Below, one piece after another: positions 1 through 64,000 of a stretch of 64,000 bases of DNA. A model generated the notes under the pieces. That model had not been told where the DNA came from, ran no database searches, and worked only from the letters and a program-made list of their open reading frames with translations. Both the position numbers and the translations under genes were made by a program. Numbering within the stretch: the stretch's first letter is position 1; each line of letters opens with the position of its first letter. This stretch comes from Comamonas granuli NBRC 101663 (GTDB lineage: Bacteria; Pseudomonadota; Gammaproteobacteria; Burkholderiales; Burkholderiaceae_C), in contig NZ_BBJX01000006.1 of assembly GCF_000739995.1 (NCBI RefSeq), forward strand, positions 62,001 to 126,000, given 5' to 3'.

Positions 1-1
1 C

Positions 2-835
2 CGCACCAGCGTGCCCGACCCGCGCACCCTGGTCGTGGCCATCAGCCAGAGCGGCGAGACCGCCGACACCCTGGCCGCGCTGCGCCACGCGCAAGGCCTG
101 GGCATGCGCCACACCCTCACCATCTGCAACGTGGCCACCAGCGCCATGGTGCGCGAGTGCGAGCTGGCCTACATCACCCGCGCAGGGGTCGAGATCGGCG
201 TGGCCAGCACCAAGGCCTTCACCACGCAGCTGGCGGGCCTGTTCCTGCTCACGCTGGCGCTGGCGCAGTCGCGCGGGCGCCTCACCGAGGACGAGGAGGC
301 CGCCCACCTCCAGGCCATGCGCCACCTGCCCGTGGCCCTGCAGGCCGTGCTGGCGCTCGAACCCCAGATCATCGGCTGGGCCGAAGTCTTTGCGCGCATG
401 GAGAACGCCCTGTTCCTGGGCCGGGGCCTGCACTACCCCATTGCGCTCGAAGGCGCGCTCAAGCTCAAGGAAATCAGCTACATCCACGCCGAGGCCTACC
501 CGGCCGGTGAACTCAAGCATGGCCCGCTGGCGCTGGTGGACGCCAGCATGCCGGTGGTGACGGTGGCGCCCAACGATGCGCTGCTGGAAAAGCTCAAGAG
601 CAACCTGCAGGAGGTGCGCGCGCGCGGCGGCGTGCTCTACGTGCTGGCCGATGCCGACACGCGCATCGACAGCAGCGAAGGCATCCACGTCATCCGCATG
701 CCCGAGCACTACGGCGCCCTCTCGCCCATCCTGCACGTGCTGCCGCTGCAACTGCTGGCCTACCACACGGCCTGCGCACGAGGGACGGACGTGGACAAGC
801 CACGCAATTTGGCCAAGAGCGTGACGGTGGAGTGA
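2..835 (+). CDS. glmS: Glutamine-fructose-6-phosphate aminotransferase, C-terminal part (cut by window edge)
   Basis: This is the 3' end of GlmS, which makes glucosamine-6-phosphate from fructose-6-phosphate and glutamine, the entry step to UDP-GlcNAc for peptidoglycan and LPS. The frame is already open at the window's first bases. The visible 277 residues cover most of the two SIS (sugar isomerase) domains. The first SIS signature ([16 protein letters not shown]) lies at the start, the second SIS domain carries [19 protein letters not shown] and [10 protein letters not shown], and the protein ends in the family-typical [15 protein letters not shown]. The glutaminase domain lies upstream, outside the window. 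No frameshift is seen. Confidence 0.97.
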
Positions 836-1266
836 GCCGCCCTTATTCCAACGGCACCTCGATCGAAAAAGAATAAACCCCGGACGTTGGGGGTGGGCTG
901 ACGTTGACGTTCCCCAGCCTCTATTTCTGACTGGCTCAGGAATTCGAGGGGGCTTCACGTGGACTACATCACCACCATGTCCATGCACACGGTCGCAGCC
1001 AAGACGGTGCGCAACCTGCCCGAATCCATCTGGGGACCGCTATCGCCCTACGATGATGTGGCCCTGGACTGATCATCGCAGCAAACGCACAAGGTTTCCG
1101 AGGGGGCTTCATACAGCAGTAGTAAAAAGGCCTCGTCTGGATTGCTGTGAGCCTCTCTTTGGACGGACATGGCGACGCACTCGGCGGTGTTCACGACTTT
1201 AGATGGACGATTACTTGGCGAGATAGTGCGCACAATGGCATGGATGCTGGACCGCTGTTTACGACT
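836..1266. other. Gene-poor stretch between glmS and a convergent diguanylate cyclase gene
   Basis: No gene here can be supported. A 37-codon frame starting with GTG (959-1072, plus strand) and a 61-codon frame on the minus strand (1233-1048) overlap each other, and neither resembles a family I know. The stretch is noticeably less GC-rich than its neighbours. It contains a 13-bp direct repeat, CGAGGGGGCTTCA, at 945-957 and 1099-1111. A second near-repeat, ACGACTTTA, appears near 1193 and 1261. It may be decayed DNA from a lost gene or small mobile element. Confidence 0.4.
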
Positions 1267-2043
1267 TTAATCGCTTAAAACCACCATCTCTATCCGGTTG
1301 CGTCCGCTCCTCTTGGCCGCATAGAGCTGCTGGTCCACGGCGTCGATGAAGTCGGAGGGCTTCGTGCTCTCCAGGCCGCCGGCCACGACGGTGCCCACGC
1401 CCACGCTCACGGTGATGTGCTGGCCGTGGGGGGACTGCGCGTGGGCAATGGTCTGTTTCTGCACCAGCCGCTGGCAGCGTTCGGCCACTTTGCGGGCCAC
1501 CTCGGCGTTGGCCTGGGGCAGCAGCACGATGAACTCCTCGCCGCCGAAGCGGGCCACCAGGTCGCGCGGGCCGTCCAGCGCCAGGTTCAGCGTCTGCGCA
1601 ATGTCGATCAGGCATTGGTCGCCGCGCACATGGCCGTACAGGTCGTTGTACTGCTTGAAGTAGTCGATGTCGAACAGCAGGATGGACAGAGGCTGGCGCT
1701 GGCTGCGGGCGCTGTCCCATTCGATCTCCAGGCAGGCGTTGAACCTGCGCCGGTTGGTGATGTGGGTCAGTCCGTCCTTGAACGAGAGCGCCTCCAGCTC
1801 TTTTTGCAGCGCCAGCAATTTCTCCTCGGTTTTTTTCTGTTCGCTGATGCCGAACATGAAACCGATCAGCGCTTCGGGCTCGCCCTGGGCGTTGCGCACC
1901 ACGTGCACCACGTCGCGGATCCACACGTAGCCGTTGTCCTTGGTCAGCGCGCGGTAGTCGGCCTCGTGGTCGGCGCCGGCCTGGGACTGGGCGACGCAGA
2001 AGGCGACCACGCTGTCGCTGCCGAGCTTGCCCACGTCGGACAT
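1267..2043 (-). CDS. Diguanylate cyclase with a half PAS domain (GGDEF protein)
   Basis: A 258-residue soluble protein predicted to make cyclic di-GMP from two GTP. Residues about 28-70 look like only the second half of a PAS_3 fold plus PAC (DYRALTKDNGYVWIRDVVHV), followed by a short coiled linker (about 70-88). The GGDEF domain spans about 89-255, with an intact active-site GGEEF at 167-171 and the usual DGLTHITNRRRF start. The inhibitory I-site RxxD is not kept: the aligned position reads GPRD. The open frame extends far upstream, but the extension has no PAS similarity and crosses the imuA promoter, so the ATG at 2043 is preferred. It is transcribed divergently from the SOS mutasome. The missing PAS half suggests a 5' truncation. 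Confidence 0.85.
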   Translation of the reverse strand: MSDVGKLGSDSVVAFCVAQSQAGADHEADYRALTKDNGYVWIRDVVHVVRNAQGEPEALIGFMFGISEQKKTEEKLLALQKELEALSFKDGLTHITNRRRFNACLEIEWDSARSQRQPLSILLFDIDYFKQYNDLYGHVRGDQCLIDIAQTLNLALDGPRDLVARFGGEEFIVLLPQANAEVARKVAERCQRLVQKQTIAHAQSPHGQHITVSVGVGTVVAGGLESTKPSDFIDAVDQQLYAAKRSGRNRIEMVVLSD

Positions 2044-2169
2044 GGCAGCTTCTTTTTGGCCGCTGCCGGCGCGCCCGTTGCGGGGACCGCCAGGGCCGGC
2101 AGAAGCTTGACCTGCGTCAGTGTAGCGCGCGGCAGGGGGCCGGGGCTTGCATGCCAACCCGTTTGCGTA

Positions 2170-2189
2170 TACTGTACATAAATACAGTT
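2170..2189 (+). promoter_or_regulatory. LexA (SOS) box controlling the imuA-imuB-dnaE2 cassette
   Basis: TACTGTACATAAATACAGTT contains CTGT-N8-ACAG, the E. coli-type LexA operator, with the favoured TA/TT flanks. It ends 27 bp before the imuA ATG at 2217. An in-frame ATG at 2151 would place the operator inside the gene, which helps fix the start at 2217. SOS control of imuAB-dnaE2 is established in several proteobacteria; that LexA binds here is inferred from the match. Confidence 0.9.
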
Positions 2190-2216
2190 TTCTGCATCTT
2201 GCCAGCGCTTTCTGCC

Positions 2217-3017
2217 ATGTCCGCCCCTGCCTTTGCCGCCCCTGGGCGTGCCTTCGATCCCGCTCTGCTGCCGGGCCCTGTGGCCCAGGCTGTCTGGCGC
2301 GGGTCGGACCTGGGGCGCGTGGCTGGGCGCACCGTGCCGACCGGCTTTGCGCTGCTGGACGGCCAGTTGCCCGGTGGCGGCTGGCCCACACAGGCCGTGA
2401 CGGAGCTGCTGCAACCCGCGGCGGCGCTGTGCGTGTGGCGCCTGCTGGGGCCGGCGCTGCCGGGTCTGCTGCAGGGCGGCGGCCGCATTTACCTGGTGGG
2501 CCCGCCCCAGCCGCCGCATGCGGGCGGCCTGGCGCAATGGGGGGTACCGCCTGCGCAACTGGTCTGGGTGCAGGCAGAGGTGCTGGCGGACCGGCTCTGG
2601 GCCACCGAGCAAATCCTCCAGGCCGCCCCGGCCGGGGCCGTGCTGGCCTGGCTGCCCCAAGCGCGGCCCGGGCAGATCCGCCGCCTGCACATCCACGCGC
2701 AGGCCTGCGATGCGCCGGTGTTCCTGTTCCGGCCCATGGCAGCCTTGCAGCAGGCTTCGCCCGCCCCCTTGCGCGTCTGCGTGGCCTTGGCTCCGGGCTG
2801 GGGCCTGCAGGTGCGCATCCCCAAGCGCCGGGGCGCTGCGTTCGATGGCGTGCTGCAGCTGGCGGCAGTGCCCGCACCTCTGCAAGCGGTGCTGCCGCCG
2901 CGCCTGGCGTGCGTGCCTGCGCCGGGGCAGGCGCCGGTGTGCAAGGAGTCGTCCGATGTCCGCGCATTGGGCCGCGTTGCTTCCTCTGCCGCAGCCAGCA
3001 GGCTCCTCGCCCATTGA
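2217..3017 (+). CDS. imuA: Translesion synthesis accessory protein ImuA (SulA/RecA-like)
   Basis: A 266-residue protein of the ImuA family, the RecA-related first component of the ImuA-ImuB-DnaE2 mutasome responsible for damage-induced mutagenesis. The typical N-terminal block reads VWRGSDLGR, then PTGFALLDGQLPGGGWP. The P-loop position is degenerate (GGGWPTQ, with no GK[ST]), as usual for ImuA, so it is unlikely to be an active ATPase. Family-like segments RIYLVGPPQPPHAGGLAQWG and GAVLAWLPQARPGQIRRLH follow. The ATG at 2217 is chosen because the SOS box lies just upstream. The 3' end overlaps imuB by 62 nt, which implies translational coupling. Confidence 0.92.
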   Translation: MSAPAFAAPGRAFDPALLPGPVAQAVWRGSDLGRVAGRTVPTGFALLDGQLPGGGWPTQAVTELLQPAAALCVWRLLGPALPGLLQGGGRIYLVGPPQPPHAGGLAQWGVPPAQLVWVQAEVLADRLWATEQILQAAPAGAVLAWLPQARPGQIRRLHIHAQACDAPVFLFRPMAALQQASPAPLRVCVALAPGWGLQVRIPKRRGAAFDGVLQLAAVPAPLQAVLPPRLACVPAPGQAPVCKESSDVRALGRVASSAAASRLLAH

Positions 3018-4302
3018 CGCCGCGGCGCTGGGCGCCTGGGCCTTGCAGTTCACCCCCCGGGTGGCCTTGCGGGAGGGCGCGGCGCTGGCCGAGCTGGCGG
3101 CGTCGGCGCGCCTGTTCGGGGGGCTGGAGCGGCTGCACCAGCGCGTGCAGCAAGGCGCAGCCGATCTGGGCGCGCATGTGGCCTGGGCGCCCACGGGCCT
3201 GGCGGCGCTGGCCCTGGCGCGCCAGGGCGGCGCGCGGGTGCCTGAGGGCCCCCTGGCCCGGCAGCTCGACGCGCTGCCCTTGCACAGCCTCACGGCTGTG
3301 GGCCAGCACCAGGCCACGCTGGAGCGCGTGGGCTGCCGCACGCTGGGGCAGGTGCGCCGCCTGCCGCGCGCTGCCCTGGTTCGCCGCTTTGGTGCGACAC
3401 TGCTGGCGGCGCTGGACCAGGCCTACGGCCTGCAGCCCGAGGCCTACGACTGGATCACCGTGCCGCAGACCTTTGAAGCCCGGCTGGAGCTGATGGCGCG
3501 GGTGGAGCATGCGCCGGCCCTGCTTGCGGGCGCCAGGCGCCTGCTGGTGCAGATGGCGGGTTGGCTGGCGGCGCGCCGCTGCGGCGTGCGGGCCTTCACC
3601 CTGCACTGGTGCCACGACGCGCTGCGCCCGCGCGATGCGGGCAGCGGGGGCGCGCTCACGGTGCGCACCGCCCGGCCCACGCAGAGCGTGGCGCATTGCA
3701 TGCGCCTGCTGTCCGAGCACCTGGCCCGCGTGGTGCTGGATGCACCCGTGGGCGACATTGCCCTGCACGCCGATGAGGTGGAGCCCTGCGCCGAGGAAAA
3801 CCACGCATGGCTGCCCGATGCCCTGCACCAGGGCGCGGGCGCCGAGCAGGCGCTCGAGCGCATCCAGGCCCGGCTGGGCCCGCAGGCCGTGTGCTCGCCC
3901 GTGCTGCACGCCGACCACCGGCCCGAGTACATGCAGCACTGGCACAGCGCCCTGGCAGGCCGCCCCGCGCCAGGCGGCAAGGCGTCCGCGGAACGCGTCC
4001 CGCAGAGCGCCTTGGCGGGGGCCGGCCTGCCCCAGCCCCCCTGGCTGCTGGATGTGCCGCTGCGCCTGCGGGAGCGCCAGCACCGCCCGTACTACCAGGG
4101 CCCGCTGCAACTGCTGCTCGGGCCCGACCGCGTGGAGGGCGGCTGGTGGCACCGCAGCGGCCAGGGGGCCGATGCCCAGGCGCTCAACGTGCAGCGCGAC
4201 TACTGGCTTGCCCGCAGCCCCCATGCCGGGCTGCTGTGGGTGTTCCAGCAGCGCCTGGCGGGGGACGAGACGGCCTGGTTTCTGCATGGGTTGTACGCAT
4301 GA
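2956..4302 (+). CDS. imuB: Y-family polymerase-like mutasome protein ImuB
   Basis: A 448-residue ImuB. It starts with HWAALLPLPQP and continues with ALGAWALQFTPRVAL, ELAASARLFGG, a helix-hairpin region near the middle (VGCRTLGQVRRLPRAALVRRFG) and a C-terminus ending WFLHGLYA. ImuB proteins are Y-family polymerase relatives that lack the catalytic acidic residues. They act as the hub linking the sliding clamp, ImuA and DnaE2. No DxD or SxDE catalytic motif is seen here, as expected. The gene overlaps imuA by 62 nt and shares its SOS promoter. dnaE2 follows after a 183-bp gap holding a repeat-like sequence. Confidence 0.93.
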   Translation: MSAHWAALLPLPQPAGSSPIDAAALGAWALQFTPRVALREGAALAELAASARLFGGLERLHQRVQQGAADLGAHVAWAPTGLAALALARQGGARVPEGPLARQLDALPLHSLTAVGQHQATLERVGCRTLGQVRRLPRAALVRRFGATLLAALDQAYGLQPEAYDWITVPQTFEARLELMARVEHAPALLAGARRLLVQMAGWLAARRCGVRAFTLHWCHDALRPRDAGSGGALTVRTARPTQSVAHCMRLLSEHLARVVLDAPVGDIALHADEVEPCAEENHAWLPDALHQGAGAEQALERIQARLGPQAVCSPVLHADHRPEYMQHWHSALAGRPAPGGKASAERVPQSALAGAGLPQPPWLLDVPLRLRERQHRPYYQGPLQLLLGPDRVEGGWWHRSGQGADAQALNVQRDYWLARSPHAGLLWVFQQRLAGDETAWFLHGLYA

Positions 4303-4307
4303 GGGAC

Positions 4308-4437
4308 GAGAAGGCCACCCCCCTGAGCCGCCTTCGGCGCCTTCCCCCCGCTCTCGCAGCGCTGCGCGCCGCGGGCAGGGGGACGCCACCCATGCGGCGG
4401 GGCGGCCCTTGCACGGTGGCTGCTGACCTGGGCCGTG
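4308..4437. repeat. Candidate intergenic repeat element between imuB and dnaE2
   Basis: The imuB-dnaE2 gap is filled by a C-run/G-run module: CACCCCCCTGAGCCGCC, then GGCGCCTTCCCCCC, then GGGCAGGGGGACGCC and GGCGGGGCGGCCC. The C-rich and G-rich halves can pair into a hairpin (for example TTCCCCC with GGGGGAC). It resembles a module I associate with Comamonadaceae intergenic regions, but I see only one copy in this window, so the repeat status is recollection rather than something shown here. It would fold in the mRNA between two co-regulated genes. Confidence 0.45.
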
Positions 4438-4485
4438 CCGATTGCCTGCGTTGTGGGTGCCATGGGCGCCGTAAGGGGGACTGAC

Positions 4486-7400
4486 ATGGCACTGTCCTTG
4501 CCCGACTATGCCGAGCTGCGCTGCCTCTCGAACTTCAGCTTTCTGCGCGGTGCCAGCCACCCGCACGAGCTGGTCGAACGCGCGCACGCCCTGGGCTACC
4601 GGGCGCTGGCGATCACCGACGAGTGCAGCCTGGCCGGGGCCGTGCGGGCCCATGTGGCGGCAAAGGCCGTGGGCCTGCCCCTGCTGCTGGGGGCGCAGTT
4701 TGGCGTTGCTCCTCGCGGCACCACCGAAGCACCGTTCGTCCTGGTCGTGCTGGCGCAAAACCTCCAGGGCTACGGCAACCTGTGCGCCTTCATCACCCAG
4801 CTGCGGCGCGCTTCCGAGAAAGGCAGCTACCACCTCACCCTGGACCACATCACGGGCGCCGAGCTGGCGGACTGCCTGGCCCTGCTGTGCCCGGACCGCC
4901 AGGCCACCGATGCCCAGCTCGAAGCCATGGGGCGCTGGGCGCTGGGGCAGTTCACGGGCCGCGGCTGGATCGGGGTGGAGCAGTTGCGCCGCCTGGACGA
5001 CGAACTGTGGCTGCACCGCCTGCGCACCCTGTCCGAGCTGACGGCGCTGCCCCTGGTGGCGGTGGGCGACGTGCACATGCATGTGCGCTCGCGCAAGCCG
5101 CTGCAGGACGTGCTCACGGCCACGCGCATCGGCAAGCCACTGACGGAATGCGGCCATGCCCTGCAGCGCAGCGCCGAGCAGCACCTGCGCACGCGCCTGC
5201 GCCTGGCGCAGACCTTTCCCGCCGAGCTGCTGGCCGAGACGCTGCGCGTGGCGGCGCGCTGCCATTTCAGCCTGGACGAGCTCAAGTACCAGTACCCCGA
5301 CGAAGTGGTGCCGCCAGGACACACGGCCGCCAGCTATTTGCGCCAGGTGACCTACCAGGGCGCGGAGGGGCGTTGGCCTGCGGGCATTCCGCCCTCTGTG
5401 CAGGCGCTGATCGAGCACGAGCTGGCCCTGATCTGCGAGCTGCGCTACGAGCACTACTTCCTCACGGTGTACGACATCGTGGCCTTCGCGCGCTCGCGCC
5501 GCATCCTGTGCCAGGGGCGCGGCTCGGCGGCCAACAGCGTGGTCTGCTACTGCCTGGGCGTGACCGAGGTGGACCCGGCGCGCATGTCGGTGCTGTTCGA
5601 GCGCTTCATCTCCCGGGAGCGCAACGAGCCCCCGGACATCGACATCGACTTCGAGCACGAGCGCCGCGAGGAGGTGATCCAGTACCTGTACCAGAAGTAC
5701 GGGCGTGACCGCGCCGCCCTCACCGCCACGGTCATCAGCTACCGCCCCAAGTCGGCGATCCGCGATGTGGGCAAGGCCCTGGGCTTCGATCTGGCCACGG
5801 TGGATGCCATCGCCAAGGGCCAGAAGTGGTTTGACGGTGCGGGCGTGCGGCCCGAGCGCTTCGCGGAGCTGGGCATCCCGGCGGACGACCTGGCCGTGCG
5901 CCAGCTCATCACGCTCACGCAGCAGTTGCTGGGGTTTCCGCGCCACCTGTCGCAGCACACGGGCGGCTTCGTGCTCACCCAGGGCCCGCTGTGCCGCATG
6001 GTGCCGGTGGAGAACGCCGCCATGCCCCACCGCACGGTGATCGAGTGGGACAAGGACGACCTCGACGCCGCCGGCCTGCTCAAGGTCGATGTACTGGCCC
6101 TGGGCATGCTGTCGGCCATCCGGCGTGCGCTGGACCTGATCGGCCTGCGGCGCGGCCTGGTGTTCCGCATGCAGGACATCCCGGCCGAGGACCGCGCCAC
6201 CTACGACATGGTCTGCCGGGCCGACACCATCGGCGTGTTCCAGATCGAGAGCCGGGCGCAGATGGGCATGCTGCCGCGCCTGCGCCCCCGGTGCTTCTAC
6301 GACCTGGTGATCGAGGTGGCCATTGTGCGGCCCGGGCCCATCCAGGGCGGCATGGTGCACCCCTACCTGAACCGGCGCCAGGGCAGGGAGCCGGTCACCT
6401 ACCCCAGCGAGGCGCTGCGCGCCGCGCTGGGCCGTACGCTGGGTGTGCCGGTGTTCCAGGAGCAGGTGATGCAGATCGCCATGCTCGCGGCCGGCTTCAC
6501 GCCCGGCGAGGCCGACGGCCTGCGCCGCGCCATGGCGGCCTGGAAGCGCAAGGGCGGGCTGGAGAAGTACTACCACCGGCTCGTGGGTGGCATGACCGAG
6601 CGCGGCTATGCGCTGGAGTTCGCCGAGGCCATCTTCGAGCAGATCCAGGGCTTCTCCGAGTACGGCTTCCCGGAGAGCCATGCGGCCAGCTTCGCGCTGC
6701 TGGTCTACGCCTCGGCCTGGATCAAGCGGCACGAGCCGGCAGCCTTCCTCGTGGCGCTGCTCAACAGCCAGCCCATGGGTTTCTACACCCCCAGCCAGCT
6801 CGTGCAGGATGCGCGCCGCCACGGCGTGGAGGTGCGGCCCGTGGACGTGGTGCACAGCGCCGTGGAGTCCACGCTGGAGGACCTGCCCGCCACCCCCGCC
6901 GTGCGCCTGGGCCTGCACCTGGTGCACGGCCTGCCGGCCGCCAGCGCCGCGCGCATCGTGGCCGAGCGGGCCGCGGCGCCCTTTGCCAGCGCCGAGGCAC
7001 TGGCGCGCCGCGCCCGGCTGGAGCAGCACGAGATGCAACTGCTGGCCGCGGCGGGCGCCCTGGCGGCGCTGGCGGGCCACCGCCGCCAGCAGGTGTGGGA
7101 GGCCGCGGCCCTGCACGCCCCGCCCGCGCTGCTGCGGGACGCGCCGGTGGACGAGGAGTTCCTGGCGCTGCCCGCCGCACCCGAGGGCGAGGAGGTGCTC
7201 TGGGACTTTGCCTCGGTCGGCCTGACGCTGCGCAGCCACCCCCTGGCCTTGCTGCGGCCGCAACTGCAGCGCTACCGGCTCCGCACCTCGGCGCAACTGC
7301 AGCAGGTGCACGATGGGCGCTGGGTGCGCACGGCCGGCATCGTGACGCTGCGCCAGCAGCCGCCCACGGCTAAGGGCACGGTTTTCGTCTCGCTCGAAGA

Positions 7401-7599
7401 CGAGCATGGCAGCACGCAGGTCATCGTCTGGCGGCATGTCAAGGAGGCGCAGCGCCAGGTGCTGCTGGGTGCGCGGCTGCTGCTGGTGCAGGGGCGCTGG
7501 CAGCGCGAGGGGGCGGTGTGCAACCTCATCGCGCACCGCCTGGCGGATTTGTCGCCGCTGCTGGGCCGCCTGGCGACGCAGAGCCGGGACTTCCACTGA
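4486..7599 (+). CDS. dnaE2: Error-prone DNA polymerase DnaE2 (ImuC)
   Basis: A 1037-residue C-family polymerase, the catalytic subunit of the SOS mutasome. An N-terminal PHP domain begins YAELRCLSNFSFLRGASHP. The palm carries the catalytic aspartates in PPDIDIDFEHERREEV near residues 382-397. The tail has helix-hairpin and OB-fold segments (VRTAGIVTLRQQPPTAKGTVFVSLEDE) typical of DnaE2. The shorter length than replicative DnaE (about 1160 residues) and the presence of imuAB upstream mark it as DnaE2. The ATG at 4486 is preceded by AAGGGGGA, and upstream in-frame ATGs lack family similarity. It is probably co-transcribed with imuAB from the SOS promoter. Confidence 0.97.
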   Translation: MALSLPDYAELRCLSNFSFLRGASHPHELVERAHALGYRALAITDECSLAGAVRAHVAAKAVGLPLLLGAQFGVAPRGTTEAPFVLVVLAQNLQGYGNLCAFITQLRRASEKGSYHLTLDHITGAELADCLALLCPDRQATDAQLEAMGRWALGQFTGRGWIGVEQLRRLDDELWLHRLRTLSELTALPLVAVGDVHMHVRSRKPLQDVLTATRIGKPLTECGHALQRSAEQHLRTRLRLAQTFPAELLAETLRVAARCHFSLDELKYQYPDEVVPPGHTAASYLRQVTYQGAEGRWPAGIPPSVQALIEHELALICELRYEHYFLTVYDIVAFARSRRILCQGRGSAANSVVCYCLGVTEVDPARMSVLFERFISRERNEPPDIDIDFEHERREEVIQYLYQKYGRDRAALTATVISYRPKSAIRDVGKALGFDLATVDAIAKGQKWFDGAGVRPERFAELGIPADDLAVRQLITLTQQLLGFPRHLSQHTGGFVLTQGPLCRMVPVENAAMPHRTVIEWDKDDLDAAGLLKVDVLALGMLSAIRRALDLIGLRRGLVFRMQDIPAEDRATYDMVCRADTIGVFQIESRAQMGMLPRLRPRCFYDLVIEVAIVRPGPIQGGMVHPYLNRRQGREPVTYPSEALRAALGRTLGVPVFQEQVMQIAMLAAGFTPGEADGLRRAMAAWKRKGGLEKYYHRLVGGMTERGYALEFAEAIFEQIQGFSEYGFPESHAASFALLVYASAWIKRHEPAAFLVALLNSQPMGFYTPSQLVQDARRHGVEVRPVDVVHSAVESTLEDLPATPAVRLGLHLVHGLPAASAARIVAERAAAPFASAEALARRARLEQHEMQLLAAAGALAALAGHRRQQVWEAAALHAPPALLRDAPVDEEFLALPAAPEGEEVLWDFASVGLTLRSHPLALLRPQLQRYRLRTSAQLQQVHDGRWVRTAGIVTLRQQPPTAKGTVFVSLEDEHGSTQVIVWRHVKEAQRQVLLGARLLLVQGRWQREGAVCNLIAHRLADLSPLLGRLATQSRDFH

Positions 7600-7632
7600 G
7601 CGCGGCGGCGCGCACCGGCCGCAGGCACGGGC

Positions 7633-9030
7633 TCAGGGCAGGGCGTGCTTTTGCTGGAACACCACCGCCTCCAGCCCCAGCGCCTGGATGCTGCGCGCGG
7701 CCTGCTGCGCCTGTGCCGCGCGGGGGTAGGGGCCCACACGCACCCGGATGCGGCGGCCCTTGGGGGTGTCCAGGCTCTGGCGGAAGGCGGGCAGGCCGGC
7801 GTTGAGCAGCTTGGCCTGGGCCTTGCGGGCGTTGGCCTCTTCGGCGAACAGGCCCACGTTGATGTAGTAGCCGGGCGCACTGCCCACCAGGGGCATGGCG
7901 CTGCCGGCGGGCGGGGCCGAGGCGGGCGGCTGCGCCGCCGATGCCGCTGCGTCCGGTGGGTCGGCGGCGGGTGCTGGGGCAGGTACCGCCGCCGGCCGTG
8001 CATGCGCCGCTGTGCTGCGGCTGCGGGCTGCGGGGGCGCTGGCGGTGGGTTTGCCGGCAGGGGGTGCGCCCGTCTGCGGGCCGGGGGCGCTGCGGGGCGC
8101 CGGTGCCGCGCCTGGGCGCGCGGGGCCGGGCTGGGGGCTGGCAGCAGATGCCGGGGCGGGCGCGGGCGGTGCGGCGCTGGAGGCTGCAGTGGCAGGCGCA
8201 GCAGGTTTTGCCGGCGCTGCCGCAGGGGGCGCTGGCTCCGGGGGGGCGCTGGCAGGGGGCGCGGCAGCCGCGGGGGCTGCGCTGGCGGGGGGCAGGGGCT
8301 CCGTGGCCGGGCGGGCAGGGGCGGGCTCTGCGGCCTGGGGCTGCTTGGCCGGTGCGGGCGGCTGCATGGCACTGGCGCTGGCGGCGCTGGCCGGGGCCGC
8401 CGTGACCGGGGCGCTGGCGACGGGGGCTGCCGCGGCGCTGGCAGGGGAGTCCTGGGGCAGAAGCTGGTAGGCCAGCAGCGCCGCGGCCAGCAGCGCGGTG
8501 TTCAGTGCGGCCAAAGCCGCCAGGCGGCGCACGCTGCCGGCCTGCTGTGCCAGTTGGGCGCAGGCCTCGGGCAGGGTGCGGGTGCTGGCCAGGGCGCGGG
8601 CAATGCGCTTGCGGATTTCGGTGTGCAGGACGGCGTCGCCATACAGGCCGGGCAGGGCAAAGGCCAGCAGGGCGAAGGCGCCCACCAGCCCCCACTGCAC
8701 GGGTTCGGGCCAGGGCAGCAGCGTGCGGATGGCACCGAACAGCAGCAGTCCCAGGCCCTCGGCGGCGGCCACGTAGAGCAGGGCGGGCGTCCACAGGTGG
8801 CGCAGCGCCATCCAGTTGAGCGTGCACAGGCTGGCGGCCCAGTTCCAGCCCGGCTGGGTGCGGCCCAGCGTGTCAAAGCGCTCGAAGCGGGGCAGGTAGT
8901 GCGCGGTGCCGATGGGGCCGAGCGCCGCGCGGTAGAGCGTTGCCATGGCGCTCTCGGTCGGGCCTGCGGGCTGCTGGGTGTGAAAGAAGTCCGTGGGGGA
9001 GGGGGCGGGCATGGGGGCAAATTCTGGCAT
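7633..9030 (-). CDS. Membrane-anchored SPOR-domain protein with long Ala/Pro linker
   Basis: A 465-residue protein in three parts. The N-terminal third resembles the DUF2628 type: YLPRFERFDTLGRTQPGWNW followed by several hydrophobic segments between about 60 and 125. A further transmembrane helix lies near 170-190. A low-complexity Ala/Pro linker of about 190 residues precedes the C-terminal SPOR domain (YYINVGLFAEEANARKAQAKL through GLEAVVFQQ). SPOR domains bind denuded septal peptidoglycan, so the protein may act at the division site. Starts at 9030, 9012 and 8946 are possible. It is convergent with dnaE2. Confidence 0.75.
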   Translation of the reverse strand: MPEFAPMPAPSPTDFFHTQQPAGPTESAMATLYRAALGPIGTAHYLPRFERFDTLGRTQPGWNWAASLCTLNWMALRHLWTPALLYVAAAEGLGLLLFGAIRTLLPWPEPVQWGLVGAFALLAFALPGLYGDAVLHTEIRKRIARALASTRTLPEACAQLAQQAGSVRRLAALAALNTALLAAALLAYQLLPQDSPASAAAAPVASAPVTAAPASAASASAMQPPAPAKQPQAAEPAPARPATEPLPPASAAPAAAAPPASAPPEPAPPAAAPAKPAAPATAASSAAPPAPAPASAASPQPGPARPGAAPAPRSAPGPQTGAPPAGKPTASAPAARSRSTAAHARPAAVPAPAPAADPPDAAASAAQPPASAPPAGSAMPLVGSAPGYYINVGLFAEEANARKAQAKLLNAGLPAFRQSLDTPKGRRIRVRVGPYPRAAQAQQAARSIQALGLEAVVFQQKHALP

Positions 9031-9151
9031 GCGCAGCCCCCGGCACCAAGCGCCCGGGCCTGCGGGGGGCGATGGCGCGTACGGCGCAAGGTCTTGGCCG
9101 GGGGCCTACCATGCCTGTTTCTTGCACTGCCCGTTCCAGGAGTCCGCCGCC

Positions 9152-9802
9152 ATGGCCCCCACCGTTCTCAAGATCGACTTCGTCTCCGACATCTCCTGCC
9201 CCTGGTGCGCCATTGGCCTGCACGCGCTGGAGCAGGCGGCCGCGCGGCTCCAGGGCGAGGTGGCGCTGGACTGGCATTTCCAGCCCTTTGAGCTCAACCC
9301 GCACATGGGCCCCGAGGGGCAGGACATCAACGAGCACCTGCAGGAGAAGTACGGCGCCACGCCCGAGCAGAGCCAGCAGACGCGCGCGGCCATTGCCGAG
9401 CGCGGCGCGGCGCTGGGCTTTGCCTTCCAGATGGACAAGCGCAGCCGCATCTACAACACCTTCGATGCGCACCGCCTGCTGCACTGGGCCGCGGAGCAGG
9501 GCCTGCAGCGGCCGCTCAAGCACGCGCTGTTCAAGGCCTATTTCACCGACGGGCAGAACCCCGGCAGCCACGCGGTGCTGCTGCGCGCGGCGCAGGAGGT
9601 GGGGCTGGATGCGGACGCCGCCCGCGCCGTGCTCTCCAGCGACCGCTACGCCGCCGAGGTGCGCGAGCGCGAGGCCTTCTACCAGGGCCACGGCATCCAT
9701 TCGGTGCCCGCCGTCATCGTGAACGACCGCCACCTGATCCAGGGCGGCCAGCCGGTGGAGGTGTTCGAGCAGGCGCTGCGGCAGATCGCTACTGAAAAGT
9801 GA
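9152..9802 (+). CDS. DsbA-family (FrnE-type) thiol oxidoreductase
   Basis: A 216-residue cytoplasmic-looking thioredoxin-fold protein. The redox motif CPWC (C16, C19) follows the first strand (KIDFVSDISCPWC). The helical insertion and C-terminus (GIHSVPAVIVNDRHLIQGGQPVEVFEQAL) match the FrnE / 2-hydroxychromene-2-carboxylate isomerase-like branch of DsbA. No signal peptide is visible from the ATG at 9152; upstream in-frame codons look non-coding. The likely role is disulfide handling or polyketide/aromatic isomerisation, and the substrate is unknown. Confidence 0.88.
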   Translation: MAPTVLKIDFVSDISCPWCAIGLHALEQAAARLQGEVALDWHFQPFELNPHMGPEGQDINEHLQEKYGATPEQSQQTRAAIAERGAALGFAFQMDKRSRIYNTFDAHRLLHWAAEQGLQRPLKHALFKAYFTDGQNPGSHAVLLRAAQEVGLDADAARAVLSSDRYAAEVREREAFYQGHGIHSVPAVIVNDRHLIQGGQPVEVFEQALRQIATEK

Positions 9803-9892
9803 GCTTCTGGCGCTTGTTTTCAGGCTATTTCAGGGTAAAAGATATTTGAAAATGGCCTGTGGCAAGCGCTGCCAGCTATGCTTTTTGAAGCG
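9803..9892 (-). repeat. Dispersed repeat copy F (reverse orientation)
   Basis: Read on the minus strand: AAAAAGCATAGCTGGC, then AGCGCTTGCCACAGGCCATTTT. It shares the framework (TTTTTGCTAT... AGCTG..GCGCT... GGCCATTTT) with copies near 35.1, 37.7, 40.4, 50.0, 56.8 and 63.0 kb. The first part of the gap (GAGCTTCTGGCGCTTGTTTTCAGG) looks like a second, partial unit. It fills the whole gap between convergent genes. Confidence 0.6.
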
Positions 9893-10375
9893 CTACGGCT
9901 TGACCGGAATGGGCGTGGCGCGGTCCACCGGCACGGCGGTCACGCTGTTCTGCGGCGAGCCGTCGATGAGCTTGTCCGAGTAGGTCAGGTAGACCAGGGT
10001 GTTGCGCTGCGCGTCCACCATGCGCACGATGCGCAGGCGCTTGAACAGCAGGGACATGCGCTCGCTGAACACCTCTTCCTGCTGGCGCAGCGGCGGCTTC
10101 GGGAAGCCGATGGGCCCCACCTGGCGGCAGGCGATGGAGGCCTCGGCCCGGTCCTCGGCCAGGCCCAGCGTGCCCTTGATGCCGCCGATGCGCGCCCGCG
10201 AGACGTAGCAGGTCACGCCCTGCACGGCCGGGTCGTCGTAGGCCTCGACGATGATGTCGTGGTCGCGCCCTATCCACTGGAAGGCCGTGTCCACGCTGCC
10301 GATCTTCTCGCCGCTGGCGGCCTGCGCGCAGCCTGCCGCGGCCAGCGCCAGGGCGGTGAGCCAGCGCGCGCGCAT
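9893..10375 (-). CDS. creA: CreA family periplasmic protein
   Basis: A 160-residue protein with a signal peptide (cleavage likely after AQA near residue 19) and the strongly conserved CreA core: [24 protein letters not shown], then [39 protein letters not shown]. coli CreA is 157 residues. Its function is unknown despite the name. The start codon overlaps the cphA stop by one base (TGATG), so translation is probably coupled to the cyanophycin synthetase. The C-terminal extension ([13 protein letters not shown]) is short. Confidence 0.9.
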
Positions 10376-12942
10376 CACGCGGCCTCGGCGCAGCGGCGCG
10401 CCAGGTGGGCCAGGGCTTCTTCCACCTGGTCGACCAGCACCAGGCACAGGTCGCCCGGTGCCAGGCGCTCCAGCGCGGTGTCGATGGCGGTGAACTCGCC
10501 GCGGATCTCTTCCACATGCCGCGTGCGCGTGGCGCCCTCCAGGCCCTCGCGCAGCAGGGCCATGACCTCGCCGTCGGCGCGGCCGCGCTGGGCGGCGTCC
10601 TGGTAGAGCAGCACGTCGTCGAAGGCCGCGCCCAGGATCACGGTCTGCGCACGGATGTCCTCGTCGCGCCGGTCGCCCGCGCCGCTGATGACCACGCTGC
10701 GGCGCTTGGCGGGCAGGGCGTCCACGGCCTGCACCAGGGCGCGCATGGCGTCGGGGTTGTGGCCGTAGTCGGCAATGATGGTCGCGCCCCGGTAGTCCAT
10801 GACGTTGAAGCGCCCGGGGGCGTTGTCGCTGTCGTTGACGAAGCCCGAGAGGCCGCGGCGGATGGTCTGCCACGGCAGGCCTGCGCCCCAGGCCGCGGCG
10901 ACGGCGGCCATGACGTTCTCGACCTGGAAGGCGATCTTGCCGCCGCGTGTGATGGGCACGTCGCGCAGGTGGATGGTCTCGCGCCAGGAGCCCTCGGCGG
11001 CGACGATGGAGTCGCCGTCCACGTACACCGTGCGGTGCCCCTGGGCGCGGTGCGTGGCCATCAGGGGGTGCTGGCGGTCGCTGGCGAAGTAGATGACCTT
11101 GCCCGGGCACACGCTGGCCATGGCGGCGACGATGGGGTCGGCCGCGTTGAGCACGGCGTAGCCGCTGCTGGCCACGTTCTGCACGATCACGCGCTTGAGC
11201 ACCGCCAGGTCCTCCACCGTGGTGATGAAGTTCAGGCCCAGGTGGTCGCCCTCGCCGATGTTGGTCACCACGGCCACCTGGCAGCGGTCAAAGCCCAGGC
11301 CTTCGCGCAGGATGCCGCCGCGCGCCGTCTCGAACACGGCGGCGTCCACCTCGGGGTGCAGCAGCACGTTGCGCGCGCTCTTGGGGCCCGAGCAGTCGCC
11401 GCTGTCGATCTGGCGACCGTTCACGTACACGCCGTCGGTATTGGTCATGCCCACGCGCAGGCCGTGGGCGGTGAACAGGTGGGCGATCAGGCGCGCCGTG
11501 GTGGTCTTGCCGTTGGTGCCGGTCACGGCCACGGTGGGGATGCGGCCGTCCTCGCCATGGGCAAAGAGGCGGTCCACGATGGCCTGGCCGATGGGGCGCG
11601 GCTTGCCGTAGCTGGGCGAGAGGTGCATGCGCAGGCCCGGGGCGGCGTTCACCTCGACGAAGCCGCCGCCTTGCTCCTCCAGCGGGCGCAGCACGGTCTC
11701 GGCCACCATGTCCACGCCGCAGATGTGCAGGCCCACCATGCGCGCGGCCGCCACGGCGCGCGCGGCCACCTCGGGGTGCACCTCGTCGGTCACGTCGGTG
11801 GCCGTGCCGCCGGTGGAGAGGTTGGCGTTGTTGCGCAGCACCACGCGCTGGCCCTTCTCGGGCACGGAGTCGGGCGTGAGGCCCTGCAGGGCCAGGCGCG
11901 CCAGGGCAATGTCGTCCAGGCGGATCTTGGTCAGCGCCGTGCCGTGGCCGCTGCCACGGCGCGGGTCCTGGTTGACGATGTCCACCAGCTCGCGCACCGT
12001 GTGCTCGCCGTCGCCCAGCACCTGGGGCGGGTCGCGCCGCGCAGCCGCCACGAGCTGGTCGCCCACCACGAGCAGGCGGAAATCCTGGCCCGGCAGGAAG
12101 CGCTCGACCATCACCGTGCCGTAGTCGGCGGCATTCTTGTAGGCCTCTTCGAGCTGGGCGCGGTCGGTGATGTTCACCGTCACGCCCTTGCCCTGGTTGC
12201 CGTCCTGGGGCTTGACGACCACGGGCAGGCCCACCTCCTGGGCCACGGCCCAGGCTTCCTCGACGGTTTCCACCGGCCGGCCCAGGGGCACGGGCACGCC
12301 GGCGGCGTGCAGCAGGCGCTTGGAGAGGTCCTTGTCCTGGCCGATGGACTCGGCCACGGCGCTGGTGGAGTCGATCTCGGCGGCCTGGATGCGGCGCTGC
12401 TTGGAGCCCCAGCCGAACTGCACCAGGCTGCCGCGCGTGAGGCGCCGGTAGGGAATGCCGCGCGCCACGGCGGCCTCGACGATGGCGCCCGTGCTCGGGC
12501 CCAGGCGCTCGTCCTCGTCGAGCTCGCGCAGCGCTGCCAGGGCGGCCTCGGCGTCGAAGCGGCCGCCGGCCAGCGCGGCCTGGACCAGCGCCTGCGCGTC
12601 GTCAAAGGCCTGGCGGCCCACGGCCTCCTCGCTGTACTCGACCACCACCTGGAACACGCCGGGCTCGATGGTGGCCGTCACGCGGCCGAAGGTGACCGGG
12701 CAGCCCGCCTGGGCCTGCAGCGCCAGGGCGGCTTCCTGCAGCACATGGGCCAGGGAGACGGCGGCGCCGCCCTCGGTGTGCAGCGGGCCGATGGCCGGAA
12801 ACAGCGCGCGCAGGCGCTGCTCGAAATCGGGCAACAGGCCGATGTCGCGTTCGGCCTCGCTGCACGCCACGATGGCCTCGATGGCCGTGAGACGGGTCCA
12901 GAGGTTGGGGCCGCGCAGGGCGCGGATGCGGGTGACTTCCAT
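10375..12942 (-). CDS. cphA: Cyanophycin synthetase CphA, full-length
   Basis: An 855-residue enzyme that polymerises Asp backbone and Arg side chains into cyanophycin. Order: N domain (1-160), ATP-grasp domain about 200-465 ([43 protein letters not shown]) and a Mur ligase-like domain from about 468, with intact P-loop GTNGKTT at 475-481 and YGHNPDAM further on. The N domain has lost the conserved His/Cys/Glu pattern of other CphA N domains, and the aligned stretch reads [21 protein letters not shown]. It lies 25 bp downstream of the paralogue cphA' and is coupled to creA. Confidence 0.96.
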
Positions 12943-12967
12943 GGTCGGTCTTTCGGTGGGCTCTGGC

Positions 12968-15154
12968 TCAGGCCAGGTCGGGCTCGAAGGTCTTGATGCC
13001 GGCAGCGATCAGGTCGGGCGCGATGTCCAGCGCCCAGGCCGTGGCGGCGATGGCCAGCAGCGTGTCGGTATCGGCCGCCACGGCGTTGCGGCCGAAAGTG
13101 AGTTCGGAGACGGTGCCCAGCACATGCTCGGCCGTGCCGGTGGCCAGCACCACGCGGCCGTTCTTCACGACGACGGCGCGGCCGTTGTCCTGCGCGCGGT
13201 GCTGCGCGATGGCGGGCAGTTGCGCATCCTGGGCGTACAGCACCACGGCGCCGTCGCACAGCGGCGCGAGCTCCAGCACCTGCGGCTCGGCGGCGTTGAG
13301 CACGGCGGCGCCGCCCGGCAGCACCACGTCCACCTGGGTGCGCAGCACCTTGAACATCTGCTCCTGCTCATGCACGTCAAAGGCGGCCAGGGCCTCCTTG
13401 CCGTCCATGTCGGTCACCACGCCCACCTGGCAGCGGTCGTAGGCCAGGCCGTCCTGCAGGATGGTGCGTGCATCGTTCTCGATCACGGCGGCCTGCACCA
13501 TCTGGTTCATGAGCAGGCGGTGCGCAGCCTCCCAGTGGGCGCTGTCCTTGGTGTCCACGCGGCGACGGTCGAGGAACAGGCCCTCGCGGCAGGCCACGCC
13601 CGTGTGGCGCCCGCCCAGGTGCAGCAGCCAGGCGACCACGCGCGCAATGGTGCTGGTGCCGCGCGTGCCGGCCACGCCTACCAGCGGGATGCGGCCTGCG
13701 CCGCCTTCGCTGGCCTCGTCGGCGGGGAACAGGTGCTCGGCAATCGCCTGGCCCACGGGACGCGGTGCGCCGATGGCGGGCTTGAGGTGCATGAGCAGGC
13801 CCGGGCCGGCGTTCACTTCGACAATGGCACCGCCCTGTGCGTGCAGGGGGCGGGCGATGTCCTGCGCCACCAGGTCGATGCCGGCGATGTCCAGACCCAC
13901 GACCTTGGCCGCCAGCTGGGCGATGTAGGCCACCTCGGGGTGCACTTCGTCGGTGCAGTCCACGGCCACATTGCCATTGCGCTGCACCACCACCTGGCGC
14001 CCGTGCTCGGGCACGGAGTCGGGGGTGAGGTCCTGGCGCTTGATTTCGAGCTGCACCTTGGCGTCGCTCTCCACGTCGATGATCTCCAGCGGGTACTCTT
14101 CCTCGTAGCCGCGGCGCGGGTCGGAGTTGAGCTGGCTGTCGATGAGTGCGCGCACGGTGTCGCGGCCGTTGCCCGTGATGCTCACCACCTCGCCGCGTGC
14201 GGCCGCCACCACCTTGCCCGCCACCACCAGCAGGCGGTGCTCGTTGCCGGGAATGAAGCGCTCGACCATCACGTCGCTGCCCTCGGGGTAGGCGACGTGG
14301 TAGGCGGCCTTGATGTCCTCTTCCTTGCGCAGGTCCAGCGTCACGCCCCGGCCGTGGTTGCCGTCCGAGGGCTTGACCACCACCGGCAGGCCGATGTCCT
14401 GCGCCGCCTCCCAGGCCTCTTCGGGGCTGTGCACGATCTGCCCTTCGGGAATGGGCACGCCGCAGGCCTTGAGCAGGCCCTTGGTGAGGTCCTTGTCCGA
14501 GGCGATGCCTTCGGCGATGGCGCTGGTGAACTCGCTCTCGGCCGTCCAGATGCGGCGCTGCGCGGCGCCGTAGCCCAGTTGCACGAGGTTGCCGTCGTTC
14601 AGGCGGATGTGCGGAATGCCCCGGTCCGTGGCGGCGGTGACGATGCAGGCCGTGCTCGGGCCCAGGTACTGGTCGTCCACCTCGGTGCGCACGCGCGCGA
14701 CGGCGGCCTGGACGTCAAAGGGCTGGTCGTTGATCGCCGCCATGATCAGGCGGTGCCCCTGCTCCAGCGCCACGCGCGCCACGCGCTCGTCACGGGCGCG
14801 GAACACCATGCGGTAGACGCCGCGCTGGGAGGTCGAGCGCGTCTGGCCGAACCCCGTGGGCATGCCCGCAAGGTTGAGCAGCTCGATGACGATGTGCTCC
14901 AGCACATGGCCGCACCAGGTGCCCTCGTGCAGGCGCTGCAGAAAGCCCCCGCGCTCGCCCACACCGCAGTGGTGCTCGACCAGCGCGGGCAGCCAGGCGG
15001 TCAGGCGCTCGTTGAAGCCCGGCAGCAGGTGCGAGGGATGGTCTTCGAGTGCGCCCAGGTCCAGCCAGACTTCGAGCGCCGGACGGTAGGTCCAGATATT
15101 GGGACCGCGCAGGTAGTTGATGCGCAGCAGTTGGATGTCGTTGAATGTCGCCAT
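12968..15154 (-). CDS. cphA': Cyanophycin synthetase paralogue CphA' (CphA2-like)
   Basis: A 728-residue CphA homologue. The N domain keeps the conserved pattern HHCGVGERGGF...EGTWCGHVLEHIVIEL (residues 61-92). The ATP-grasp domain is intact (VVVKPSDGNHGRGV, MVERFIPGNEHRLLV, AIVEVNAGPGLLMH). The Mur ligase-like domain is shortened by about 100 residues and its P-loop reads GTRGTST (496-502), with the essential Lys replaced by Thr, so arginine ligation is probably lost. Cyanobacterial CphA2 has a similarly inactive, shortened C-terminal domain and polymerises beta-Asp-Arg dipeptides; this may be a functional analogue. The ATG at 15154 is chosen because the family start motif (RINYLRGPNIWTYRP) follows at residue 11. 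Confidence 0.93.
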   Translation of the reverse strand: MATFNDIQLLRINYLRGPNIWTYRPALEVWLDLGALEDHPSHLLPGFNERLTAWLPALVEHHCGVGERGGFLQRLHEGTWCGHVLEHIVIELLNLAGMPTGFGQTRSTSQRGVYRMVFRARDERVARVALEQGHRLIMAAINDQPFDVQAAVARVRTEVDDQYLGPSTACIVTAATDRGIPHIRLNDGNLVQLGYGAAQRRIWTAESEFTSAIAEGIASDKDLTKGLLKACGVPIPEGQIVHSPEEAWEAAQDIGLPVVVKPSDGNHGRGVTLDLRKEEDIKAAYHVAYPEGSDVMVERFIPGNEHRLLVVAGKVVAAARGEVVSITGNGRDTVRALIDSQLNSDPRRGYEEEYPLEIIDVESDAKVQLEIKRQDLTPDSVPEHGRQVVVQRNGNVAVDCTDEVHPEVAYIAQLAAKVVGLDIAGIDLVAQDIARPLHAQGGAIVEVNAGPGLLMHLKPAIGAPRPVGQAIAEHLFPADEASEGGAGRIPLVGVAGTRGTSTIARVVAWLLHLGGRHTGVACREGLFLDRRRVDTKDSAHWEAAHRLLMNQMVQAAVIENDARTILQDGLAYDRCQVGVVTDMDGKEALAAFDVHEQEQMFKVLRTQVDVVLPGGAAVLNAAEPQVLELAPLCDGAVVLYAQDAQLPAIAQHRAQDNGRAVVVKNGRVVLATGTAEHVLGTVSELTFGRNAVAADTDTLLAIAATAWALDIAPDLIAAGIKTFEPDLA

Positions 15155-15369
15155 GGGTTGCAGCGGTGGGGTTGGCGCCTGGGGCAGGCTGAAGAATGGG
15201 GCGATTGTGCTCCCAGCCGGGCACATTGCGGGCGTGTCAGCGGGGGGCGGGGGTGCAGCGTTGAGACTGGAAAACTACCGCCACCCCCCTTTGCGGCACG
15301 ATGGCGGACAATTCCGCATTGCGCAAGCCAGGCGCCCAGAGGCCGCCGCCTGCGCACACACCGAGCCAC

Positions 15370-17682
15370 ATGCCACACCACCATTCTGTAGACGCCTCCG
15401 GTGTCTTTCAAAGCCCCTGGGGGGGCGAACTGCGAGCCCGGCTCGCTTCCCACGAGAACGTCCTGGCCAGCCTGGAGGTTGACCTTGCCAGCACGCTGCA
15501 GTTCGGCAGCGGCCTGGTCGTGCTGACCGCCGAGCGCCTGCTCGCCCGCGCGCCCGGCGAGGCGGACTGGCGCGACTGGCCGCTGCAGCCCGGCCTGGAG
15601 CTGCGCGTGTCCGACCACGGCGGCGTGGGCACGCTGGAGCTGCACGACGCCCGCCAGCGCCTGCAGCTCTGGCGCTTCACCATGGGGGGCCATGCCCAGG
15701 CCCTGCGCCTGGTGCAGCGCATGGAGCAGCAGCTGCAGCGCCTGCAGGCGGGCGCCGGCGCCCCCCAGGCCGCGGCCGACGAGGCCCAGTGCCCCGTGTG
15801 CCACGCCGCCCTGCCGCCCGACAGCGACGAATGCCCGGCCTGCGCGCGCGCGCAGCAGCCGCCCACCTCCACCTGGGTGCTGCTGCGCCTGTGGCGCTTT
15901 GCCCAGCCCTATAAAAAGCAGCTGGCCGCCGGTTTCGCGCTCACGCTCGCTTCCACGGCGGCCACGCTGGTGCCGCCGTACATGACCATCCCGCTGATGG
16001 ACGACATCCTCATCCCCTACCAGAGCGGCAAGACCATAGACCCCATGCTGGTGGCGCTCTACCTGGGCGGGCTGCTGCTGGCGGCGCTGCTGGCCTGGGG
16101 CCTGGGCTGGGCGCGCACCTACATCCTGGCGCTGGTGTCCGAGCGCATCGGCGCCGACCTGCGCACCACCACCTACGAGCACCTGCTGCGCCTGTCGCTG
16201 GACTACTTCGGCGGCAAGCGCACGGGTGACCTGATGGCGCGCATCGGCTCGGAAACGGACCGCATCAACGTCTTCCTGTCGCTGCACGCCCTCGATTTCG
16301 TCAACGACGTGCTGATGATTCTGATGACCGCGGTCATCCTGTTTTCCATCAACCCCTGGCTGGCGCTGGTCACGCTGGTGCCGCTGCCCTTCATCGCCTG
16401 GCTGATCCACAACGTGCGCGACCGGCTGCGCACGGGCTTCGAGCGCATCGACCGGGTCTGGAGCGAGGTCACCAACGTGCTCGCCGACACCATCCCGGGC
16501 ATCCGTGTGGTCAAGGCCTTTGCCCAGGAAAAGCGCGAGGCGGACCGCTTCCGCGCCGCCAACCAGCACAACCTGGAGGTCAACGACCGCCTGAACAAGA
16601 CCTGGAGCCTGTTCTCGCCCACCGTGTCGCTGATGACCGAGATCGGCCTGCTCGTGGTCTGGGCCTTCGGCATCTGGCTGGTGGCGCACGACCAGATCAC
16701 CGTGGGCGTGCTCACGGCCTTCATCGCCTACATCGGGCGCTTCTACACGCGGCTCGATTCCATGAGCCGCATCGTCTCGGTCACGCAAAAGGCGGCGGCC
16801 GGGGCCAAGCGCATCTTCGACATCCTGGACCATGTGAGCAACGTGCCCGACCCGGCCCACCCGGTCCAGGTGGACAAGGTGGCCGGGGCCATAGAGATGC
16901 GCGGCGTGGGCTTTCGCTACGGCAGTCGCACGGTGATCAAGAACCTGAACCTGGACATCCGCCCCGGCGAGATGATCGGCCTGGTGGGCCACAGCGGCTC
17001 GGGCAAGAGCACGCTGGTCAACCTCATCAGCCGCTTCTATGACGTCTCGGACGGCGCCATCCTCGTCGACGGCGTGGACGTGCGCCGCTTCGCCGTGAGC
17101 GATTTCCGGCGCCACATCGGCCTGGTGCTGCAGGAGCCCTTCCTGTTCTTCGGCACCATTGCCGAGAACATCGCCTACGGCAAGCCCGACGCCACGCGCG
17201 CCGAGATCGTCGCCGCTGCGCGCGCCGCGCACGCGCACGAGTTCATCCTGCGCCTGCCGCACGGCTACGACAGCCTGGTGGGCGAACGCGGCCAGGGCCT
17301 GTCGGGCGGCGAGCGCCAGCGCATCTCGATTGCGCGCGCGCTGCTCATCGACCCGCGCATCCTCATCCTCGACGAGGCCACCTCGGCCGTGGACACCGAG
17401 ACCGAGAAGGAAATCCAGAAGGCGCTGGACAACCTGGTGCAGGGGCGCACCACCATCGCCATCGCCCACCGCCTGTCCACGCTGCGCAAGGCCGACCGCC
17501 TGGTCGTCATGGACCGCGGCGAGATCGTGGAGGTCGGCCCGCACGACGCCCTCATGGAACAGCAGGGCGCCTACTGGCGGCTCTACCAGGCCCAGGTGCG
17601 CCGCGCCGAAGAGGACGCGCAGGCCGCGGGCGTCGTCATCGACAGCAGCCTGCTGCACAGCGCCCATCCCGCGGGCCAATGA
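15370..17682 (+). CDS. Cyanophycin-locus ABC exporter with N-terminal zinc ribbon
   Basis: A 770-residue half-transporter. An N-terminal cytosolic module (about 1-135) is followed by a four-cysteine zinc ribbon (CPVC...CPAC, Cys 141/144/155/158). A six-helix exporter membrane domain occupies about 183-480. The ATPase domain has Walker [10 protein letters not shown] at 540-548, LSGGE at 644-648 and Walker [11 protein letters not shown] at about 664-673. Proteins of this type recur beside cphA genes and are annotated as cyanophycin metabolism-associated, but their substrate is unknown. The gene diverges from cphA'. An ATG at 15301 in the same frame is an alternative start. The stop overlaps an ATG of the next frame (ATGA). 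Confidence 0.88.
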
Positions 17683-17699
17683 CCAACGCAAGGTTTCCC

Positions 17700-18188
17700 A
17701 TGTCCCACCCTGCTTTTTCTACCGCCGGCCTGCAACTGCAACGCGACGCCCACGGGCTGTTGGTGCTGCAGCTCCCGGACGGCACCGTGCACAGCGGCGT
17801 CACGCCGGTCCGCGCCTTTCCGCTGGCCGCGCCCGAAGAGGGCCTGTCGTTCGTCGGCCCCGACGGCCGCGAGCTGTGCTGGATCGACCGCCTGGACGAC
17901 CTCGCCGCGCCCGTGCGCAGCCTGGTGCGCGCCGAACTGGCAGTACGCGAGTTTGTGCCCACTATCACCAGAATCAGCACAGTATCGAGCTTCTCCATGC
18001 CCAGCACCTGGTCGGTGGAGACCGACCGCGGCGCCACGCGCTTCACCCTCAAGGCCGAGGAAGACATCCGCCGCCTGCGCGGCCGCACCGCCTTGCTCAT
18101 CGCCAGCGCCGAGGGCGTGCACTACGCCGTGGCCGACACCAGCGCCCTGGACAAGGCGTCACGCAAGCTGCTGGAGCGGTTTTTGTAA
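17700..18188 (+). CDS. DUF1854 family protein, cyanophycin locus
   Basis: A 162-residue soluble protein matching the DUF1854 pattern: [35 protein letters not shown], then [11 protein letters not shown], then [22 protein letters not shown]. Proteins of this family sit beside the cyanophycin-associated ABC transporter, and the function is unknown. The start at 17700 is preceded by AAGG. An alternative ATG at 17679 overlaps the transporter stop (ATGA) and would add seven residues. Either way the pair is one operon and probably one functional unit. Confidence 0.85.
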
Positions 18189-18332
18189 GCCTGGGAGGTG
18201 GATTGTTATAAGGGTTTACCCTGGTTTTGTGTCAATCGGTAAAAAAGACCTCAACTTCCCCTTCTTTTTACCGAAATAAAGGCACGAGACGGTGATAGTG
18301 CGCCGTCTGAACACTTTTGTGAGGTCACCGCC
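18189..18332 (+). promoter_or_regulatory. AT-rich leader with two inverted repeats upstream of a small gene
   Basis: This 144-bp gap is far more AT-rich than its surroundings. It holds CGGTAAAAA (18237-18245) opposed to TTTTTACCG (18265-18273), a perfect 9-bp inverted repeat with a 19-nt spacer. A second inverted repeat has arms AGACGG (18287-18292) and CCGTCT (18303-18308). The first could terminate the DUF1854 operon or be an operator. The second lies 24 bp before the next ATG and could influence its translation. Confidence 0.45.
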
Positions 18333-18767
18333 ATGCAACTGCCACCTGTCGACCGATCTCCGATCTGGCGTCCCCAGGGCGCAGATCTGTACTCCACCGG
18401 AGCCTCCGGGGCGGTGCCGGTGCGTCCCGTCCACAATGCCAATCCGGTCGAATCCATGGACCGGCTGGGCGAGGGCGCGGTGGTCAAGACGCCCGAGAAA
18501 CCCTCGGACCCGGACGTCCAGAACCGCGACTGGACGGCGGTGAAGACGGCGGAAAAAGTCGAGGAGCCCCCGGAGCCGCCCAAGGAGCCGCCGCTCTACA
18601 AGCTGCTCATCGAGCACCTGCACGCGCTCTGGCGTGCCAGCGGCAGCGCCATCGAGGCGGCGCAGGAGGTCAACAAGAACACGCTGCAGGAGCGTCTGGC
18701 CCCCCAGGCGCAGAACGAGCCGCTCACGTACTCCGACCCCAAGGTCAAGAAGACCGGCGGTCTGTAA
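18333..18767 (+). CDS. Small proline/glutamate-rich hypothetical protein
   Basis: A 144-residue protein I cannot assign to a family. It has no signal peptide or membrane helix. Residues about 50-90 are rich in Lys, Glu and Pro (VKTPEKPSDPDVQNRDW, then EEPPEPPKEPPLYKLL). A predicted amphipathic helix follows (LYKLLIEHLHALWRASGSAIEAAQEVNK) and the tail is polar. GAGGT lies 8 bp before the ATG, and a strong terminator follows, so it looks like a real, separately transcribed gene. The composition suggests a protein-binding adaptor, but this is only a guess. Confidence 0.7.
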   Translation: MQLPPVDRSPIWRPQGADLYSTGASGAVPVRPVHNANPVESMDRLGEGAVVKTPEKPSDPDVQNRDWTAVKTAEKVEEPPEPPKEPPLYKLLIEHLHALWRASGSAIEAAQEVNKNTLQERLAPQAQNEPLTYSDPKVKKTGGL

Positions 18768-18797
18768 ACGTTTTTGCTCTCAAAAACATAGCTTTAG

Positions 18798-18821
18798 GCG
18801 CCCGTACTACGGGCGCTTTTT
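18798..18821 (+). terminator. Rho-independent terminator
   Basis: An 8-bp perfect stem, GCGCCCGT / ACGGGCGC, with a 3-nt loop (ACT) is followed directly by TTTTT. It ends the 144-residue hypothetical gene and lies 20 bp before the convergent 5'-nucleotidase stop. Confidence 0.85.
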
Positions 18822-18840
18822 GCATTTTTGACCCTTTTTC

Positions 18841-19749
18841 TCAGGGTGCGGACGCATGGGCCACGCCGCTGCGCACATGCCCGGCAGGCACATGCTGGGC
18901 GGCCGAAGCCACATGGCCCGTCTGGTCGTCGAAAAAGAAGTCGGGCTCGAACTCGCGCAGGAACTCGCCCTTGGGCAGGCCGCCGAGGAACATGGCTTCG
19001 TCCACGGCGATGTTCCAGCTCATCAGCGTGTGGATGGCGCGCTCGTGGGCCGGTGCGCTGCGCGCCGTGACCAGGGCGGTGCGGATGCGCATGGGCGCGC
19101 CGCCGCTTTGCTGCAGCCGGTGCAGGGCCGAAAGAAAGGGCTTGAAGGGGCCGGGCGGCAGCGGCAGGTGGGCCTTCTCGGCCTCATGCGCCTGGAAGGC
19201 GTCGAGGCCGCCGGACTGGAACACGCGCTCCGCCTCGTCGGAAAACAGCACGGCGTCGCCGTCGAAGGCAATGCGCACTTCGTGCGGGTTGGTGGCGCTG
19301 GCCTGGGCCGACTGCGTGGCCACCTGTGCGGCCGGGTAGCCCATGCTCAGCGCCTGGGCCACGTCGGCGGCATTGGCCGAGAGAAACAGGTGTGCGCCCA
19401 GCGGGCGCAGATAGCGAAAGGGCGCGGCCCCCTGGGTGAACACGCCGCGCTGCACGCTGGTCAGGCCGTGGGCATGCGCCGAGCGGAACACGCGCATGCC
19501 GCTGGCCGGGTCGTTGCGCGAGAGCACCACCACCTCCACGCGCTGCTGGCCCGGCTCGTTGAACGCCAGGAGCTTCTTCACCAGCGAGAACGCCACGCCG
19601 GGGGCCGCAGGCACATCCAGGCGCGCCAGTTGCAGGTGCATGTAGGCCTGGGCGTCGCCCTGGTCGAACAGGCGGTTCTCCTCCTCGAAGTCGAACAGGG
19701 CGCGCGAGGAAATCGCCACCACCAGCTTGTCTTCCAGCGTCTGTGCCAT
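18841..19749 (-). CDS. Cytosolic 5'-nucleotidase family protein
   Basis: A 302-residue protein resembling the NT5C1 (cytosolic 5'-nucleotidase 1) type in bacteria, predicted to dephosphorylate nucleoside monophosphates. Recognisable blocks are SSRALFDFEEENRLFDQ, VVVLSRNDPASGMRVF, LFLSANAADVAQAL, RIAFDGDAVLFSDEAERV (the DGDAVLFSDE acidic motif) and FLGGLPKGEFL. No signal peptide is present. The gene is 8 bp downstream of gspF on the same strand, so the two may be co-transcribed, though no functional link is obvious. Confidence 0.8.
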   Translation of the reverse strand: MAQTLEDKLVVAISSRALFDFEEENRLFDQGDAQAYMHLQLARLDVPAAPGVAFSLVKKLLAFNEPGQQRVEVVVLSRNDPASGMRVFRSAHAHGLTSVQRGVFTQGAAPFRYLRPLGAHLFLSANAADVAQALSMGYPAAQVATQSAQASATNPHEVRIAFDGDAVLFSDEAERVFQSGGLDAFQAHEAEKAHLPLPPGPFKPFLSALHRLQQSGGAPMRIRTALVTARSAPAHERAIHTLMSWNIAVDEAMFLGGLPKGEFLREFEPDFFFDDQTGHVASAAQHVPAGHVRSGVAHASAP

Positions 19750-19757
19750 GGCCGTGC

Positions 19758-20978
19758 CTACTTCATGAATTGGTTGAGCTCGATGATGGGCTGCAGCACC
19801 GCGAGCACGATCAGCATCACCACCACGCCCATGGTGACGATGAGCAGCGGCTCCAGCAGCGTGGCCAGTTGCAGGGCGCGCCGCTGCACCTCGGCGCTGA
19901 ACTGCGTGGCGGCGCGTTCGAGCATCAACGGCAACTGCCCGGTTTGCTCGCCCAGGCGGGCAAACATGGGCAGCAGGCCGGGAAAGCGCTTCTTCTGGGC
20001 CAGGGCCGTGGCGAGCGGTGCGCCCTCGCGCACCATCACCAGGGCATCGAGGGCGTCGGCGCGCAGGGCGCGGTTGTGCAGCGTCTCGGCCGCTGCCTGC
20101 AGCGCCTTGAGGATGGGCACCCCCGCGCCGGCGAGCATGGCCAGCGTGCTGGCAAAGCGTGCTGCGTTGTAGCCGCGCGCCAGCCGCCCGAGCAGCGGCA
20201 GGCGCAGCCAGAAGGCATCGAAGCGCGTGCGCAGGGTGTCGATGGTGAGCGCCCAGCGCCCGGCCAGCAGCCCCAGCCCCAGCGCCGCGCCCAGCCACAG
20301 GCCCCAGGCGCGCACGAAACTGCTGATCCCCAGCATGGCCACCGTGAGCAGCGGCAACTGGCGCTTGGTGCCCGCGAACACGCCCGCCACCTGCGGCACC
20401 ACGTAGCTCACGAGGAACAGCACGATGAGGATGGCCACCACCGTCACGATGGCCGGGTAGAGCGCCGCGCCGATGAGCTTGGCCTGCAGGGCCTGGCGTT
20501 CCTCCAGGTCGTCGGCCAGGCGCTCGAGCACCAGGGCGAGGTTGCCGCTGTGCTCGCCCGCGCCGATCACGGCGCAGTAGATGTCGGAGAACTCGCGCGG
20601 ATGCTGCTGTAGTGCACGCGCAAAGGTCGAGCCCGCATTCACTTCCGCGCGCAGCAGGGCCACGAGGTGGTGCTGGCGTTCGTTCTCGGCCTCGTCGGCC
20701 AGTGCCGTGAGGGCGCGCTCCAGCGGCAGCCCCGAGGCCAGCAGCCCGGCAAGCTGGCGTGTCCAGATGGCCAGGGCCGCCGATCCGAACACCGGGCGGC
20801 CCCAGCCGCGCGCCTGCGCTGCGCCGCTGCCCGCGCTTTCGCCCACGGCCTGCACGGCCAGCGGAACCAGCGCCTGGGCGCGCAACTGGCTGCGCGCCGC
20901 CCTGGCCGTGTCCGCTTCAAGCACCCCCTTGCGGGTCTGGCCCTGTGCGTCCAGGGCTTCAAAGGAAAAGGCAGGCAT
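19758..20978 (-). CDS. gspF: Type II secretion inner-membrane platform protein GspF
   Basis: A 406-residue GspF/PulF family protein with two T2SSF domains. The start MPAFSFEALDAQGQTRKGVLEAD is typical of GspF, and three membrane helices are visible (about 170-195, 220-245 and 370-400). It matches type II secretion GspF better than type IV pilus PilC because of the start motif and the domain sequence PVFGSAALAIWTRQLAGLLASGLPLERAL. The other gsp genes are not adjacent: downstream is a nucleotidase and upstream a divergent CZB gene. The apparatus must be encoded elsewhere if it is functional. Confidence 0.9.
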   Translation of the reverse strand: MPAFSFEALDAQGQTRKGVLEADTARAARSQLRAQALVPLAVQAVGESAGSGAAQARGWGRPVFGSAALAIWTRQLAGLLASGLPLERALTALADEAENERQHHLVALLRAEVNAGSTFARALQQHPREFSDIYCAVIGAGEHSGNLALVLERLADDLEERQALQAKLIGAALYPAIVTVVAILIVLFLVSYVVPQVAGVFAGTKRQLPLLTVAMLGISSFVRAWGLWLGAALGLGLLAGRWALTIDTLRTRFDAFWLRLPLLGRLARGYNAARFASTLAMLAGAGVPILKALQAAAETLHNRALRADALDALVMVREGAPLATALAQKKRFPGLLPMFARLGEQTGQLPLMLERAATQFSAEVQRRALQLATLLEPLLIVTMGVVVMLIVLAVLQPIIELNQFMK

Positions 20979-21177
20979 GGGAGGGCGTCGGGCGCAGGCG
21001 GCGGATGGAACAGGTCAGGATGGTAGCCGCTGATTGTGCATGGCCTGGGGTGCCTGCGCCCCCGATGTTGCGCATAGGCGTGCGGTGCGGCGCAAAATGC
21101 CCGATGATGGCGAAATCAGGCGATAGAACTGCGCGGGATGCACGGTGCGGCGCAGCGAGCGACACCAGGAGGGGTGT

Positions 21178-21663
21178 ATGGGATTCTTCAGCCGTATTTT
21201 CAAATTCCGGGAGCAGGACTCCTCCAGCCCCGAGACGACCTGGTCCTACGAGGACAACGCCAGCGAGCTGGTGCTCGACCCGGAATCCGCGGCCACGCTG
21301 CTGACCGAATTCGACATCGAGGCCGCCATCGCCAGCCATGAGAAATGGAAACAGCGCCTGCAGCACATGCTCGAAGGCCGCCAGCCCCTGACCCTGGATG
21401 CGCAGCAGGTGGCCGACCATGCGGCCTGCCCCCTGGGGCAGTGGCTGCAAGGGCCGGGCAAGGAGGCGCTGGGCCAGTACCCGGCCTTCGAGATGCTGAT
21501 GGCGCGGCACCGGTACTACCACACGCAGGCCGCGGCCGTCGTGGCGCTGGCCCAGGCGGGAGAGCAGGACAAGGCCTGGCGCCTGTTCCAGGGCGGCTAC
21601 CGCCATGCGTCCAACCAGGTGACCCTGCTGCTCAAGGAGCTGCGCCGCGGGCTGGGGCAGTGA
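21178..21663 (+). CDS. CZB (chemoreceptor zinc-binding) domain protein
   Basis: A 161-residue soluble protein. After a short N-terminal segment (MGFFSRIFKFREQD) the rest is a CZB domain. The zinc-ligand pattern is seen as SHEKWKQRL, DHAACPLGQWL and RHRYYHTQA (the H / C-x-LGxW / HxxxH signature). CZB domains sense zinc or hypochlorous acid and usually sit at the end of chemoreceptors or diguanylate cyclases. Here the domain is free-standing, so it may act on a partner in trans. A strong ribosome site (AGGAGGGG) precedes the ATG, and in-frame upstream codons are not needed. Confidence 0.85.
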   Translation: MGFFSRIFKFREQDSSSPETTWSYEDNASELVLDPESAATLLTEFDIEAAIASHEKWKQRLQHMLEGRQPLTLDAQQVADHAACPLGQWLQGPGKEALGQYPAFEMLMARHRYYHTQAAAVVALAQAGEQDKAWRLFQGGYRHASNQVTLLLKELRRGLGQ

Positions 21664-21680
21664 GCCCAGCGCGGTCCTCT

Positions 21681-22559
21681 TTATTTCAGGTACTTGGCGT
21701 ACAGCGCCTTGGTCTGCGGCGGAAAATGCTGGCCTTGCGTCTGTGAGCCGAGCTCCGAGGCGAATTGCCAGCCGAAGAACAGGATGTGGTCGTAGCCTTC
21801 GGCGTAGGCCAGCTGGCGCGCGATGAAGGCATCGAACGTGGCGCCGTCCCAGTCCGGAAACTTGAAGGCCTGCGCGATGAACCATGTCTCCACGCCCGGA
21901 TGGGCCTGTTGGGCCATGGCCGGAAATGTGGCGGACCAGTCGTGCAGCCTGTCGATCAGGCGGGGATCGCCCAGCCAGTAGGGGTCGGTGCCCACCCAAT
22001 CCACCAGCGCAATGGCCCGGGGAAGGTAGTCCTGCACCAGGGGGTGCTCGAACACGGCGTAGGGAGTCACCGTGATGCCCACAGAGGCCTGTGGAATATG
22101 GCGGCGCACCAGGCGCACGGCGGTCTGCAGGGCCTCCAGCTTGGCCTGCAGGTACGCGGGCGTGGCGCAGCCCTGGCAAAGCTGCCAGAAGATCTCGTCC
22201 TGCACCAGCACGCGGATGCCGGGGGTGAGCAGGTCCCCATGCGCGCGGGCATAGGCCACCAGCTGTTGCTCTGCGTCCGGTGCGATCAGCGCGTCCGTGC
22301 CCTCGGCCGGGTGCAGCATGAACAGCAGGTCCAGGATGTTCTGCCGGCCCGCGGCCTGGATGGCGCGGGACGTGGAAGGATTGCCGGAGTACCCGGCATT
22401 CGTGCGCAGGGCCGAGCTGCTGATCTCTGCACCGGTCGAGAAGACTTCGCCCACCAGGCGGGCCGGGGGTTGGGGCGCAGGGGTATCGGCGCCGCCGCCG
22501 CAGGCCTGCAGCAGGCAGGTGCACAAGGCGAGAGCAAAGAGTCGGATGAGTGCATTCAT
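21681..22559 (-). CDS. Predicted lipoprotein of unknown function, TIM-barrel-like
   Basis: A 292-residue protein with a lipoprotein signal (LLQAC, acylated Cys20, followed by GGG). The mature part has features of a glycoside-hydrolase-like barrel: RVLVQDEIFWQ with acidic residues at strand ends, VGITVTPYAVFEH, DWVGTDPYW and HILFFGWQFASELG. I do not recognise a named family. It lies 16 bp downstream of the LytTR response regulator on the same strand, so it is probably the last gene of the kinase-regulator operon and a candidate output or sensed component. Confidence 0.75.
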   Translation of the reverse strand: MNALIRLFALALCTCLLQACGGGADTPAPQPPARLVGEVFSTGAEISSSALRTNAGYSGNPSTSRAIQAAGRQNILDLLFMLHPAEGTDALIAPDAEQQLVAYARAHGDLLTPGIRVLVQDEIFWQLCQGCATPAYLQAKLEALQTAVRLVRRHIPQASVGITVTPYAVFEHPLVQDYLPRAIALVDWVGTDPYWLGDPRLIDRLHDWSATFPAMAQQAHPGVETWFIAQAFKFPDWDGATFDAFIARQLAYAEGYDHILFFGWQFASELGSQTQGQHFPPQTKALYAKYLK

Positions 22560-22575
22560 GGATTGATGGGGAGGT

Positions 22576-23349
22576 TCAGCCGCTGGTCAGGGCATCGCGC
22601 ACGGCGCCCACTTGGCGGCGCGAGACCGTGAGCAGCTCGGCCAGCCCGTGCAGGCGTGCAGCCCAGCATTCGCCTTCCTCGGGGTCATGGTGGCGCTCGA
22701 GCGCGCGCAGGGCATGCCGGGCCACCAGGGCGTTGCGGTGGATGCGCAGAAAGCGCCCAGGATAGCGGCTTTCCAGCTCGCTCAGCGCACCGTCGAGCAC
22801 ATAGCTGCGCGTCAGTGTGCGCACGGTCACGTATTTCTGCTCGGCCTTGAAATACAGCACCTCGGCCAGCGCGATGCGCTCCGTGCGTCCCCGGTCCTGG
22901 ATGAGCAGCATCTCGCCCCGGCCTGCGGGCGTGGCGTCTGGGGGCGGGGCGGCGGCGGCCGGCGGGCGCTGCAGCCGCTGCACCTTGGCCAGGGCCTGCT
23001 GCAGGCGCTCCAGGCGCACGGGCTTGGTGAGGTAGTCCGCGGCGTCGAGTTCGAAGGCACTCACGGCATGGTCGGCATGGGCGGTCACGAACACCACGGC
23101 GGGCGGGTGGCGCAGGCCCTGCAGGTTGTGCGCCAGGCTCAGGCCGTCCTGCCCGGGCATGTGCACGTCCAGCAGCAGCAGATCGAAGGCCTGGCCGCCG
23201 CTGGGCTGCAGCAGGGCCAGGGCCTCGCTGGCGCTGGCCGCCTCGCGCACCAGGTGCGGCTGCCGGCCGGTGCTGCCGGCGTCGTCGGCCAGCAGCCTGC
23301 GCAGGCGGCTGCGGGCCAGGGGTTCGTCGTCGACCACCAGGATATTCAT
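22576..23349 (-). CDS. LytTR-type response regulator (AlgR-like)
   Basis: A 257-residue regulator. The receiver domain (1-125) has the acidic pocket VVDDEP, phosphorylation site Asp61 in LLLLDVHMPG and the conserved FVTAH and YLTKPV segments. An Ala/Pro linker (about 130-145) leads to a LytTR DNA-binding domain (about 148-250: EVLYFKAEQKYVTVRT, RFLRIHRNALV). LytTR proteins bind direct repeats in promoters. The gene overlaps the upstream kinase gene by 4 nt (ATGA), marking a two-component pair of the AlgZ/AlgR or LytS/LytR type. Confidence 0.92.
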   Translation of the reverse strand: MNILVVDDEPLARSRLRRLLADDAGSTGRQPHLVREAASASEALALLQPSGGQAFDLLLLDVHMPGQDGLSLAHNLQGLRHPPAVVFVTAHADHAVSAFELDAADYLTKPVRLERLQQALAKVQRLQRPPAAAAPPPDATPAGRGEMLLIQDRGRTERIALAEVLYFKAEQKYVTVRTLTRSYVLDGALSELESRYPGRFLRIHRNALVARHALRALERHHDPEEGECWAARLHGLAELLTVSRRQVGAVRDALTSG

Positions 23350-24455
23350 GGTTTCTTGCGGGGGGATGCGTTCTGCCGCGGCCGGTGGGCCGGGGTGCGC
23401 GGCGCGGGCAGGCTGATGCGCACCTGGTACAGGCCGTCCTGCACCCCGGCGCTGAAATCGCCCTGCACGTCGTGCAGCAGCGACAGGCGCGCACGCACAT
23501 TGGCCAGGGCAATGCCGTGGCCGCGTGGCGCGCGGCCGGTGGCGGCGCCCTGTTCCGGCAGGGTGTTGGTGATGCGGATGACCACGCGGCTGCCGCGCAG
23601 CTCCGTGACCACGCGCAGCTTGCCGCCGCGCGCACTGGGCTCCACGCCGTGCTTGACGGCGTTTTCCACCAGCGGCTGCAGCAGCAGCGGGGGCAACAGC
23701 GCGCCCTCGGTGCGCGGGTCGAGCTGCCACTGCACGCGCAGGCGCTCGCCAAAGCGCACCTGCTCTATGGCCAGGTAGCGCCGCGCCAGGCGGATCTCGT
23801 CGGCCAGGGCCACGGCCTCGCCCTGCTCGACCAGGGCCGAGCGGAACAGGTCGCTCAGGTCTTCGAGCAGGGATTCGGCCTTGGCGGGCTCGTCGCGCAC
23901 CAGGGCGATGGCGCTGTTGAGCGAGTTGAAGAGGAAATGCGGGCGGATGCGCGCCTGCAATTCCGTGAGCCGCGCGGTCGTCGCTGCCGGGGTGCGCGCG
24001 CGCGCGCGCAGAACCAGTGCGGCCACCAGCAGCCCGGCGAGCAGTGCACCGCTGGCAGCCCCGGCCACCCAGGCCGGGTGCTCCGTGGCGCCGATGAGCC
24101 GCAGCATGGCACAGGCCGCGAGGCCGGCCAGGGCGCCCAGCAGGATGCCGGCGGCGTACTGGCCCTGCGTGCGCAGGCCTTCGAGCCATTGCTTGAGGCT
24201 GCAGGCCGCCACCAGCCAGGCCAGCGTGGCGGGCAGCGCCACGCCGGTGAGCCAGGCCAGCCGGGCGAGCCAGTCCAGGGGGTGGTCGGCGCCGTACAGC
24301 GCCCCGACGCCGAGCACGCCTTCGACGAACAGCACCGCGCGCAGGACCACGCCCGCATGGCAGGCATCGAACACCAGTGCCCGGCCCGCTGGCCGGAGCG
24401 GGCGGGCGGTCGCAGGGGCATCGGGCAGGGTCGATAAAATTTGCGTCTCTTGCAT
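23346..24455 (-). CDS. LytS/AlgZ-type sensor histidine kinase (HisKA_7TM-less, His_kinase family)
   Basis: A 369-residue kinase. The N-terminal half has about four hydrophobic helices (about 35-150) and no large sensor domain. The His_kinase motif is [18 protein letters not shown], with the phosphorylated His after RIRP. The ATPase has the N-box [12 protein letters not shown] and the short G region [13 protein letters not shown] typical of the LytS class. It is cotranscribed with the LytTR regulator. The ATG at 24455 lies 51 bp from the divergent argH start. The C-terminal tail is basic and Pro-rich. Confidence 0.9.
24435..24440 (+). promoter_or_regulatory. Candidate -10 hexamer for argH
   Basis: TAAAAT (within GATAAAATTTGCG) lies 66 bp before the argH ATG and inside the first codons of the divergent kinase gene. 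No convincing -35 is visible. The call rests only on position and on the hexamer being AT-rich in GC-rich DNA. Confidence 0.35.
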
Positions 24456-24506
24456 CGCGGCATCCGGGCGCACCGGGTGTCTGTTCCACCGGATTATTGC
24501 CCCCCC

Positions 24507-25964
<1,458 letters not shown>

Positions 25965-25991
25965 GGGCCGGGCGGGCGCAGGGCCGGGCTT

Positions 25992-28976
25992 TCAGCCCTC
26001 GCCCTGCGGGACGCCGCCGCCCTCGCGGTCGGCGATCCAGGCCTCGAGCGCATCGATAGCCAGGGGGCGGCTGAAGAAATAGCCCTGGTAGGTGTGGCAG
26101 CCGTGCTGCGCGAGGAAATCGCGCTGCCCGGCCTGCTCCACGCCCTCGGCAATGACCTCCAGCCCCAGGCTGTCGGACAGGGCCACGACCGTGCGCGCGA
26201 TGGCGGCGTCGTTCGCATCGGTGAGCACGTTGCGCACGAAACCCTGGTCGATCTTCAAACGGTCCAGCGGCAGGCGCTTGAGGTAGGCGAGCGAGGAGTA
26301 GCCGGTGCCGAAGTCATCGAGCGAGAAGCCCACGCCGCGCGCCTTGAGCGCAACCATCTTGACGACCACGTCCTCCACATTGGTGACCAGCAGGCTCTCG
26401 GTCAGTTCGAGCTTGAGGCGCCGCGGGTCGGCCCCGGTGTGCTCCAGCACCTCCAGCACCTCATCGACGAAACCGCCATGGTGGAACTGGCGGGCGCTCA
26501 CGTTCACGGTCATGGACAGGTGCCGGCGCCGCGGCTGTTGCGCCCAGGTGGACAGTTGGCGGCAGGCGGTCTCCAGCACCCAGCGCCCCAGGGGCAGGAT
26601 CAGGCCCGTGTCCTCGGCCAGGGGGATGAATTCGGCCGGCGAGACCATGCGGCCATCGGCCTGGCGCCAGCGCAGCAGCGCCTCCACGCCCACCACGGCG
26701 CCCGAAAGGTGCACCTGGGGCTGGTAGTGCAGCAGGAACGCCTGCTGCTCCAGCGCCTGGCGCATGGCCTTTTCCAGGGCCACGCGCTCGACCAGCGCCG
26801 ACTGCATCTGCGGGTCGAAGAAGCTCAGCGCATTGCGCCCCGAGGCCTTGGCGCGGTACATGGCCATGTCGGCCTGCCGGAGCAGGTCTTCGACCGAGGT
26901 CTGGGGCGTGCCGAACAGGGCCACGCCCATGCTGGCGCTGTGGTGGTGCGTGCTGCCGTGCAGCGTGTAGGGCTCGCCCAGCGCCTGCAGCAGGCGCGAG
27001 CCCATGGCCTCGGCCTGCGCCACGGCCTGCAGGGCGTCAGCGCTCAGGCCTTCGAGCATGACGACGAACTCGTCGCCGCCCAGCCGCGCCACGGTGTCGC
27101 CCGCGTTCACGCACTGCGTCAGGCGCTGGGCGACCTGCTGCAGCAGCAGGTCGCCCACGTAGTGGCCGCGCGTGTCGTTCAGGCCCTTGAAATGGTCGAT
27201 GTCGATGAAGAACAGCGCGCCGTGCCGCTGGTTGCGCTGGCTCACGGCGATGGCATGCTCCAGCCGGTCGAGCAGCAGGCGCCGGTTGGGCAGGCCGGTG
27301 AGCGGGTCGGAGAAGGCGAGCTGCTGGATGCGCTCCTCGTTCTCCTTTTGCTGCGTGATGTCGGAGAACGTGGCCACGTAGTGGGTCACCGGGCCCTGCG
27401 GGGCGCGCACGGCCACGATGGAGAGCCACTGCGGGTAGATGTCGCCGGATTTGCGCCGGTTCCAGACCTCGCCCTGCCAGCGGCCGTGCCGTGCCAGCGC
27501 CTCCCACATCTCGGCGTAAAAGCGCTGGTCGTGCCGCCCCGACTGCAGCAGGCGCGGGTTCCTGCCGATGACCTCGGCGGGCTCGTAGCCGGTGATGGCG
27601 GTGAACGCGCGGTTGACGGCGATGATGGTGCCGTCGTGCTGGGCGATGGTCACGCCCTCGGCGCTGTTGTCGAAAAAGGTGGCCGCCTGGCGCAGGTCGT
27701 CTTCCATGCGCTTGCGCTCGGTGATGTCGAGTATCACCCCCACCAGGCCGCCCACGCTGCCGTCGGGGTTGGTGAAGGTGGCCTTGTGGAAGATCACGTC
27801 GCGCACCTGGCCGTCGGCCTGCTGCACTCGGCTTTCGTAGATCTGCTTGCCCGGCCGGTCCAGCAGTTCGCGGTCCGCCGCCATGTAGCGCTGGGCGAGC
27901 GCGGGGGGCGAGAGGTCCAGGGGCGAGCGGCCGATGATCTCGGCCGAGCGCTTGCCGATGAAGGCCTCGAAGGCGCTGTTGCAGCCCAGGTAGCGGGCCT
28001 GGGCGTCCTTGTAGAACAGGGGGCCGGGGATGGCCTCGATCAGTTGCTGCATGAAGCCCAATTGGCGCGACAGTTCGGTGCCGTGTTCCCGCACCTGCGC
28101 GAGCAGCCGCTCCGCGTGCTCGTGCGCGGCGCGCAAGGCATTTTCCGCCTGGTGGCGTTCGGTCACGTCGGTGTAGGTCGAGACCACGCTGCCGTCGGGC
28201 AGGCGGCGGTCGGTCACGGCCAGCACCTGCCCTTGCGCGCTGGTGTACTCGAACGCATTGGATTGCCCCGTGCGCAGGCGCTGCACGCGGCGCTGCACCA
28301 GGGGCTGCAACTGCTGCGGCGCCACGCCGGTGTGCCGCATGTAGCTGTGCAGCAAGGCGTCCATGGGCTGGCCATGGCAGGGCTGGCCCGTGGGCCAGCC
28401 GATGATCTGCAGGAACTGCCGGTTCCAGACGACCAGGCGCATGTCCCGGTCGAACAGCGACAGGCCCTGGTCGATGTAGTTCACGGCCTCGTGCAGGCGC
28501 GCCAGGCTGAACTCCACCTTCTGGCTCGCAAAATGCAGCAGCTCGTTCAGGCGGTCCGCGGGCGCGCTGGCCGGCGCGGCGGGCGGGGGGCTCTGCGGCG
28601 GGGCGGGGCTTTCGTCGCCCCAGACCTGCAGCAGCGCCGTGACGCAAAAGCGCACGATGCGCGCCAGCGGCTGCACCACGGCCAGCGGGCCGGCCAGGGC
28701 AAAGCAGGTCAGCCGCTGCCCGCCGGCCTGGATGACCATGCCAATGCCTTCGCGCATGGTGTCCGAGTGGGCGGCCTGCGCGGCGGTGACGCAGTATTCG
28801 TCCATCTCGCCCTGCATGATGCGCAGCGCAATCGCATGGTGCTGGCCGATGCGTGCGCGCGCGCTGGAGGCGACGATGCGTCCCGAGGCATCCATGAAGC
28901 TGCACACCAGCCCCAGCTCGGCGTGGAGCACGTCGCACAAATCCTGGCCGAATTGGACGTTGAAGGGAATGGGCAT
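25992..28976 (-). CDS. Sugar-diacid-recognition-like / PAS / GGDEF / EAL cyclic di-GMP enzyme
   Basis: A 994-residue multidomain protein. Residues about 5-118 resemble the CdaR-type sugar-diacid recognition domain (LCDVLHAELGLVCSFMDASGRIVASSARARIGQHH, then GMVIQAGGQRLTCFALAGPL). Three PAS units follow (about 160-290, 320-440 and 450-570). The GGDEF domain has GGDEF at 633-637 and no RxxD I-site. The EAL domain carries EAL at 765-767 and the catalytic blocks ELTESLLV, DDFGTGYSSLAYL and LKIDQGFVRN, so the phosphodiesterase activity looks intact. No membrane helix is seen. The ATG at 28976 is preferred; an in-frame ATG at 29075 lacks similarity. Confidence 0.9.
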   Translation of the reverse strand: MPIPFNVQFGQDLCDVLHAELGLVCSFMDASGRIVASSARARIGQHHAIALRIMQGEMDEYCVTAAQAAHSDTMREGIGMVIQAGGQRLTCFALAGPLAVVQPLARIVRFCVTALLQVWGDESPAPPQSPPPAAPASAPADRLNELLHFASQKVEFSLARLHEAVNYIDQGLSLFDRDMRLVVWNRQFLQIIGWPTGQPCHGQPMDALLHSYMRHTGVAPQQLQPLVQRRVQRLRTGQSNAFEYTSAQGQVLAVTDRRLPDGSVVSTYTDVTERHQAENALRAAHEHAERLLAQVREHGTELSRQLGFMQQLIEAIPGPLFYKDAQARYLGCNSAFEAFIGKRSAEIIGRSPLDLSPPALAQRYMAADRELLDRPGKQIYESRVQQADGQVRDVIFHKATFTNPDGSVGGLVGVILDITERKRMEDDLRQAATFFDNSAEGVTIAQHDGTIIAVNRAFTAITGYEPAEVIGRNPRLLQSGRHDQRFYAEMWEALARHGRWQGEVWNRRKSGDIYPQWLSIVAVRAPQGPVTHYVATFSDITQQKENEERIQQLAFSDPLTGLPNRRLLLDRLEHAIAVSQRNQRHGALFFIDIDHFKGLNDTRGHYVGDLLLQQVAQRLTQCVNAGDTVARLGGDEFVVMLEGLSADALQAVAQAEAMGSRLLQALGEPYTLHGSTHHHSASMGVALFGTPQTSVEDLLRQADMAMYRAKASGRNALSFFDPQMQSALVERVALEKAMRQALEQQAFLLHYQPQVHLSGAVVGVEALLRWRQADGRMVSPAEFIPLAEDTGLILPLGRWVLETACRQLSTWAQQPRRRHLSMTVNVSARQFHHGGFVDEVLEVLEHTGADPRRLKLELTESLLVTNVEDVVVKMVALKARGVGFSLDDFGTGYSSLAYLKRLPLDRLKIDQGFVRNVLTDANDAAIARTVVALSDSLGLEVIAEGVEQAGQRDFLAQHGCHTYQGYFFSRPLAIDALEAWIADREGGGVPQGEG

Positions 28977-29096
28977 GCGGTGGGGGCTGCGCGGCAGGTC
29001 CGCCGCGCGGTTAACAACGTGCAATTCTGCACGCCGGAGCGGTCTGGCGGTTGGGTATTTTCCGCTACGCTCCATGGATCAGCCGAGGAGACCCGC

Positions 29097-32000
29097 GTGA
29101 ACCCCAAGACCATTGCCTGGGACATGGCCGCCGCGTGCGTACTATTGCTTGCCGCCAGCAGTGCCCAGGCCCTGCAGATCAGCCGCTTTTCGCCCCAGGG
29201 CGAGGTGGCGCGCATAGGCCAGGTGGTGGCCCGGTTCGACGGTGCTGCGGTGGCCTTCGGCGACCCCCGGGCGCCGGCGCCGCTCACGCTGCATTGCTCG
29301 GACGCGCAGGCCAGCAAGGGCGCGGGGCGCTGGACCAGCGAGCGCGAGTGGGTGTACGACTTCGAGCGCGAGCTGCCGCCCGGCGTGCGCTGCACGGCCG
29401 AGCTCAATACCAGCTTCCAATCGCCCTCTGGCGACCTGTTGAAGGGCGCGGCCAGCTATCAATTCAATAGCGGCGGGCCGTTCGTCGTGAACGTGCGCCC
29501 TGGCACCTACCAGCCCATCGACGAGGAGCAGCATTTCGTGCTGCAGCTCAACGGCGCGGCCGCGCCCGAGAGCGTGCTGGCGCATGTGTGGTGCGCGGTC
29601 GAAGGGGTGGGCGAGCGCGTGCCGGTGCGTGCCGTGGCGGGCAAGGAACGCACCGAGTTGCTCCAGGCCCTGGGGCTGCAGGCGCGCGCGCAGCAGAACC
29701 CGCTGGCCATGGTCACGCTCGCGTGCAACCGGCGCCTGGCGCCTTCGGCACAGGTGCAACTCGTTTGGGGCAAGGGCGTGGCCACGCCGGGCGGGGTGGA
29801 GAACCGGGTGGAAAAGCGCTTCACCTTCCGCGTGCGCGCGCCCTTCACGGCCGAGTTCTCCTGCGAGCGCGAGAATGCCCAGGCGGCTTGCCTGCCGATC
29901 CGCCCGCTCACCGTGGCGTTCAGCGCGCCCGTGCCGCGCAAGCAGGCGCTGGCGCTGCGCCTGAAGGGGCCGCGCGAGACGCTGCAGCCCAGCCTGCCGG
30001 GCGCCGGCGAGGAGCCCGAGGGCGACGCGCTGGTGGGCAGCGTGCAGTTCGCTGCGCCGCTGGCGGAGAACACCGCCTATGTGCTGGAGCTGCCCAAGGA
30101 CTTGAAAGACGCCTCGGGCCGGGCGCTGGCGAATGCGGCGAGCTTTCCGCTGCAGGTGGCCACGGGCGGCCTGCCGCCGCTGGCCAAGTTTGCCGCCGCG
30201 CCCTTTGGCGTCGTCGAGCGCTTTGCCGAAGGGCCGCAGGGGCCGGCGCTGTTTCCCGTGACGCTGCGCAACGTCGAGTCCGATCTGCGCGTGCAGGGGC
30301 TGCAGACCGGGCCGGCGGCGCCCGCGGCGGGCCAGGTCGGCACGCTGCAGCCCACGCAGGACGCCGACATCATCGCCTGGTTCCAGAAGGTGCAGCGCCA
30401 CGACGCCTGGCAGGTCGAGCGCCGCGTGGCGCGCCGCGACGTCAAGGGCCCCTTGCCCCAGGCGCTCGCGGGCGAGAGCCCGGACTACGTGCAGCCGCGC
30501 ATGCTGTCGCTGCTCGCCGGCCAGGGCGGGGTGCGCACGCTCGATCTGCCGCGGACCGCGCGGGGCGACAAGCGGCCGTTCGAGGTCGTGGGCATCCCAT
30601 TGGCGCCGGGTTTTCACGTCATCGAGATCGCCTCGCCGCTGCTGGGCGCCTCGCTGCTCGACGCGCGCCACGGCCGCAGCCGCAGCATGTACGTGCGCAG
30701 CATGGCCCTGGTGACCAATCTGGCCGTGCACTTCAAGCTCGGGCGCGAGAACGCGCTCGCCTGGGTGACCTCGCTGGACCGCGGCCAGCCCGTGGCGGGC
30801 GCGCAGGTGCGCGTCTCCGATTGCGCCGGCAAGGCCCTGGCCAGCGCGGTGACCGACGCCCAGGGCGTGGCGCGCATCGAGGGGCTCTCCGCCACGCCGC
30901 CGTACTGCGAGGGCGCGGGCGCTTCCGGCGCGGGCTACTTCGTGAGCGCGCGCCACCGCGGCGCCGACGGCGTGCAGGACATGGCCTTCGCCTGGAGCGA
31001 GTGGCAGCGCGGCATCGAGCCCTGGCGCTTCAACGTGCCCACGAGCAGCGAGCCCCAGCCCGACGTGCGCGCCCACACCATCTTCGCCCGCACCCTGCTG
31101 CGTGCGGGCGAGACCGTGTCCATGAAGCACCTGCTGCGCACCGAGACCCAGGCCGGCTTCGCCCTGCCCGCACAGCAGCCGCCGACGCTGGCCATCACCC
31201 ACGTGGGCAGCGGCCAGCAGTTCACCCAGGCGCTGCAGTGGCGCAAGACGGCCACGGGCGGCCTGAGCGCGCAGAGCGAATTCGCCGTGCCGCCGGCCGC
31301 CCGGCTGGGCGTGTACGAGGTGGAGCTGCGCGGCGCCGAGGGTGCGCCGTCCTACGCCTCGGGGCGCTTTCGCGTGGAGGAGTTCCGCCTGCCGGTGCTC
31401 GAAGGGCGCGTGGGCCCGGCTGACCCGGCGCCGCTGGTGAACGTGCGCTCCGTGCCGGCCGCGGTGCAGGTCCAGTACGTGGCCGGCGGCCCGGCGGCGC
31501 AGTTGCCGGTGCGCGTCTCGGCCCTGGTGCGCACCAAGCCGCTGCACTACGGGGACTACGAGGACTTCAGCTTCCAGCCGCCGCGGCCGCGCCAGGGCGG
31601 CGCGCAGGCCGGCGAAGAGGAAGACGCCGCCCGCGAGGACGCCCGCGTCATTGCCGACAAGCTGGCGCTCACGCTCGACCGCCAGGGCGCGGGCCGCATC
31701 ACCCTGGAGAACGTGCCGCGCGCCAGCGCGGCGCAGGAGCTGGTGATCGAAGCCACCTACGCCGACCCGGCCGGCGAGGTGCAGACCCTGCGCAGCGCCC
31801 ACACCCTGTGGCCTGCGGCCGTGGTGGCCGGCATCAAGACCGAGGGCTGGGCCTCGGCCAGCCAGAAGCTGCGCCTGCAGGCGCTGGCGCTCACGCCCGA
31901 AGGCCGTCCCGCCGCGGGCGTGCCGCTGCAGGTGCAGGCCATCGCCCACACCACCACCACCAGCCGCAAGCGCATGGTGGGCGGCTTCTACAGCTACGAC

Positions 32001-35000
32001 CACAAGAGCGACACCAAGGACCTGGGTACCGTCTGCACGGGCGAGAGCGATGCGCGCGGCCTGCTGCTGTGCGAGGTCCGGCTGGACCAGGGCGGCGAGG
32101 TGGAGCTGGTGGCCACCGCGCGCGACAAGTCCGGCAACACCGCGGACGCCGCCTCCTCGGTCTGGGTCACGCGCCAGGGCGAGCTGTGGTTCGGCGGCGA
32201 GAACCACGACCGCATCGACCTGCTGCCCGAGAAGAAGAGCTACCAGCCTGGCGAGACCGCGCGCCTGCAGGTGCGCATGCCGTTTCGCTTCGCCACGGCC
32301 CTGGTGGCGGTGGAGCGCGAGGGCATCATCGCCACGCAGGTGGTGCAGCTCAGCGGCAAGGACCCGACCGTGCACCTCAAGATCGAGGAGGGCTGGGGCC
32401 CCAACGTCTACGTCAGCGTGCTGGCCCTGCGCGGGCGCCTGCGCGACGTGCCCTGGTACAGCTTCTTCACCTGGGGCTACCAGGCCCCGCGCGAGTGGTG
32501 GACGGCCTTCTGGTACGAGGGCAAGGAATACACCGCGCCCACGGCGCTGGTGGACCTGGCCAAGCCCGCCTTCCGCCTGGGCGTGGCTGAACTCCGGGTG
32601 GGCACGCGGGCGCACCAGATCGACGTGAAGGTGCAGGCCGACAAGGCCAGCTACCCCGTGCGCGGCAAGGCGCGGGTCACCATCACGGCCCAGCTTCCCG
32701 GCGGCAAGCCCGCGGCCCACGCCGAGGTGGCGCTGGCCGCCGTGGACCAGGCGCTGCTCGAGCTCATGCCCAACACCAGCTGGAACCTGCTCGATGCCAT
32801 GCTGCAGCGCCGCAGTTGGGGCGTGCAGACGGCCACGGCGCAGATGGAAATCGTGGGCCGGCGCCACTACGGCAAGAAAGCCGTGCCCGCGGGCGGCGGC
32901 GGCGGGCGCGCGCCCACGCGCGAACTGCTCGACACCCTGCTGCTGTGGCAGCCCGCGGTCCAGCTCGACGAGCGCGGCCAGGCGCGGGTGGAGGTGCCGC
33001 TCAACGATGCGCTCACCACCTTCCAGATCGTCGCCGTGGCCGACGCCGGGGCGGGCTGGTTCGGCACCGGCACGGCCCGCATACGCACCACGCAGGACCT
33101 GCAGATCATCAGCGGCCTGCCGCCCCTGGTGCGCGAGGGCGACCAGTTCCGGGCGCAATTCACCCTGCGCAACACCACCGCGGCGGCGATGAAGGTCGAG
33201 GTCGCGCCGCGCGCCACGCTGCTGGAGCTGGCGCCGCAGACGCTGGAGCTGGCGCCCGGCCAGGCGCGCGAGCTGGCCTGGCAGGTCACGGCGCCCGAGC
33301 AGCTCGGGCGCACGCGCGCCCAGGCCCTGCTGTGGGAGGTCGTGGCGCGCGACACCGCGGGCAGCGCCCGTGACGCGCTCAAGGCCAGCCAGCGCATCGT
33401 GCCCGCCGTGCCGCTGGCCGTGCAGCAGGCCACGCTGGTGCAGCTCGACGGCGGCCTGAACCTGGACGTGCAGGCCCCGGCCGATGCCCTGCCCGGGCGC
33501 GGCGGCCTGCAACTGGCGTTGCAGCCGCGCCTGGCCGAGGGCCTGCCCGGCGTGCGCGACTGGTGGGCGCGCTACCCCTTTGCCTGCCTGGAGCAAAAGA
33601 CCAGCAAGGCCATCGGCCTGCGCGACGCGCGCCTGTGGGCCACGGTGATGGCGCAACTGCCCACCTACCTCGACAGCGACGGCCTGGCCAGCTATTTCCC
33701 GCCGCGCAGCGGCAGCGCCGACCACGGCAGCGACGTGCTCACCGCCCACCTGCTCGCCGCCGCCCACGAGGCCGCGGGCCTGAACCCGGCCTTTGCCCTG
33801 CCCGACGAGGCGCGCGCCGCCATGGAGCGCGGCCTGATCGCCTTCGTCGAGGGCCGCATCGAGCGCAGCTTCTGGAGCCCGCGCAAGGACCTGGACATGC
33901 GCAAGCTCGCCGCCATCGAGGCGCTGGCGCGCCATGGCCGCGCGCAGGCGCGCATGCTCACCAGCCTCACCATCGCGCCCCAGCAGTGGCCCACGCACAG
34001 CGTGCTCGACTGGCTGGGCATCCTCCAGCGCGTGCAGGACGTGCCGCAGCGCGAGCAGCGCCTGAAGGAAGCCGTGCAGATCCTGCGCAGCCGCCTGGCG
34101 TACCAGGGCACGCGGCTCATCTTCAGCACCGAGCAGGACGACCACTGGTGGTGGCTCATGCAGAACGGCGACGTGAACGCCGCGCGCCTGCTGCTCGCCG
34201 GGCTCGACGACCCGCAGTGGCGCGATGAGCTGGGCCGCCTGGCCAGCGGCTTCATCGCGCGCCAGCAGGGCGGGGCCTGGCGCACCACCACGGCCAACCT
34301 GTGGGGTGGGCTGGCGCTGGAGAAATTCAGCGCCCGATTCGAGGCCACGCCCGTGGCGGGCACGACCCGCGCCAGCCTGGGCGGCAACGCGGCCAGCGTG
34401 GACTGGAGCAAGGTCGAGCGCATCAAGACGCAGGACGCCAGCGGCGCGGCGCACCAGAGCAGCGCCTTCGGCGCGCCGGCCGCCCCCGGCATGCTGCGCG
34501 GCAACAGCATGTTCCTGCCCTGGGGCAGCGGCACGCAGACCTTGGCCGTGGCGCACCAGGGGCCGGGCAAGCCCTGGCTCACGCTGCAGTCGGTGGCCGC
34601 CGTCGAGCTGAAGGCGCCGTTCAGCGCGGGCTACCGCATCCAGAAAACCGTCACGCCCATCGAGCAGGCGCGCAAGGACCTGCCGCCCGGCCGGTACACG
34701 CGCGGCGACGTGCTGCGCGTTCAGCTTACGGTGAGCGGCCAGGCCGACATGACCTGGGTGGCCATCACCGACCCCATTCCCGCGGGCGCCACCATCCTGG
34801 GCAGCGGCCTGGGCCGCGACTCCGAGATCGCCACCCAGGGCGAGAAGCGCAGCGGCGCAGGCTGGCCCGCGTTCGAGGAGCGCAGCTTCGAGGCCTTCCG
34901 CAGCTACTACGAGTACCTGCCCAAGGGCACGGTGAAGATGGAATACACCCTGCGCCTGAACAACGCGGGCGACTTTGCCCTGCCCCCGAGTCGGGCCGAG

Positions 35001-35066
35001 GCCTTGTACGCGCCCGAGATGTTTGGCGCAGCGCCCAATGCACGCATGCAGGTGGGCCTGCCTTGA
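29097..35066 (+). CDS. Bacterial alpha-2-macroglobulin family protein (thioester type)
   Basis: A 1989-residue periplasmic protein starting at GTG 29097 (GAGGAG upstream), with an ordinary signal peptide (cleavage near AQA, residue 26). There is no lipobox Cys at the cleavage point, unlike the E. coli lipoprotein YfhM. MG-domain repeats run through the first 1200 residues. The thioester motif CLEQ is at 1497-1500, so it should trap proteases covalently. The thioester domain continues with WWWLMQNGDVNAARLLLAGL. pbpC follows 676 bp downstream, the classical A2M-PBP1C pairing thought to guard and repair the wall after breaches. Confidence 0.95.
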   Translation: MNPKTIAWDMAAACVLLLAASSAQALQISRFSPQGEVARIGQVVARFDGAAVAFGDPRAPAPLTLHCSDAQASKGAGRWTSEREWVYDFERELPPGVRCTAELNTSFQSPSGDLLKGAASYQFNSGGPFVVNVRPGTYQPIDEEQHFVLQLNGAAAPESVLAHVWCAVEGVGERVPVRAVAGKERTELLQALGLQARAQQNPLAMVTLACNRRLAPSAQVQLVWGKGVATPGGVENRVEKRFTFRVRAPFTAEFSCERENAQAACLPIRPLTVAFSAPVPRKQALALRLKGPRETLQPSLPGAGEEPEGDALVGSVQFAAPLAENTAYVLELPKDLKDASGRALANAASFPLQVATGGLPPLAKFAAAPFGVVERFAEGPQGPALFPVTLRNVESDLRVQGLQTGPAAPAAGQVGTLQPTQDADIIAWFQKVQRHDAWQVERRVARRDVKGPLPQALAGESPDYVQPRMLSLLAGQGGVRTLDLPRTARGDKRPFEVVGIPLAPGFHVIEIASPLLGASLLDARHGRSRSMYVRSMALVTNLAVHFKLGRENALAWVTSLDRGQPVAGAQVRVSDCAGKALASAVTDAQGVARIEGLSATPPYCEGAGASGAGYFVSARHRGADGVQDMAFAWSEWQRGIEPWRFNVPTSSEPQPDVRAHTIFARTLLRAGETVSMKHLLRTETQAGFALPAQQPPTLAITHVGSGQQFTQALQWRKTATGGLSAQSEFAVPPAARLGVYEVELRGAEGAPSYASGRFRVEEFRLPVLEGRVGPADPAPLVNVRSVPAAVQVQYVAGGPAAQLPVRVSALVRTKPLHYGDYEDFSFQPPRPRQGGAQAGEEEDAAREDARVIADKLALTLDRQGAGRITLENVPRASAAQELVIEATYADPAGEVQTLRSAHTLWPAAVVAGIKTEGWASASQKLRLQALALTPEGRPAAGVPLQVQAIAHTTTTSRKRMVGGFYSYDHKSDTKDLGTVCTGESDARGLLLCEVRLDQGGEVELVATARDKSGNTADAASSVWVTRQGELWFGGENHDRIDLLPEKKSYQPGETARLQVRMPFRFATALVAVEREGIIATQVVQLSGKDPTVHLKIEEGWGPNVYVSVLALRGRLRDVPWYSFFTWGYQAPREWWTAFWYEGKEYTAPTALVDLAKPAFRLGVAELRVGTRAHQIDVKVQADKASYPVRGKARVTITAQLPGGKPAAHAEVALAAVDQALLELMPNTSWNLLDAMLQRRSWGVQTATAQMEIVGRRHYGKKAVPAGGGGGRAPTRELLDTLLLWQPAVQLDERGQARVEVPLNDALTTFQIVAVADAGAGWFGTGTARIRTTQDLQIISGLPPLVREGDQFRAQFTLRNTTAAAMKVEVAPRATLLELAPQTLELAPGQARELAWQVTAPEQLGRTRAQALLWEVVARDTAGSARDALKASQRIVPAVPLAVQQATLVQLDGGLNLDVQAPADALPGRGGLQLALQPRLAEGLPGVRDWWARYPFACLEQKTSKAIGLRDARLWATVMAQLPTYLDSDGLASYFPPRSGSADHGSDVLTAHLLAAAHEAAGLNPAFALPDEARAAMERGLIAFVEGRIERSFWSPRKDLDMRKLAAIEALARHGRAQARMLTSLTIAPQQWPTHSVLDWLGILQRVQDVPQREQRLKEAVQILRSRLAYQGTRLIFSTEQDDHWWWLMQNGDVNAARLLLAGLDDPQWRDELGRLASGFIARQQGGAWRTTTANLWGGLALEKFSARFEATPVAGTTRASLGGNAASVDWSKVERIKTQDASGAAHQSSAFGAPAAPGMLRGNSMFLPWGSGTQTLAVAHQGPGKPWLTLQSVAAVELKAPFSAGYRIQKTVTPIEQARKDLPPGRYTRGDVLRVQLTVSGQADMTWVAITDPIPAGATILGSGLGRDSEIATQGEKRSGAGWPAFEERSFEAFRSYYEYLPKGTVKMEYTLRLNNAGDFALPPSRAEALYAPEMFGAAPNARMQVGLP

Positions 35067-35070
35067 AAGC

Positions 35071-35140
35071 GGTTTTTGCTATCGAAAGAGAAGCTGCTGG
35101 CGCAGGCTACATAAGCCCTGGAGGCCATTTTTCCTTGAAA
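35071..35140 (+). repeat. Dispersed repeat copy A
   Basis: TTTTTGCTATCGAAAGAG, then AAGCTGCTGGCGCAGG and CCCTGGAGGCCATTTTTCC fill the gap between the A2M stop and the convergent small gene. An 11-bp direct repeat, CCTTGAAAGCG, flanks it at 35061-35071 and 35133-35143. This could be a target-site duplication, although TTGAAA also recurs near the end of other copies. Confidence 0.65.
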
Positions 35141-35146
35141 GCGCGC

Positions 35147-35638
35147 TCAGCGGCCGCTGAACTCACGCTGGCGCCGGTAGTAGTCGTCCTGGTCGCGCTG
35201 GAACTGGTCCTGCGCGCGCGAGCGGTCCATGTGGTCGCGCCAGGCCTGGTCGGGCACCTGGCTGGCGCTGCGCCCGCCGCTCCAGCCCCCCTGGCCTGCG
35301 CGGGCGCGGCGCTCGGCATCGCGCGTGATGGCGTCCACTTGGCGCTGGATGTCGGCATCGGAACGGCGCTGGGTATAGGTCGGGGTGGACCACTGGCTGG
35401 TGCGCCCCGCAGCGGCGTCCGGCGCACGGGCGGCAGGGGCTGCGCCGGGCAGGGCGTGCTGGGTGCTCCACTGCGTGGTGCGCGGCGCGGGCGGTGCGGG
35501 CGGGGCCGGTTGCGCGGGGCGCTGGGGCGCCTGCGACCAGCGCTGGGTCTGGGGCGCCTCGGACCAGACCTGGGTTTGCGCCCAGGCCGGCAGGAACAGG
35601 GAGCAGGCCAGGGTGAGGCAGCACAGGCTTTGTTGCAT
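35147..35638 (-). CDS. Small secreted Gln/Arg/Trp-rich protein of unknown function
   Basis: A 163-residue protein with a signal peptide (cleavage after AWA, near residue 21). The mature part contains Trp-Ser/Thr-Gln short repeats (QVWSEAP, QRWSQAP, TQWSTQ, SQWSTPT) separated by Pro/Ala tracts. A strongly charged Arg/Asp/Gln-rich C-terminus follows (QAWRDHMDRSRAQDQFQRDQ). I do not recognise the family. It lies between the A2M and pbpC genes on the opposite strand, a position that suggests, but does not prove, an envelope role. The real start is the ATG at 35638. Confidence 0.65.
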   Translation of the reverse strand: MQQSLCCLTLACSLFLPAWAQTQVWSEAPQTQRWSQAPQRPAQPAPPAPPAPRTTQWSTQHALPGAAPAARAPDAAAGRTSQWSTPTYTQRRSDADIQRQVDAITRDAERRARAGQGGWSGGRSASQVPDQAWRDHMDRSRAQDQFQRDQDDYYRRQREFSGR

Positions 35639-35742
35639 GGGGGTCTCCGAGGGGGTGGGCGAAGGTGTATCAAGTTGTTGCTGCACTGTACAAAAAGCGG
35701 CTCCCCGCGTCCAGCCGCCCAGGCCCGCACTGGGGCGGCAGC

Positions 35743-38016
35743 GTGACGTCCTGCACACCTGCGGCGGCCGGGCGGCGCTGGCGCGTGCTGGCAGCCTGGG
35801 GCTGCGGCCTGCTGGCGGCGCTGCCGGCCTGGGCCCTGCCCACGTTCGAGGAAGTGCGCCAGGGCCACCGCTCGTCCGAGGTGCTGGTGCTCTCGCGCGA
35901 GGGCGAGCTGCTGCAGCGCGTGCGCCAGGACGCCCAGGTGCGCCGCGGCGCCTGGGTGGCGCTGGCGGACATGTCGCCCGCGCTGCGCACCGCCCTGGTG
36001 TGGAGCGAGGACAAGCGCTTTTACGAGCACAGTGGCGTGGACTGGGCGGCCGTGTCGGCCGCCGCCTGGGGCCGGCTGTGGCACCAGCGCACGCGCGGCG
36101 CCAGCACCATCACCATGCAGCTCGCGGGCCTGCTCGACGAGGACTGGCGCCAGGGGCCGGGCGGGCGCAGCGTGGCGCAGAAGCTGGGCCAGGCGGTGGC
36201 GGCGCAGGTGCTGGACCGGCGCTGGCGCAAGGACCAGATCCTGGAGGCCTACCTCAACCTCGTGCCCTTTCGCGGCGAGATCGTGGGCATAGACGCGCTG
36301 GCGCGCACCCTGTTCGGCAAGGCGGCGCATGGCCTGCAGGAGCACGAGGCCGCGCTCGCCGCCGCCCTGGTGCGCGCGCCCAATGCCCGGCCCGCGCAGG
36401 TCGCCCAGCGCGCCTGCGGTGTGCTGCGCCTGATGCGCAGCGCGCAGGCCGGCGCGCCGGCGCACACCGATTGCGCGGCCCTGGCCCTGCTGGCTGACGG
36501 CGCCCTGCAGCGCCGTGCCTGGCCGGCGAGCGAGGGCGTGGCGCCGCATGCGGCGCGCCGGGCGCTGGCCCAGGCGGGCGCGGCCCAGGCGGGCGGCGTG
36601 CTGCGCACCACGCTCAGCGCGCCGCTGCAGCGCCGGGCGGTGCAAGTGCTGGAGCAGCAGTTGCGCGAACTGCGCGGGCGCCATGTGGAGGATGGCGCCG
36701 TCCTGGTGCTCGACAACGCCAGCGGCGAGGTGCTCGCCTGGGTCGGCTCCTCGGGCGTGCTCAGCGCCGCGGCCGAGGTCGACGGCGTGCTCGCCCTGCG
36801 CCAGCCCGGCTCCACGCTCAAGCCCTTTCTCTACGCCCAGGCGCTGGCCGAGCGGCGGCTCACGGCGGCCTCGCTCATCGAGGACTCCCCGGCGCAGATC
36901 GCCACCCCCGGCGGGCTCTACATCCCGCAGAACTACGACCGCCAGTTCAAGGGCTGGGTGTCGGTGCGCACGGCGCTGGGCGCCTCGCTCAACGTGCCGG
37001 CGGTGCGCACGCTGACCATGGTCTCGCCCGACGCCTTCTTCCGCCAGTTGCGCAGCCTGGGCCTGCCGCTGGCCGAGAGCGCGGGCTACTTCGGCTACAG
37101 CCTGGCCCTGGGCAGCAGCGAGGTGGCGCTGCTGCACCTGACCAATGCCTACCGGGCGCTGGCCAACGGCGGGCGCTACGGCCCGGTCGCGCCCCTGGTG
37201 CGGCCCGGGGGGGCAGCGGCGGCGGCGCCCACGCAGGTGCTCGATGCGGGGGCGGCCTTCATCGTGGGCGACATCCTGGCCGACGGCAACGCCCGTGCGC
37301 GCACCTTCGGCACCGACAGCGTGCTCGCCACGCGCGCCTGGACGGCGGTGAAGACGGGCACCAGCAAGGACATGCGCGACAACTGGGCCCTGGGCTGGTC
37401 GCAGCGCTACACCGTGGGCGTGTGGGTGGGCAATGCCAGCGGCGCTGCCATGCACGAGGTCAGCGGCACCAGCGGCGCGGCGCCCGTGTGGGCCGCGCTC
37501 ATGGCGCACCTGCACGCGCGCGCGCCCAGCCGCGCCCCGGTGGCACCGGTCGCGCTGGTGCGCCAGGCGGTGCGCTTCGGTCCCGCACCGGGCGTGTCCA
37601 CGCCCCTCGAAGCGGCGCGCGCCGAGTGGTTCCTCGCCGGCACGCAGCAATCGTTTTTTGCTATGGATAGCGGAGCAGCTGGCGCTGATGCAGCAAGCCT
37701 TGGAGCCCTATCGGATACTAAAAATTCTGTACCCGGCGCACCCTCGGCCGTGCGCATCCTGGCGCCGGCGCCGGGCACCATCGTCGCGCTGGACCCCGAC
37801 ATCCCGCCGCAGCACCAGCGCCTGCAGTTCGCCGCCATGCCGGGCGCGCCGGCCGGCCTGCGCTGGCGCATCGACGGCAAACCCCTGGCGCGCGGCGCGC
37901 AGGCGGCCTGGCTGCCCTGGCCCGGCCGCCATGTGGTGCAATTGACGGACGCGCGCGGCACCGTGCTGGACGAGGTGCGCATCGAAGTGCGCGGCGCAGG
38001 GCTGGCTGGGCGCTGA
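35743..38016 (+). CDS. pbpC: Penicillin-binding protein 1C
   Basis: A 757-residue class A PBP with a glycosyltransferase domain (SEDKRFYEHSGVDWAAV, STITMQLAGLL and the KLGQAVAAQVLDRRWRKDQILEAYLN block) and a transpeptidase domain (catalytic Ser in SGSTLKPF-like QPGSTLKPFLYAQAL, SLN in GASLNVPAVR, KTGTS). A C-terminal BiPBP_C domain follows (RILAPAPGTIVALDPDIPP). A single helix (about 12-30) anchors it in the inner membrane. It acts in peptidoglycan synthesis and is partnered with the upstream A2M. The start may be GTG 35743, which gives a short tail before the helix, or GTG 35665, which has a better ribosome site. A dispersed repeat is embedded in the linker. Confidence 0.93.
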   Translation: MTSCTPAAAGRRWRVLAAWGCGLLAALPAWALPTFEEVRQGHRSSEVLVLSREGELLQRVRQDAQVRRGAWVALADMSPALRTALVWSEDKRFYEHSGVDWAAVSAAAWGRLWHQRTRGASTITMQLAGLLDEDWRQGPGGRSVAQKLGQAVAAQVLDRRWRKDQILEAYLNLVPFRGEIVGIDALARTLFGKAAHGLQEHEAALAAALVRAPNARPAQVAQRACGVLRLMRSAQAGAPAHTDCAALALLADGALQRRAWPASEGVAPHAARRALAQAGAAQAGGVLRTTLSAPLQRRAVQVLEQQLRELRGRHVEDGAVLVLDNASGEVLAWVGSSGVLSAAAEVDGVLALRQPGSTLKPFLYAQALAERRLTAASLIEDSPAQIATPGGLYIPQNYDRQFKGWVSVRTALGASLNVPAVRTLTMVSPDAFFRQLRSLGLPLAESAGYFGYSLALGSSEVALLHLTNAYRALANGGRYGPVAPLVRPGGAAAAAPTQVLDAGAAFIVGDILADGNARARTFGTDSVLATRAWTAVKTGTSKDMRDNWALGWSQRYTVGVWVGNASGAAMHEVSGTSGAAPVWAALMAHLHARAPSRAPVAPVALVRQAVRFGPAPGVSTPLEAARAEWFLAGTQQSFFAMDSGAAGADAASLGALSDTKNSVPGAPSAVRILAPAPGTIVALDPDIPPQHQRLQFAAMPGAPAGLRWRIDGKPLARGAQAAWLPWPGRHVVQLTDARGTVLDEVRIEVRGAGLAGR
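37655..37735 (+). repeat. Dispersed repeat copy B, in frame inside pbpC
   Basis: TTTTTTGCTATGGATAGC, then AGCAGCTGGCGCTGATG and CTTGGAGCCCTATC, then ACTAAAAATTC. It encodes the linker FFAMDSGAAGADAASLGALS between the transpeptidase and BiPBP_C domains and is locally more AT-rich. The repeat framework matches copies A, C and D, which lie between genes. Confidence 0.65.
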
Positions 38017-38058
38017 GGCGGCGCCGGCCTGCCGGTGGTCGAAACAGGTTCTTACACC

Positions 38059-38064
38059 TACAAT
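38059..38064 (+). promoter_or_regulatory. Candidate -10 hexamer for the Cache-PAS-GGDEF gene
   Basis: TACAAT lies 25 bp upstream of the ATG at 38090, in the 73-bp gap after pbpC. No good -35 is seen at the right spacing, so this is tentative. Confidence 0.35.
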
Positions 38065-38089
38065 CAAAACGCTGCCCCCTGCAATCCTG

Positions 38090-40375
38090 ATGCGCCATTT
38101 CTTCTCCCAACGCCTGATCTGGCTGGCCCTGCTGTTGAGCATGGGGATAGGCGCCATGGTGGCGCGCACGGTCTGGACCATGCGTGCCGATGAGTGGGAC
38201 TTCGCCACGCGCACCAATGCCAACCTGGTGACGGCGCTGGAGCAGTCCGTGGGCTGGACGCTGCGGGCGCTGGACCAGTCCTTGCAGGACGTCGCGGCCA
38301 AGCTGGAGCACCCCGGCGTCGTGGACCTGCCGCCGGAGCTGCGCAACCGGGTGCTGTTCAATACCCCGCTGCGCGTGGCCGGCCTCATGGATGTCTATGT
38401 GGTCGATGCCCGGGGCGACATCATCATCGACTCGTCCGCCACCCCGCCGCACCAGGCCAACTACGCCGACCGCGACTATTTCCAGGCGCTGATGTCCGGC
38501 ACCCGGCAAGGCCTGGTCATCGGCCATCCGGTCATGGGCCGCGTCACCAAGACCTGGATGCTGCCCGTGGCGCGGGCCTACCGGGGCGCGGATGGGCGGG
38601 TCGCCGGGGTGGTGGTCAGCTCCATCAGCCTGAGCTACTTCAACGAGCTGTTCTCGGCCCTGCAACTGGGTCCCAGCAGCGGCGTGAACCTCATCCTCGA
38701 CAGCGGCGTCATCGTGACCCGCTACCCCTATGGCGACGCCGACGTGGGCAAGTCCCTGGCGGGCACGCCGAACATGCGCCGCCTGCTGGCCGCGCCGGCC
38801 GGCAGCTTCGTGGGCGTGGCCAGCCTGGACCAGGTGGAGCGCTTCTACTCCTTCCGGCACGTGGGGCCGTACCCCCTGGTGGTGAACGTCGCCCAGGCGA
38901 CCGACGTCATCCTGGCCCACTGGCGCAAGAATGCGCTGCAACTGTCCGTCTTCGCGCTGGTGCTCATGGCCAGTTGCGTGGGGCTGGCCGTGCTGTTCAC
39001 GCGCGAGCTCACGCAGCGCCAGCAGGTGGCCAGCCGCCTGCAGCAGGCCCAGCACGACGTGCGCACCATCCTCGACAACCTGCCCTCGCTGGTGAGCTAC
39101 TGGGGCGCCGACCTGCGCAGCCGCTTTGCCAACAAGGCCGCCAGCGCCGTCTTCGGGCTCACGCCCGAGGGCATGCAGGGCCGGGATGCGGCCGGGCTGC
39201 TGGGCGCCGCGGATTTCGCCGCCGTCGAACCCTATGTGCGCCACGCCCTGGCGGGCGAGCCGCAGGTGTTCGAGCGCACCCATGTGCACGCGGCCACCGG
39301 CGAGGTGCGCCACAACCACATCTCCTACACGCCCGACCGGCCCGAGCCCGGCGGCCCGGTGCAGGGCATTTTTGCCCAGGTCACCGACATCACCGAGCGC
39401 AAGCGCATGGAGGACGCCCTCTTCGAGGAAAAGGAGCGCATGCGCCTGACGCTGCAATCCATTGGCGACGCCGTGGTCTGCACCGACGCCGCCGGCCGCG
39501 TCACCTACATCAACCCCGTGGCCCAGCGCATGACGGGCTGGCAGGCCTTCGACGCCGCAGGCCAGAGCGTGGACGAGGTGGCGCCGCTCTACCACAGCAA
39601 CGGCGTGCGCGTGGAGCCCAGCCCCATGCACCAGACCCTGGAGACCGGCAAGCCCTGCGGCCCCACGCGCGGCGTGGTGCTGCACCGCAAGGACGGGCAC
39701 CGCTACGTGGTCGAGGAGTCGGCCAGCCCCATCACCGACCGCCATGGCCAGTTGAGCGGCGCCGTGATGGTGCTGCACGACGTGACCGAGACCATGGCCC
39801 TGGCCGAGCGCATGGCGCACCTGGCGCAGTACGACGCGCTCACCGACCTGCCCAACCGCGTGCTGCTGCAGGACCGCGCGCGCCACGCCCTGGCGCTCGC
39901 GCGGCGCGAGGGCAAGAGCCTGGCGGTGATGTACCTCGACCTCGACGGCTTCAAGGACGTCAACGACACCCTGGGCCATGACCTGGGCGACCAGTTGCTC
40001 GTGCAGTTCGCCCGCCGCCTGCAGGCCGCCGTGCGCGAGTCCGACACCGTGTGCCGCCAGGGCGGCGACGAGTTCGTGCTGCTGCTGCCCGGGCTCGAGG
40101 GCGCCGAGCAGGCGGTGGTGCTGGCGCGCAAGCTGCTGGCCGTGTGCCGCGCGCCCTTCGACCTGCAGGGCCACACGGCCACGGTGGGCCTGAGCGCGGG
40201 CATGGCCCTGTTCCCGCAGCATGGCAGCAGCTTCGAGGAGCTGGCGCGCCACGCCGACGCCGCCATGTACGCCGCCAAGCGCGCCGGGCGCATGCAGGTG
40301 CGCCGCTACGCCGGGCCGGGGCAGGAGCCCGAGCTGTTGGCCGACGAGGAGCGCGGTACGCCGGTGCTGCTATAG
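38090..40375 (+). CDS. Membrane dCache-PAS-PAS diguanylate cyclase
   Basis: A 761-residue inner-membrane protein. A signal-anchor helix (about 5-28), a periplasmic double-Cache ligand-sensing domain (about 30-285, YVVDARGDIIIDSSATPP, YADRDYFQALMSGTRQGLVIG) and a second helix (about 288-312) are followed by two PAS domains (about 325-450 and 455-575). The GGDEF domain ends the protein with GGDEF at 658-662. An RxxD I-site (RESD) is correctly placed upstream, so product inhibition is likely. The periplasmic ligand is unknown. The stop overlaps the next dispersed repeat. Confidence 0.92.
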   Translation: MRHFFSQRLIWLALLLSMGIGAMVARTVWTMRADEWDFATRTNANLVTALEQSVGWTLRALDQSLQDVAAKLEHPGVVDLPPELRNRVLFNTPLRVAGLMDVYVVDARGDIIIDSSATPPHQANYADRDYFQALMSGTRQGLVIGHPVMGRVTKTWMLPVARAYRGADGRVAGVVVSSISLSYFNELFSALQLGPSSGVNLILDSGVIVTRYPYGDADVGKSLAGTPNMRRLLAAPAGSFVGVASLDQVERFYSFRHVGPYPLVVNVAQATDVILAHWRKNALQLSVFALVLMASCVGLAVLFTRELTQRQQVASRLQQAQHDVRTILDNLPSLVSYWGADLRSRFANKAASAVFGLTPEGMQGRDAAGLLGAADFAAVEPYVRHALAGEPQVFERTHVHAATGEVRHNHISYTPDRPEPGGPVQGIFAQVTDITERKRMEDALFEEKERMRLTLQSIGDAVVCTDAAGRVTYINPVAQRMTGWQAFDAAGQSVDEVAPLYHSNGVRVEPSPMHQTLETGKPCGPTRGVVLHRKDGHRYVVEESASPITDRHGQLSGAVMVLHDVTETMALAERMAHLAQYDALTDLPNRVLLQDRARHALALARREGKSLAVMYLDLDGFKDVNDTLGHDLGDQLLVQFARRLQAAVRESDTVCRQGGDEFVLLLPGLEGAEQAVVLARKLLAVCRAPFDLQGHTATVGLSAGMALFPQHGSSFEELARHADAAMYAAKRAGRMQVRRYAGPGQEPELLADEERGTPVLL

Positions 40376-40436
40376 CTATATCATTGATAGCTGCTTGCGC
40401 TTGCTAGGCAATGGTTTGAGCCGTTTTTGACTTGGA
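40366..40436 (+). repeat. Dispersed repeat copy C
   Basis: GCTATAGCTATATCATTG, then ATAGCTGCTTGCGCTTGC and ATGGTTTGAGCCGTTTTTG. It begins in the last codons of the GGDEF gene and continues into the 158-bp gap before the dehydrogenase gene. The core AGCTGCTTGCGCT matches copy D almost exactly. Confidence 0.6.
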
Positions 40437-40533
40437 GATGCAAATTTGCTCCAAGGCCTGCAAATAATTTCGATGGCCGCCGCCGGCGCCGCGCCCTACC
40501 ATGGCGCCTGCCCATCACCCAGGAGTTTTCCGC

Positions 40534-41697
40534 ATGCCCGATCTGTCCACCATCACCTGCATCGAAGACCTGCGCCGCGTCGCCCAGCGCCGCGTGCCCC
40601 GCATGTTCTACGACTACTGTGATTCCGGCTCGTGGACCGAGGGCACCTACCGCGCCAACCAGGACGACTTCCAGCGCATCAAGCTGCGCCAGCGCGTGGC
40701 CGTCAACATGGAAGGGCGCAGCACCGCGAGCACCATGGTGGGCCAGGAGGTGGCCATGCCCGTCGCCCTGGCCCCCACGGGCCTGACCGGCATGCAGCAC
40801 GCCGACGGCGAAATCCTGGCCGCGCGCGCGGCGCGCGCCTTCGGCGTGCCCTTCACGCTCTCGACCATGAGCATCTGCTCCATCGAGGACGTGGCCCAGC
40901 ATGCCGGGCCGGGCTTCTGGTTCCAGCTCTACGTCATGCGCGACCGCCGCTTCATCGAGCGCCTGATCGACCGCGCCAAGGCCGCGGGCTGCAGCGCCCT
41001 GGTCGTCACCCTGGACCTGCAAATCCTGGGCCAGCGCCACAAGGACATCAAGAACGGCCTGTCCACGCCCCCGAAGCCCACGCTGGCCAACCTCATCAAC
41101 CTGGCCACCAAGCCGCGCTGGATCATGGGCATGCTGGGCACGCCGCGGCGCAAGTTCGGCAACATCCACGGCCATGTGGAGGGCGTGACCGACATGAGCA
41201 ACCTGGGCGCCTGGACGGCCGACCAGTTCGACCCGCGCCTGAACTGGGGCGACGTCGAGTGGATCAAGAAGCGCTGGGGCGGCAAGCTCATCATCAAGGG
41301 CATCATGGTGCCCGAGGATGCGCGCCTGGCGGTGGAGTCGGGGGCGGACGCCCTGATCGTCAGCAACCACGGCGGGCGCCAGCTCGACGGCGCTCCCTCG
41401 GCCATCGAGGCGCTGCCCGCCATCGTCGATGCCGTGGGGCGCGAGATCGAGGTGCACATGGACAGCGGCATCCGCAGCGGCCAGGACGTGCTCAAGGCGC
41501 GCGCGCTGGGCGCACGCGGCACCTACATCGGCCGCGCCTTCCTCTACGGCCTGGGCGCCTATGGCGAGCAGGGCGTGGCGCGCGCGCTGCAGATCATCCA
41601 CCGCGAGCTCGACCTGACCATGGCCTTTTGCGGGCGCACGAACATCGAGCAGGTCGATGCCTCCATCCTGCTGCCTGGCACCTACCCCACGCCGTGA
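40534..41697 (+). CDS. lldD: FMN-dependent alpha-hydroxy acid (L-lactate) dehydrogenase
   Basis: A 387-residue FMN enzyme of the LldD / glycolate oxidase family, predicted to oxidise L-lactate or a related 2-hydroxy acid to the 2-keto acid and pass electrons to the respiratory chain. The motifs MFYDYCDSGSWTE, LAPTGLTGMQHADGE and SNHGGRQLDGAPSAIEALP (with the catalytic His) are intact, and the family-typical GARGTYIGRAFLYGLGAYGE follows. AGGAG precedes the ATG at 40534. The specific substrate cannot be read from sequence. No lactate permease or regulator gene is adjacent. Confidence 0.92.
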   Translation: MPDLSTITCIEDLRRVAQRRVPRMFYDYCDSGSWTEGTYRANQDDFQRIKLRQRVAVNMEGRSTASTMVGQEVAMPVALAPTGLTGMQHADGEILAARAARAFGVPFTLSTMSICSIEDVAQHAGPGFWFQLYVMRDRRFIERLIDRAKAAGCSALVVTLDLQILGQRHKDIKNGLSTPPKPTLANLINLATKPRWIMGMLGTPRRKFGNIHGHVEGVTDMSNLGAWTADQFDPRLNWGDVEWIKKRWGGKLIIKGIMVPEDARLAVESGADALIVSNHGGRQLDGAPSAIEALPAIVDAVGREIEVHMDSGIRSGQDVLKARALGARGTYIGRAFLYGLGAYGEQGVARALQIIHRELDLTMAFCGRTNIEQVDASILLPGTYPTP

Positions 41698-41720
41698 GCG
41701 GCAGCCGCTGAGGTGAAACA

Positions 41721-42953
41721 ATGGCGGCTGTGACCGCCAGCCCGCCTCTGATTCGCCGCATCGCCCACCTGGACATGGATGCCTTCTATGCCAGCGTGGA
41801 GCTGCTGCGCTACCCGCAGCTCCAGGGCCTGCCCGTGGTGATCGGCGGTGGGCGCCGCGCCTGCGACAGCGCGCTCACCGCCGAAGGCGCGCTCCTGCCG
41901 CTGCACGAGATCCCGCTCTCGGCCTTCCCGCGGCTGCAGGACTACACCGGGCGCGGCGTCATCACCACCGCCACCTACGCGGCGCGTGCCTTCGGCGTGG
42001 GCTCGGCCATGGGCCTGATGAAAGCGGCGCGCCTGTGCCCGCAGGCCATCCTGCTGCCGGTGGATTTCGACGAATACCGGCGCTATTCGCGCCGTTTCAA
42101 GGCCATCATCACCGACATCGCCCCGGTGATGGAGGACCGCGGCGTGGACGAGGTGTACATCGACTTCACCGAGGTGCCCGGCGGCCAGCGTGAGGGCGGG
42201 CGCGTGCTCGCGCGCCTGATCCAGAAAAGCATCCACGACGCGACGGGCCTGACCTGCTCCATCGGCGTGGCGCCCAACAAGCTGCTGGCCAAGATGGCGA
42301 GCGAGTTCCACAAACCGAACGGCATCTCCATCGTGCACGAGGCCGACCTGGAGCCGCTGATCTGGCCGCTGCCGTGCCGCAAGATCAACGGCATCGGCCC
42401 CAAGGCCAGCGAGAAGCTGGCGCACCACGGCATCCACACCATCGGCGAACTGGCGGCCCGCCCGCGCGACTGGCTGGTACAGCACTTTGGCAAGGCCACG
42501 GGCGCCTGGCTGCACGAGGCCGCCTGGGGGCGCGACGCGCGCCCCGTGGTGACCGAGAGCGAGCCCGTGAGCATCAGCCGCGAGACCACCTTCGAGCGCG
42601 ACCTGCACGCCGTGCACGACCGCGCCGAGCTCGGTGCCATCTTCACCGGCCTGTGCGAGCGCGTGGCGCAGGACCTGCAGCACAAGGGCTATGTGGGGCG
42701 CACCATCGGCATCAAGCTGCGCTATGACGACTTTCGCAGCGTCACGCGCGACCAGACCATTGCCGAACCCACACAAGACGCCGCCGCCATCCGCCGCGTG
42801 GCGGGCCTGTGCCTCAAGCGCGTGCCGCTGCAGCGGCGCCTGCGCCTGCTGGGCGTGCGCGTGGGCGGGCTGTCGCGCCCCGGTGAAAGCCACCAGCCGC
42901 CCGCGGGGCCGGGTGGCGCAGGGTGCGCGGGCGGCACCGCCGAGCTGTTCTAG
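41721..42953 (+). CDS. dinB: DNA polymerase IV
   Basis: A 410-residue Y-family polymerase. The catalytic residues are present: HLDMDAFYASVE (Asp18) and VDEVYIDF (Asp143, Glu144). Compared with E. coli DinB, there is an insertion of about 25 residues after VVIGGGRRACDSALTAEG. The little-finger domain is present. The C-terminus is Gly/Pro-rich rather than a clear clamp-binding peptide, although LF ends the protein. Unlike imuAB-dnaE2, the 23-bp gap upstream has no LexA box, so it may be transcribed with the dehydrogenase gene or constitutively. Confidence 0.95.
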   Translation: MAAVTASPPLIRRIAHLDMDAFYASVELLRYPQLQGLPVVIGGGRRACDSALTAEGALLPLHEIPLSAFPRLQDYTGRGVITTATYAARAFGVGSAMGLMKAARLCPQAILLPVDFDEYRRYSRRFKAIITDIAPVMEDRGVDEVYIDFTEVPGGQREGGRVLARLIQKSIHDATGLTCSIGVAPNKLLAKMASEFHKPNGISIVHEADLEPLIWPLPCRKINGIGPKASEKLAHHGIHTIGELAARPRDWLVQHFGKATGAWLHEAAWGRDARPVVTESEPVSISRETTFERDLHAVHDRAELGAIFTGLCERVAQDLQHKGYVGRTIGIKLRYDDFRSVTRDQTIAEPTQDAAAIRRVAGLCLKRVPLQRRLRLLGVRVGGLSRPGESHQPPAGPGGAGCAGGTAELF

Positions 42954-42983
42954 CGCCACGGCGCGGACGGATGCCGCATCGCC

Positions 42984-44741
42984 TCAGAACGAGGTCCAGT
43001 CGTCCGACGCCGCGTCACCGGCCTTGGCGCTGGCGCGGGGCTGCCCGCCCGCCAGGGCCGCCACCACGGGCTTCCTGCCACCCTGGACCGCCGGCGCCGG
43101 CTTGGCCGCGGAGGGCGCGCGTTGCACGAAGGCCGTGTGCTGGGCCGGCGGCGTGTAGGCTGCGGCAGGGGCGGCATCGCCGATCTTGAATACCGCCACG
43201 GCACTCACCAGCTGCTGCGCCTGCTGATTGAGGCTGTCGGCGGCGGAGGCGGACTCCTCCACCAGTGCCGCGTTCTGCTGCGTCACCTGGTCGAGCTGCA
43301 TCACGGCGTCGTTGATCTGGTCGATGCCGGCGGTCTGCTCCTTGGTGGCCGCATTGATTTCCGAGATCAGATCGGTCACGCGCCGGACCTGGGCCACGAT
43401 GTCCTGCATGGTGCTGCCCGCCTCGGTCACCAATTGGCCGCCGGCTTCCACCTTTTGCACGCTGTCGCCGATCAGCGACTTGATTTCCTTGGCCGCTTCG
43501 GCGCTGCGTCCTGCAAGACTGCGCACCTCCGAGGCCACCACGGCAAAGCCGCGGCCCTGCTCGCCCGCGCGGGCGGCCTCCACGGCGGCGTTGAGCGCCA
43601 GGATGTTGGTCTGGAAGGCGATGCCATCGATGACGCCGATGATGTCGGAGATCCTCTTGGAGGAGGCGTTGATCTCTTCCATCATGTGCACGACCTGCTG
43701 CACCACCTCGCCGCCCTTGACGGCCACGCCGCTGGCGGACTGGGCCAGTTGCGCCGCCTGCTGCGCGGTGTCGGAGTTGGTGCGCACCGTGCTGGAGAGC
43801 TCCTCCATGGAGGCGGCCGTCTCCTCCAGGTTGCTGGCCTGCTCCTCGGTGCGCTGGGAGAGGTCGGCGTTGCCCATGGCGATCTGGTTGGCGCCCGTCG
43901 CGATGCTGTCGCTGCTGCTGCGCACCGCACCCACGACCTGGCGCAGGGACTGCTGCATCTGCTGCATGGCATGGACCACGCTGCCCGGCCGGGCGTGCGA
44001 CGCATCGATGTGCGTGGCCAGGTCGCCGGCCGCGATGGCGCCGGCCACACTGGCCACGTCGGCCGGCTCGCCGCCCAACTGCCGGGTGATGCCGCGGGTC
44101 AGCATGACGCCGATGGCCACGCCTGCCAGCACACCGCCGATGGTCAGGCTGATGAGCAGGATGCGGATGTTGGCGTAGACCTCATCGGTTTCGTTGTTGA
44201 GGCGGTCGGCGTTGGCTTTCTTTCTCTCGACCAGCTCTGTCATCAAATCGTCGGCTTTGTTCGTCAGAGGAATCGCCACTTTGAACAAATGCTCGGTCGA
44301 TGCACGCTTGTCGCTCAGCTCTTCAGTGCGTAGCAATTGTTCGATCTGCTTGATGCTCGCCTCGAAGTCGCGTACCGCCTTCACCGCGTTGTCTACCAAC
44401 GCTTTGCCTTGCTCGGTGACAAAGGTCTTCTCGGCGGCGGTCAGCTCGGAGTAGACCCGCTGCACACGCTCATCGAGTTCCTTGAGGTTGTGGGCCCTGT
44501 CTTCCGTGCTGTTCGACAGAATCGCGGTGCGAATGGAGCGGGCGGCTGCGAGCAGTTGAATATTGGCTTCTGCGGCATGTCTCAGCCCTACGATTTCGCG
44601 TTCGTACATGATGCTGGCCATGTCGTTCATGTGTGCGGACTTGAGGATGCCCTGGATGCCAATGACCGCGCCGATGGCGGCGACCACCAGGAATCCGCTG
44701 ATCAGCTTGGCGCCGACCTTGAGGTTTTTGAACCAATCCAT
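42984..44741 (-). CDS. Methyl-accepting chemotaxis protein
   Basis: A 585-residue classical receptor with an N-terminal transmembrane helix (about 9-30) and a four-helix-bundle periplasmic domain (about 31-190). A second helix (about 192-213), a HAMP domain (about 214-268) and a cytoplasmic signalling domain with the hairpin tip [35 protein letters not shown] follow. The C-terminal tail is Ala/Pro-rich and ends DDWTSF, similar to the CheR-binding pentapeptide family (W-x-x-F). cheW is immediately upstream (26 bp), indicating an operon. The ligand cannot be inferred. Confidence 0.94.
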
Positions 44742-44767
44742 GTGACTTCTCCTTGAAGTTTGCGTAG

Positions 44768-45271
44768 TTAGGGTTGTTCTGTGTGCAGGGAGCCCAGGCC
44801 AGCGCCTTGGACAAGCTTCTCGATTTCCAGCAAAAGAATCATTCGCTCTGCGATGGAAGCGATACCGTGGAGGTAGCTGGTGTCCGCCGAAGCGCCGAAT
44901 CCGGGAGCCGGCTTGACGTCTGCGCGGGATATCTGGACTACGTCGTTGACACCGTCCACGACCATTCCGAGCACGGTGTCGCAGACATTGATCACGATGA
45001 CGACGGTGAAGCTGTCGTAATCTGGGTCTGGCAGGTCGAACAGCATGCGCAGATCGACGATGGGAACGATGCGGCCACGCAGGTTGATAACACCCTTGAC
45101 ATAGGCAGGAGCGTTGGCAATGCGTGTGGCGGCGTCGTAGCCCCGGATTTCCTGCACTCGCAGGATGTCGATGGCGTATTCCTCTTTGCCCAGGCGGAAA
45201 GTCAGGTACTCCGCGGCGATGGGTCCGACCGGAGAGGAAGTGGGTTCCTGTGGAGCAATGGCAAGGGTCAT
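44768..45271 (-). CDS. cheW: Chemotaxis coupling protein CheW
   Basis: A 167-residue CheW, linking receptors to the CheA kinase. Family blocks are present: [46 protein letters not shown] and [12 protein letters not shown]. The ATG at 45271 is preferred because similarity begins just after it. The frame stays open for 80 codons upstream, but those codons are not CheW-like and are probably leader. It is followed by the MCP gene 26 bp downstream. Confidence 0.95.
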
Positions 45272-45620
45272 GGGACGGATCCTCTGGGTGAGTGCCTGGT
45301 GTTGGAGGTACAGCGGGAGGCTTGAGGCAAAGCCTTGGCTGGGCTGCTGGTAGGCAGCCAGAAGAAAGGTCTCGCCCCTTTGCTGCGCCTCGGGCCGGAT
45401 TGCCGGCCAGGGGACATTAGCGGGCCCGAAACGCAGCAGCCAGGTCCCGTAGGGAAAAAACGCCAGGACGGGCGCGACCGCAAAACCGGAAACACTGAAA
45501 ACGGCTTCCATGGCTGCATCGACTAATTCCCCCCCCCCCAGGGGCGGGAGTTGGCCGAAAGTTTGCTCCTATGCCATACCTTTCAGCAGGAGGCCATAGG
45601 TCGGTGGCTTTGCAAGCTTG

Positions 45621-45644
45621 ATTTTGTCGCGTGTGCGACAAAAT
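45621..45644. promoter_or_regulatory. Perfect 10-bp inverted repeat (operator or hairpin)
   Basis: Arms ATTTTGTCGC (45621-45630) and GCGACAAAAT (45635-45644) flank GTGT. The symmetry could be a dimeric regulator's operator, or a hairpin. On either strand the distal arm ends in AAAAT rather than a clean T-run, so termination is less likely. It lies 350 bp upstream of cheW and 231 bp upstream of the receptor ATG. Confidence 0.5.
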
Positions 45645-45787
45645 CTGTTGCTGATTATTACATAAATTTACATTTTCCCTGTGCATTTAAGGGTAAACGC
45701 TTGTGCCGCTTGCAGTGGCGTCGGGTTTTCCGACCCCCGGGCCACCGGCACGCCCAAGCGAACCGGCGGCCAGTCCCATCTGCTGGG

Positions 45788-45801
45788 TTGACGATAGTCA
45801 A
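45788..45801 (+). promoter_or_regulatory. FNR/DNR-like palindrome upstream of the first Aer-like gene
   Basis: TTGAC-GATA-GTCAA is a symmetric variant of the FNR consensus TTGAT-N4-ATCAA. A -10-like TAATAT at 45823-45828 would place the start point near 45836, making the palindrome centre about -41.5, the class II activator position. No protein binding has been shown. Confidence 0.5.
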
Positions 45802-45875
45802 AAGATGGATGTAACGCGAAGTTAATATGCATTTCCGATACTTCATTCCATCGCTTTTTTCCAAGGTCTGCCCCC

Positions 45876-47438
45876 ATGCGTGTCAATCTGCCGGTCAGCG
45901 AGCATGAATACGACTATCCGGGTGAAGAACTCCTGATGTCCACCACCGACAACAAGGGCGTCATCACGCACTGCAACGCGGCGTTCATGCGGGTCAGCGG
46001 CTACACCATGGACGAGCTCATGGGCCAGCCGCACAACCTGATCCGCCACCCCGACATGCCGCCCGAGGCGTTCAAGGACCTGTGGTCCACCATCGGCCAT
46101 GGGCGCAGCTGGTGCGGCATCGTGAAGAACCGGCGCAAGAATGGCGACTACTACTGGGTGCGTGCCCATGTCACACCCATCGTGGTCAATGGCAAACCCC
46201 GGGGCTATATGTCGGTGCGCGCCAAGCCCACGCGCGAGGAGGTGCGCGCGGCCGAGGCGCTGTACGACCGGATCCGCCAGGAGCGCGAGGCGGGCGTGAG
46301 CAGCTTCGTGCTGCACGCGGGCCGTGTGCGGCATACCGGCTGGCGCGACTGGGTCGGCAAGCTGCAGCGCGCCAGCTTCACGCAGCGCCTGGCGGTGATG
46401 ATGCTGCCGCTGCTGGCCGTGGCCCTGGCGCCCGCGCTGCTGGGCTGGCGCGGCGCAGACGTGGCTGTCGCCCAGGCCGTGCTGATGGTGGCGTGGGCAG
46501 CACTGATCCTGTGGCGCTTTCACCGGCGCATCACCTATGCACTGAACGATGCCAACCGGCTGGCGCGCGACATCGCCGGCTGCAATCTGGGCACCTCGGG
46601 CTGCCAGGCCGATGGCCGCCATCCCATGGCGCTGCTGATCGAGCGCCTGCACCAGATCCAGATCAACCTGCGCGCCGTGGTGGGCGATGCGCGCGGCGAG
46701 ATCGGCGCCTTCGGGCGCATTTCCGCCGAGATCGCGCAGGGCGCGCAGGACCTGTCGGCACGTACCGAGTCGCAGGCCAGCAGCCTGGAGCAGACGGCCG
46801 CGTCCATGGAGGAGCTCTCCAGCACGGTGCGCCAGTCGGCCGACGCGGCGCAGCAGGTGCTCAAGGAGAGCGAACGCAGCGCCGACCTCGCCCAGCGCGG
46901 CGGCCAGGCCGTGGCCGAGGTGGGCAGCGTGGTGCAGGCGATCGAGCAGTCCTCGCGCAAGATGGGGCAGATCATCGCCACTATCGAGGGCATCGCGTTC
47001 CAGACCAACATCCTGGCGCTCAATGCCGCCGTGGAGGCGGCGCGCGCGGGCGAGCAGGGGCGCGGCTTTGCCGTGGTGGCCAGCGAGGTGCGCGCGCTGG
47101 CGCAGCGCAGCGCCACGGCGGCGGGCGAGATCCGCGGGCTGATCGGCGAGTCCAGTGCGCACATCGGGCGCGGTGCGCAGCAGATGCAGTCGGCCGGCCA
47201 GACCATCGCGCAGGTGGTGCAGTCCGTGGCCCATGTGAATGAGCTCATGGGCCAGATCGGCGTGGCCACGCGCGAGCAGTCCATAGGCATCGCCCAGGTG
47301 AACGACGCCGTGACCGACCTGGACCGCGTGACGCAGCAGAACGCCGCGCTGGTGGAGGAGTCCGCTGCATCGGCGCGCTCCATGAGCAATTATGCGGGCG
47401 TGCTGGGACGCACGCTGGACGTCTTCAAGCTGCCCTGA
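45876..47438 (+). CDS. Aer-like redox chemoreceptor (PAS plus MCP domain), copy 1
   Basis: A 520-residue receptor with no periplasmic domain. The N-terminal PAS domain (about 10-118) carries the Aer-type segment [21 protein letters not shown], part of the FAD-binding PAS of aerotaxis receptors. Two hydrophobic stretches (about 165-215) anchor it in the membrane, followed by a short linker and the MCP signalling domain with [29 protein letters not shown]. No CheR pentapeptide is present (it ends VFKLP). A strongly similar paralogue lies immediately downstream. The predicted role is energy or oxygen taxis. Confidence 0.92.
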
Positions 47439-47517
47439 GAGGCCGGAGCGCAGGGCGGCTGCGCCGCACGCCGGGGCGCGTGGCCCGGCAGTGGTCGGGG
47501 ACTTGGGTAATGTTGTC

Positions 47518-47531
47518 TTGATTTGCATCAA
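47518..47531 (+). promoter_or_regulatory. FNR-type palindrome upstream of the second Aer-like gene
   Basis: TTGAT-TTGC-ATCAA is a perfect match to the FNR consensus TTGAT-N4-ATCAA. It lies about 66 bp before the ATG at 47591, centre to start. It is nested in a wider dyad, AATGTT (47509-47514) against AACATT (47537-47542). TAAATT at 47545-47550 is a possible -10, but the spacing does not fit class II activation. Confidence 0.65.
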
Positions 47532-47590
47532 CGAGTAACATTTGTAAATTCCAGCCGCTTCCAGGGTGGGACGAACAAGGAACCCTGTCG

Positions 47591-49150
47591 ATGCGCCTGA
47601 ATTTGCCGGTCACCCAGCGTGAATACCATTTCCCCCCGGAAAGCATGCTGGTGTCCATCACCGACACCCAGGGTGTCATCCAGCACTGCAACCCGGCCTT
47701 CATCGAGACCAGCGGGTTCAGCCGCGATGAGCTGCTGGGGCAGCCGCACAACCTGGTGCGCCACCCCGACATGCCGGCCCAGGCCTACCAGGACATGTGG
47801 CGCACCATAGGCCGCGGCGAGCCCTGGACGGGGCTGGTGAAGAACCGCCGCAAGAATGGCGACCACTACTGGGTGCGGGCGAATGTCACCCCCATCCTGG
47901 AAGGCGGCCGCCCGCGGGGCTATATGTCGGTGCGCACCCGTCCGAGTGCGGCGCAAGTGGCGGCCGCCGAGGCGCTGTACGCCCGCATGCGCGACGAAGC
48001 GGCCTCGGGGCGCTGCAGTTTCACGCTCGAATCCGGCCAGGTGCGCTACCGTGGCCTCAAGGGGCTGGGGCAGTGGGCCGGGCAGCGGCCGCTGCTGCAG
48101 CGCATGGCCGGCGGCTTGGCGCTGCTCGTGCTGCTGGCGCTGCTGCCCGATGCGGCGGGCTGGCAGGGCGGCGCCGCCGTTGCCGCGCGGGCCGCATTGC
48201 TGCTGCTCGGCGCGGGCTGGGTGCTGTGGCGCTTTCAGGCCGCGGTGCTGGCGGGAATGCAGGAGGCCTGCCGCTTTGCCGCGGACATTTCCGTGTGCAA
48301 CCTGACCACCACGGTGGCGACGGACTTTCCCCAGCCCCTGGGCGCGCTGATGCAGCGGCTGCAGCAGACGCAGGTGAATCTGCGCGCCGTGGTCGGCGAT
48401 GTGCGCGCGCAGGTGGGCAGCCTGACGGCCGCGGCGGGGTCCATCACTCAAGGCAGCAATGACCTGTCGGCGCGCACCGAAGCGCAGGCCGCCAGCCTGG
48501 AGGAGACGGCCGCCTCCATGGAGGAGCTGTCCGGCACCGTCCGGCAGACGGCCGGTATCGCCGCCCAGGTGTCGCAGGAAAGCGCCCACAGCAGCGCGAC
48601 GGCCTTGCGCGGCGGGCAGGCGGTGCAGGCCGTCGGGGCGGCCATGCAGCAGATGCAGCAGTCGTCCGGCAAGATCGGCGAGATCGTGGGCGTCATCGAA
48701 GGCATTGCGTTTCAGACCAATCTGCTGGCGCTCAACGCGGCCGTGGAGGCGGCCCGTGCGGGCGAGCAGGGCCGCGGGTTTGCCGTGGTCGCCTCCGAGG
48801 TGCGCGCGCTGGCGCAGCGCAGCGCCGCCGCCGCCCAGGAGGTGCGCGGCATGATCGCGGCCACGGTGGAGCAGGTCTCTGGCGGCGCCCAGCAGATGGA
48901 CCATGCGGCCGCCACCATCCAGGAGGTGGTTGGCGCCGTGCAGCGGGTGTCCACCATGGTGCAGCAGATCAGCCAGGCCACCCAGGAGCAGGCGCTGGGC
49001 ATTACGCAGGTGAACGAGGCCGTCACCCAGCTCGACAGCGCCACCCGGCAAAACGCCGTGCTGGTGGAGGAGTCTGCGGCTTCGGCGCAAGGCCTGCGGG
49101 CCAGCGCGGTATCGCTGGGCCTGTCGGTGAACGTCTTCCAGCTGCCCTGA
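47591..49150 (+). CDS. Aer-like redox chemoreceptor (PAS plus MCP domain), copy 2
   Basis: A 519-residue paralogue of the upstream receptor with the same architecture: PAS with [21 protein letters not shown] (about 50-70), membrane stretch (about 165-215) and MCP signalling domain with [29 protein letters not shown]. It ends VFQLP. The similarity to copy 1 is high through PAS and signalling domains and lower in the membrane region. The first residues ([17 protein letters not shown]) match copy 1 too. It has its own leader of 152 bp with an FNR-type palindrome, so the two receptors may be separately controlled. Confidence 0.92.
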
Positions 49151-49158
49151 CGCGCCCT

Positions 49159-50007
49159 TTACTGCCGCGCCGTGCGCGTGTGGGCCGGCAACTGCATGGG
49201 GTGGCTGGTGCGCCAGGGGTTGATGTCCAGCCCGCCGCGGCGCGTGTAGCGTGCGTACACCTCCAGCTTGGTGGGGCGGCAGCGCGTCCACAGGTCCATG
49301 AAGATGCGCTCCACGCACTGCTCATGGAATTCCTGGTGCTGGCGAAAGCTCACGATGTATTGCAGCAGCCCTTCCTGGTCGATGGGCGCCCCGCTGTAGG
49401 CAATGCGCAGGCTCCCCCAGTCGGGCTGGCCCGTGACTAGGCAGTTGCTCTTGAGCAATCGGCTGGTGAGCACCTCGCTCACCGGGGCTTCGTCGTGGTG
49501 TGCGCGTAGCAGTTCGGGCGCCGGCTGGTAGGTGTGGCACTCGATGTCCAGGCGGTCGAGGTCCAGGCCGTCGAGCTCGTGCACGCTCTGCTGGTCGAAC
49601 TGCTCGGGCGCGATCAGCCGCACGCCCACCGTGCCGGGCTGCGGCGCGCCGTGCCAGACGGCGGCCCCCAGGTCGGCGCGCAGGCGCGCCTGCACGTCCT
49701 GCGCGCTGGCAAAAGCGGTCTGGTTGAAGCTGTTGAGGTAGAGCTTGAAGGACTTGCTCTCGATGAGGCAGGGCGTCTCGCAGGGCACGGTGATGTGCGC
49801 GAGCGCCACCTGCGGCTTGCCGCGCGCGTTCAGCCAGGAGAGCTCATACGCCGTCCACAGGTCGGCACCGACGAAGGGCGCGCCGGCGGCGCCGATGCCG
49901 ATCTCGGCGCGCTTGGGCGCGCGCTCCAGGGGGCACAGCAGGGTGGGGTCGTACTGGTCGGCATAGGCCGAGGCCTTGCCCAAGGGGGATTGTTCCGGCA
50001 GGGGCAT
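49159..50007 (-). CDS. queF: NADPH-dependent 7-cyano-7-deazaguanine reductase
   Basis: A 282-residue QueF of the E. coli (bimodular) type, reducing preQ0 to preQ1 in queuosine synthesis. The substrate-binding [15 protein letters not shown] motif is in the N-terminal half. The catalytic Cys sits in [22 protein letters not shown], and [17 protein letters not shown] follows. The length equals E. coli QueF (282). GGGAG precedes the ATG at 50007. It is convergent with the Aer-like gene, 8 bp away. Queuosine modifies tRNA wobble positions. Confidence 0.97.
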
Positions 50008-50015
50008 GATCAACT

Positions 50016-50076
50016 CCCAAAAAGAGAGCAGCTTGCGCTGGATGGACGGGCGTTGGAGCCTGATTTGGCTTGAAAT
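50016..50076 (+). repeat. Dispersed repeat copy D
   Basis: CCAAAAAGAGAGCAGC, TTGCGCTGGATGG, CGTTGGAGCCTGATTTGG and CTTGAAATTCA fill the queF-yaaA gap completely. The core AGCAGCTTGCGCT and the end CTTGAAAT parallel copies A and C. Confidence 0.6.
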
Positions 50077-50853
50077 TCACGCCAGGCGGCGGCGGAACAC
50101 CAGGCGCTCGGGCGTGGAGGCGGCCGGGGCGTGGCGCCAGCCTTCGGCGTCAAAACCGAGCACATCTTCGGGGGTGCGGGCGCGCTGCGCAATGGCGTGG
50201 CGCGCCATCAGGCCGCGGGCGCGCTTGGCGTGGAAGCTGATGATCTTCCACGCGCCGTTCTTGTAGTCTTCGAACACGCATTCGACCACGCGCGCAGCGA
50301 GCACCTTGCGGTCCACGGCCTTGAAGTATTCCTGCGATGCCAGGTTCAGCACAGCGGGCGCCGCCTGGCCTGCCAGCCGCGCGTTGAGGTGCCGGGCGAT
50401 GCGCTCGCCCCAGAACTGGTAGAGGTTGGCGCCCGCGGGCGTGGCCAGCTTCGTGCCCATCTCCAGGCGGTAGGGCTGCATGCCGTCGAGCGGGCGCAGC
50501 ACGCCGTACAGGCCGCTGAGGATGGCCACATGCTCCTGCGCCCAGGCCAGGCTGGCGCGGTCCAGGCTGCGTGCGTCCAGGCCTTCGTACACGTCGCCGT
50601 TGAAGGTCAGCACCGCCGGGCGCGCGCTGCCGGGCGCGCCCTCGGGCGTCCAGGCGGCGTAGCGCGCCACGTTGAGCGCGGCGAGCGCGTCGCTCAGATG
50701 CATGAGCGAGGCCACCTGCTGCGGCGAGAGCCGGCGCAGCAGGCCGATCAACTCGGCCGATTGCGCGAGAAAGGGCGGTTGCGTCTGCGCCAGGCCGTCG
50801 GGCAGGGGGCTGTCGAGGTCCAGCGACTTGGCGGGCGAGAGCAGGATCAGCAT
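50077..50853 (-). CDS. yaaA: Peroxide stress protein YaaA
   Basis: A 258-residue protein of the YaaA/DUF328 family. It starts with the characteristic MLILLSPAKSLD and has FNGDVYEGLDA, LSGLYGVLRPLDGMQPYRLEMGTKL, NLYQFW and ASQEYFKAV, then the C-terminal ISFHAKRARGLMARH. In E. coli, YaaA lowers free iron during hydrogen peroxide stress and binds DNA. Its stop falls at the edge of repeat copy D. It lies downstream of rne on the same strand, separated by a large hairpin region. Confidence 0.95.
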   Translation of the reverse strand: MLILLSPAKSLDLDSPLPDGLAQTQPPFLAQSAELIGLLRRLSPQQVASLMHLSDALAALNVARYAAWTPEGAPGSARPAVLTFNGDVYEGLDARSLDRASLAWAQEHVAILSGLYGVLRPLDGMQPYRLEMGTKLATPAGANLYQFWGERIARHLNARLAGQAAPAVLNLASQEYFKAVDRKVLAARVVECVFEDYKNGAWKIISFHAKRARGLMARHAIAQRARTPEDVLGFDAEGWRHAPAASTPERLVFRRRLA

Positions 50854-50890
50854 GGCAATGACAGGGGGCAGGGGTCATCCGCAGGCGGCG

Positions 50891-50919
50891 GCAGGCCCGT
50901 CCCAGAGGGGCGGGCCTGC
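50891..50919 (-). terminator. Strong GC hairpin downstream of rne
   Basis: Arms GCAGGCCCG (50891-50899) and CGGGCCTGC (50911-50919) pair perfectly over an 11-nt loop. There is no T-run on either strand, so it is a structural or factor-dependent terminator candidate for the rne transcript rather than a textbook intrinsic terminator. Confidence 0.45.
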
Positions 50920-50930
50920 GCCTTGCGGCG

Positions 50931-51097
50931 CTCAGAAGGTGTGAATGAATCCGGCGTGCCCGAGCAGGCCGTCACCACGCGGCCGATCAAGGCGCAAAGC
51001 GCAGCCATAGCGCGTGCTATGGCGAGCATTTGCAACGCCGAGCGGGTGTGTGGTGGCGGGATGAGCGGGCATGGTGGGTTCGTTCACACCTTCTCAG
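50931..51097. repeat. 167-bp long inverted repeat with a 4-nt loop
   Basis: The two halves (50931-51011 and 51016-51097) are reverse complements over most of their length: the outer 22 bp match at 19 positions (AGAAGGTGTGAA core), the inner 8 bp GCCATAGC / GCTATGGC match perfectly around GCGT (51012-51015), and the middle is about two-thirds matched. The outer right arm overlaps the rne stop codon by about 4 bp. No transposase is present. It may be a non-autonomous element, or a structured 3' end of rne mRNA. Confidence 0.7.
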
Positions 51098-54090
51098 GAC
51101 TCGAACGGCAGGTGCAGGTTGCGCAGGTCGCGCCGGGTCTCCACGAGCACCAGCGGGCCTTCGTCGGGCAGCGCCACGGGCGCGCGTTCGCGCGGCACAT
51201 GTACCGGAGCGGGCTCGGCGGCAATGGCGGCCTGCACGGCGGCGACCTTGGCGGCATCGGAGTTCACCCACTGCAGGCCCGAGGCCGCGGCGACGCGCTG
51301 CAGCTCGTCCAGCGGCAGCGTAAAGCCTGCCACCCGGGGCAGGGCCGGTGGCGCCACGGCCTCTGCCGCGGGGGCGGCTGGCACGGCGGGCGCCGGCACG
51401 GCAGCGGGGGCTGGCACCGCGGCTTCGGTCGCGGGCAGGGGCTGCGCCGTCGCCTGCGGGGCGGCCGGGGCCGGCACAGCCGCGACAGGCGCCGGCTCTG
51501 CCGCTTCGGGGGGCAGGCTCGGTGCGGCGGGCTGCGCTGCAGGCGCTGCCGGTGCGCTGAAGTAGCTGCGGCGCGGGGCTTCGTCGCTGGCCTGCGGGGC
51601 GGCCGGGGCCTCCTGCGTGGCGGTCAGGTCGATGTCGGGCAGCAGCTCGGTGTCGGCGCCTTCCGCGGCGTTGGCGCTGCGCTCGCCGCGTTCGCGGCGG
51701 TTGCGGCCATAGCGGTCGCGCGAGCGGCGTTCGCGCCGTTCCTTGCCTTCCATGGGGCTGAAGGGCACTTCGTTGCCGGTCAGGTCCAGGTCGGGCAGCA
51801 GCTCCTGCGGCGTGGTGTCGGCGAACTCGGGGGCCGCGGCGCGGGCCTCGGGTGCGCGTTCCGGTGCTTCGCGGCCCTCACGGCCTTCGCGGCTCTCGCG
51901 GCCCTCGCCGCGTGGTGTGCGCTCGCGCCGCTGGCCGTTGCCCTGGCGCGGAGCGCGCTCGCTGGCGGCCGCTTCCGGTGCGGCGCCCTCGGCGGCCGCG
52001 CCGTGCAGCGGAGCTTCGGTGGCGGCGCGCTGGTCGGCGTCGCGGCGCGGGCGCTGGCCCTCGCGTGGTTCACGGCCCTCGCGCGGGGCGCGTGGCTCGG
52101 CCGGGCGGGCCTCACCTTGGCGCTCGCTGCGCTCGCCTCGGCGGTTGCGGCCTTCGCTGCCGGCGTCGCGCGGACCGCGCTCGCCGTTGCGCTCGCCATT
52201 GCGTTCGCCATTGCGTTCGCCGCGGCGGCCGCGGCCTTCGCCCCGTCCGTCGCGCCGCGGCTCACGCGCTGCGGGGCTGGCCGCCGGAGCGGCAGCGGCC
52301 GGAGCGGCGCTGGCCGGGGTGCCCTGGGCGGGCCGGCCCAGGCCGAACAGGCTCTTGAGCCAGGCAAAAAAGCCCTGTTCCGGTTCGGGCTGCGTGCGCA
52401 CCGGTGCGCTGGGCGCGCGGGGCGCTGCGGTCGGCGCGGGGGCGGCCGCCGCCGGCGGCTCGGGGCGGGCCGGGGCCTGCGGCGCGGGGGCGTCGGGCAG
52501 CACGCCCTTGATCACCGGAGTCTGCCGGTTCGTGGGCTCCTGCGAGCGGCGCGTCACGCGCGTGGGGTCCTCGATGTCCTCGGCCAGCTTGTAGCTCACG
52601 TCCAGTTGGTCCAGGCGCGGGTCGTCGTGCTTGAGGCGTTCGAGCTTGTAGTTCGGGGTCTCCAGCGTCTTGTTGGGCACCATGAGCACGGCCACGCGCT
52701 GCTTGAGCTCGATCTTGGCGATTTCGGTGCGCTTCTCGTTGAGCAGAAAGCTGGCCACCTCCACCGGCACCTGGCAGTGCACGGCGGCGGTGTTGTCCTT
52801 CATGGACTCTTCCTGGATGATGCGCAGGATCTGCAGGGCCGAGCTTTCCGTGTCGCGGATATGGCCCGAGCCGCCGCAGCGCGGGCAGGGGATGGAGGAG
52901 CCCTCGCTCAAGGCGGGCTTGAGGCGCTGGCGGCTCATCTCCATGAGGCCGAACTTGGAGATCGAGCCGAACTGCACGCGCGCGCGGTCCTGGCGCAGCG
53001 CGTCGCGCAGGCGGTTCTCGACTTCGCGGCGGTTCTTCGATTCCTCCATGTCGATGAAGTCGATCACGATCAGGCCGCCCAGGTCGCGCAGGCGCATCTG
53101 GCGCGCCACCTCGTCGGCGGCCTCCAGGTTGGTGCGCGTGGCGGTCTCCTCGATGTCGCCGCCCTTGATGGCGCGGGCCGAGTTCACGTCCACGCTGACC
53201 AGGGCTTCGGTGTGGTCGATGACGATGGCGCCGCCCGAGGGCAGGGTGACGGTGCGCGAGTACGCCGATTCGATCTGGTGCTCGATCTGGAAGCGCGAGA
53301 ACAGCGGCGCGTCGTCGCGGTAGCGCTTGACCTTGGCGGCATGCTCGGGCATGACGTGCGCCATGAACTGCTGCGCCTGCTCGTAGATGTCATCGGTGTC
53401 GATCAGGATGTCGCCGATGTCGCTGTTGAAGTAGTCGCGGATGGCGCGGATCACCAGGCTGGATTCCTGGTAGATCAGGAAGGCGCCGCGGCCCGCCTTG
53501 GCGGCGCCGTCGATGGCGTTCCACAGCTTGAGCAGGTAGTTCAGGTCCCACTGCAGCTCGGGCGCGCTGCGGCCGATGCCGGCCGTGCGCGCGATGATGG
53601 ACATGCCCTTGGGGTATTCGAGCTGGTCCATCGCCTCCTTGAGCTCGGCGCGGTCCTCGCCCTCGATGCGGCGCGAGACGCCGCCGCCGCGCGGGTTGTT
53701 GGGCATGAGCACCACGTAGCGCCCGGCCAGGCTGACGAAGGTCGTGAGCGCGGCGCCCTTGTTGCCGCGCTCTTCCTTCTCGACCTGGACGATCAGCTCC
53801 TGGCCTTCCTTGATGACCTCGTTGATGCGCGCCTGGCTGGGGGCGACGCCTTCAGCGAAATACTGGCGCGAGATCTCCTTGAACGGCAGGAAGCCGTGGC
53901 GGTCCTCGCCATAGTCGACGAAGCAGGCCTCCAGCGAAGGCTCGACGCGCGTGACGACGGCCTTGTAGATATTGCCCTTGCGCTGCTCGCGCCCTTCGAT
54001 CTCGATTTCGTAGTCCAGCAGCTTCTGGCCGTCCACGATGGCCAGGCGCCGCTCTTCGGCTTGCGTGGCGTTGATGAGCATCCGTTTCAT
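51094..54090 (-). CDS. rne: Ribonuclease E
   Basis: A 998-residue RNase E. The catalytic half has an S1 domain (about 35-125) and metal-binding Asp residues in [10 protein letters not shown] and [24 protein letters not shown]. The Zn-link motif CPRCGGSGH (near residue 403) is present, as is the small domain ending [15 protein letters not shown]. The C-terminal half is a disordered Arg/Glu/Ala/Pro-rich scaffold for RNA and degradosome partners, with tandem NGER units. It acts in mRNA decay and rRNA/tRNA processing. The start is ATG 54090 ([30 protein letters not shown]). It is divergent from rluC with a long leader. Confidence 0.97.
52177..52212. repeat. 12-bp tandem repeat in rne
   Basis: Three 12-bp units (CGCTCGCCGTTG, CGCTCGCCATTG, CGTTCGCCATTG) and part of a fourth encode consecutive NGER units in the disordered C-terminal half. 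The unit length is a multiple of three, so gain or loss of units would keep the frame. Confidence 0.75.
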
Positions 54091-54666
54091 GGTGCGTCTT
54101 CCTTCTTCTTGCGGCGGGCCTGCCCTGGAGGCACGGGCCCGCAGCGACCCTACAGACAAACAGGCTCTTGACGAGCCAACCATGCCTGGGCTGACGCTGT
54201 TGGAACGGAGGGAATTGCCAATGGATGCCGCAGCACCTGCGCGAGCTTATGGACTCGGCGGGGGCGGCAAGGGCGCGTGGATGGGGGCGAAGTGCCTGCG
54301 GGTGCGTTGGTTGGCGACCCTGAAAACAGCGGTTTGCGCAGGCAGTACGGGCTTGGGCATGCAATCCATGGCCCATGGGGCAGGCAGGCGCCTGCGCCAC
54401 AGCGTTGGGATCCACATCACCAGTGCCCACATATTCGCTTCGATCCTTGGGCAGGCGCAGCCCGGGTGGGGTGGCCTGCCCGATGGGGTATTCCGTATCG
54501 GTGTTCCAATGTGTGTCAGCCACCCGTGCGCCGCACTGGCCATGGCGGGGAAATGCCCCGCCATCTGCCGCTGCGACGCCCGCCGGCATCGACCTGCCTG
54601 CACACAGGGAAATGGCCGCGTGGACTAAACTCCAGACGAATCAACCACTTACAAAACACTGCGCAG
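54091..54666 (-). promoter_or_regulatory. Long rne leader region (5' UTR) and rne-rluC divergent promoter region
   Basis: There are 576 bp between the rne ATG and the rluC GTG. No gene similar to a known family is seen here, although plus-strand frames are open for long distances. If the -10 at 54681-54676 serves rne, its leader would be about 580 nt. In E. coli, the rne leader (361 nt) mediates autoregulation by RNase E. The same role here is inferred. Confidence 0.55.
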
Positions 54667-55680
54667 GTGACACACATTATAGGGGGCAATCCGGCCACGC
54701 ACCGGGCGGCCCATCCGTCCCCCCCGGCGGCGCGCCTGATCGCCGTCGATGCCGAATCGGCGGGCCAGCGGCTGGACAATTTCCTGCTGCGCCAGCTCAA
54801 GGGCGTGCCCAAGACGCATGTCTACCGCATCATCCGCAGCGGCGAGGTGCGCCTCAACAAGGGCCGCGCCAGCGCCGATGCGCGCGTGAGCGCGGGCGAC
54901 CAGGTGCGCGTGCCGCCGCTGCGCCTGCCCGAGCGGGCTGTCGCCGCGGCCGGGCGCGCGGCGCCGGCGCGCGAATTCCCCGTGCTGCTGGAGGACGAGC
55001 ACCTGCTCGCCATCGACAAGCCCGCCGGCACGGCCGTGCACGGGGGCAGCGGCGTGGACTTCGGCGTGATCGAGCAATTGCGCCAGGCCCGGCCGCAGGC
55101 CCGCTTCCTGGAACTCGTGCACCGGCTCGACCGCGAGACCTCGGGCATCCTGCTCGTGGCCAAGCGGCGCAGCGCGCTCACGCGGCTGCAGGAGCAGTTC
55201 CGCCAGCGCGAGACCGGCAAGACCTACCTGGCGCTGGTGAGCGGCCAGTGGCCGGCGCGCAAGAAGCTCATCGACGTGCCGCTGCACAAATACCTGCAGC
55301 CCGACGGCGAGCGGCGCGTGCGCGTGACCACCGCCGAGGACCCCGATGCCATGCGGGCCATCACGCTGGTGAAGGTGCGCAGCAGCCAGCCTGCGCGGCC
55401 GCAGGAAGGCCTGCCCGCGTTCACGCTGCTGGAGGTGACCATCAAGACCGGGCGCACACACCAGATCCGCGTGCACCTGGCCAGCCAGGGCCACCCCATT
55501 GCGGGGGATGAAAAATACGGGGATTTCGATCTCAACCGCCGCCTGCAGCGCCAGGGCCTCAAGCGCATGTTCCTGCATGCCTGGCGCCTGCAGTTCGACC
55601 ATCCGGCCACCGGGGAGCGCACCGAGCTGCTGGCGCCGCTGCCGCCCGATCTGGCCTGTTTTGTACCGACCGAGCCATGA
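54667..55680 (+). CDS. rluC: 23S rRNA pseudouridine synthase RluC
   Basis: A 337-residue RluC/RluD-family pseudouridine synthase, predicted to modify 23S rRNA (positions 955, 2504 and 2580 in E. coli RluC). An S4 RNA-binding domain (about 33-85, AGQRLDNFLLRQLKGVPKTHVYRIIRSGEVRLNKGR) precedes the catalytic domain with HRLDRETSG (catalytic Asp155). The GTG start at 54667 is chosen because the frame upstream is not RluC-like. The gene diverges from rne, the order found in many beta- and gammaproteobacteria. The stop overlaps the next start (ATGA). Confidence 0.95.
   Translation: MTHIIGGNPATHRAAHPSPPAARLIAVDAESAGQRLDNFLLRQLKGVPKTHVYRIIRSGEVRLNKGRASADARVSAGDQVRVPPLRLPERAVAAAGRAAPAREFPVLLEDEHLLAIDKPAGTAVHGGSGVDFGVIEQLRQARPQARFLELVHRLDRETSGILLVAKRRSALTRLQEQFRQRETGKTYLALVSGQWPARKKLIDVPLHKYLQPDGERRVRVTTAEDPDAMRAITLVKVRSSQPARPQEGLPAFTLLEVTIKTGRTHQIRVHLASQGHPIAGDEKYGDFDLNRRLQRQGLKRMFLHAWRLQFDHPATGERTELLAPLPPDLACFVPTEP
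54676..54681 (-). promoter_or_regulatory. Predicted rne -10 hexamer
   Basis: On the minus strand TATAAT, within CCCCCTATAATGTGTG, is a perfect -10 hexamer in otherwise GC-rich DNA. No good -35 is present 17 bp upstream. It lies inside the first codons of the divergent rluC gene. Confidence 0.5.
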
Positions 55681-56348
55681 GCCCTCTCTCCCGCGCCCGC
55701 CGCTTCGACCTGATCGCCTTCGACTGGGATGGCACGCTGTTCGACTCCACGGCCATCATCGTGCGCAGCATCCAGGAGGCCGTGCGCGACGTGGGCGGCG
55801 CCATGCCCAGCGAACAGGCGGCCGCCTACGTCATCGGCATGGCCCTGCCGCAGGCGCTGGCCCATGCCGCGCCCGACGTGCCGCCGGACAAATACCCCGA
55901 GCTGGCCCACCGCTACCGCTACCACTACCTGCAGCACCAGGAGGACCTGAGCCTGTTCGAGGGCGTGCTGCCCATGCTGGAAGGTCTGCGCGCGCGCGGC
56001 CACTGGCTGGCCGTGGCCACGGGCAAGAGCCGCCGCGGGCTGGACCAGGTCCTGCAGATGGTGCAATTGCGCGGCATGTTCGACAGCTCGCGCACCGCCG
56101 ACGAGACGGCGGGCAAACCCCATCCGCTGATGCTGCAGGAACTCATGGCCGAGTTCGGCGTGCCGCCCGAGCGCGTGCTCATGATCGGCGACACCACGCA
56201 CGACCTGCAGATGGCGCAGAACGCCGGCTGCCCCAGCGTGGGCGTGAGCTATGGCGCCCACGAGAGCGGCACCTTCGGCGCCCTGGCGCCGCTGCATGTG
56301 GCGCATTCCGTGCCGGAGCTGCACCGCTGGCTGGAGGCCCAGGCATGA
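55677..56348 (+). CDS. HAD-family phosphatase (phosphoglycolate phosphatase-like)
   Basis: A 223-residue HAD hydrolase of subfamily IA. The nucleophile motif FDWDGTLFDST (Asp16, Asp18), cap domain, conserved Thr motif AVATGKSRRGL and motif IV MIGDTTHDLQMA are present. Sequence and neighbourhood (after rluC) match the Gph-like phosphatases common at this position in Burkholderiales. The substrate is probably phosphoglycolate or a small phosphoester, but this is inference. It overlaps rluC and the Rieske gene by 4 nt each, so the three are translationally coupled. Confidence 0.9.
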   Translation: MSPLSRARRFDLIAFDWDGTLFDSTAIIVRSIQEAVRDVGGAMPSEQAAAYVIGMALPQALAHAAPDVPPDKYPELAHRYRYHYLQHQEDLSLFEGVLPMLEGLRARGHWLAVATGKSRRGLDQVLQMVQLRGMFDSSRTADETAGKPHPLMLQELMAEFGVPPERVLMIGDTTHDLQMAQNAGCPSVGVSYGAHESGTFGALAPLHVAHSVPELHRWLEAQA

Positions 56349-56728
56349 GCGACGCCGCAGCGCCGGACCAGGCCATTGCCCTGTGCGCCAGCGCCGACCT
56401 GCAGGACGGCGGCCTGGCCGTGCCCTTCGAGGTGCTCTACCAGGGGCAGCACTGCCGCGCCTTTGCCGTGCGCTACGCGGGCCAGGTGCATGCCTACCTC
56501 AACCGCTGCGCCCATGTGCCCATGGAGATGGATTACCAGGAGAACCGCTTTTTCGACCACAGCGGCCACTGGCTGCTGTGCGCCACGCACGGTGCCACCT
56601 ACGCGCCGGACACCGGGGCCTGCGTCGCCGGCCCCTGCCGCGGCAGCCTGGTCAAGATCGCCCTGAGCGAAAGCGGGGGTGTGGTGCGCTGGCATACTGC
56701 GAAGCAATTGCAACCTTTCGAGTTCTGA
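56345..56728 (+). CDS. Rieske 2Fe-2S ferredoxin-like protein
   Basis: A 127-residue protein with the two Rieske cluster motifs: C-x-H at Cys55/His57 (RCAHVPMEMD) and C-x2-H at Cys79/His82 (LLCATHGATYAPDTG). It has no membrane helix, so it is probably a soluble electron carrier or part of a monooxygenase/dioxygenase-type system. No oxygenase is adjacent. Its ATG overlaps the HAD stop (ATGA), and sppA starts one base after its stop. The operon seems to hold unrelated housekeeping functions. Confidence 0.92.
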   Translation: MSDAAAPDQAIALCASADLQDGGLAVPFEVLYQGQHCRAFAVRYAGQVHAYLNRCAHVPMEMDYQENRFFDHSGHWLLCATHGATYAPDTGACVAGPCRGSLVKIALSESGGVVRWHTAKQLQPFEF

Positions 56729-56729
56729 A

Positions 56730-57776
56730 ATGAACGACCCCCAAGAGAACACGGGCAATGGTTTTGAGAAAAAACCGCTTCCAACGCCCGATCCATGGGC
56801 GCAACCAGCTACATCTTCTGTAGCAAAAGAGGCCGTGCCGGGCGCCCCGGGCTGGGAGCGCGCCGTGCTGGAGAAGCTGGCCTTTGCCGCCCTGGCCGAA
56901 CAGCGCGCGGCGCGGCGCTGGCGCAACTTCTTCCGCCTGGCCTGGCTGCTGCTCATTGCGGCGCTGGCCTGGAGCCTGGCGAGCAACGAAATGGCAGGCA
57001 CCACCAGCAAATCGGCCCCGCACACGGCGGTGGTCGAGATCAAGGGCGAAATCGCCTCGGGCGCCGACGCCAGCGCCGACAACGTGCTCGCCGCCATGCG
57101 CAGCGCCTTCGAGGACGCGGGCTCGCAGGCCGTGGTGCTGCTCATCAACTCGCCCGGCGGCAGCCCGGTGCAGGCGGGCATCATCAACGACGAGATCGTG
57201 CGCCTCAAGCAAAAGCACGGCAAGCCGCTCTATGCCGTGGTAGAGGAGACCTGCGCCTCGGCGGCCTACTACATCGCGGCGGCGGCCGACGAGATCTATG
57301 TCGACAAGGCGAGCATCGTCGGCAGCATCGGCGTGCTCATGGACGGCTTCGGCTTCACCGGCACCATGGAGAAGCTGGGCATCGAGCGCCGCCTGCTCAC
57401 CGCGGGCGAGAACAAGGGCTTCCTGGACCCCTTCAGTCCCCAGTCGGACCAGCAGCGCGCGCTCGCCCAGGTCATGCTCGACCAGATCCACGCGCAGTTC
57501 ATCGCGGCCGTCAAGGCCGGCCGGGGCGAGCGGCTCAAGAGCGACGAGCAGACCTTCAGCGGCCTGTTCTGGACCGGCCAGCAGGCCATAGAGCGCGGCC
57601 TGGCCGACCACCTGGGCAGCCTGGACTACGTGGCGCGCGAGGTCGTCAAGGCCGAGGACATCATCGACTACACGCGCCGCGAGAACGTCGCCGAGCGCCT
57701 GGCCAAGCGCTTTGGCGCGGCCGTGGGCGCCGGCGCCGTGCAGGCGGCGCGCTCCGTGGCCCCCGCGCTGCGCTGA
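56730..57776 (+). CDS. sppA: S49 family signal peptide peptidase SppA
   Basis: A 348-residue inner-membrane serine peptidase that degrades cleaved signal peptides. A cytoplasmic N-terminus is followed by one helix (about 63-80) and the peptidase domain ([25 protein letters not shown], then the catalytic Ser in [29 protein letters not shown]). It is about half the length of E. coli SppA (618 residues), consistent with the shorter one-domain type. Residues about 9-34 of the N-terminus are encoded by a dispersed repeat. The ATG at 56730 lies one base after the Rieske stop. Confidence 0.92.
56757..56829 (-). repeat. Dispersed repeat copy G, in frame inside sppA
   Basis: On the minus strand: TTTTGCTACAGAAGATG, then TAGCTGGTTGCGCCC, CGGGCGTTGGAAGCGG and TTTTTTCTCAAAACC. 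It encodes residues about 10-34 ([22 protein letters not shown]) of the cytoplasmic N-terminus. The local base composition is more AT-rich than the flanking coding sequence. Confidence 0.6.
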
Positions 57777-57808
57777 AAGCCGGCCGCAGCATCCGCGACA
57801 ATAGCGCC

Positions 57809-58201
57809 ATGAGCAACTGGCTGGACGAAGTGAAATGGGATGCGCAGGGCCTGGTGCCCGTGATTGCGCAGGAGCAGGGCACGGGCCACGTGCTGATGTT
57901 CGCCTGGATGAACCGCGAGGCCCTGGCCAAGACGGCAGAGCTGGGCCGTGCGGTGTACTTCAGCCGCTCGCGCGGCAAGCTCTGGTACAAGGGCGAGGAG
58001 TCCGGCCACGTGCAGACCGTGCACGAGATCCGCACCGACTGCGACGGCGACGTGGTGTTGCTGCAGGTCACCCAGCTCGGCCACGAGCCCGGCATCGCCT
58101 GCCATACCGGGCGCCACAGCTGCTTCTTCAACGTGCTGCAGGACGGCGCCTGGCAGGCGGCCGACCCGGTGCTCAAAGACCCGGCATCCATTTACCAGTG
58201 A
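57809..58201 (+). CDS. hisI: Phosphoribosyl-AMP cyclohydrolase
   Basis: A 130-residue HisI, the third step of histidine synthesis, opening the adenine ring of PR-AMP. Motifs: [46 protein letters not shown], the metal-ligand region [13 protein letters not shown] and [13 protein letters not shown]. It is separate from HisE, as in many betaproteobacteria (E. coli fuses them). The likely -10 GACAAT lies just upstream of the ATG, but no -35 is visible. hisE follows 8 bp later. Confidence 0.97.
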
Positions 58202-58209
58202 CGCACCCC

Positions 58210-58557
58210 ATGACGCGCAGCGCAACCCTGGCCCGCGTGGCCGCCACCATCGAAAGCCGCCGCCCCGGCCTGGGCGCCGACCCGGCGACCAGCTACGTGG
58301 CGCGGCTGCTGCACAAGGGGCCGGACGCCTTTTTGAAGAAGATCGGCGAGGAGGCGACCGAGGTCGTCCTCGCCGCCAAGGACCTGGAGCACGGCGGCGA
58401 CAAGGCCAAGCTGGTCTACGAAGTGGCCGACCTGTGGTTCCACAGCATGGTGGCGCTGGCCCACTACGGCCTGCACCCCGACGACGTGCTGGCCGAACTC
58501 GAGCGCCGCGAAGGCACCAGCGGCATCGCGGAGAAGGCCGCAAGGCCCCATGCCTGA
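58210..58557 (+). CDS. hisE: Phosphoribosyl-ATP pyrophosphatase
   Basis: A 115-residue HisE, the second step of histidine synthesis, splitting pyrophosphate from PR-ATP. It belongs to the all-alpha NTP pyrophosphatase fold with the conserved [15 protein letters not shown] and [12 protein letters not shown] motifs (EExxE...ExxD metal sites). The ATG at 58210 is chosen; GTG 58198 overlaps the hisI stop and is possible. Confidence 0.96.
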
Positions 58558-58572
58558 ACGGAGGGCTGTGCC

Positions 58573-58953
58573 ATGAGCGACATCATCGACGCGGACGACC
58601 AGCGTGCCGAAGGCCTCAAGGCCTGGGGCTGGGTGAGCTATGTGCTGCACCTCATCGTGGCCGTGGCGGCCGTGGTGCCGGGCGCGCAGCCCAGCGCCGC
58701 GCTGCTGCTCGTCGCGCTGGTCATCGACCTGGTGAAGAAAGGCGAGGCCCAGGGCACCTGGCAGGCCTCGCACTTCACCTGGCGCATCTCCACCGTGCTC
58801 ACGGCGGGCGTGCTCTACCTGGTCACGGCGCCGCTGTGGCTGCTGTTCTTCCTGCCCGGCTGGGTCGCCTGGTCGCTGATCTCGCTGTGGTTTCTCTACC
58901 GCATCGTGCGCGGCATGGTGGCCATGAACCAGAGCCATGCCGTGACGTCCTGA
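58573..58953 (+). CDS. DUF4870-like small membrane protein
   Basis: A 126-residue protein with three hydrophobic segments (about 18-40, 45-60 and 70-108). The pattern KAWGWVSYVLHLIVAVAAVVPGAQPS, then GTWQASHFTWRISTVLTAG and WFLYRIVRGMVAMNQ, resembles the DUF4870 family. The function is unknown. It sits between hisE and hinT in a conserved-looking operon. The Trp/Tyr-rich C-terminal motif RIVRGMVAMN is typical. Confidence 0.8.
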   Translation: MSDIIDADDQRAEGLKAWGWVSYVLHLIVAVAAVVPGAQPSAALLLVALVIDLVKKGEAQGTWQASHFTWRISTVLTAGVLYLVTAPLWLLFFLPGWVAWSLISLWFLYRIVRGMVAMNQSHAVTS

Positions 58954-58975
58954 TTGCCGACTCCCCACCTGCTCC

Positions 58976-59332
58976 ATGCACGACCCGAACTGTATTTTCT
59001 GCAAGATCATTGCCGGCCAGATCCCCTCCCGCAAGGTGTACGAGGACGAAGAGGTCTTTGCCTTCCACGACATCCACCCCTGGGCGCCGGTGCATTTCCT
59101 CATGGTGCCCAAGCTGCATATTCCCTCGATGGCCCAGGTGCACACCGGGCACGAGGCCTTGCTGGGCCGCATGATGGCGCTGGCGCCGCGCCTGGCGCTG
59201 GAGCAGGGCTGCCGGCCCTATCCGGACGGGGGCTTTCGCATCGTGGCGAACACCGGGGCCGAAGGCGGGCAGGAAGTGCACCACCTGCACATCCACGTCA
59301 TGGGCGGACCACGACCCTGGCTCAAGGGTTGA
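58976..59332 (+). CDS. hinT: HIT family nucleotide hydrolase (HinT)
   Basis: A 118-residue HIT protein. It starts CIFCKIIAGQIPSRKVYEDEEV and has the histidine triad HHLHIHVMGG (HxHxH) near the end, typical of HinT/YcfF purine nucleoside phosphoramidases. The GAEGGQEVHHLHIHVMGG block matches closely. The position between his and tat genes is common in betaproteobacteria. Confidence 0.95.
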   Translation: MHDPNCIFCKIIAGQIPSRKVYEDEEVFAFHDIHPWAPVHFLMVPKLHIPSMAQVHTGHEALLGRMMALAPRLALEQGCRPYPDGGFRIVANTGAEGGQEVHHLHIHVMGGPRPWLKG

Positions 59333-59389
59333 AACCCGCACGAAGTCCGGCACGGACTAAAATCGGCTGCATTCATCAGGAGATATTCC

Positions 59390-59635
59390 ATGGGTACTTT
59401 TTCCATCTGGCACTGGCTGATCGTGCTGCTGATCGTCGTGCTGGTGTTCGGCACCAAAAAGCTCAAGAACATCGGTCAGGACCTGGGCGGCGCCGTCAAG
59501 GGCTTCAAGGATGGCATGAAGGACGGGGCCACCAGCGAAGCCGCGCCCACCATACCGCCCGCGGGGCAGGTGACGGACAGCGCCTCGGCCGCCGAGAAGA
59601 CCACCATCGACGTCGAGGCCAAGCAGAAGGGCTGA
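59390..59635 (+). CDS. tatA: Sec-independent translocase subunit TatA
   Basis: An 81-residue TatA, the pore-forming subunit of the twin-arginine exporter. One N-terminal helix ([21 protein letters not shown]) is followed by an amphipathic helix ([19 protein letters not shown]) and a charged, Thr/Ala-rich tail. AGGAGA precedes the ATG. A palindrome AGTCCG-GCA-CGGACT (59344-59358), followed by a -10-like TAAAAT (59358-59363), lies just upstream and could mark a tat promoter. tatB and tatC follow. Confidence 0.96.
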
Positions 59636-59666
59636 ACCGCCGCCTTCTGCCGCAGCCCGTGCTCGC

Positions 59667-60134
59667 ATGATCGATATCGGCCTTTCCAAGATGGCGCTGG
59701 TGGGCGTGGTCGCCCTCATCGTCATCGGACCGGAGAAGCTGCCGCGCGTGGCGCGCACCGTGGGCACGCTGCTGGGCAAGGCCCAGCGCTACGTCGCCGA
59801 CGTCAAGGCCGAGGTCAACCGCTCCATGGAGCTCGATGAGCTCAAGAAAATGAAGGAGACGGTGGAGACCGCGGCGCGCGACGTCGAGCAGTCCATCCAC
59901 ACCACGGCGGCCGAGTTCGAGAAGGACTGGGCCGAGGCCACGGGCCAGTCCGGCGCCGCGCTGCCCGGCGAGGGCCTGGGCGCCGTGGCCCCGGTGTACC
60001 GCCATCCGCGCAAGAACTGGCGCCTCAAGCGCGGTGCGATGCCCCAGTGGTACAAATCGCGCAGCGGCATCCGCACCAAGGTGCAGTCCGGCGCGGCGCG
60101 CGTGGCCCGCCACCGCCCCTCCTCATACCGCTGA
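59667..60134 (+). CDS. tatB: Sec-independent translocase subunit TatB
   Basis: A 155-residue TatB, receiving Tat substrates with TatC. The N-terminus [33 protein letters not shown] is diagnostic (Glu in IGPEKLP). An extended amphipathic helix follows ([33 protein letters not shown]), and then a basic tail. It lies 31 bp after tatA and 52 bp before tatC. Confidence 0.96.
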
Positions 60135-60186
60135 CTCCGGCGCCAGCGCCGCTGGGGCGGAGGCAGCAGGCCTGCGAACCACCTTT

Positions 60187-60978
60187 ATGTCCGAGCAACC
60201 ATCCCAAGACGACGAACTCGCAGGCACCGAGCAGCCTTTCGTGCAGCACCTCATCGAGCTGCGTGACCGCCTGCTCTACTGCATCTACGGCATCTTCGCC
60301 GCCGTCGGTCTGCTGGCCATCTGGCCCGGCCCCAACGGGCTCATCGACTTCATCGCGCGGCCCATCCGCGCGCACATGCCGCCCGACGCCAAGCTCATCG
60401 CCGTCGGAGTGTTCTCGCCCTTCTTCGTGCCGCTCAAGGTGCTGATGCTCGTGGCGGTGCTGCTGGCGCTGCCCTGGCTGATCTACCAGATCTGGGCGTT
60501 CGTGGCGCCCGGGCTCTACAGCCACGAAAAGAAATTCGTGCTGCCGCTCATCGTCTTCGGCAGCCTGCTGGCCTACACGGGCATCGCCTTCGTGCAGTTC
60601 TTCGTGCTCGACAAGATGTTCGCCTTCATCCAGGGCTTCACGCCGGCCAGCGTGGCCGCCACGCCGGACATCGCCTCCTACGTGGAGTCCATCCTGTCGC
60701 TCTACCTGGCTTTTGGCCTGGCGTTCCAGGTGCCCATCGTGGTGGTGCTGCTCGTGCGCTTTGGCATCGTGGAGGTCGCCAAGCTCAAGTCCTTCCGCGG
60801 CTACTTCATCGTCGTGGCCTTCATCGTCGCTGCCGTGGTGACGCCGCCCGACGTGATCTCCCAACTGGCGCTGGCCGTGCCCATGTGCCTGCTCTACGAG
60901 ATCGGCATCTGGGCGGCGCAGCTCTTCGTGCGGCACACACAGGCGCCCGGGGAGCAGCAGGAGCCCCCGGCCGCCTGA
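60187..60978 (+). CDS. tatC: Sec-independent translocase subunit TatC
   Basis: A 263-residue polytopic TatC, the twin-arginine signal receptor. The conserved start FVQHLIELRDRLLYCIYGIF is followed by six hydrophobic segments, with LMLVAVLLALPWLIYQIWAFVAPGLY and the loop glutamate region (YSHEKKFVLPL). The ATG at 60187 is chosen; the open frame extends upstream into tatB without TatC similarity. It ends the his-tat operon and is convergent with the protease gene (14-bp gap). Confidence 0.96.
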   Translation: MSEQPSQDDELAGTEQPFVQHLIELRDRLLYCIYGIFAAVGLLAIWPGPNGLIDFIARPIRAHMPPDAKLIAVGVFSPFFVPLKVLMLVAVLLALPWLIYQIWAFVAPGLYSHEKKFVLPLIVFGSLLAYTGIAFVQFFVLDKMFAFIQGFTPASVAATPDIASYVESILSLYLAFGLAFQVPIVVVLLVRFGIVEVAKLKSFRGYFIVVAFIVAAVVTPPDVISQLALAVPMCLLYEIGIWAAQLFVRHTQAPGEQQEPPAA

Positions 60979-60992
60979 GCGCCGCGGCCCGC

Positions 60993-62141
<1,149 letters not shown>

Positions 62142-62219
62142 GGGGGTGTCTGGAATAAATGCAGTGCGGGCACTATTGTGGCGCAAGCGCCCGTGCGCGC
62201 CAGGCAGGACAATACATAC

Positions 62220-62972
62220 ATGCCCCTATCCCGAGACACCCTGTTGCAGTCCTTCGATGCGCTCTTGCAGCCCGAGCGCTTCAAGGACTACGGACCCAAC
62301 GGCCTGCAGGTCGAAGGCAAGCGCGCGGTGGCGCGCATCGTCAGCGGCGTGACGGCCAGCCGCGCCCTGATCGACGCCGCCATCGCCGCGCAGGCCGACG
62401 CCATCTTCGTGCACCACGGCCTGTTCTGGCGCGGGCAGGACGGCCGCGTCACCGGCTGGATGAAAGAGCGCCTGCAGCGCCTGCTGGCGCACGACATCAA
62501 CCTCTTTGCCTACCACCTGCCGCTGGACGCCCACCCCGAGCTGGGCAACAACGCGCGCCTGGGTGCCGAGCTGGGCTTCACGGCCGAGGCGCGCTTTGGC
62601 GAGCAGGAGCTGGGCTTTGCGGGCCGCGCGGCCTACGACCATGCGGCAGCGCTGGCACGCCACGTGGAGCAGGTGCTGGGCCGCCCCGTGACCCTGGTGG
62701 AGGGCGAGCCCGGGCGGCCCATCCGCCGCGTGGCCTGGTGCAGCGGTGGAGCCCAGGGCTACTTCGAGGCGGCCATCGCCGCCGGGGCCGATGCCTTCCT
62801 CACCGGCGAGATCTCCGAGCCCCAGGCGCATCTGGCGCGCGAGTGCGGCGTCGCCTTTCTGGCCGCGGGCCACCACGCGACCGAACGCTACGGCGCGCCG
62901 GCCGTCGCGGCGCAGGTGGCGGCGCAGTGGGGCCTGGAGCACCGCTTCATCGACATCGCCAATCCGGCTTGA
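62220..62972 (+). CDS. Nif3-family protein (GTP cyclohydrolase 1 type 2 / NIF3-like)
   Basis: A 250-residue Nif3 protein with the metal-binding pattern ADAIFVHHGLFW (two His) and GHHATERYG near the C-terminus, and NLFAYHLPLDAHPELGNNA between. The family binds two metals, and some members have weak GTP cyclohydrolase or other hydrolytic activity. The physiological role is uncertain. The ATG at 62220 lies 79 bp from the divergent protease gene. It is followed by repeat copy E and pdxA. Confidence 0.92.
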   Translation: MPLSRDTLLQSFDALLQPERFKDYGPNGLQVEGKRAVARIVSGVTASRALIDAAIAAQADAIFVHHGLFWRGQDGRVTGWMKERLQRLLAHDINLFAYHLPLDAHPELGNNARLGAELGFTAEARFGEQELGFAGRAAYDHAAALARHVEQVLGRPVTLVEGEPGRPIRRVAWCSGGAQGYFEAAIAAGADAFLTGEISEPQAHLARECGVAFLAAGHHATERYGAPAVAAQVAAQWGLEHRFIDIANPA

Positions 62973-62978
62973 AACTCC

Positions 62979-63030
62979 TGTTTTGATAGCTGGTAGCGCT
63001 TAACCACAGGGCGCTACAGCCATTTTTCCT
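62979..63030 (+). repeat. Dispersed repeat copy E, abutting the pdxA start codon
   Basis: CCTGTTTTGATAGC, then TGGTAGCGCTTAACC, AGGGCGCTACAGCC and ATTTTTCCT. Its end abuts the pdxA ATG at 63031, so the bases where a ribosome site should be are repeat sequence (ATTTTTCCT), with no clear Shine-Dalgarno motif. The GTAGCGCT / AGCGCTAC-like halves (GTAGCGCT...GGCGCTAC) make an internal hairpin. Confidence 0.65.
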
Positions 63031-64000
63031 ATGAATACTGCCGCCATGCTTCCCATTGCCATCACCCAGGGCGATCCTGCGGGTATCGGCCCCGAGATCG
63101 TCGCCAAGGCCTTCCGCGATGCCCCCGAGGTGCTGCGCGGCTGCTTTGCCGTGGGCGAGCTGGCGACGCTGCGCCGTGCGGCGGCGTGCATCGCCGGGCC
63201 CGGCCAGCCCGGCCAGCCCGAGCTGCCCGTGGCGCTGCTGGACGCGGCGCGCGACGCCGCACAGGTGCCGCCGCGCTGTCTGCCCGTGCTGGCGCTGCCC
63301 GGCCTGCCCGGCCCGCCGCCCTGGGGGCAGGTGACGGCCGGGGCAGGGCGCGCGGCCGCCGACTGCGTGCTGTGGGCCGCGCGCGCGGCGCTGCGCGGGG
63401 AGGTGGCGGCGCTGGTCACGGCGCCGCTGCACAAGGAGGCGCTGGCCGCGGCGGGGGTGGACTACCCGGGGCACACGGAGCTGCTGCAGGCCGAGGCGGC
63501 GCGGCACGCGGGCGTGGCCCTGGCCGACATGCCGGTGCGCATGATGCTCGCCAGCGACGAGCTGCGCACGGTGCTGGTGAGCATCCATGTGTCGCTGCGC
63601 GACGCCATCGCGGCGGTCACGCCCGCCAATGTGCTGCAGACGTTGCGCATCGCGCATGCCGCGCTCGCGCGCAGCCTGGGGCGGGCACCGCGCATCGCCG
63701 TGGCCGGGCTCAATCCGCATGCGGGCGAGGGTGGCCTGTTCGGCCGCGAGGAAATCGAGGTGATCGCCCCGGCCGTGGCCCAGGCCCGCGCCGAGGGCGT
63801 GGACGCCCATGGCCCCTACGCGCCCGACACCGTGTTCATGCGCGCACGCCATGCCCCGGGGCATCCGGGCGAATTCGATGCCGTCGTGGCCATGTACCAC
63901 GACCAGGGCCTCATCCCGGTGAAATACCTGGGCGTGGACAAGGGCGTGAACGTCACCCTGGGCCTGCCCCTGGTGCGCACCAGCCCGGACCATGGCACGG
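63031..64000 (+). CDS. pdxA: 4-hydroxythreonine-4-phosphate dehydrogenase, N-terminal part (cut by window edge)
   Basis: The first 323 codons of PdxA, oxidising 4-phospho-hydroxy-L-threonine in vitamin B6 synthesis. The family start LPIAITQGDPAGIGPEIVAKAF is followed by VTAPLHKEALAAAG, DYPGHTELLQ (metal-site His), GLNPHAGEGGLFG and MYHDQGLIPVKYLG. The frame is open to the end of the window. Start choices are ATG 63031 and ATG 63046; neither has a good ribosome site because repeat copy E lies upstream. surA is often beside pdxA in other proteobacteria, but the upstream gene here is a Nif3 homologue. Confidence 0.95.
   Translation, partial: MNTAAMLPIAITQGDPAGIGPEIVAKAFRDAPEVLRGCFAVGELATLRRAAACIAGPGQPGQPELPVALLDAARDAAQVPPRCLPVLALPGLPGPPPWGQVTAGAGRAAADCVLWAARAALRGEVAALVTAPLHKEALAAAGVDYPGHTELLQAEAARHAGVALADMPVRMMLASDELRTVLVSIHVSLRDAIAAVTPANVLQTLRIAHAALARSLGRAPRIAVAGLNPHAGEGGLFGREEIEVIAPAVAQARAEGVDAHGPYAPDTVFMRARHAPGHPGEFDAVVAMYHDQGLIPVKYLGVDKGVNVTLGLPLVRTSPDHGT

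Follow-up and report, generated by a model that had tools for sequence, protein, structure and literature searches.

Two tandem Aer-like receptor genes

The 64-kb stretch of Comamonas granuli NBRC 101663 DNA that was analysed (the window) contains two energy-taxis receptor genes in tandem, whose products are 55% identical:

45876..47438, plus strand: Aer-like copy 1, 520 aa, with Pfam PAS_3 and MCPsignal domains
47591..49150, plus strand: Aer-like copy 2, 519 aa, with a PAS and an MCP signalling domain (Pfam)

Both proteins combine an N-terminal PAS domain and an MCP signalling domain with homology to a solved aerotaxis receptor, and were therefore assigned to the Aer type. Copy 1 aligned with the aerotaxis receptor chain 31cj over most of its length (E=6.5e-103), and the alignment included a GQPHNxxRHPDMP block. 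The search against structure chains was performed with copy 1 only, and the assignment of copy 2 goes through its identity to copy 1. The chains 31cj and 8dik, both titled 'Aerotaxis receptor', are presumably E. coli Aer.

The pair is adjoined by a CheW-domain gene (Pfam PF01584) on the minus strand and by a further minus-strand chemoreceptor gene at 42984-44741, which has an MCP-signal match at L248. Together these two genes span 42984-45511 and form a small chemotaxis cluster beside the Aer pair. In five genomes of the genus (G001, G003, G015, G016 and G022) the receptor order was the reverse of that seen here, so that the gene with less similarity to copy 1 lies 5' of the other. The intergenic region between the CheW gene and copy 1 contains a run of 11 C at 45529-45539, possibly a slippage tract; a C run was also present 5' of the Aer-like gene at an Alicycliphilus MAG locus (L041). 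The same region holds a perfect inverted repeat at 45620-45645, GATTTTGTCGC-gtgt-GCGACAAAATC. As a conserved operator this repeat was rejected, since its core was found in one of the 26 genus genomes, namely once in the present one.

Two FNR-type palindromes upstream of the receptor genes

Searching with the pattern TTGAYNNNNRTCAA, in which inverted half-sites flank a spacer of 4 nt (TTGAY-N4-RTCAA), returned exactly two matches in the window, one 5' of each receptor gene:

45788-45801, plus strand: FNR-type palindrome TTGACGATAGTCAA, 5' of Aer-like copy 1, starting 88 nt before its ATG
47518-47531, plus strand: FNR-type palindrome TTGATTTGCATCAA, 5' of Aer-like copy 2, starting 73 nt before its ATG

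A sequence-only reading of this DNA had named palindromes at 45788 and 47518, and both were recovered exactly as it had written them. Dinucleotide shuffles of the window contained on average 0.03 matches, and two or more occurred in one of 100 shuffles. Identity as CRP sites was rejected: the CRP pattern TGTGA-N6-TCACA fits neither palindrome and was present in only one of the 184 Aer-like upstream regions described below.

Distribution of the motif in the genome

The 3.5-Mb genome contained 16 sites matching TTGAYNNNNRTCAA, compared to 2 for a reversed-pattern control. Across 26 genomes of the genus the numbers were 8-26 per genome for the motif and 1-12 for the reversed pattern. When the coordinates of the 16 sites were compared by eye with those of the 28 MCP-signal matches of the genome, the two sites of the window were the only ones adjoining any such match, and the next-nearest pair of site and match lay ∼14 kb apart. 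From their gene contexts and Pfam matches, seven of the 14 other sites were judged to stand at classical FNR-type genes. The domains named below come from Pfam, and the contexts are ones that we take, from established knowledge, to be classical FNR/ANR targets:

haem-copper oxidase subunit I gene, ccoN-like by reading
HMA/E1-E2 copper-type ATPase gene and Usp gene, in divergent orientation
hemN and fnr, as a divergent pair
OmpW gene
cytochrome c gene
operon of a 4Fe-4S protein and NrfD
divergently arranged tetrapyrrole methylase and cytochrome c genes, adjoined by a cytochrome-d1-type gene

No classical FNR context was seen at the remaining seven of the 14 sites:

L016: Crp/Fnr-family gene
L017: end of an ORF, ∼560 nt before a TonB-plug gene
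L024: solute-binding protein gene
L026: no clear gene
L027: DUF2189 gene
L028: beta-eliminating lyase gene
L029: MFS transporter gene

The FNR-type site at L016 (1501-1514) precedes by a few tens of bases the probable start codon (ATG) of L008, a short gene of the Crp/Fnr family; its position hints at a regulatory cascade.

The motif variant TTGACGATGGTCAA, identical to the copy 1 site except for a single base, was found at both the ATPase/Usp gene pair and the cytochrome-d1-type gene cluster, and the type of half-site therefore does not separate the possible readers. This bears on the proposal, made from the letters alone, that the two receptor genes may answer to different regulators because their half-sites differ. 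The proposal was not supported: TTGAC...GTCAA also precedes the ccoN-, copper-ATPase- and nir-type genes, and a relative of copy 1 (L127) has TTGAT...ATCAA in the same slot. As both half-site types occur at FNR-type targets of this genome and in the slot of copy 1, separate regulators for each type were rejected.

Recurrence of the site upstream of related receptor genes

Upstream regions of Aer-like genes were collected from the named genomes, the genus and the family among the matches listed. Those of the family search included 59 further upstream regions, taken from the matches listed mostly in rank order with some skipped. Of loci L030-L244, 37 have no row of their own in the counts. Among them are three near-duplicates (L043, L055 and L241), loci taken as repeats of genes already counted, and two matches to other chemoreceptors (L134 and L135). 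Starts also had to fit the pattern M-[RKQ]-x-N-[LMQ]-P-[VIT]; L049, L066, L080 and L164 were taken as missing it, and nine upstream regions with starts off the motif were added by hand. In total 184 upstream regions were left. As control class we used genes related to the adjacent chemoreceptor gene (42984-44741 in the window), with approximate start codons. Its 67 upstream regions were made up of those of 27 of 30 loci, the three others having matches that began no earlier than residue 67, and of 40 more upstream regions taken mostly in rank order among the matches listed.

An exact site was present within 250 nt in 35 of the 184 Aer-like upstream regions (33 of 182 without the two window genes). 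The enrichment was specific to the spacer length, as alternative spacers of 0-12 gave 0-2 matches each in the same set; the reversed pattern gave none, and shuffled controls had a mean of 0.19 and a maximum of 3. In the control class, two of the 67 upstream regions had an exact site (Fisher p=0.001 versus the Aer-like set). The site is thus not peculiar to Aer; in these two upstream regions, L315 and L324, the exact palindrome lies at about -100.

On a tree of 128 receptor proteins, 21 of which had the site, 15 changes were needed to explain its distribution, at least 13 of them forced by starred branches. None of 500 shuffles was as low as 15 (mean 19.8). The site is clustered on the receptor tree, yet with 15 changes across 128 rows it is easily gained or lost. 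The smallest starred clade of copy 1 had an exact site in four of its 28 rows (L018, L126, L127 and L031). Around copy 2, successive starred clades had exact sites in 3/3, then 4/8 (the clade that includes L159) and then 4/12 rows. The three nearest relatives of copy 2 (L157, L158 and L159) all have an exact site 5' of the gene, and the next three (L161, L162 and L163) do not.

Promoter layout at the two sites

In class II FNR promoters the regulator site is centred near -41.5 and overlaps the -35 region. Two promoter elements were considered in the window:

45823..45828, plus strand: putative -10 hexamer TAATAT of copy 1, 21 nt past the palindrome, with the same gap in relatives
47513..47541, plus strand: candidate core promoter TTGTCT-N17-TAACAT of copy 2, read by hand, 8/12 matches, weak

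If TAATAT is read as -12 to -7, the centre of the copy 1 palindrome falls at about -40.5 to -41.5. By sequence, copy 1 therefore resembles a class II FNR promoter, in which the centre lies near -41.5 and the -10 element follows the palindrome by ∼22 nt. A hexamer stands at the same gap of 21 nt in copy 1 (TAATAT), L126 (TAATAT), L127 (TAGTAT) and L031 (TACCAT), the last being a Giesbergeria MAG locus. The spacing between palindrome and hexamer is kept in these four while much of the other upstream sequence differs. In L127, TTGAT/ATCAA replaces the TTGAC/GTCAA of copy 1, so that both half-sites are altered symmetrically and the palindrome is preserved. Of the 35 sites, no others than these four have TAnnnT at gap 21, and gaps of 22, 23 and 24 to TAnnnT occur in one, one and two. 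All four belong to one clade, and the shared layout of L126, L127 and L031 thus does not provide independent cases. The spacing common to the four upstream regions is in line with copy 1 being activated in class II fashion, the most likely mode at this promoter. The class II position claimed for copy 1 in the sequence-only reading agrees with this layout, that is, with a gap of 21, a centre near -41 and the same arrangement in L126, L127 and L031.

Copy 2, unlike class II FNR promoters, does not have this layout. When the spacing of copy 1 is applied to it, the -10 position lands on GC-rich sequence, and the best hexamer at gaps 19-25 matches at one of six positions. No convincing -10 at class II spacing was seen in copy 2 or in L157-L159, and a class II layout common to both copies was accordingly rejected. 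In the candidate promoter TTGTCT-N17-TAACAT, the copy 2 palindrome would fall between the -35 and the -10; if this promoter is used, the palindrome would be a repressor site. The promoter scan did not report this candidate, and no counterpart of it was seen upstream of L157 or L158. The scan for terminator-like sites found none on the plus strand between the two genes, so that readthrough from copy 1 into copy 2 is possible.

Candidate regulators and proposed control of the receptor pair

The genome encodes an Fnr protein (L001) that passes the NCBIfam Fnr cut-off (234.1 versus 228 bits). Its CxxCx5C cluster and a fourth Cys, four cluster cysteines in all, align with those of solved FNR, and its recognition helix is ETVSR. 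Three further Crp/Fnr proteins (L002, L003 and L008) have an ETxSR-type recognition helix as read from the sequence, and none of the three reaches a curated family cut-off. The genome also has narG and genes of the cytochrome-d1 type.

Taken together, both Aer-type genes are likely to be under FNR-family control via the palindromes. The earlier idea of FNR-family sites before Aer-type receptors is supported by the occurrence of the motif at FNR-type genes, by the presence of a four-cysteine Fnr and by the recurrence in 35 of 184 upstream regions. The reader of both palindromes would most likely be the genome's own oxygen-sensing four-cysteine Fnr, which at low oxygen would dimerise, bind both sites and alter the transcription of both receptor genes. 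At copy 1, where the site overlaps the -35 region and stands 21 nt before TAATAT, Fnr would most likely act as a class II activator. Copy 2 has its own site, common to its closest relatives, and may in addition be transcribed by readthrough from copy 1. The oxygen level probably helps to set the amount of both receptors made. We infer binding, the direction of the effect and the oxygen response at both sites from the DNA sequence. Several points weigh against control by Fnr: 24 of the 28 rows in the copy 1 clade, and four of the eight in the copy 2 clade with L159, are without an exact site; the site is easily gained or lost; copy 2 shows no class II -10; the control class of chemoreceptors has the site in two cases; and half of the 14 other genomic sites show no classical FNR context.

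Instead of Fnr, another Crp/Fnr member, a NO sensor of the DNR/NNR type, might be the main reader, in which case the receptors would follow nitrogen oxides and not oxygen. For such a reader speak L002, L003 and L008 with their ETxSR-type helix, the narG and cytochrome-d1-type genes, and the position of TTGACGATGGTCAA in front of the d1-type gene cluster. The same TTGACGATGGTCAA, however, also lies between the copper-type ATPase and Usp genes, a classical FNR position, and the failure of all three proteins to reach any curated cut-off means that no NO sensor is established. The motif is common to DNR/NNR and FNR sites. We regard a NO sensor as main reader as improbable. That the palindromes are functionless chance matches near receptor genes appears very unlikely. 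The presence of the exact site in only 4/28 rows of the copy 1 clade would be in line with chance, but the recurrence is spacer-specific (35/184 versus 0-2), palindrome and hexamer spacing is common to four upstream regions, and the genome holds 16 sites versus 2 for the control.

Within control by Fnr, the two receptors might be swapped as oxygen falls, with Fnr activating copy 1 from its class II position and repressing copy 2. Such a swap would fit the restriction of the class II layout to copy 1, no class II -10 being seen at copy 2, L157 or L158, as well as the candidate TTGTCT-N17-TAACAT promoter that spans the copy 2 palindrome. It would also have a parallel in the repression of aerotaxis receptors by FnrL in R. 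capsulatus (PMC4634722). The copy 2 promoter is weak, however, the scan did not report it and no counterpart was seen in L157 or L158, and readthrough from copy 1 would blunt the repression of copy 2; we therefore consider a swap unlikely. If it does take place, falling oxygen would replace one energy sensor by a second with a different working range. Control of both genes by Fnr would suggest more generally that oxygen can alter the set of receptors present in a cell, beyond how the receptors signal, and from the recurrence of the site, control of energy-taxis receptors by FNR-family regulators would seem to be widespread in the Burkholderiales, though with a patchy distribution. The two upstream regions offer a simple, testable promoter pair.

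Comparison with known systems

A review describes ANR as a modulator of aer in P. aeruginosa (PMC13401364, citing Hong et al., 2004), and Anr boxes have been predicted at aer in Pseudomonas (PMC6588701). In R. capsulatus, FnrL is reported to repress two aerotaxis receptors by a direct or an indirect route (PMC4634722). The aerotaxis receptor BCAM2563 of B. cenocepacia H111 had an RNA-seq fold change of 10.3 in micro-oxia, and in the same study motility genes as a class were enriched among those down in micro-oxia (PMC3759415). For H. seropedicae, also of the Burkholderiales, a ChIP-based study of Fnr places an fnr1 site centred at -42, and its main text makes no reference to aerotaxis, chemotaxis or motility (PMC5934665). 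In P. putida under pressure, aer-1 changes without a clear bearing on oxygen (PMC3621253).

Like E. coli Aer, the receptors described here have a PAS and MCP signalling architecture over most of their length; unlike it, they occur as two tandem copies. Their PAS domain is a putative FAD binder, with the conserved RHPDMP block in the copy 1 alignment. FNR-family control of aerotaxis receptors has been reported in principle, activating in Pseudomonas and repressing in Rhodobacter. As in R. capsulatus, an FNR-type regulator is predicted here to act on aerotaxis receptor genes. Since FnrL represses there (PMC4634722), precedent does not fix the direction of control; in contrast to that repression, be it direct or indirect, the layout of copy 1 suggests activation. 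With Pseudomonas the locus shares predicted FNR-family boxes at an Aer-type receptor gene (PMC13401364, PMC6588701), and it differs in that the receptors form a tandem pair in a Comamonadaceae-type genome, with a site for each, their regulation being predicted from sequence only. As far as the searches show, the literature gains from this locus a receptor pair in which both genes have a site of their own, and a site that recurs patchily among Burkholderiales.
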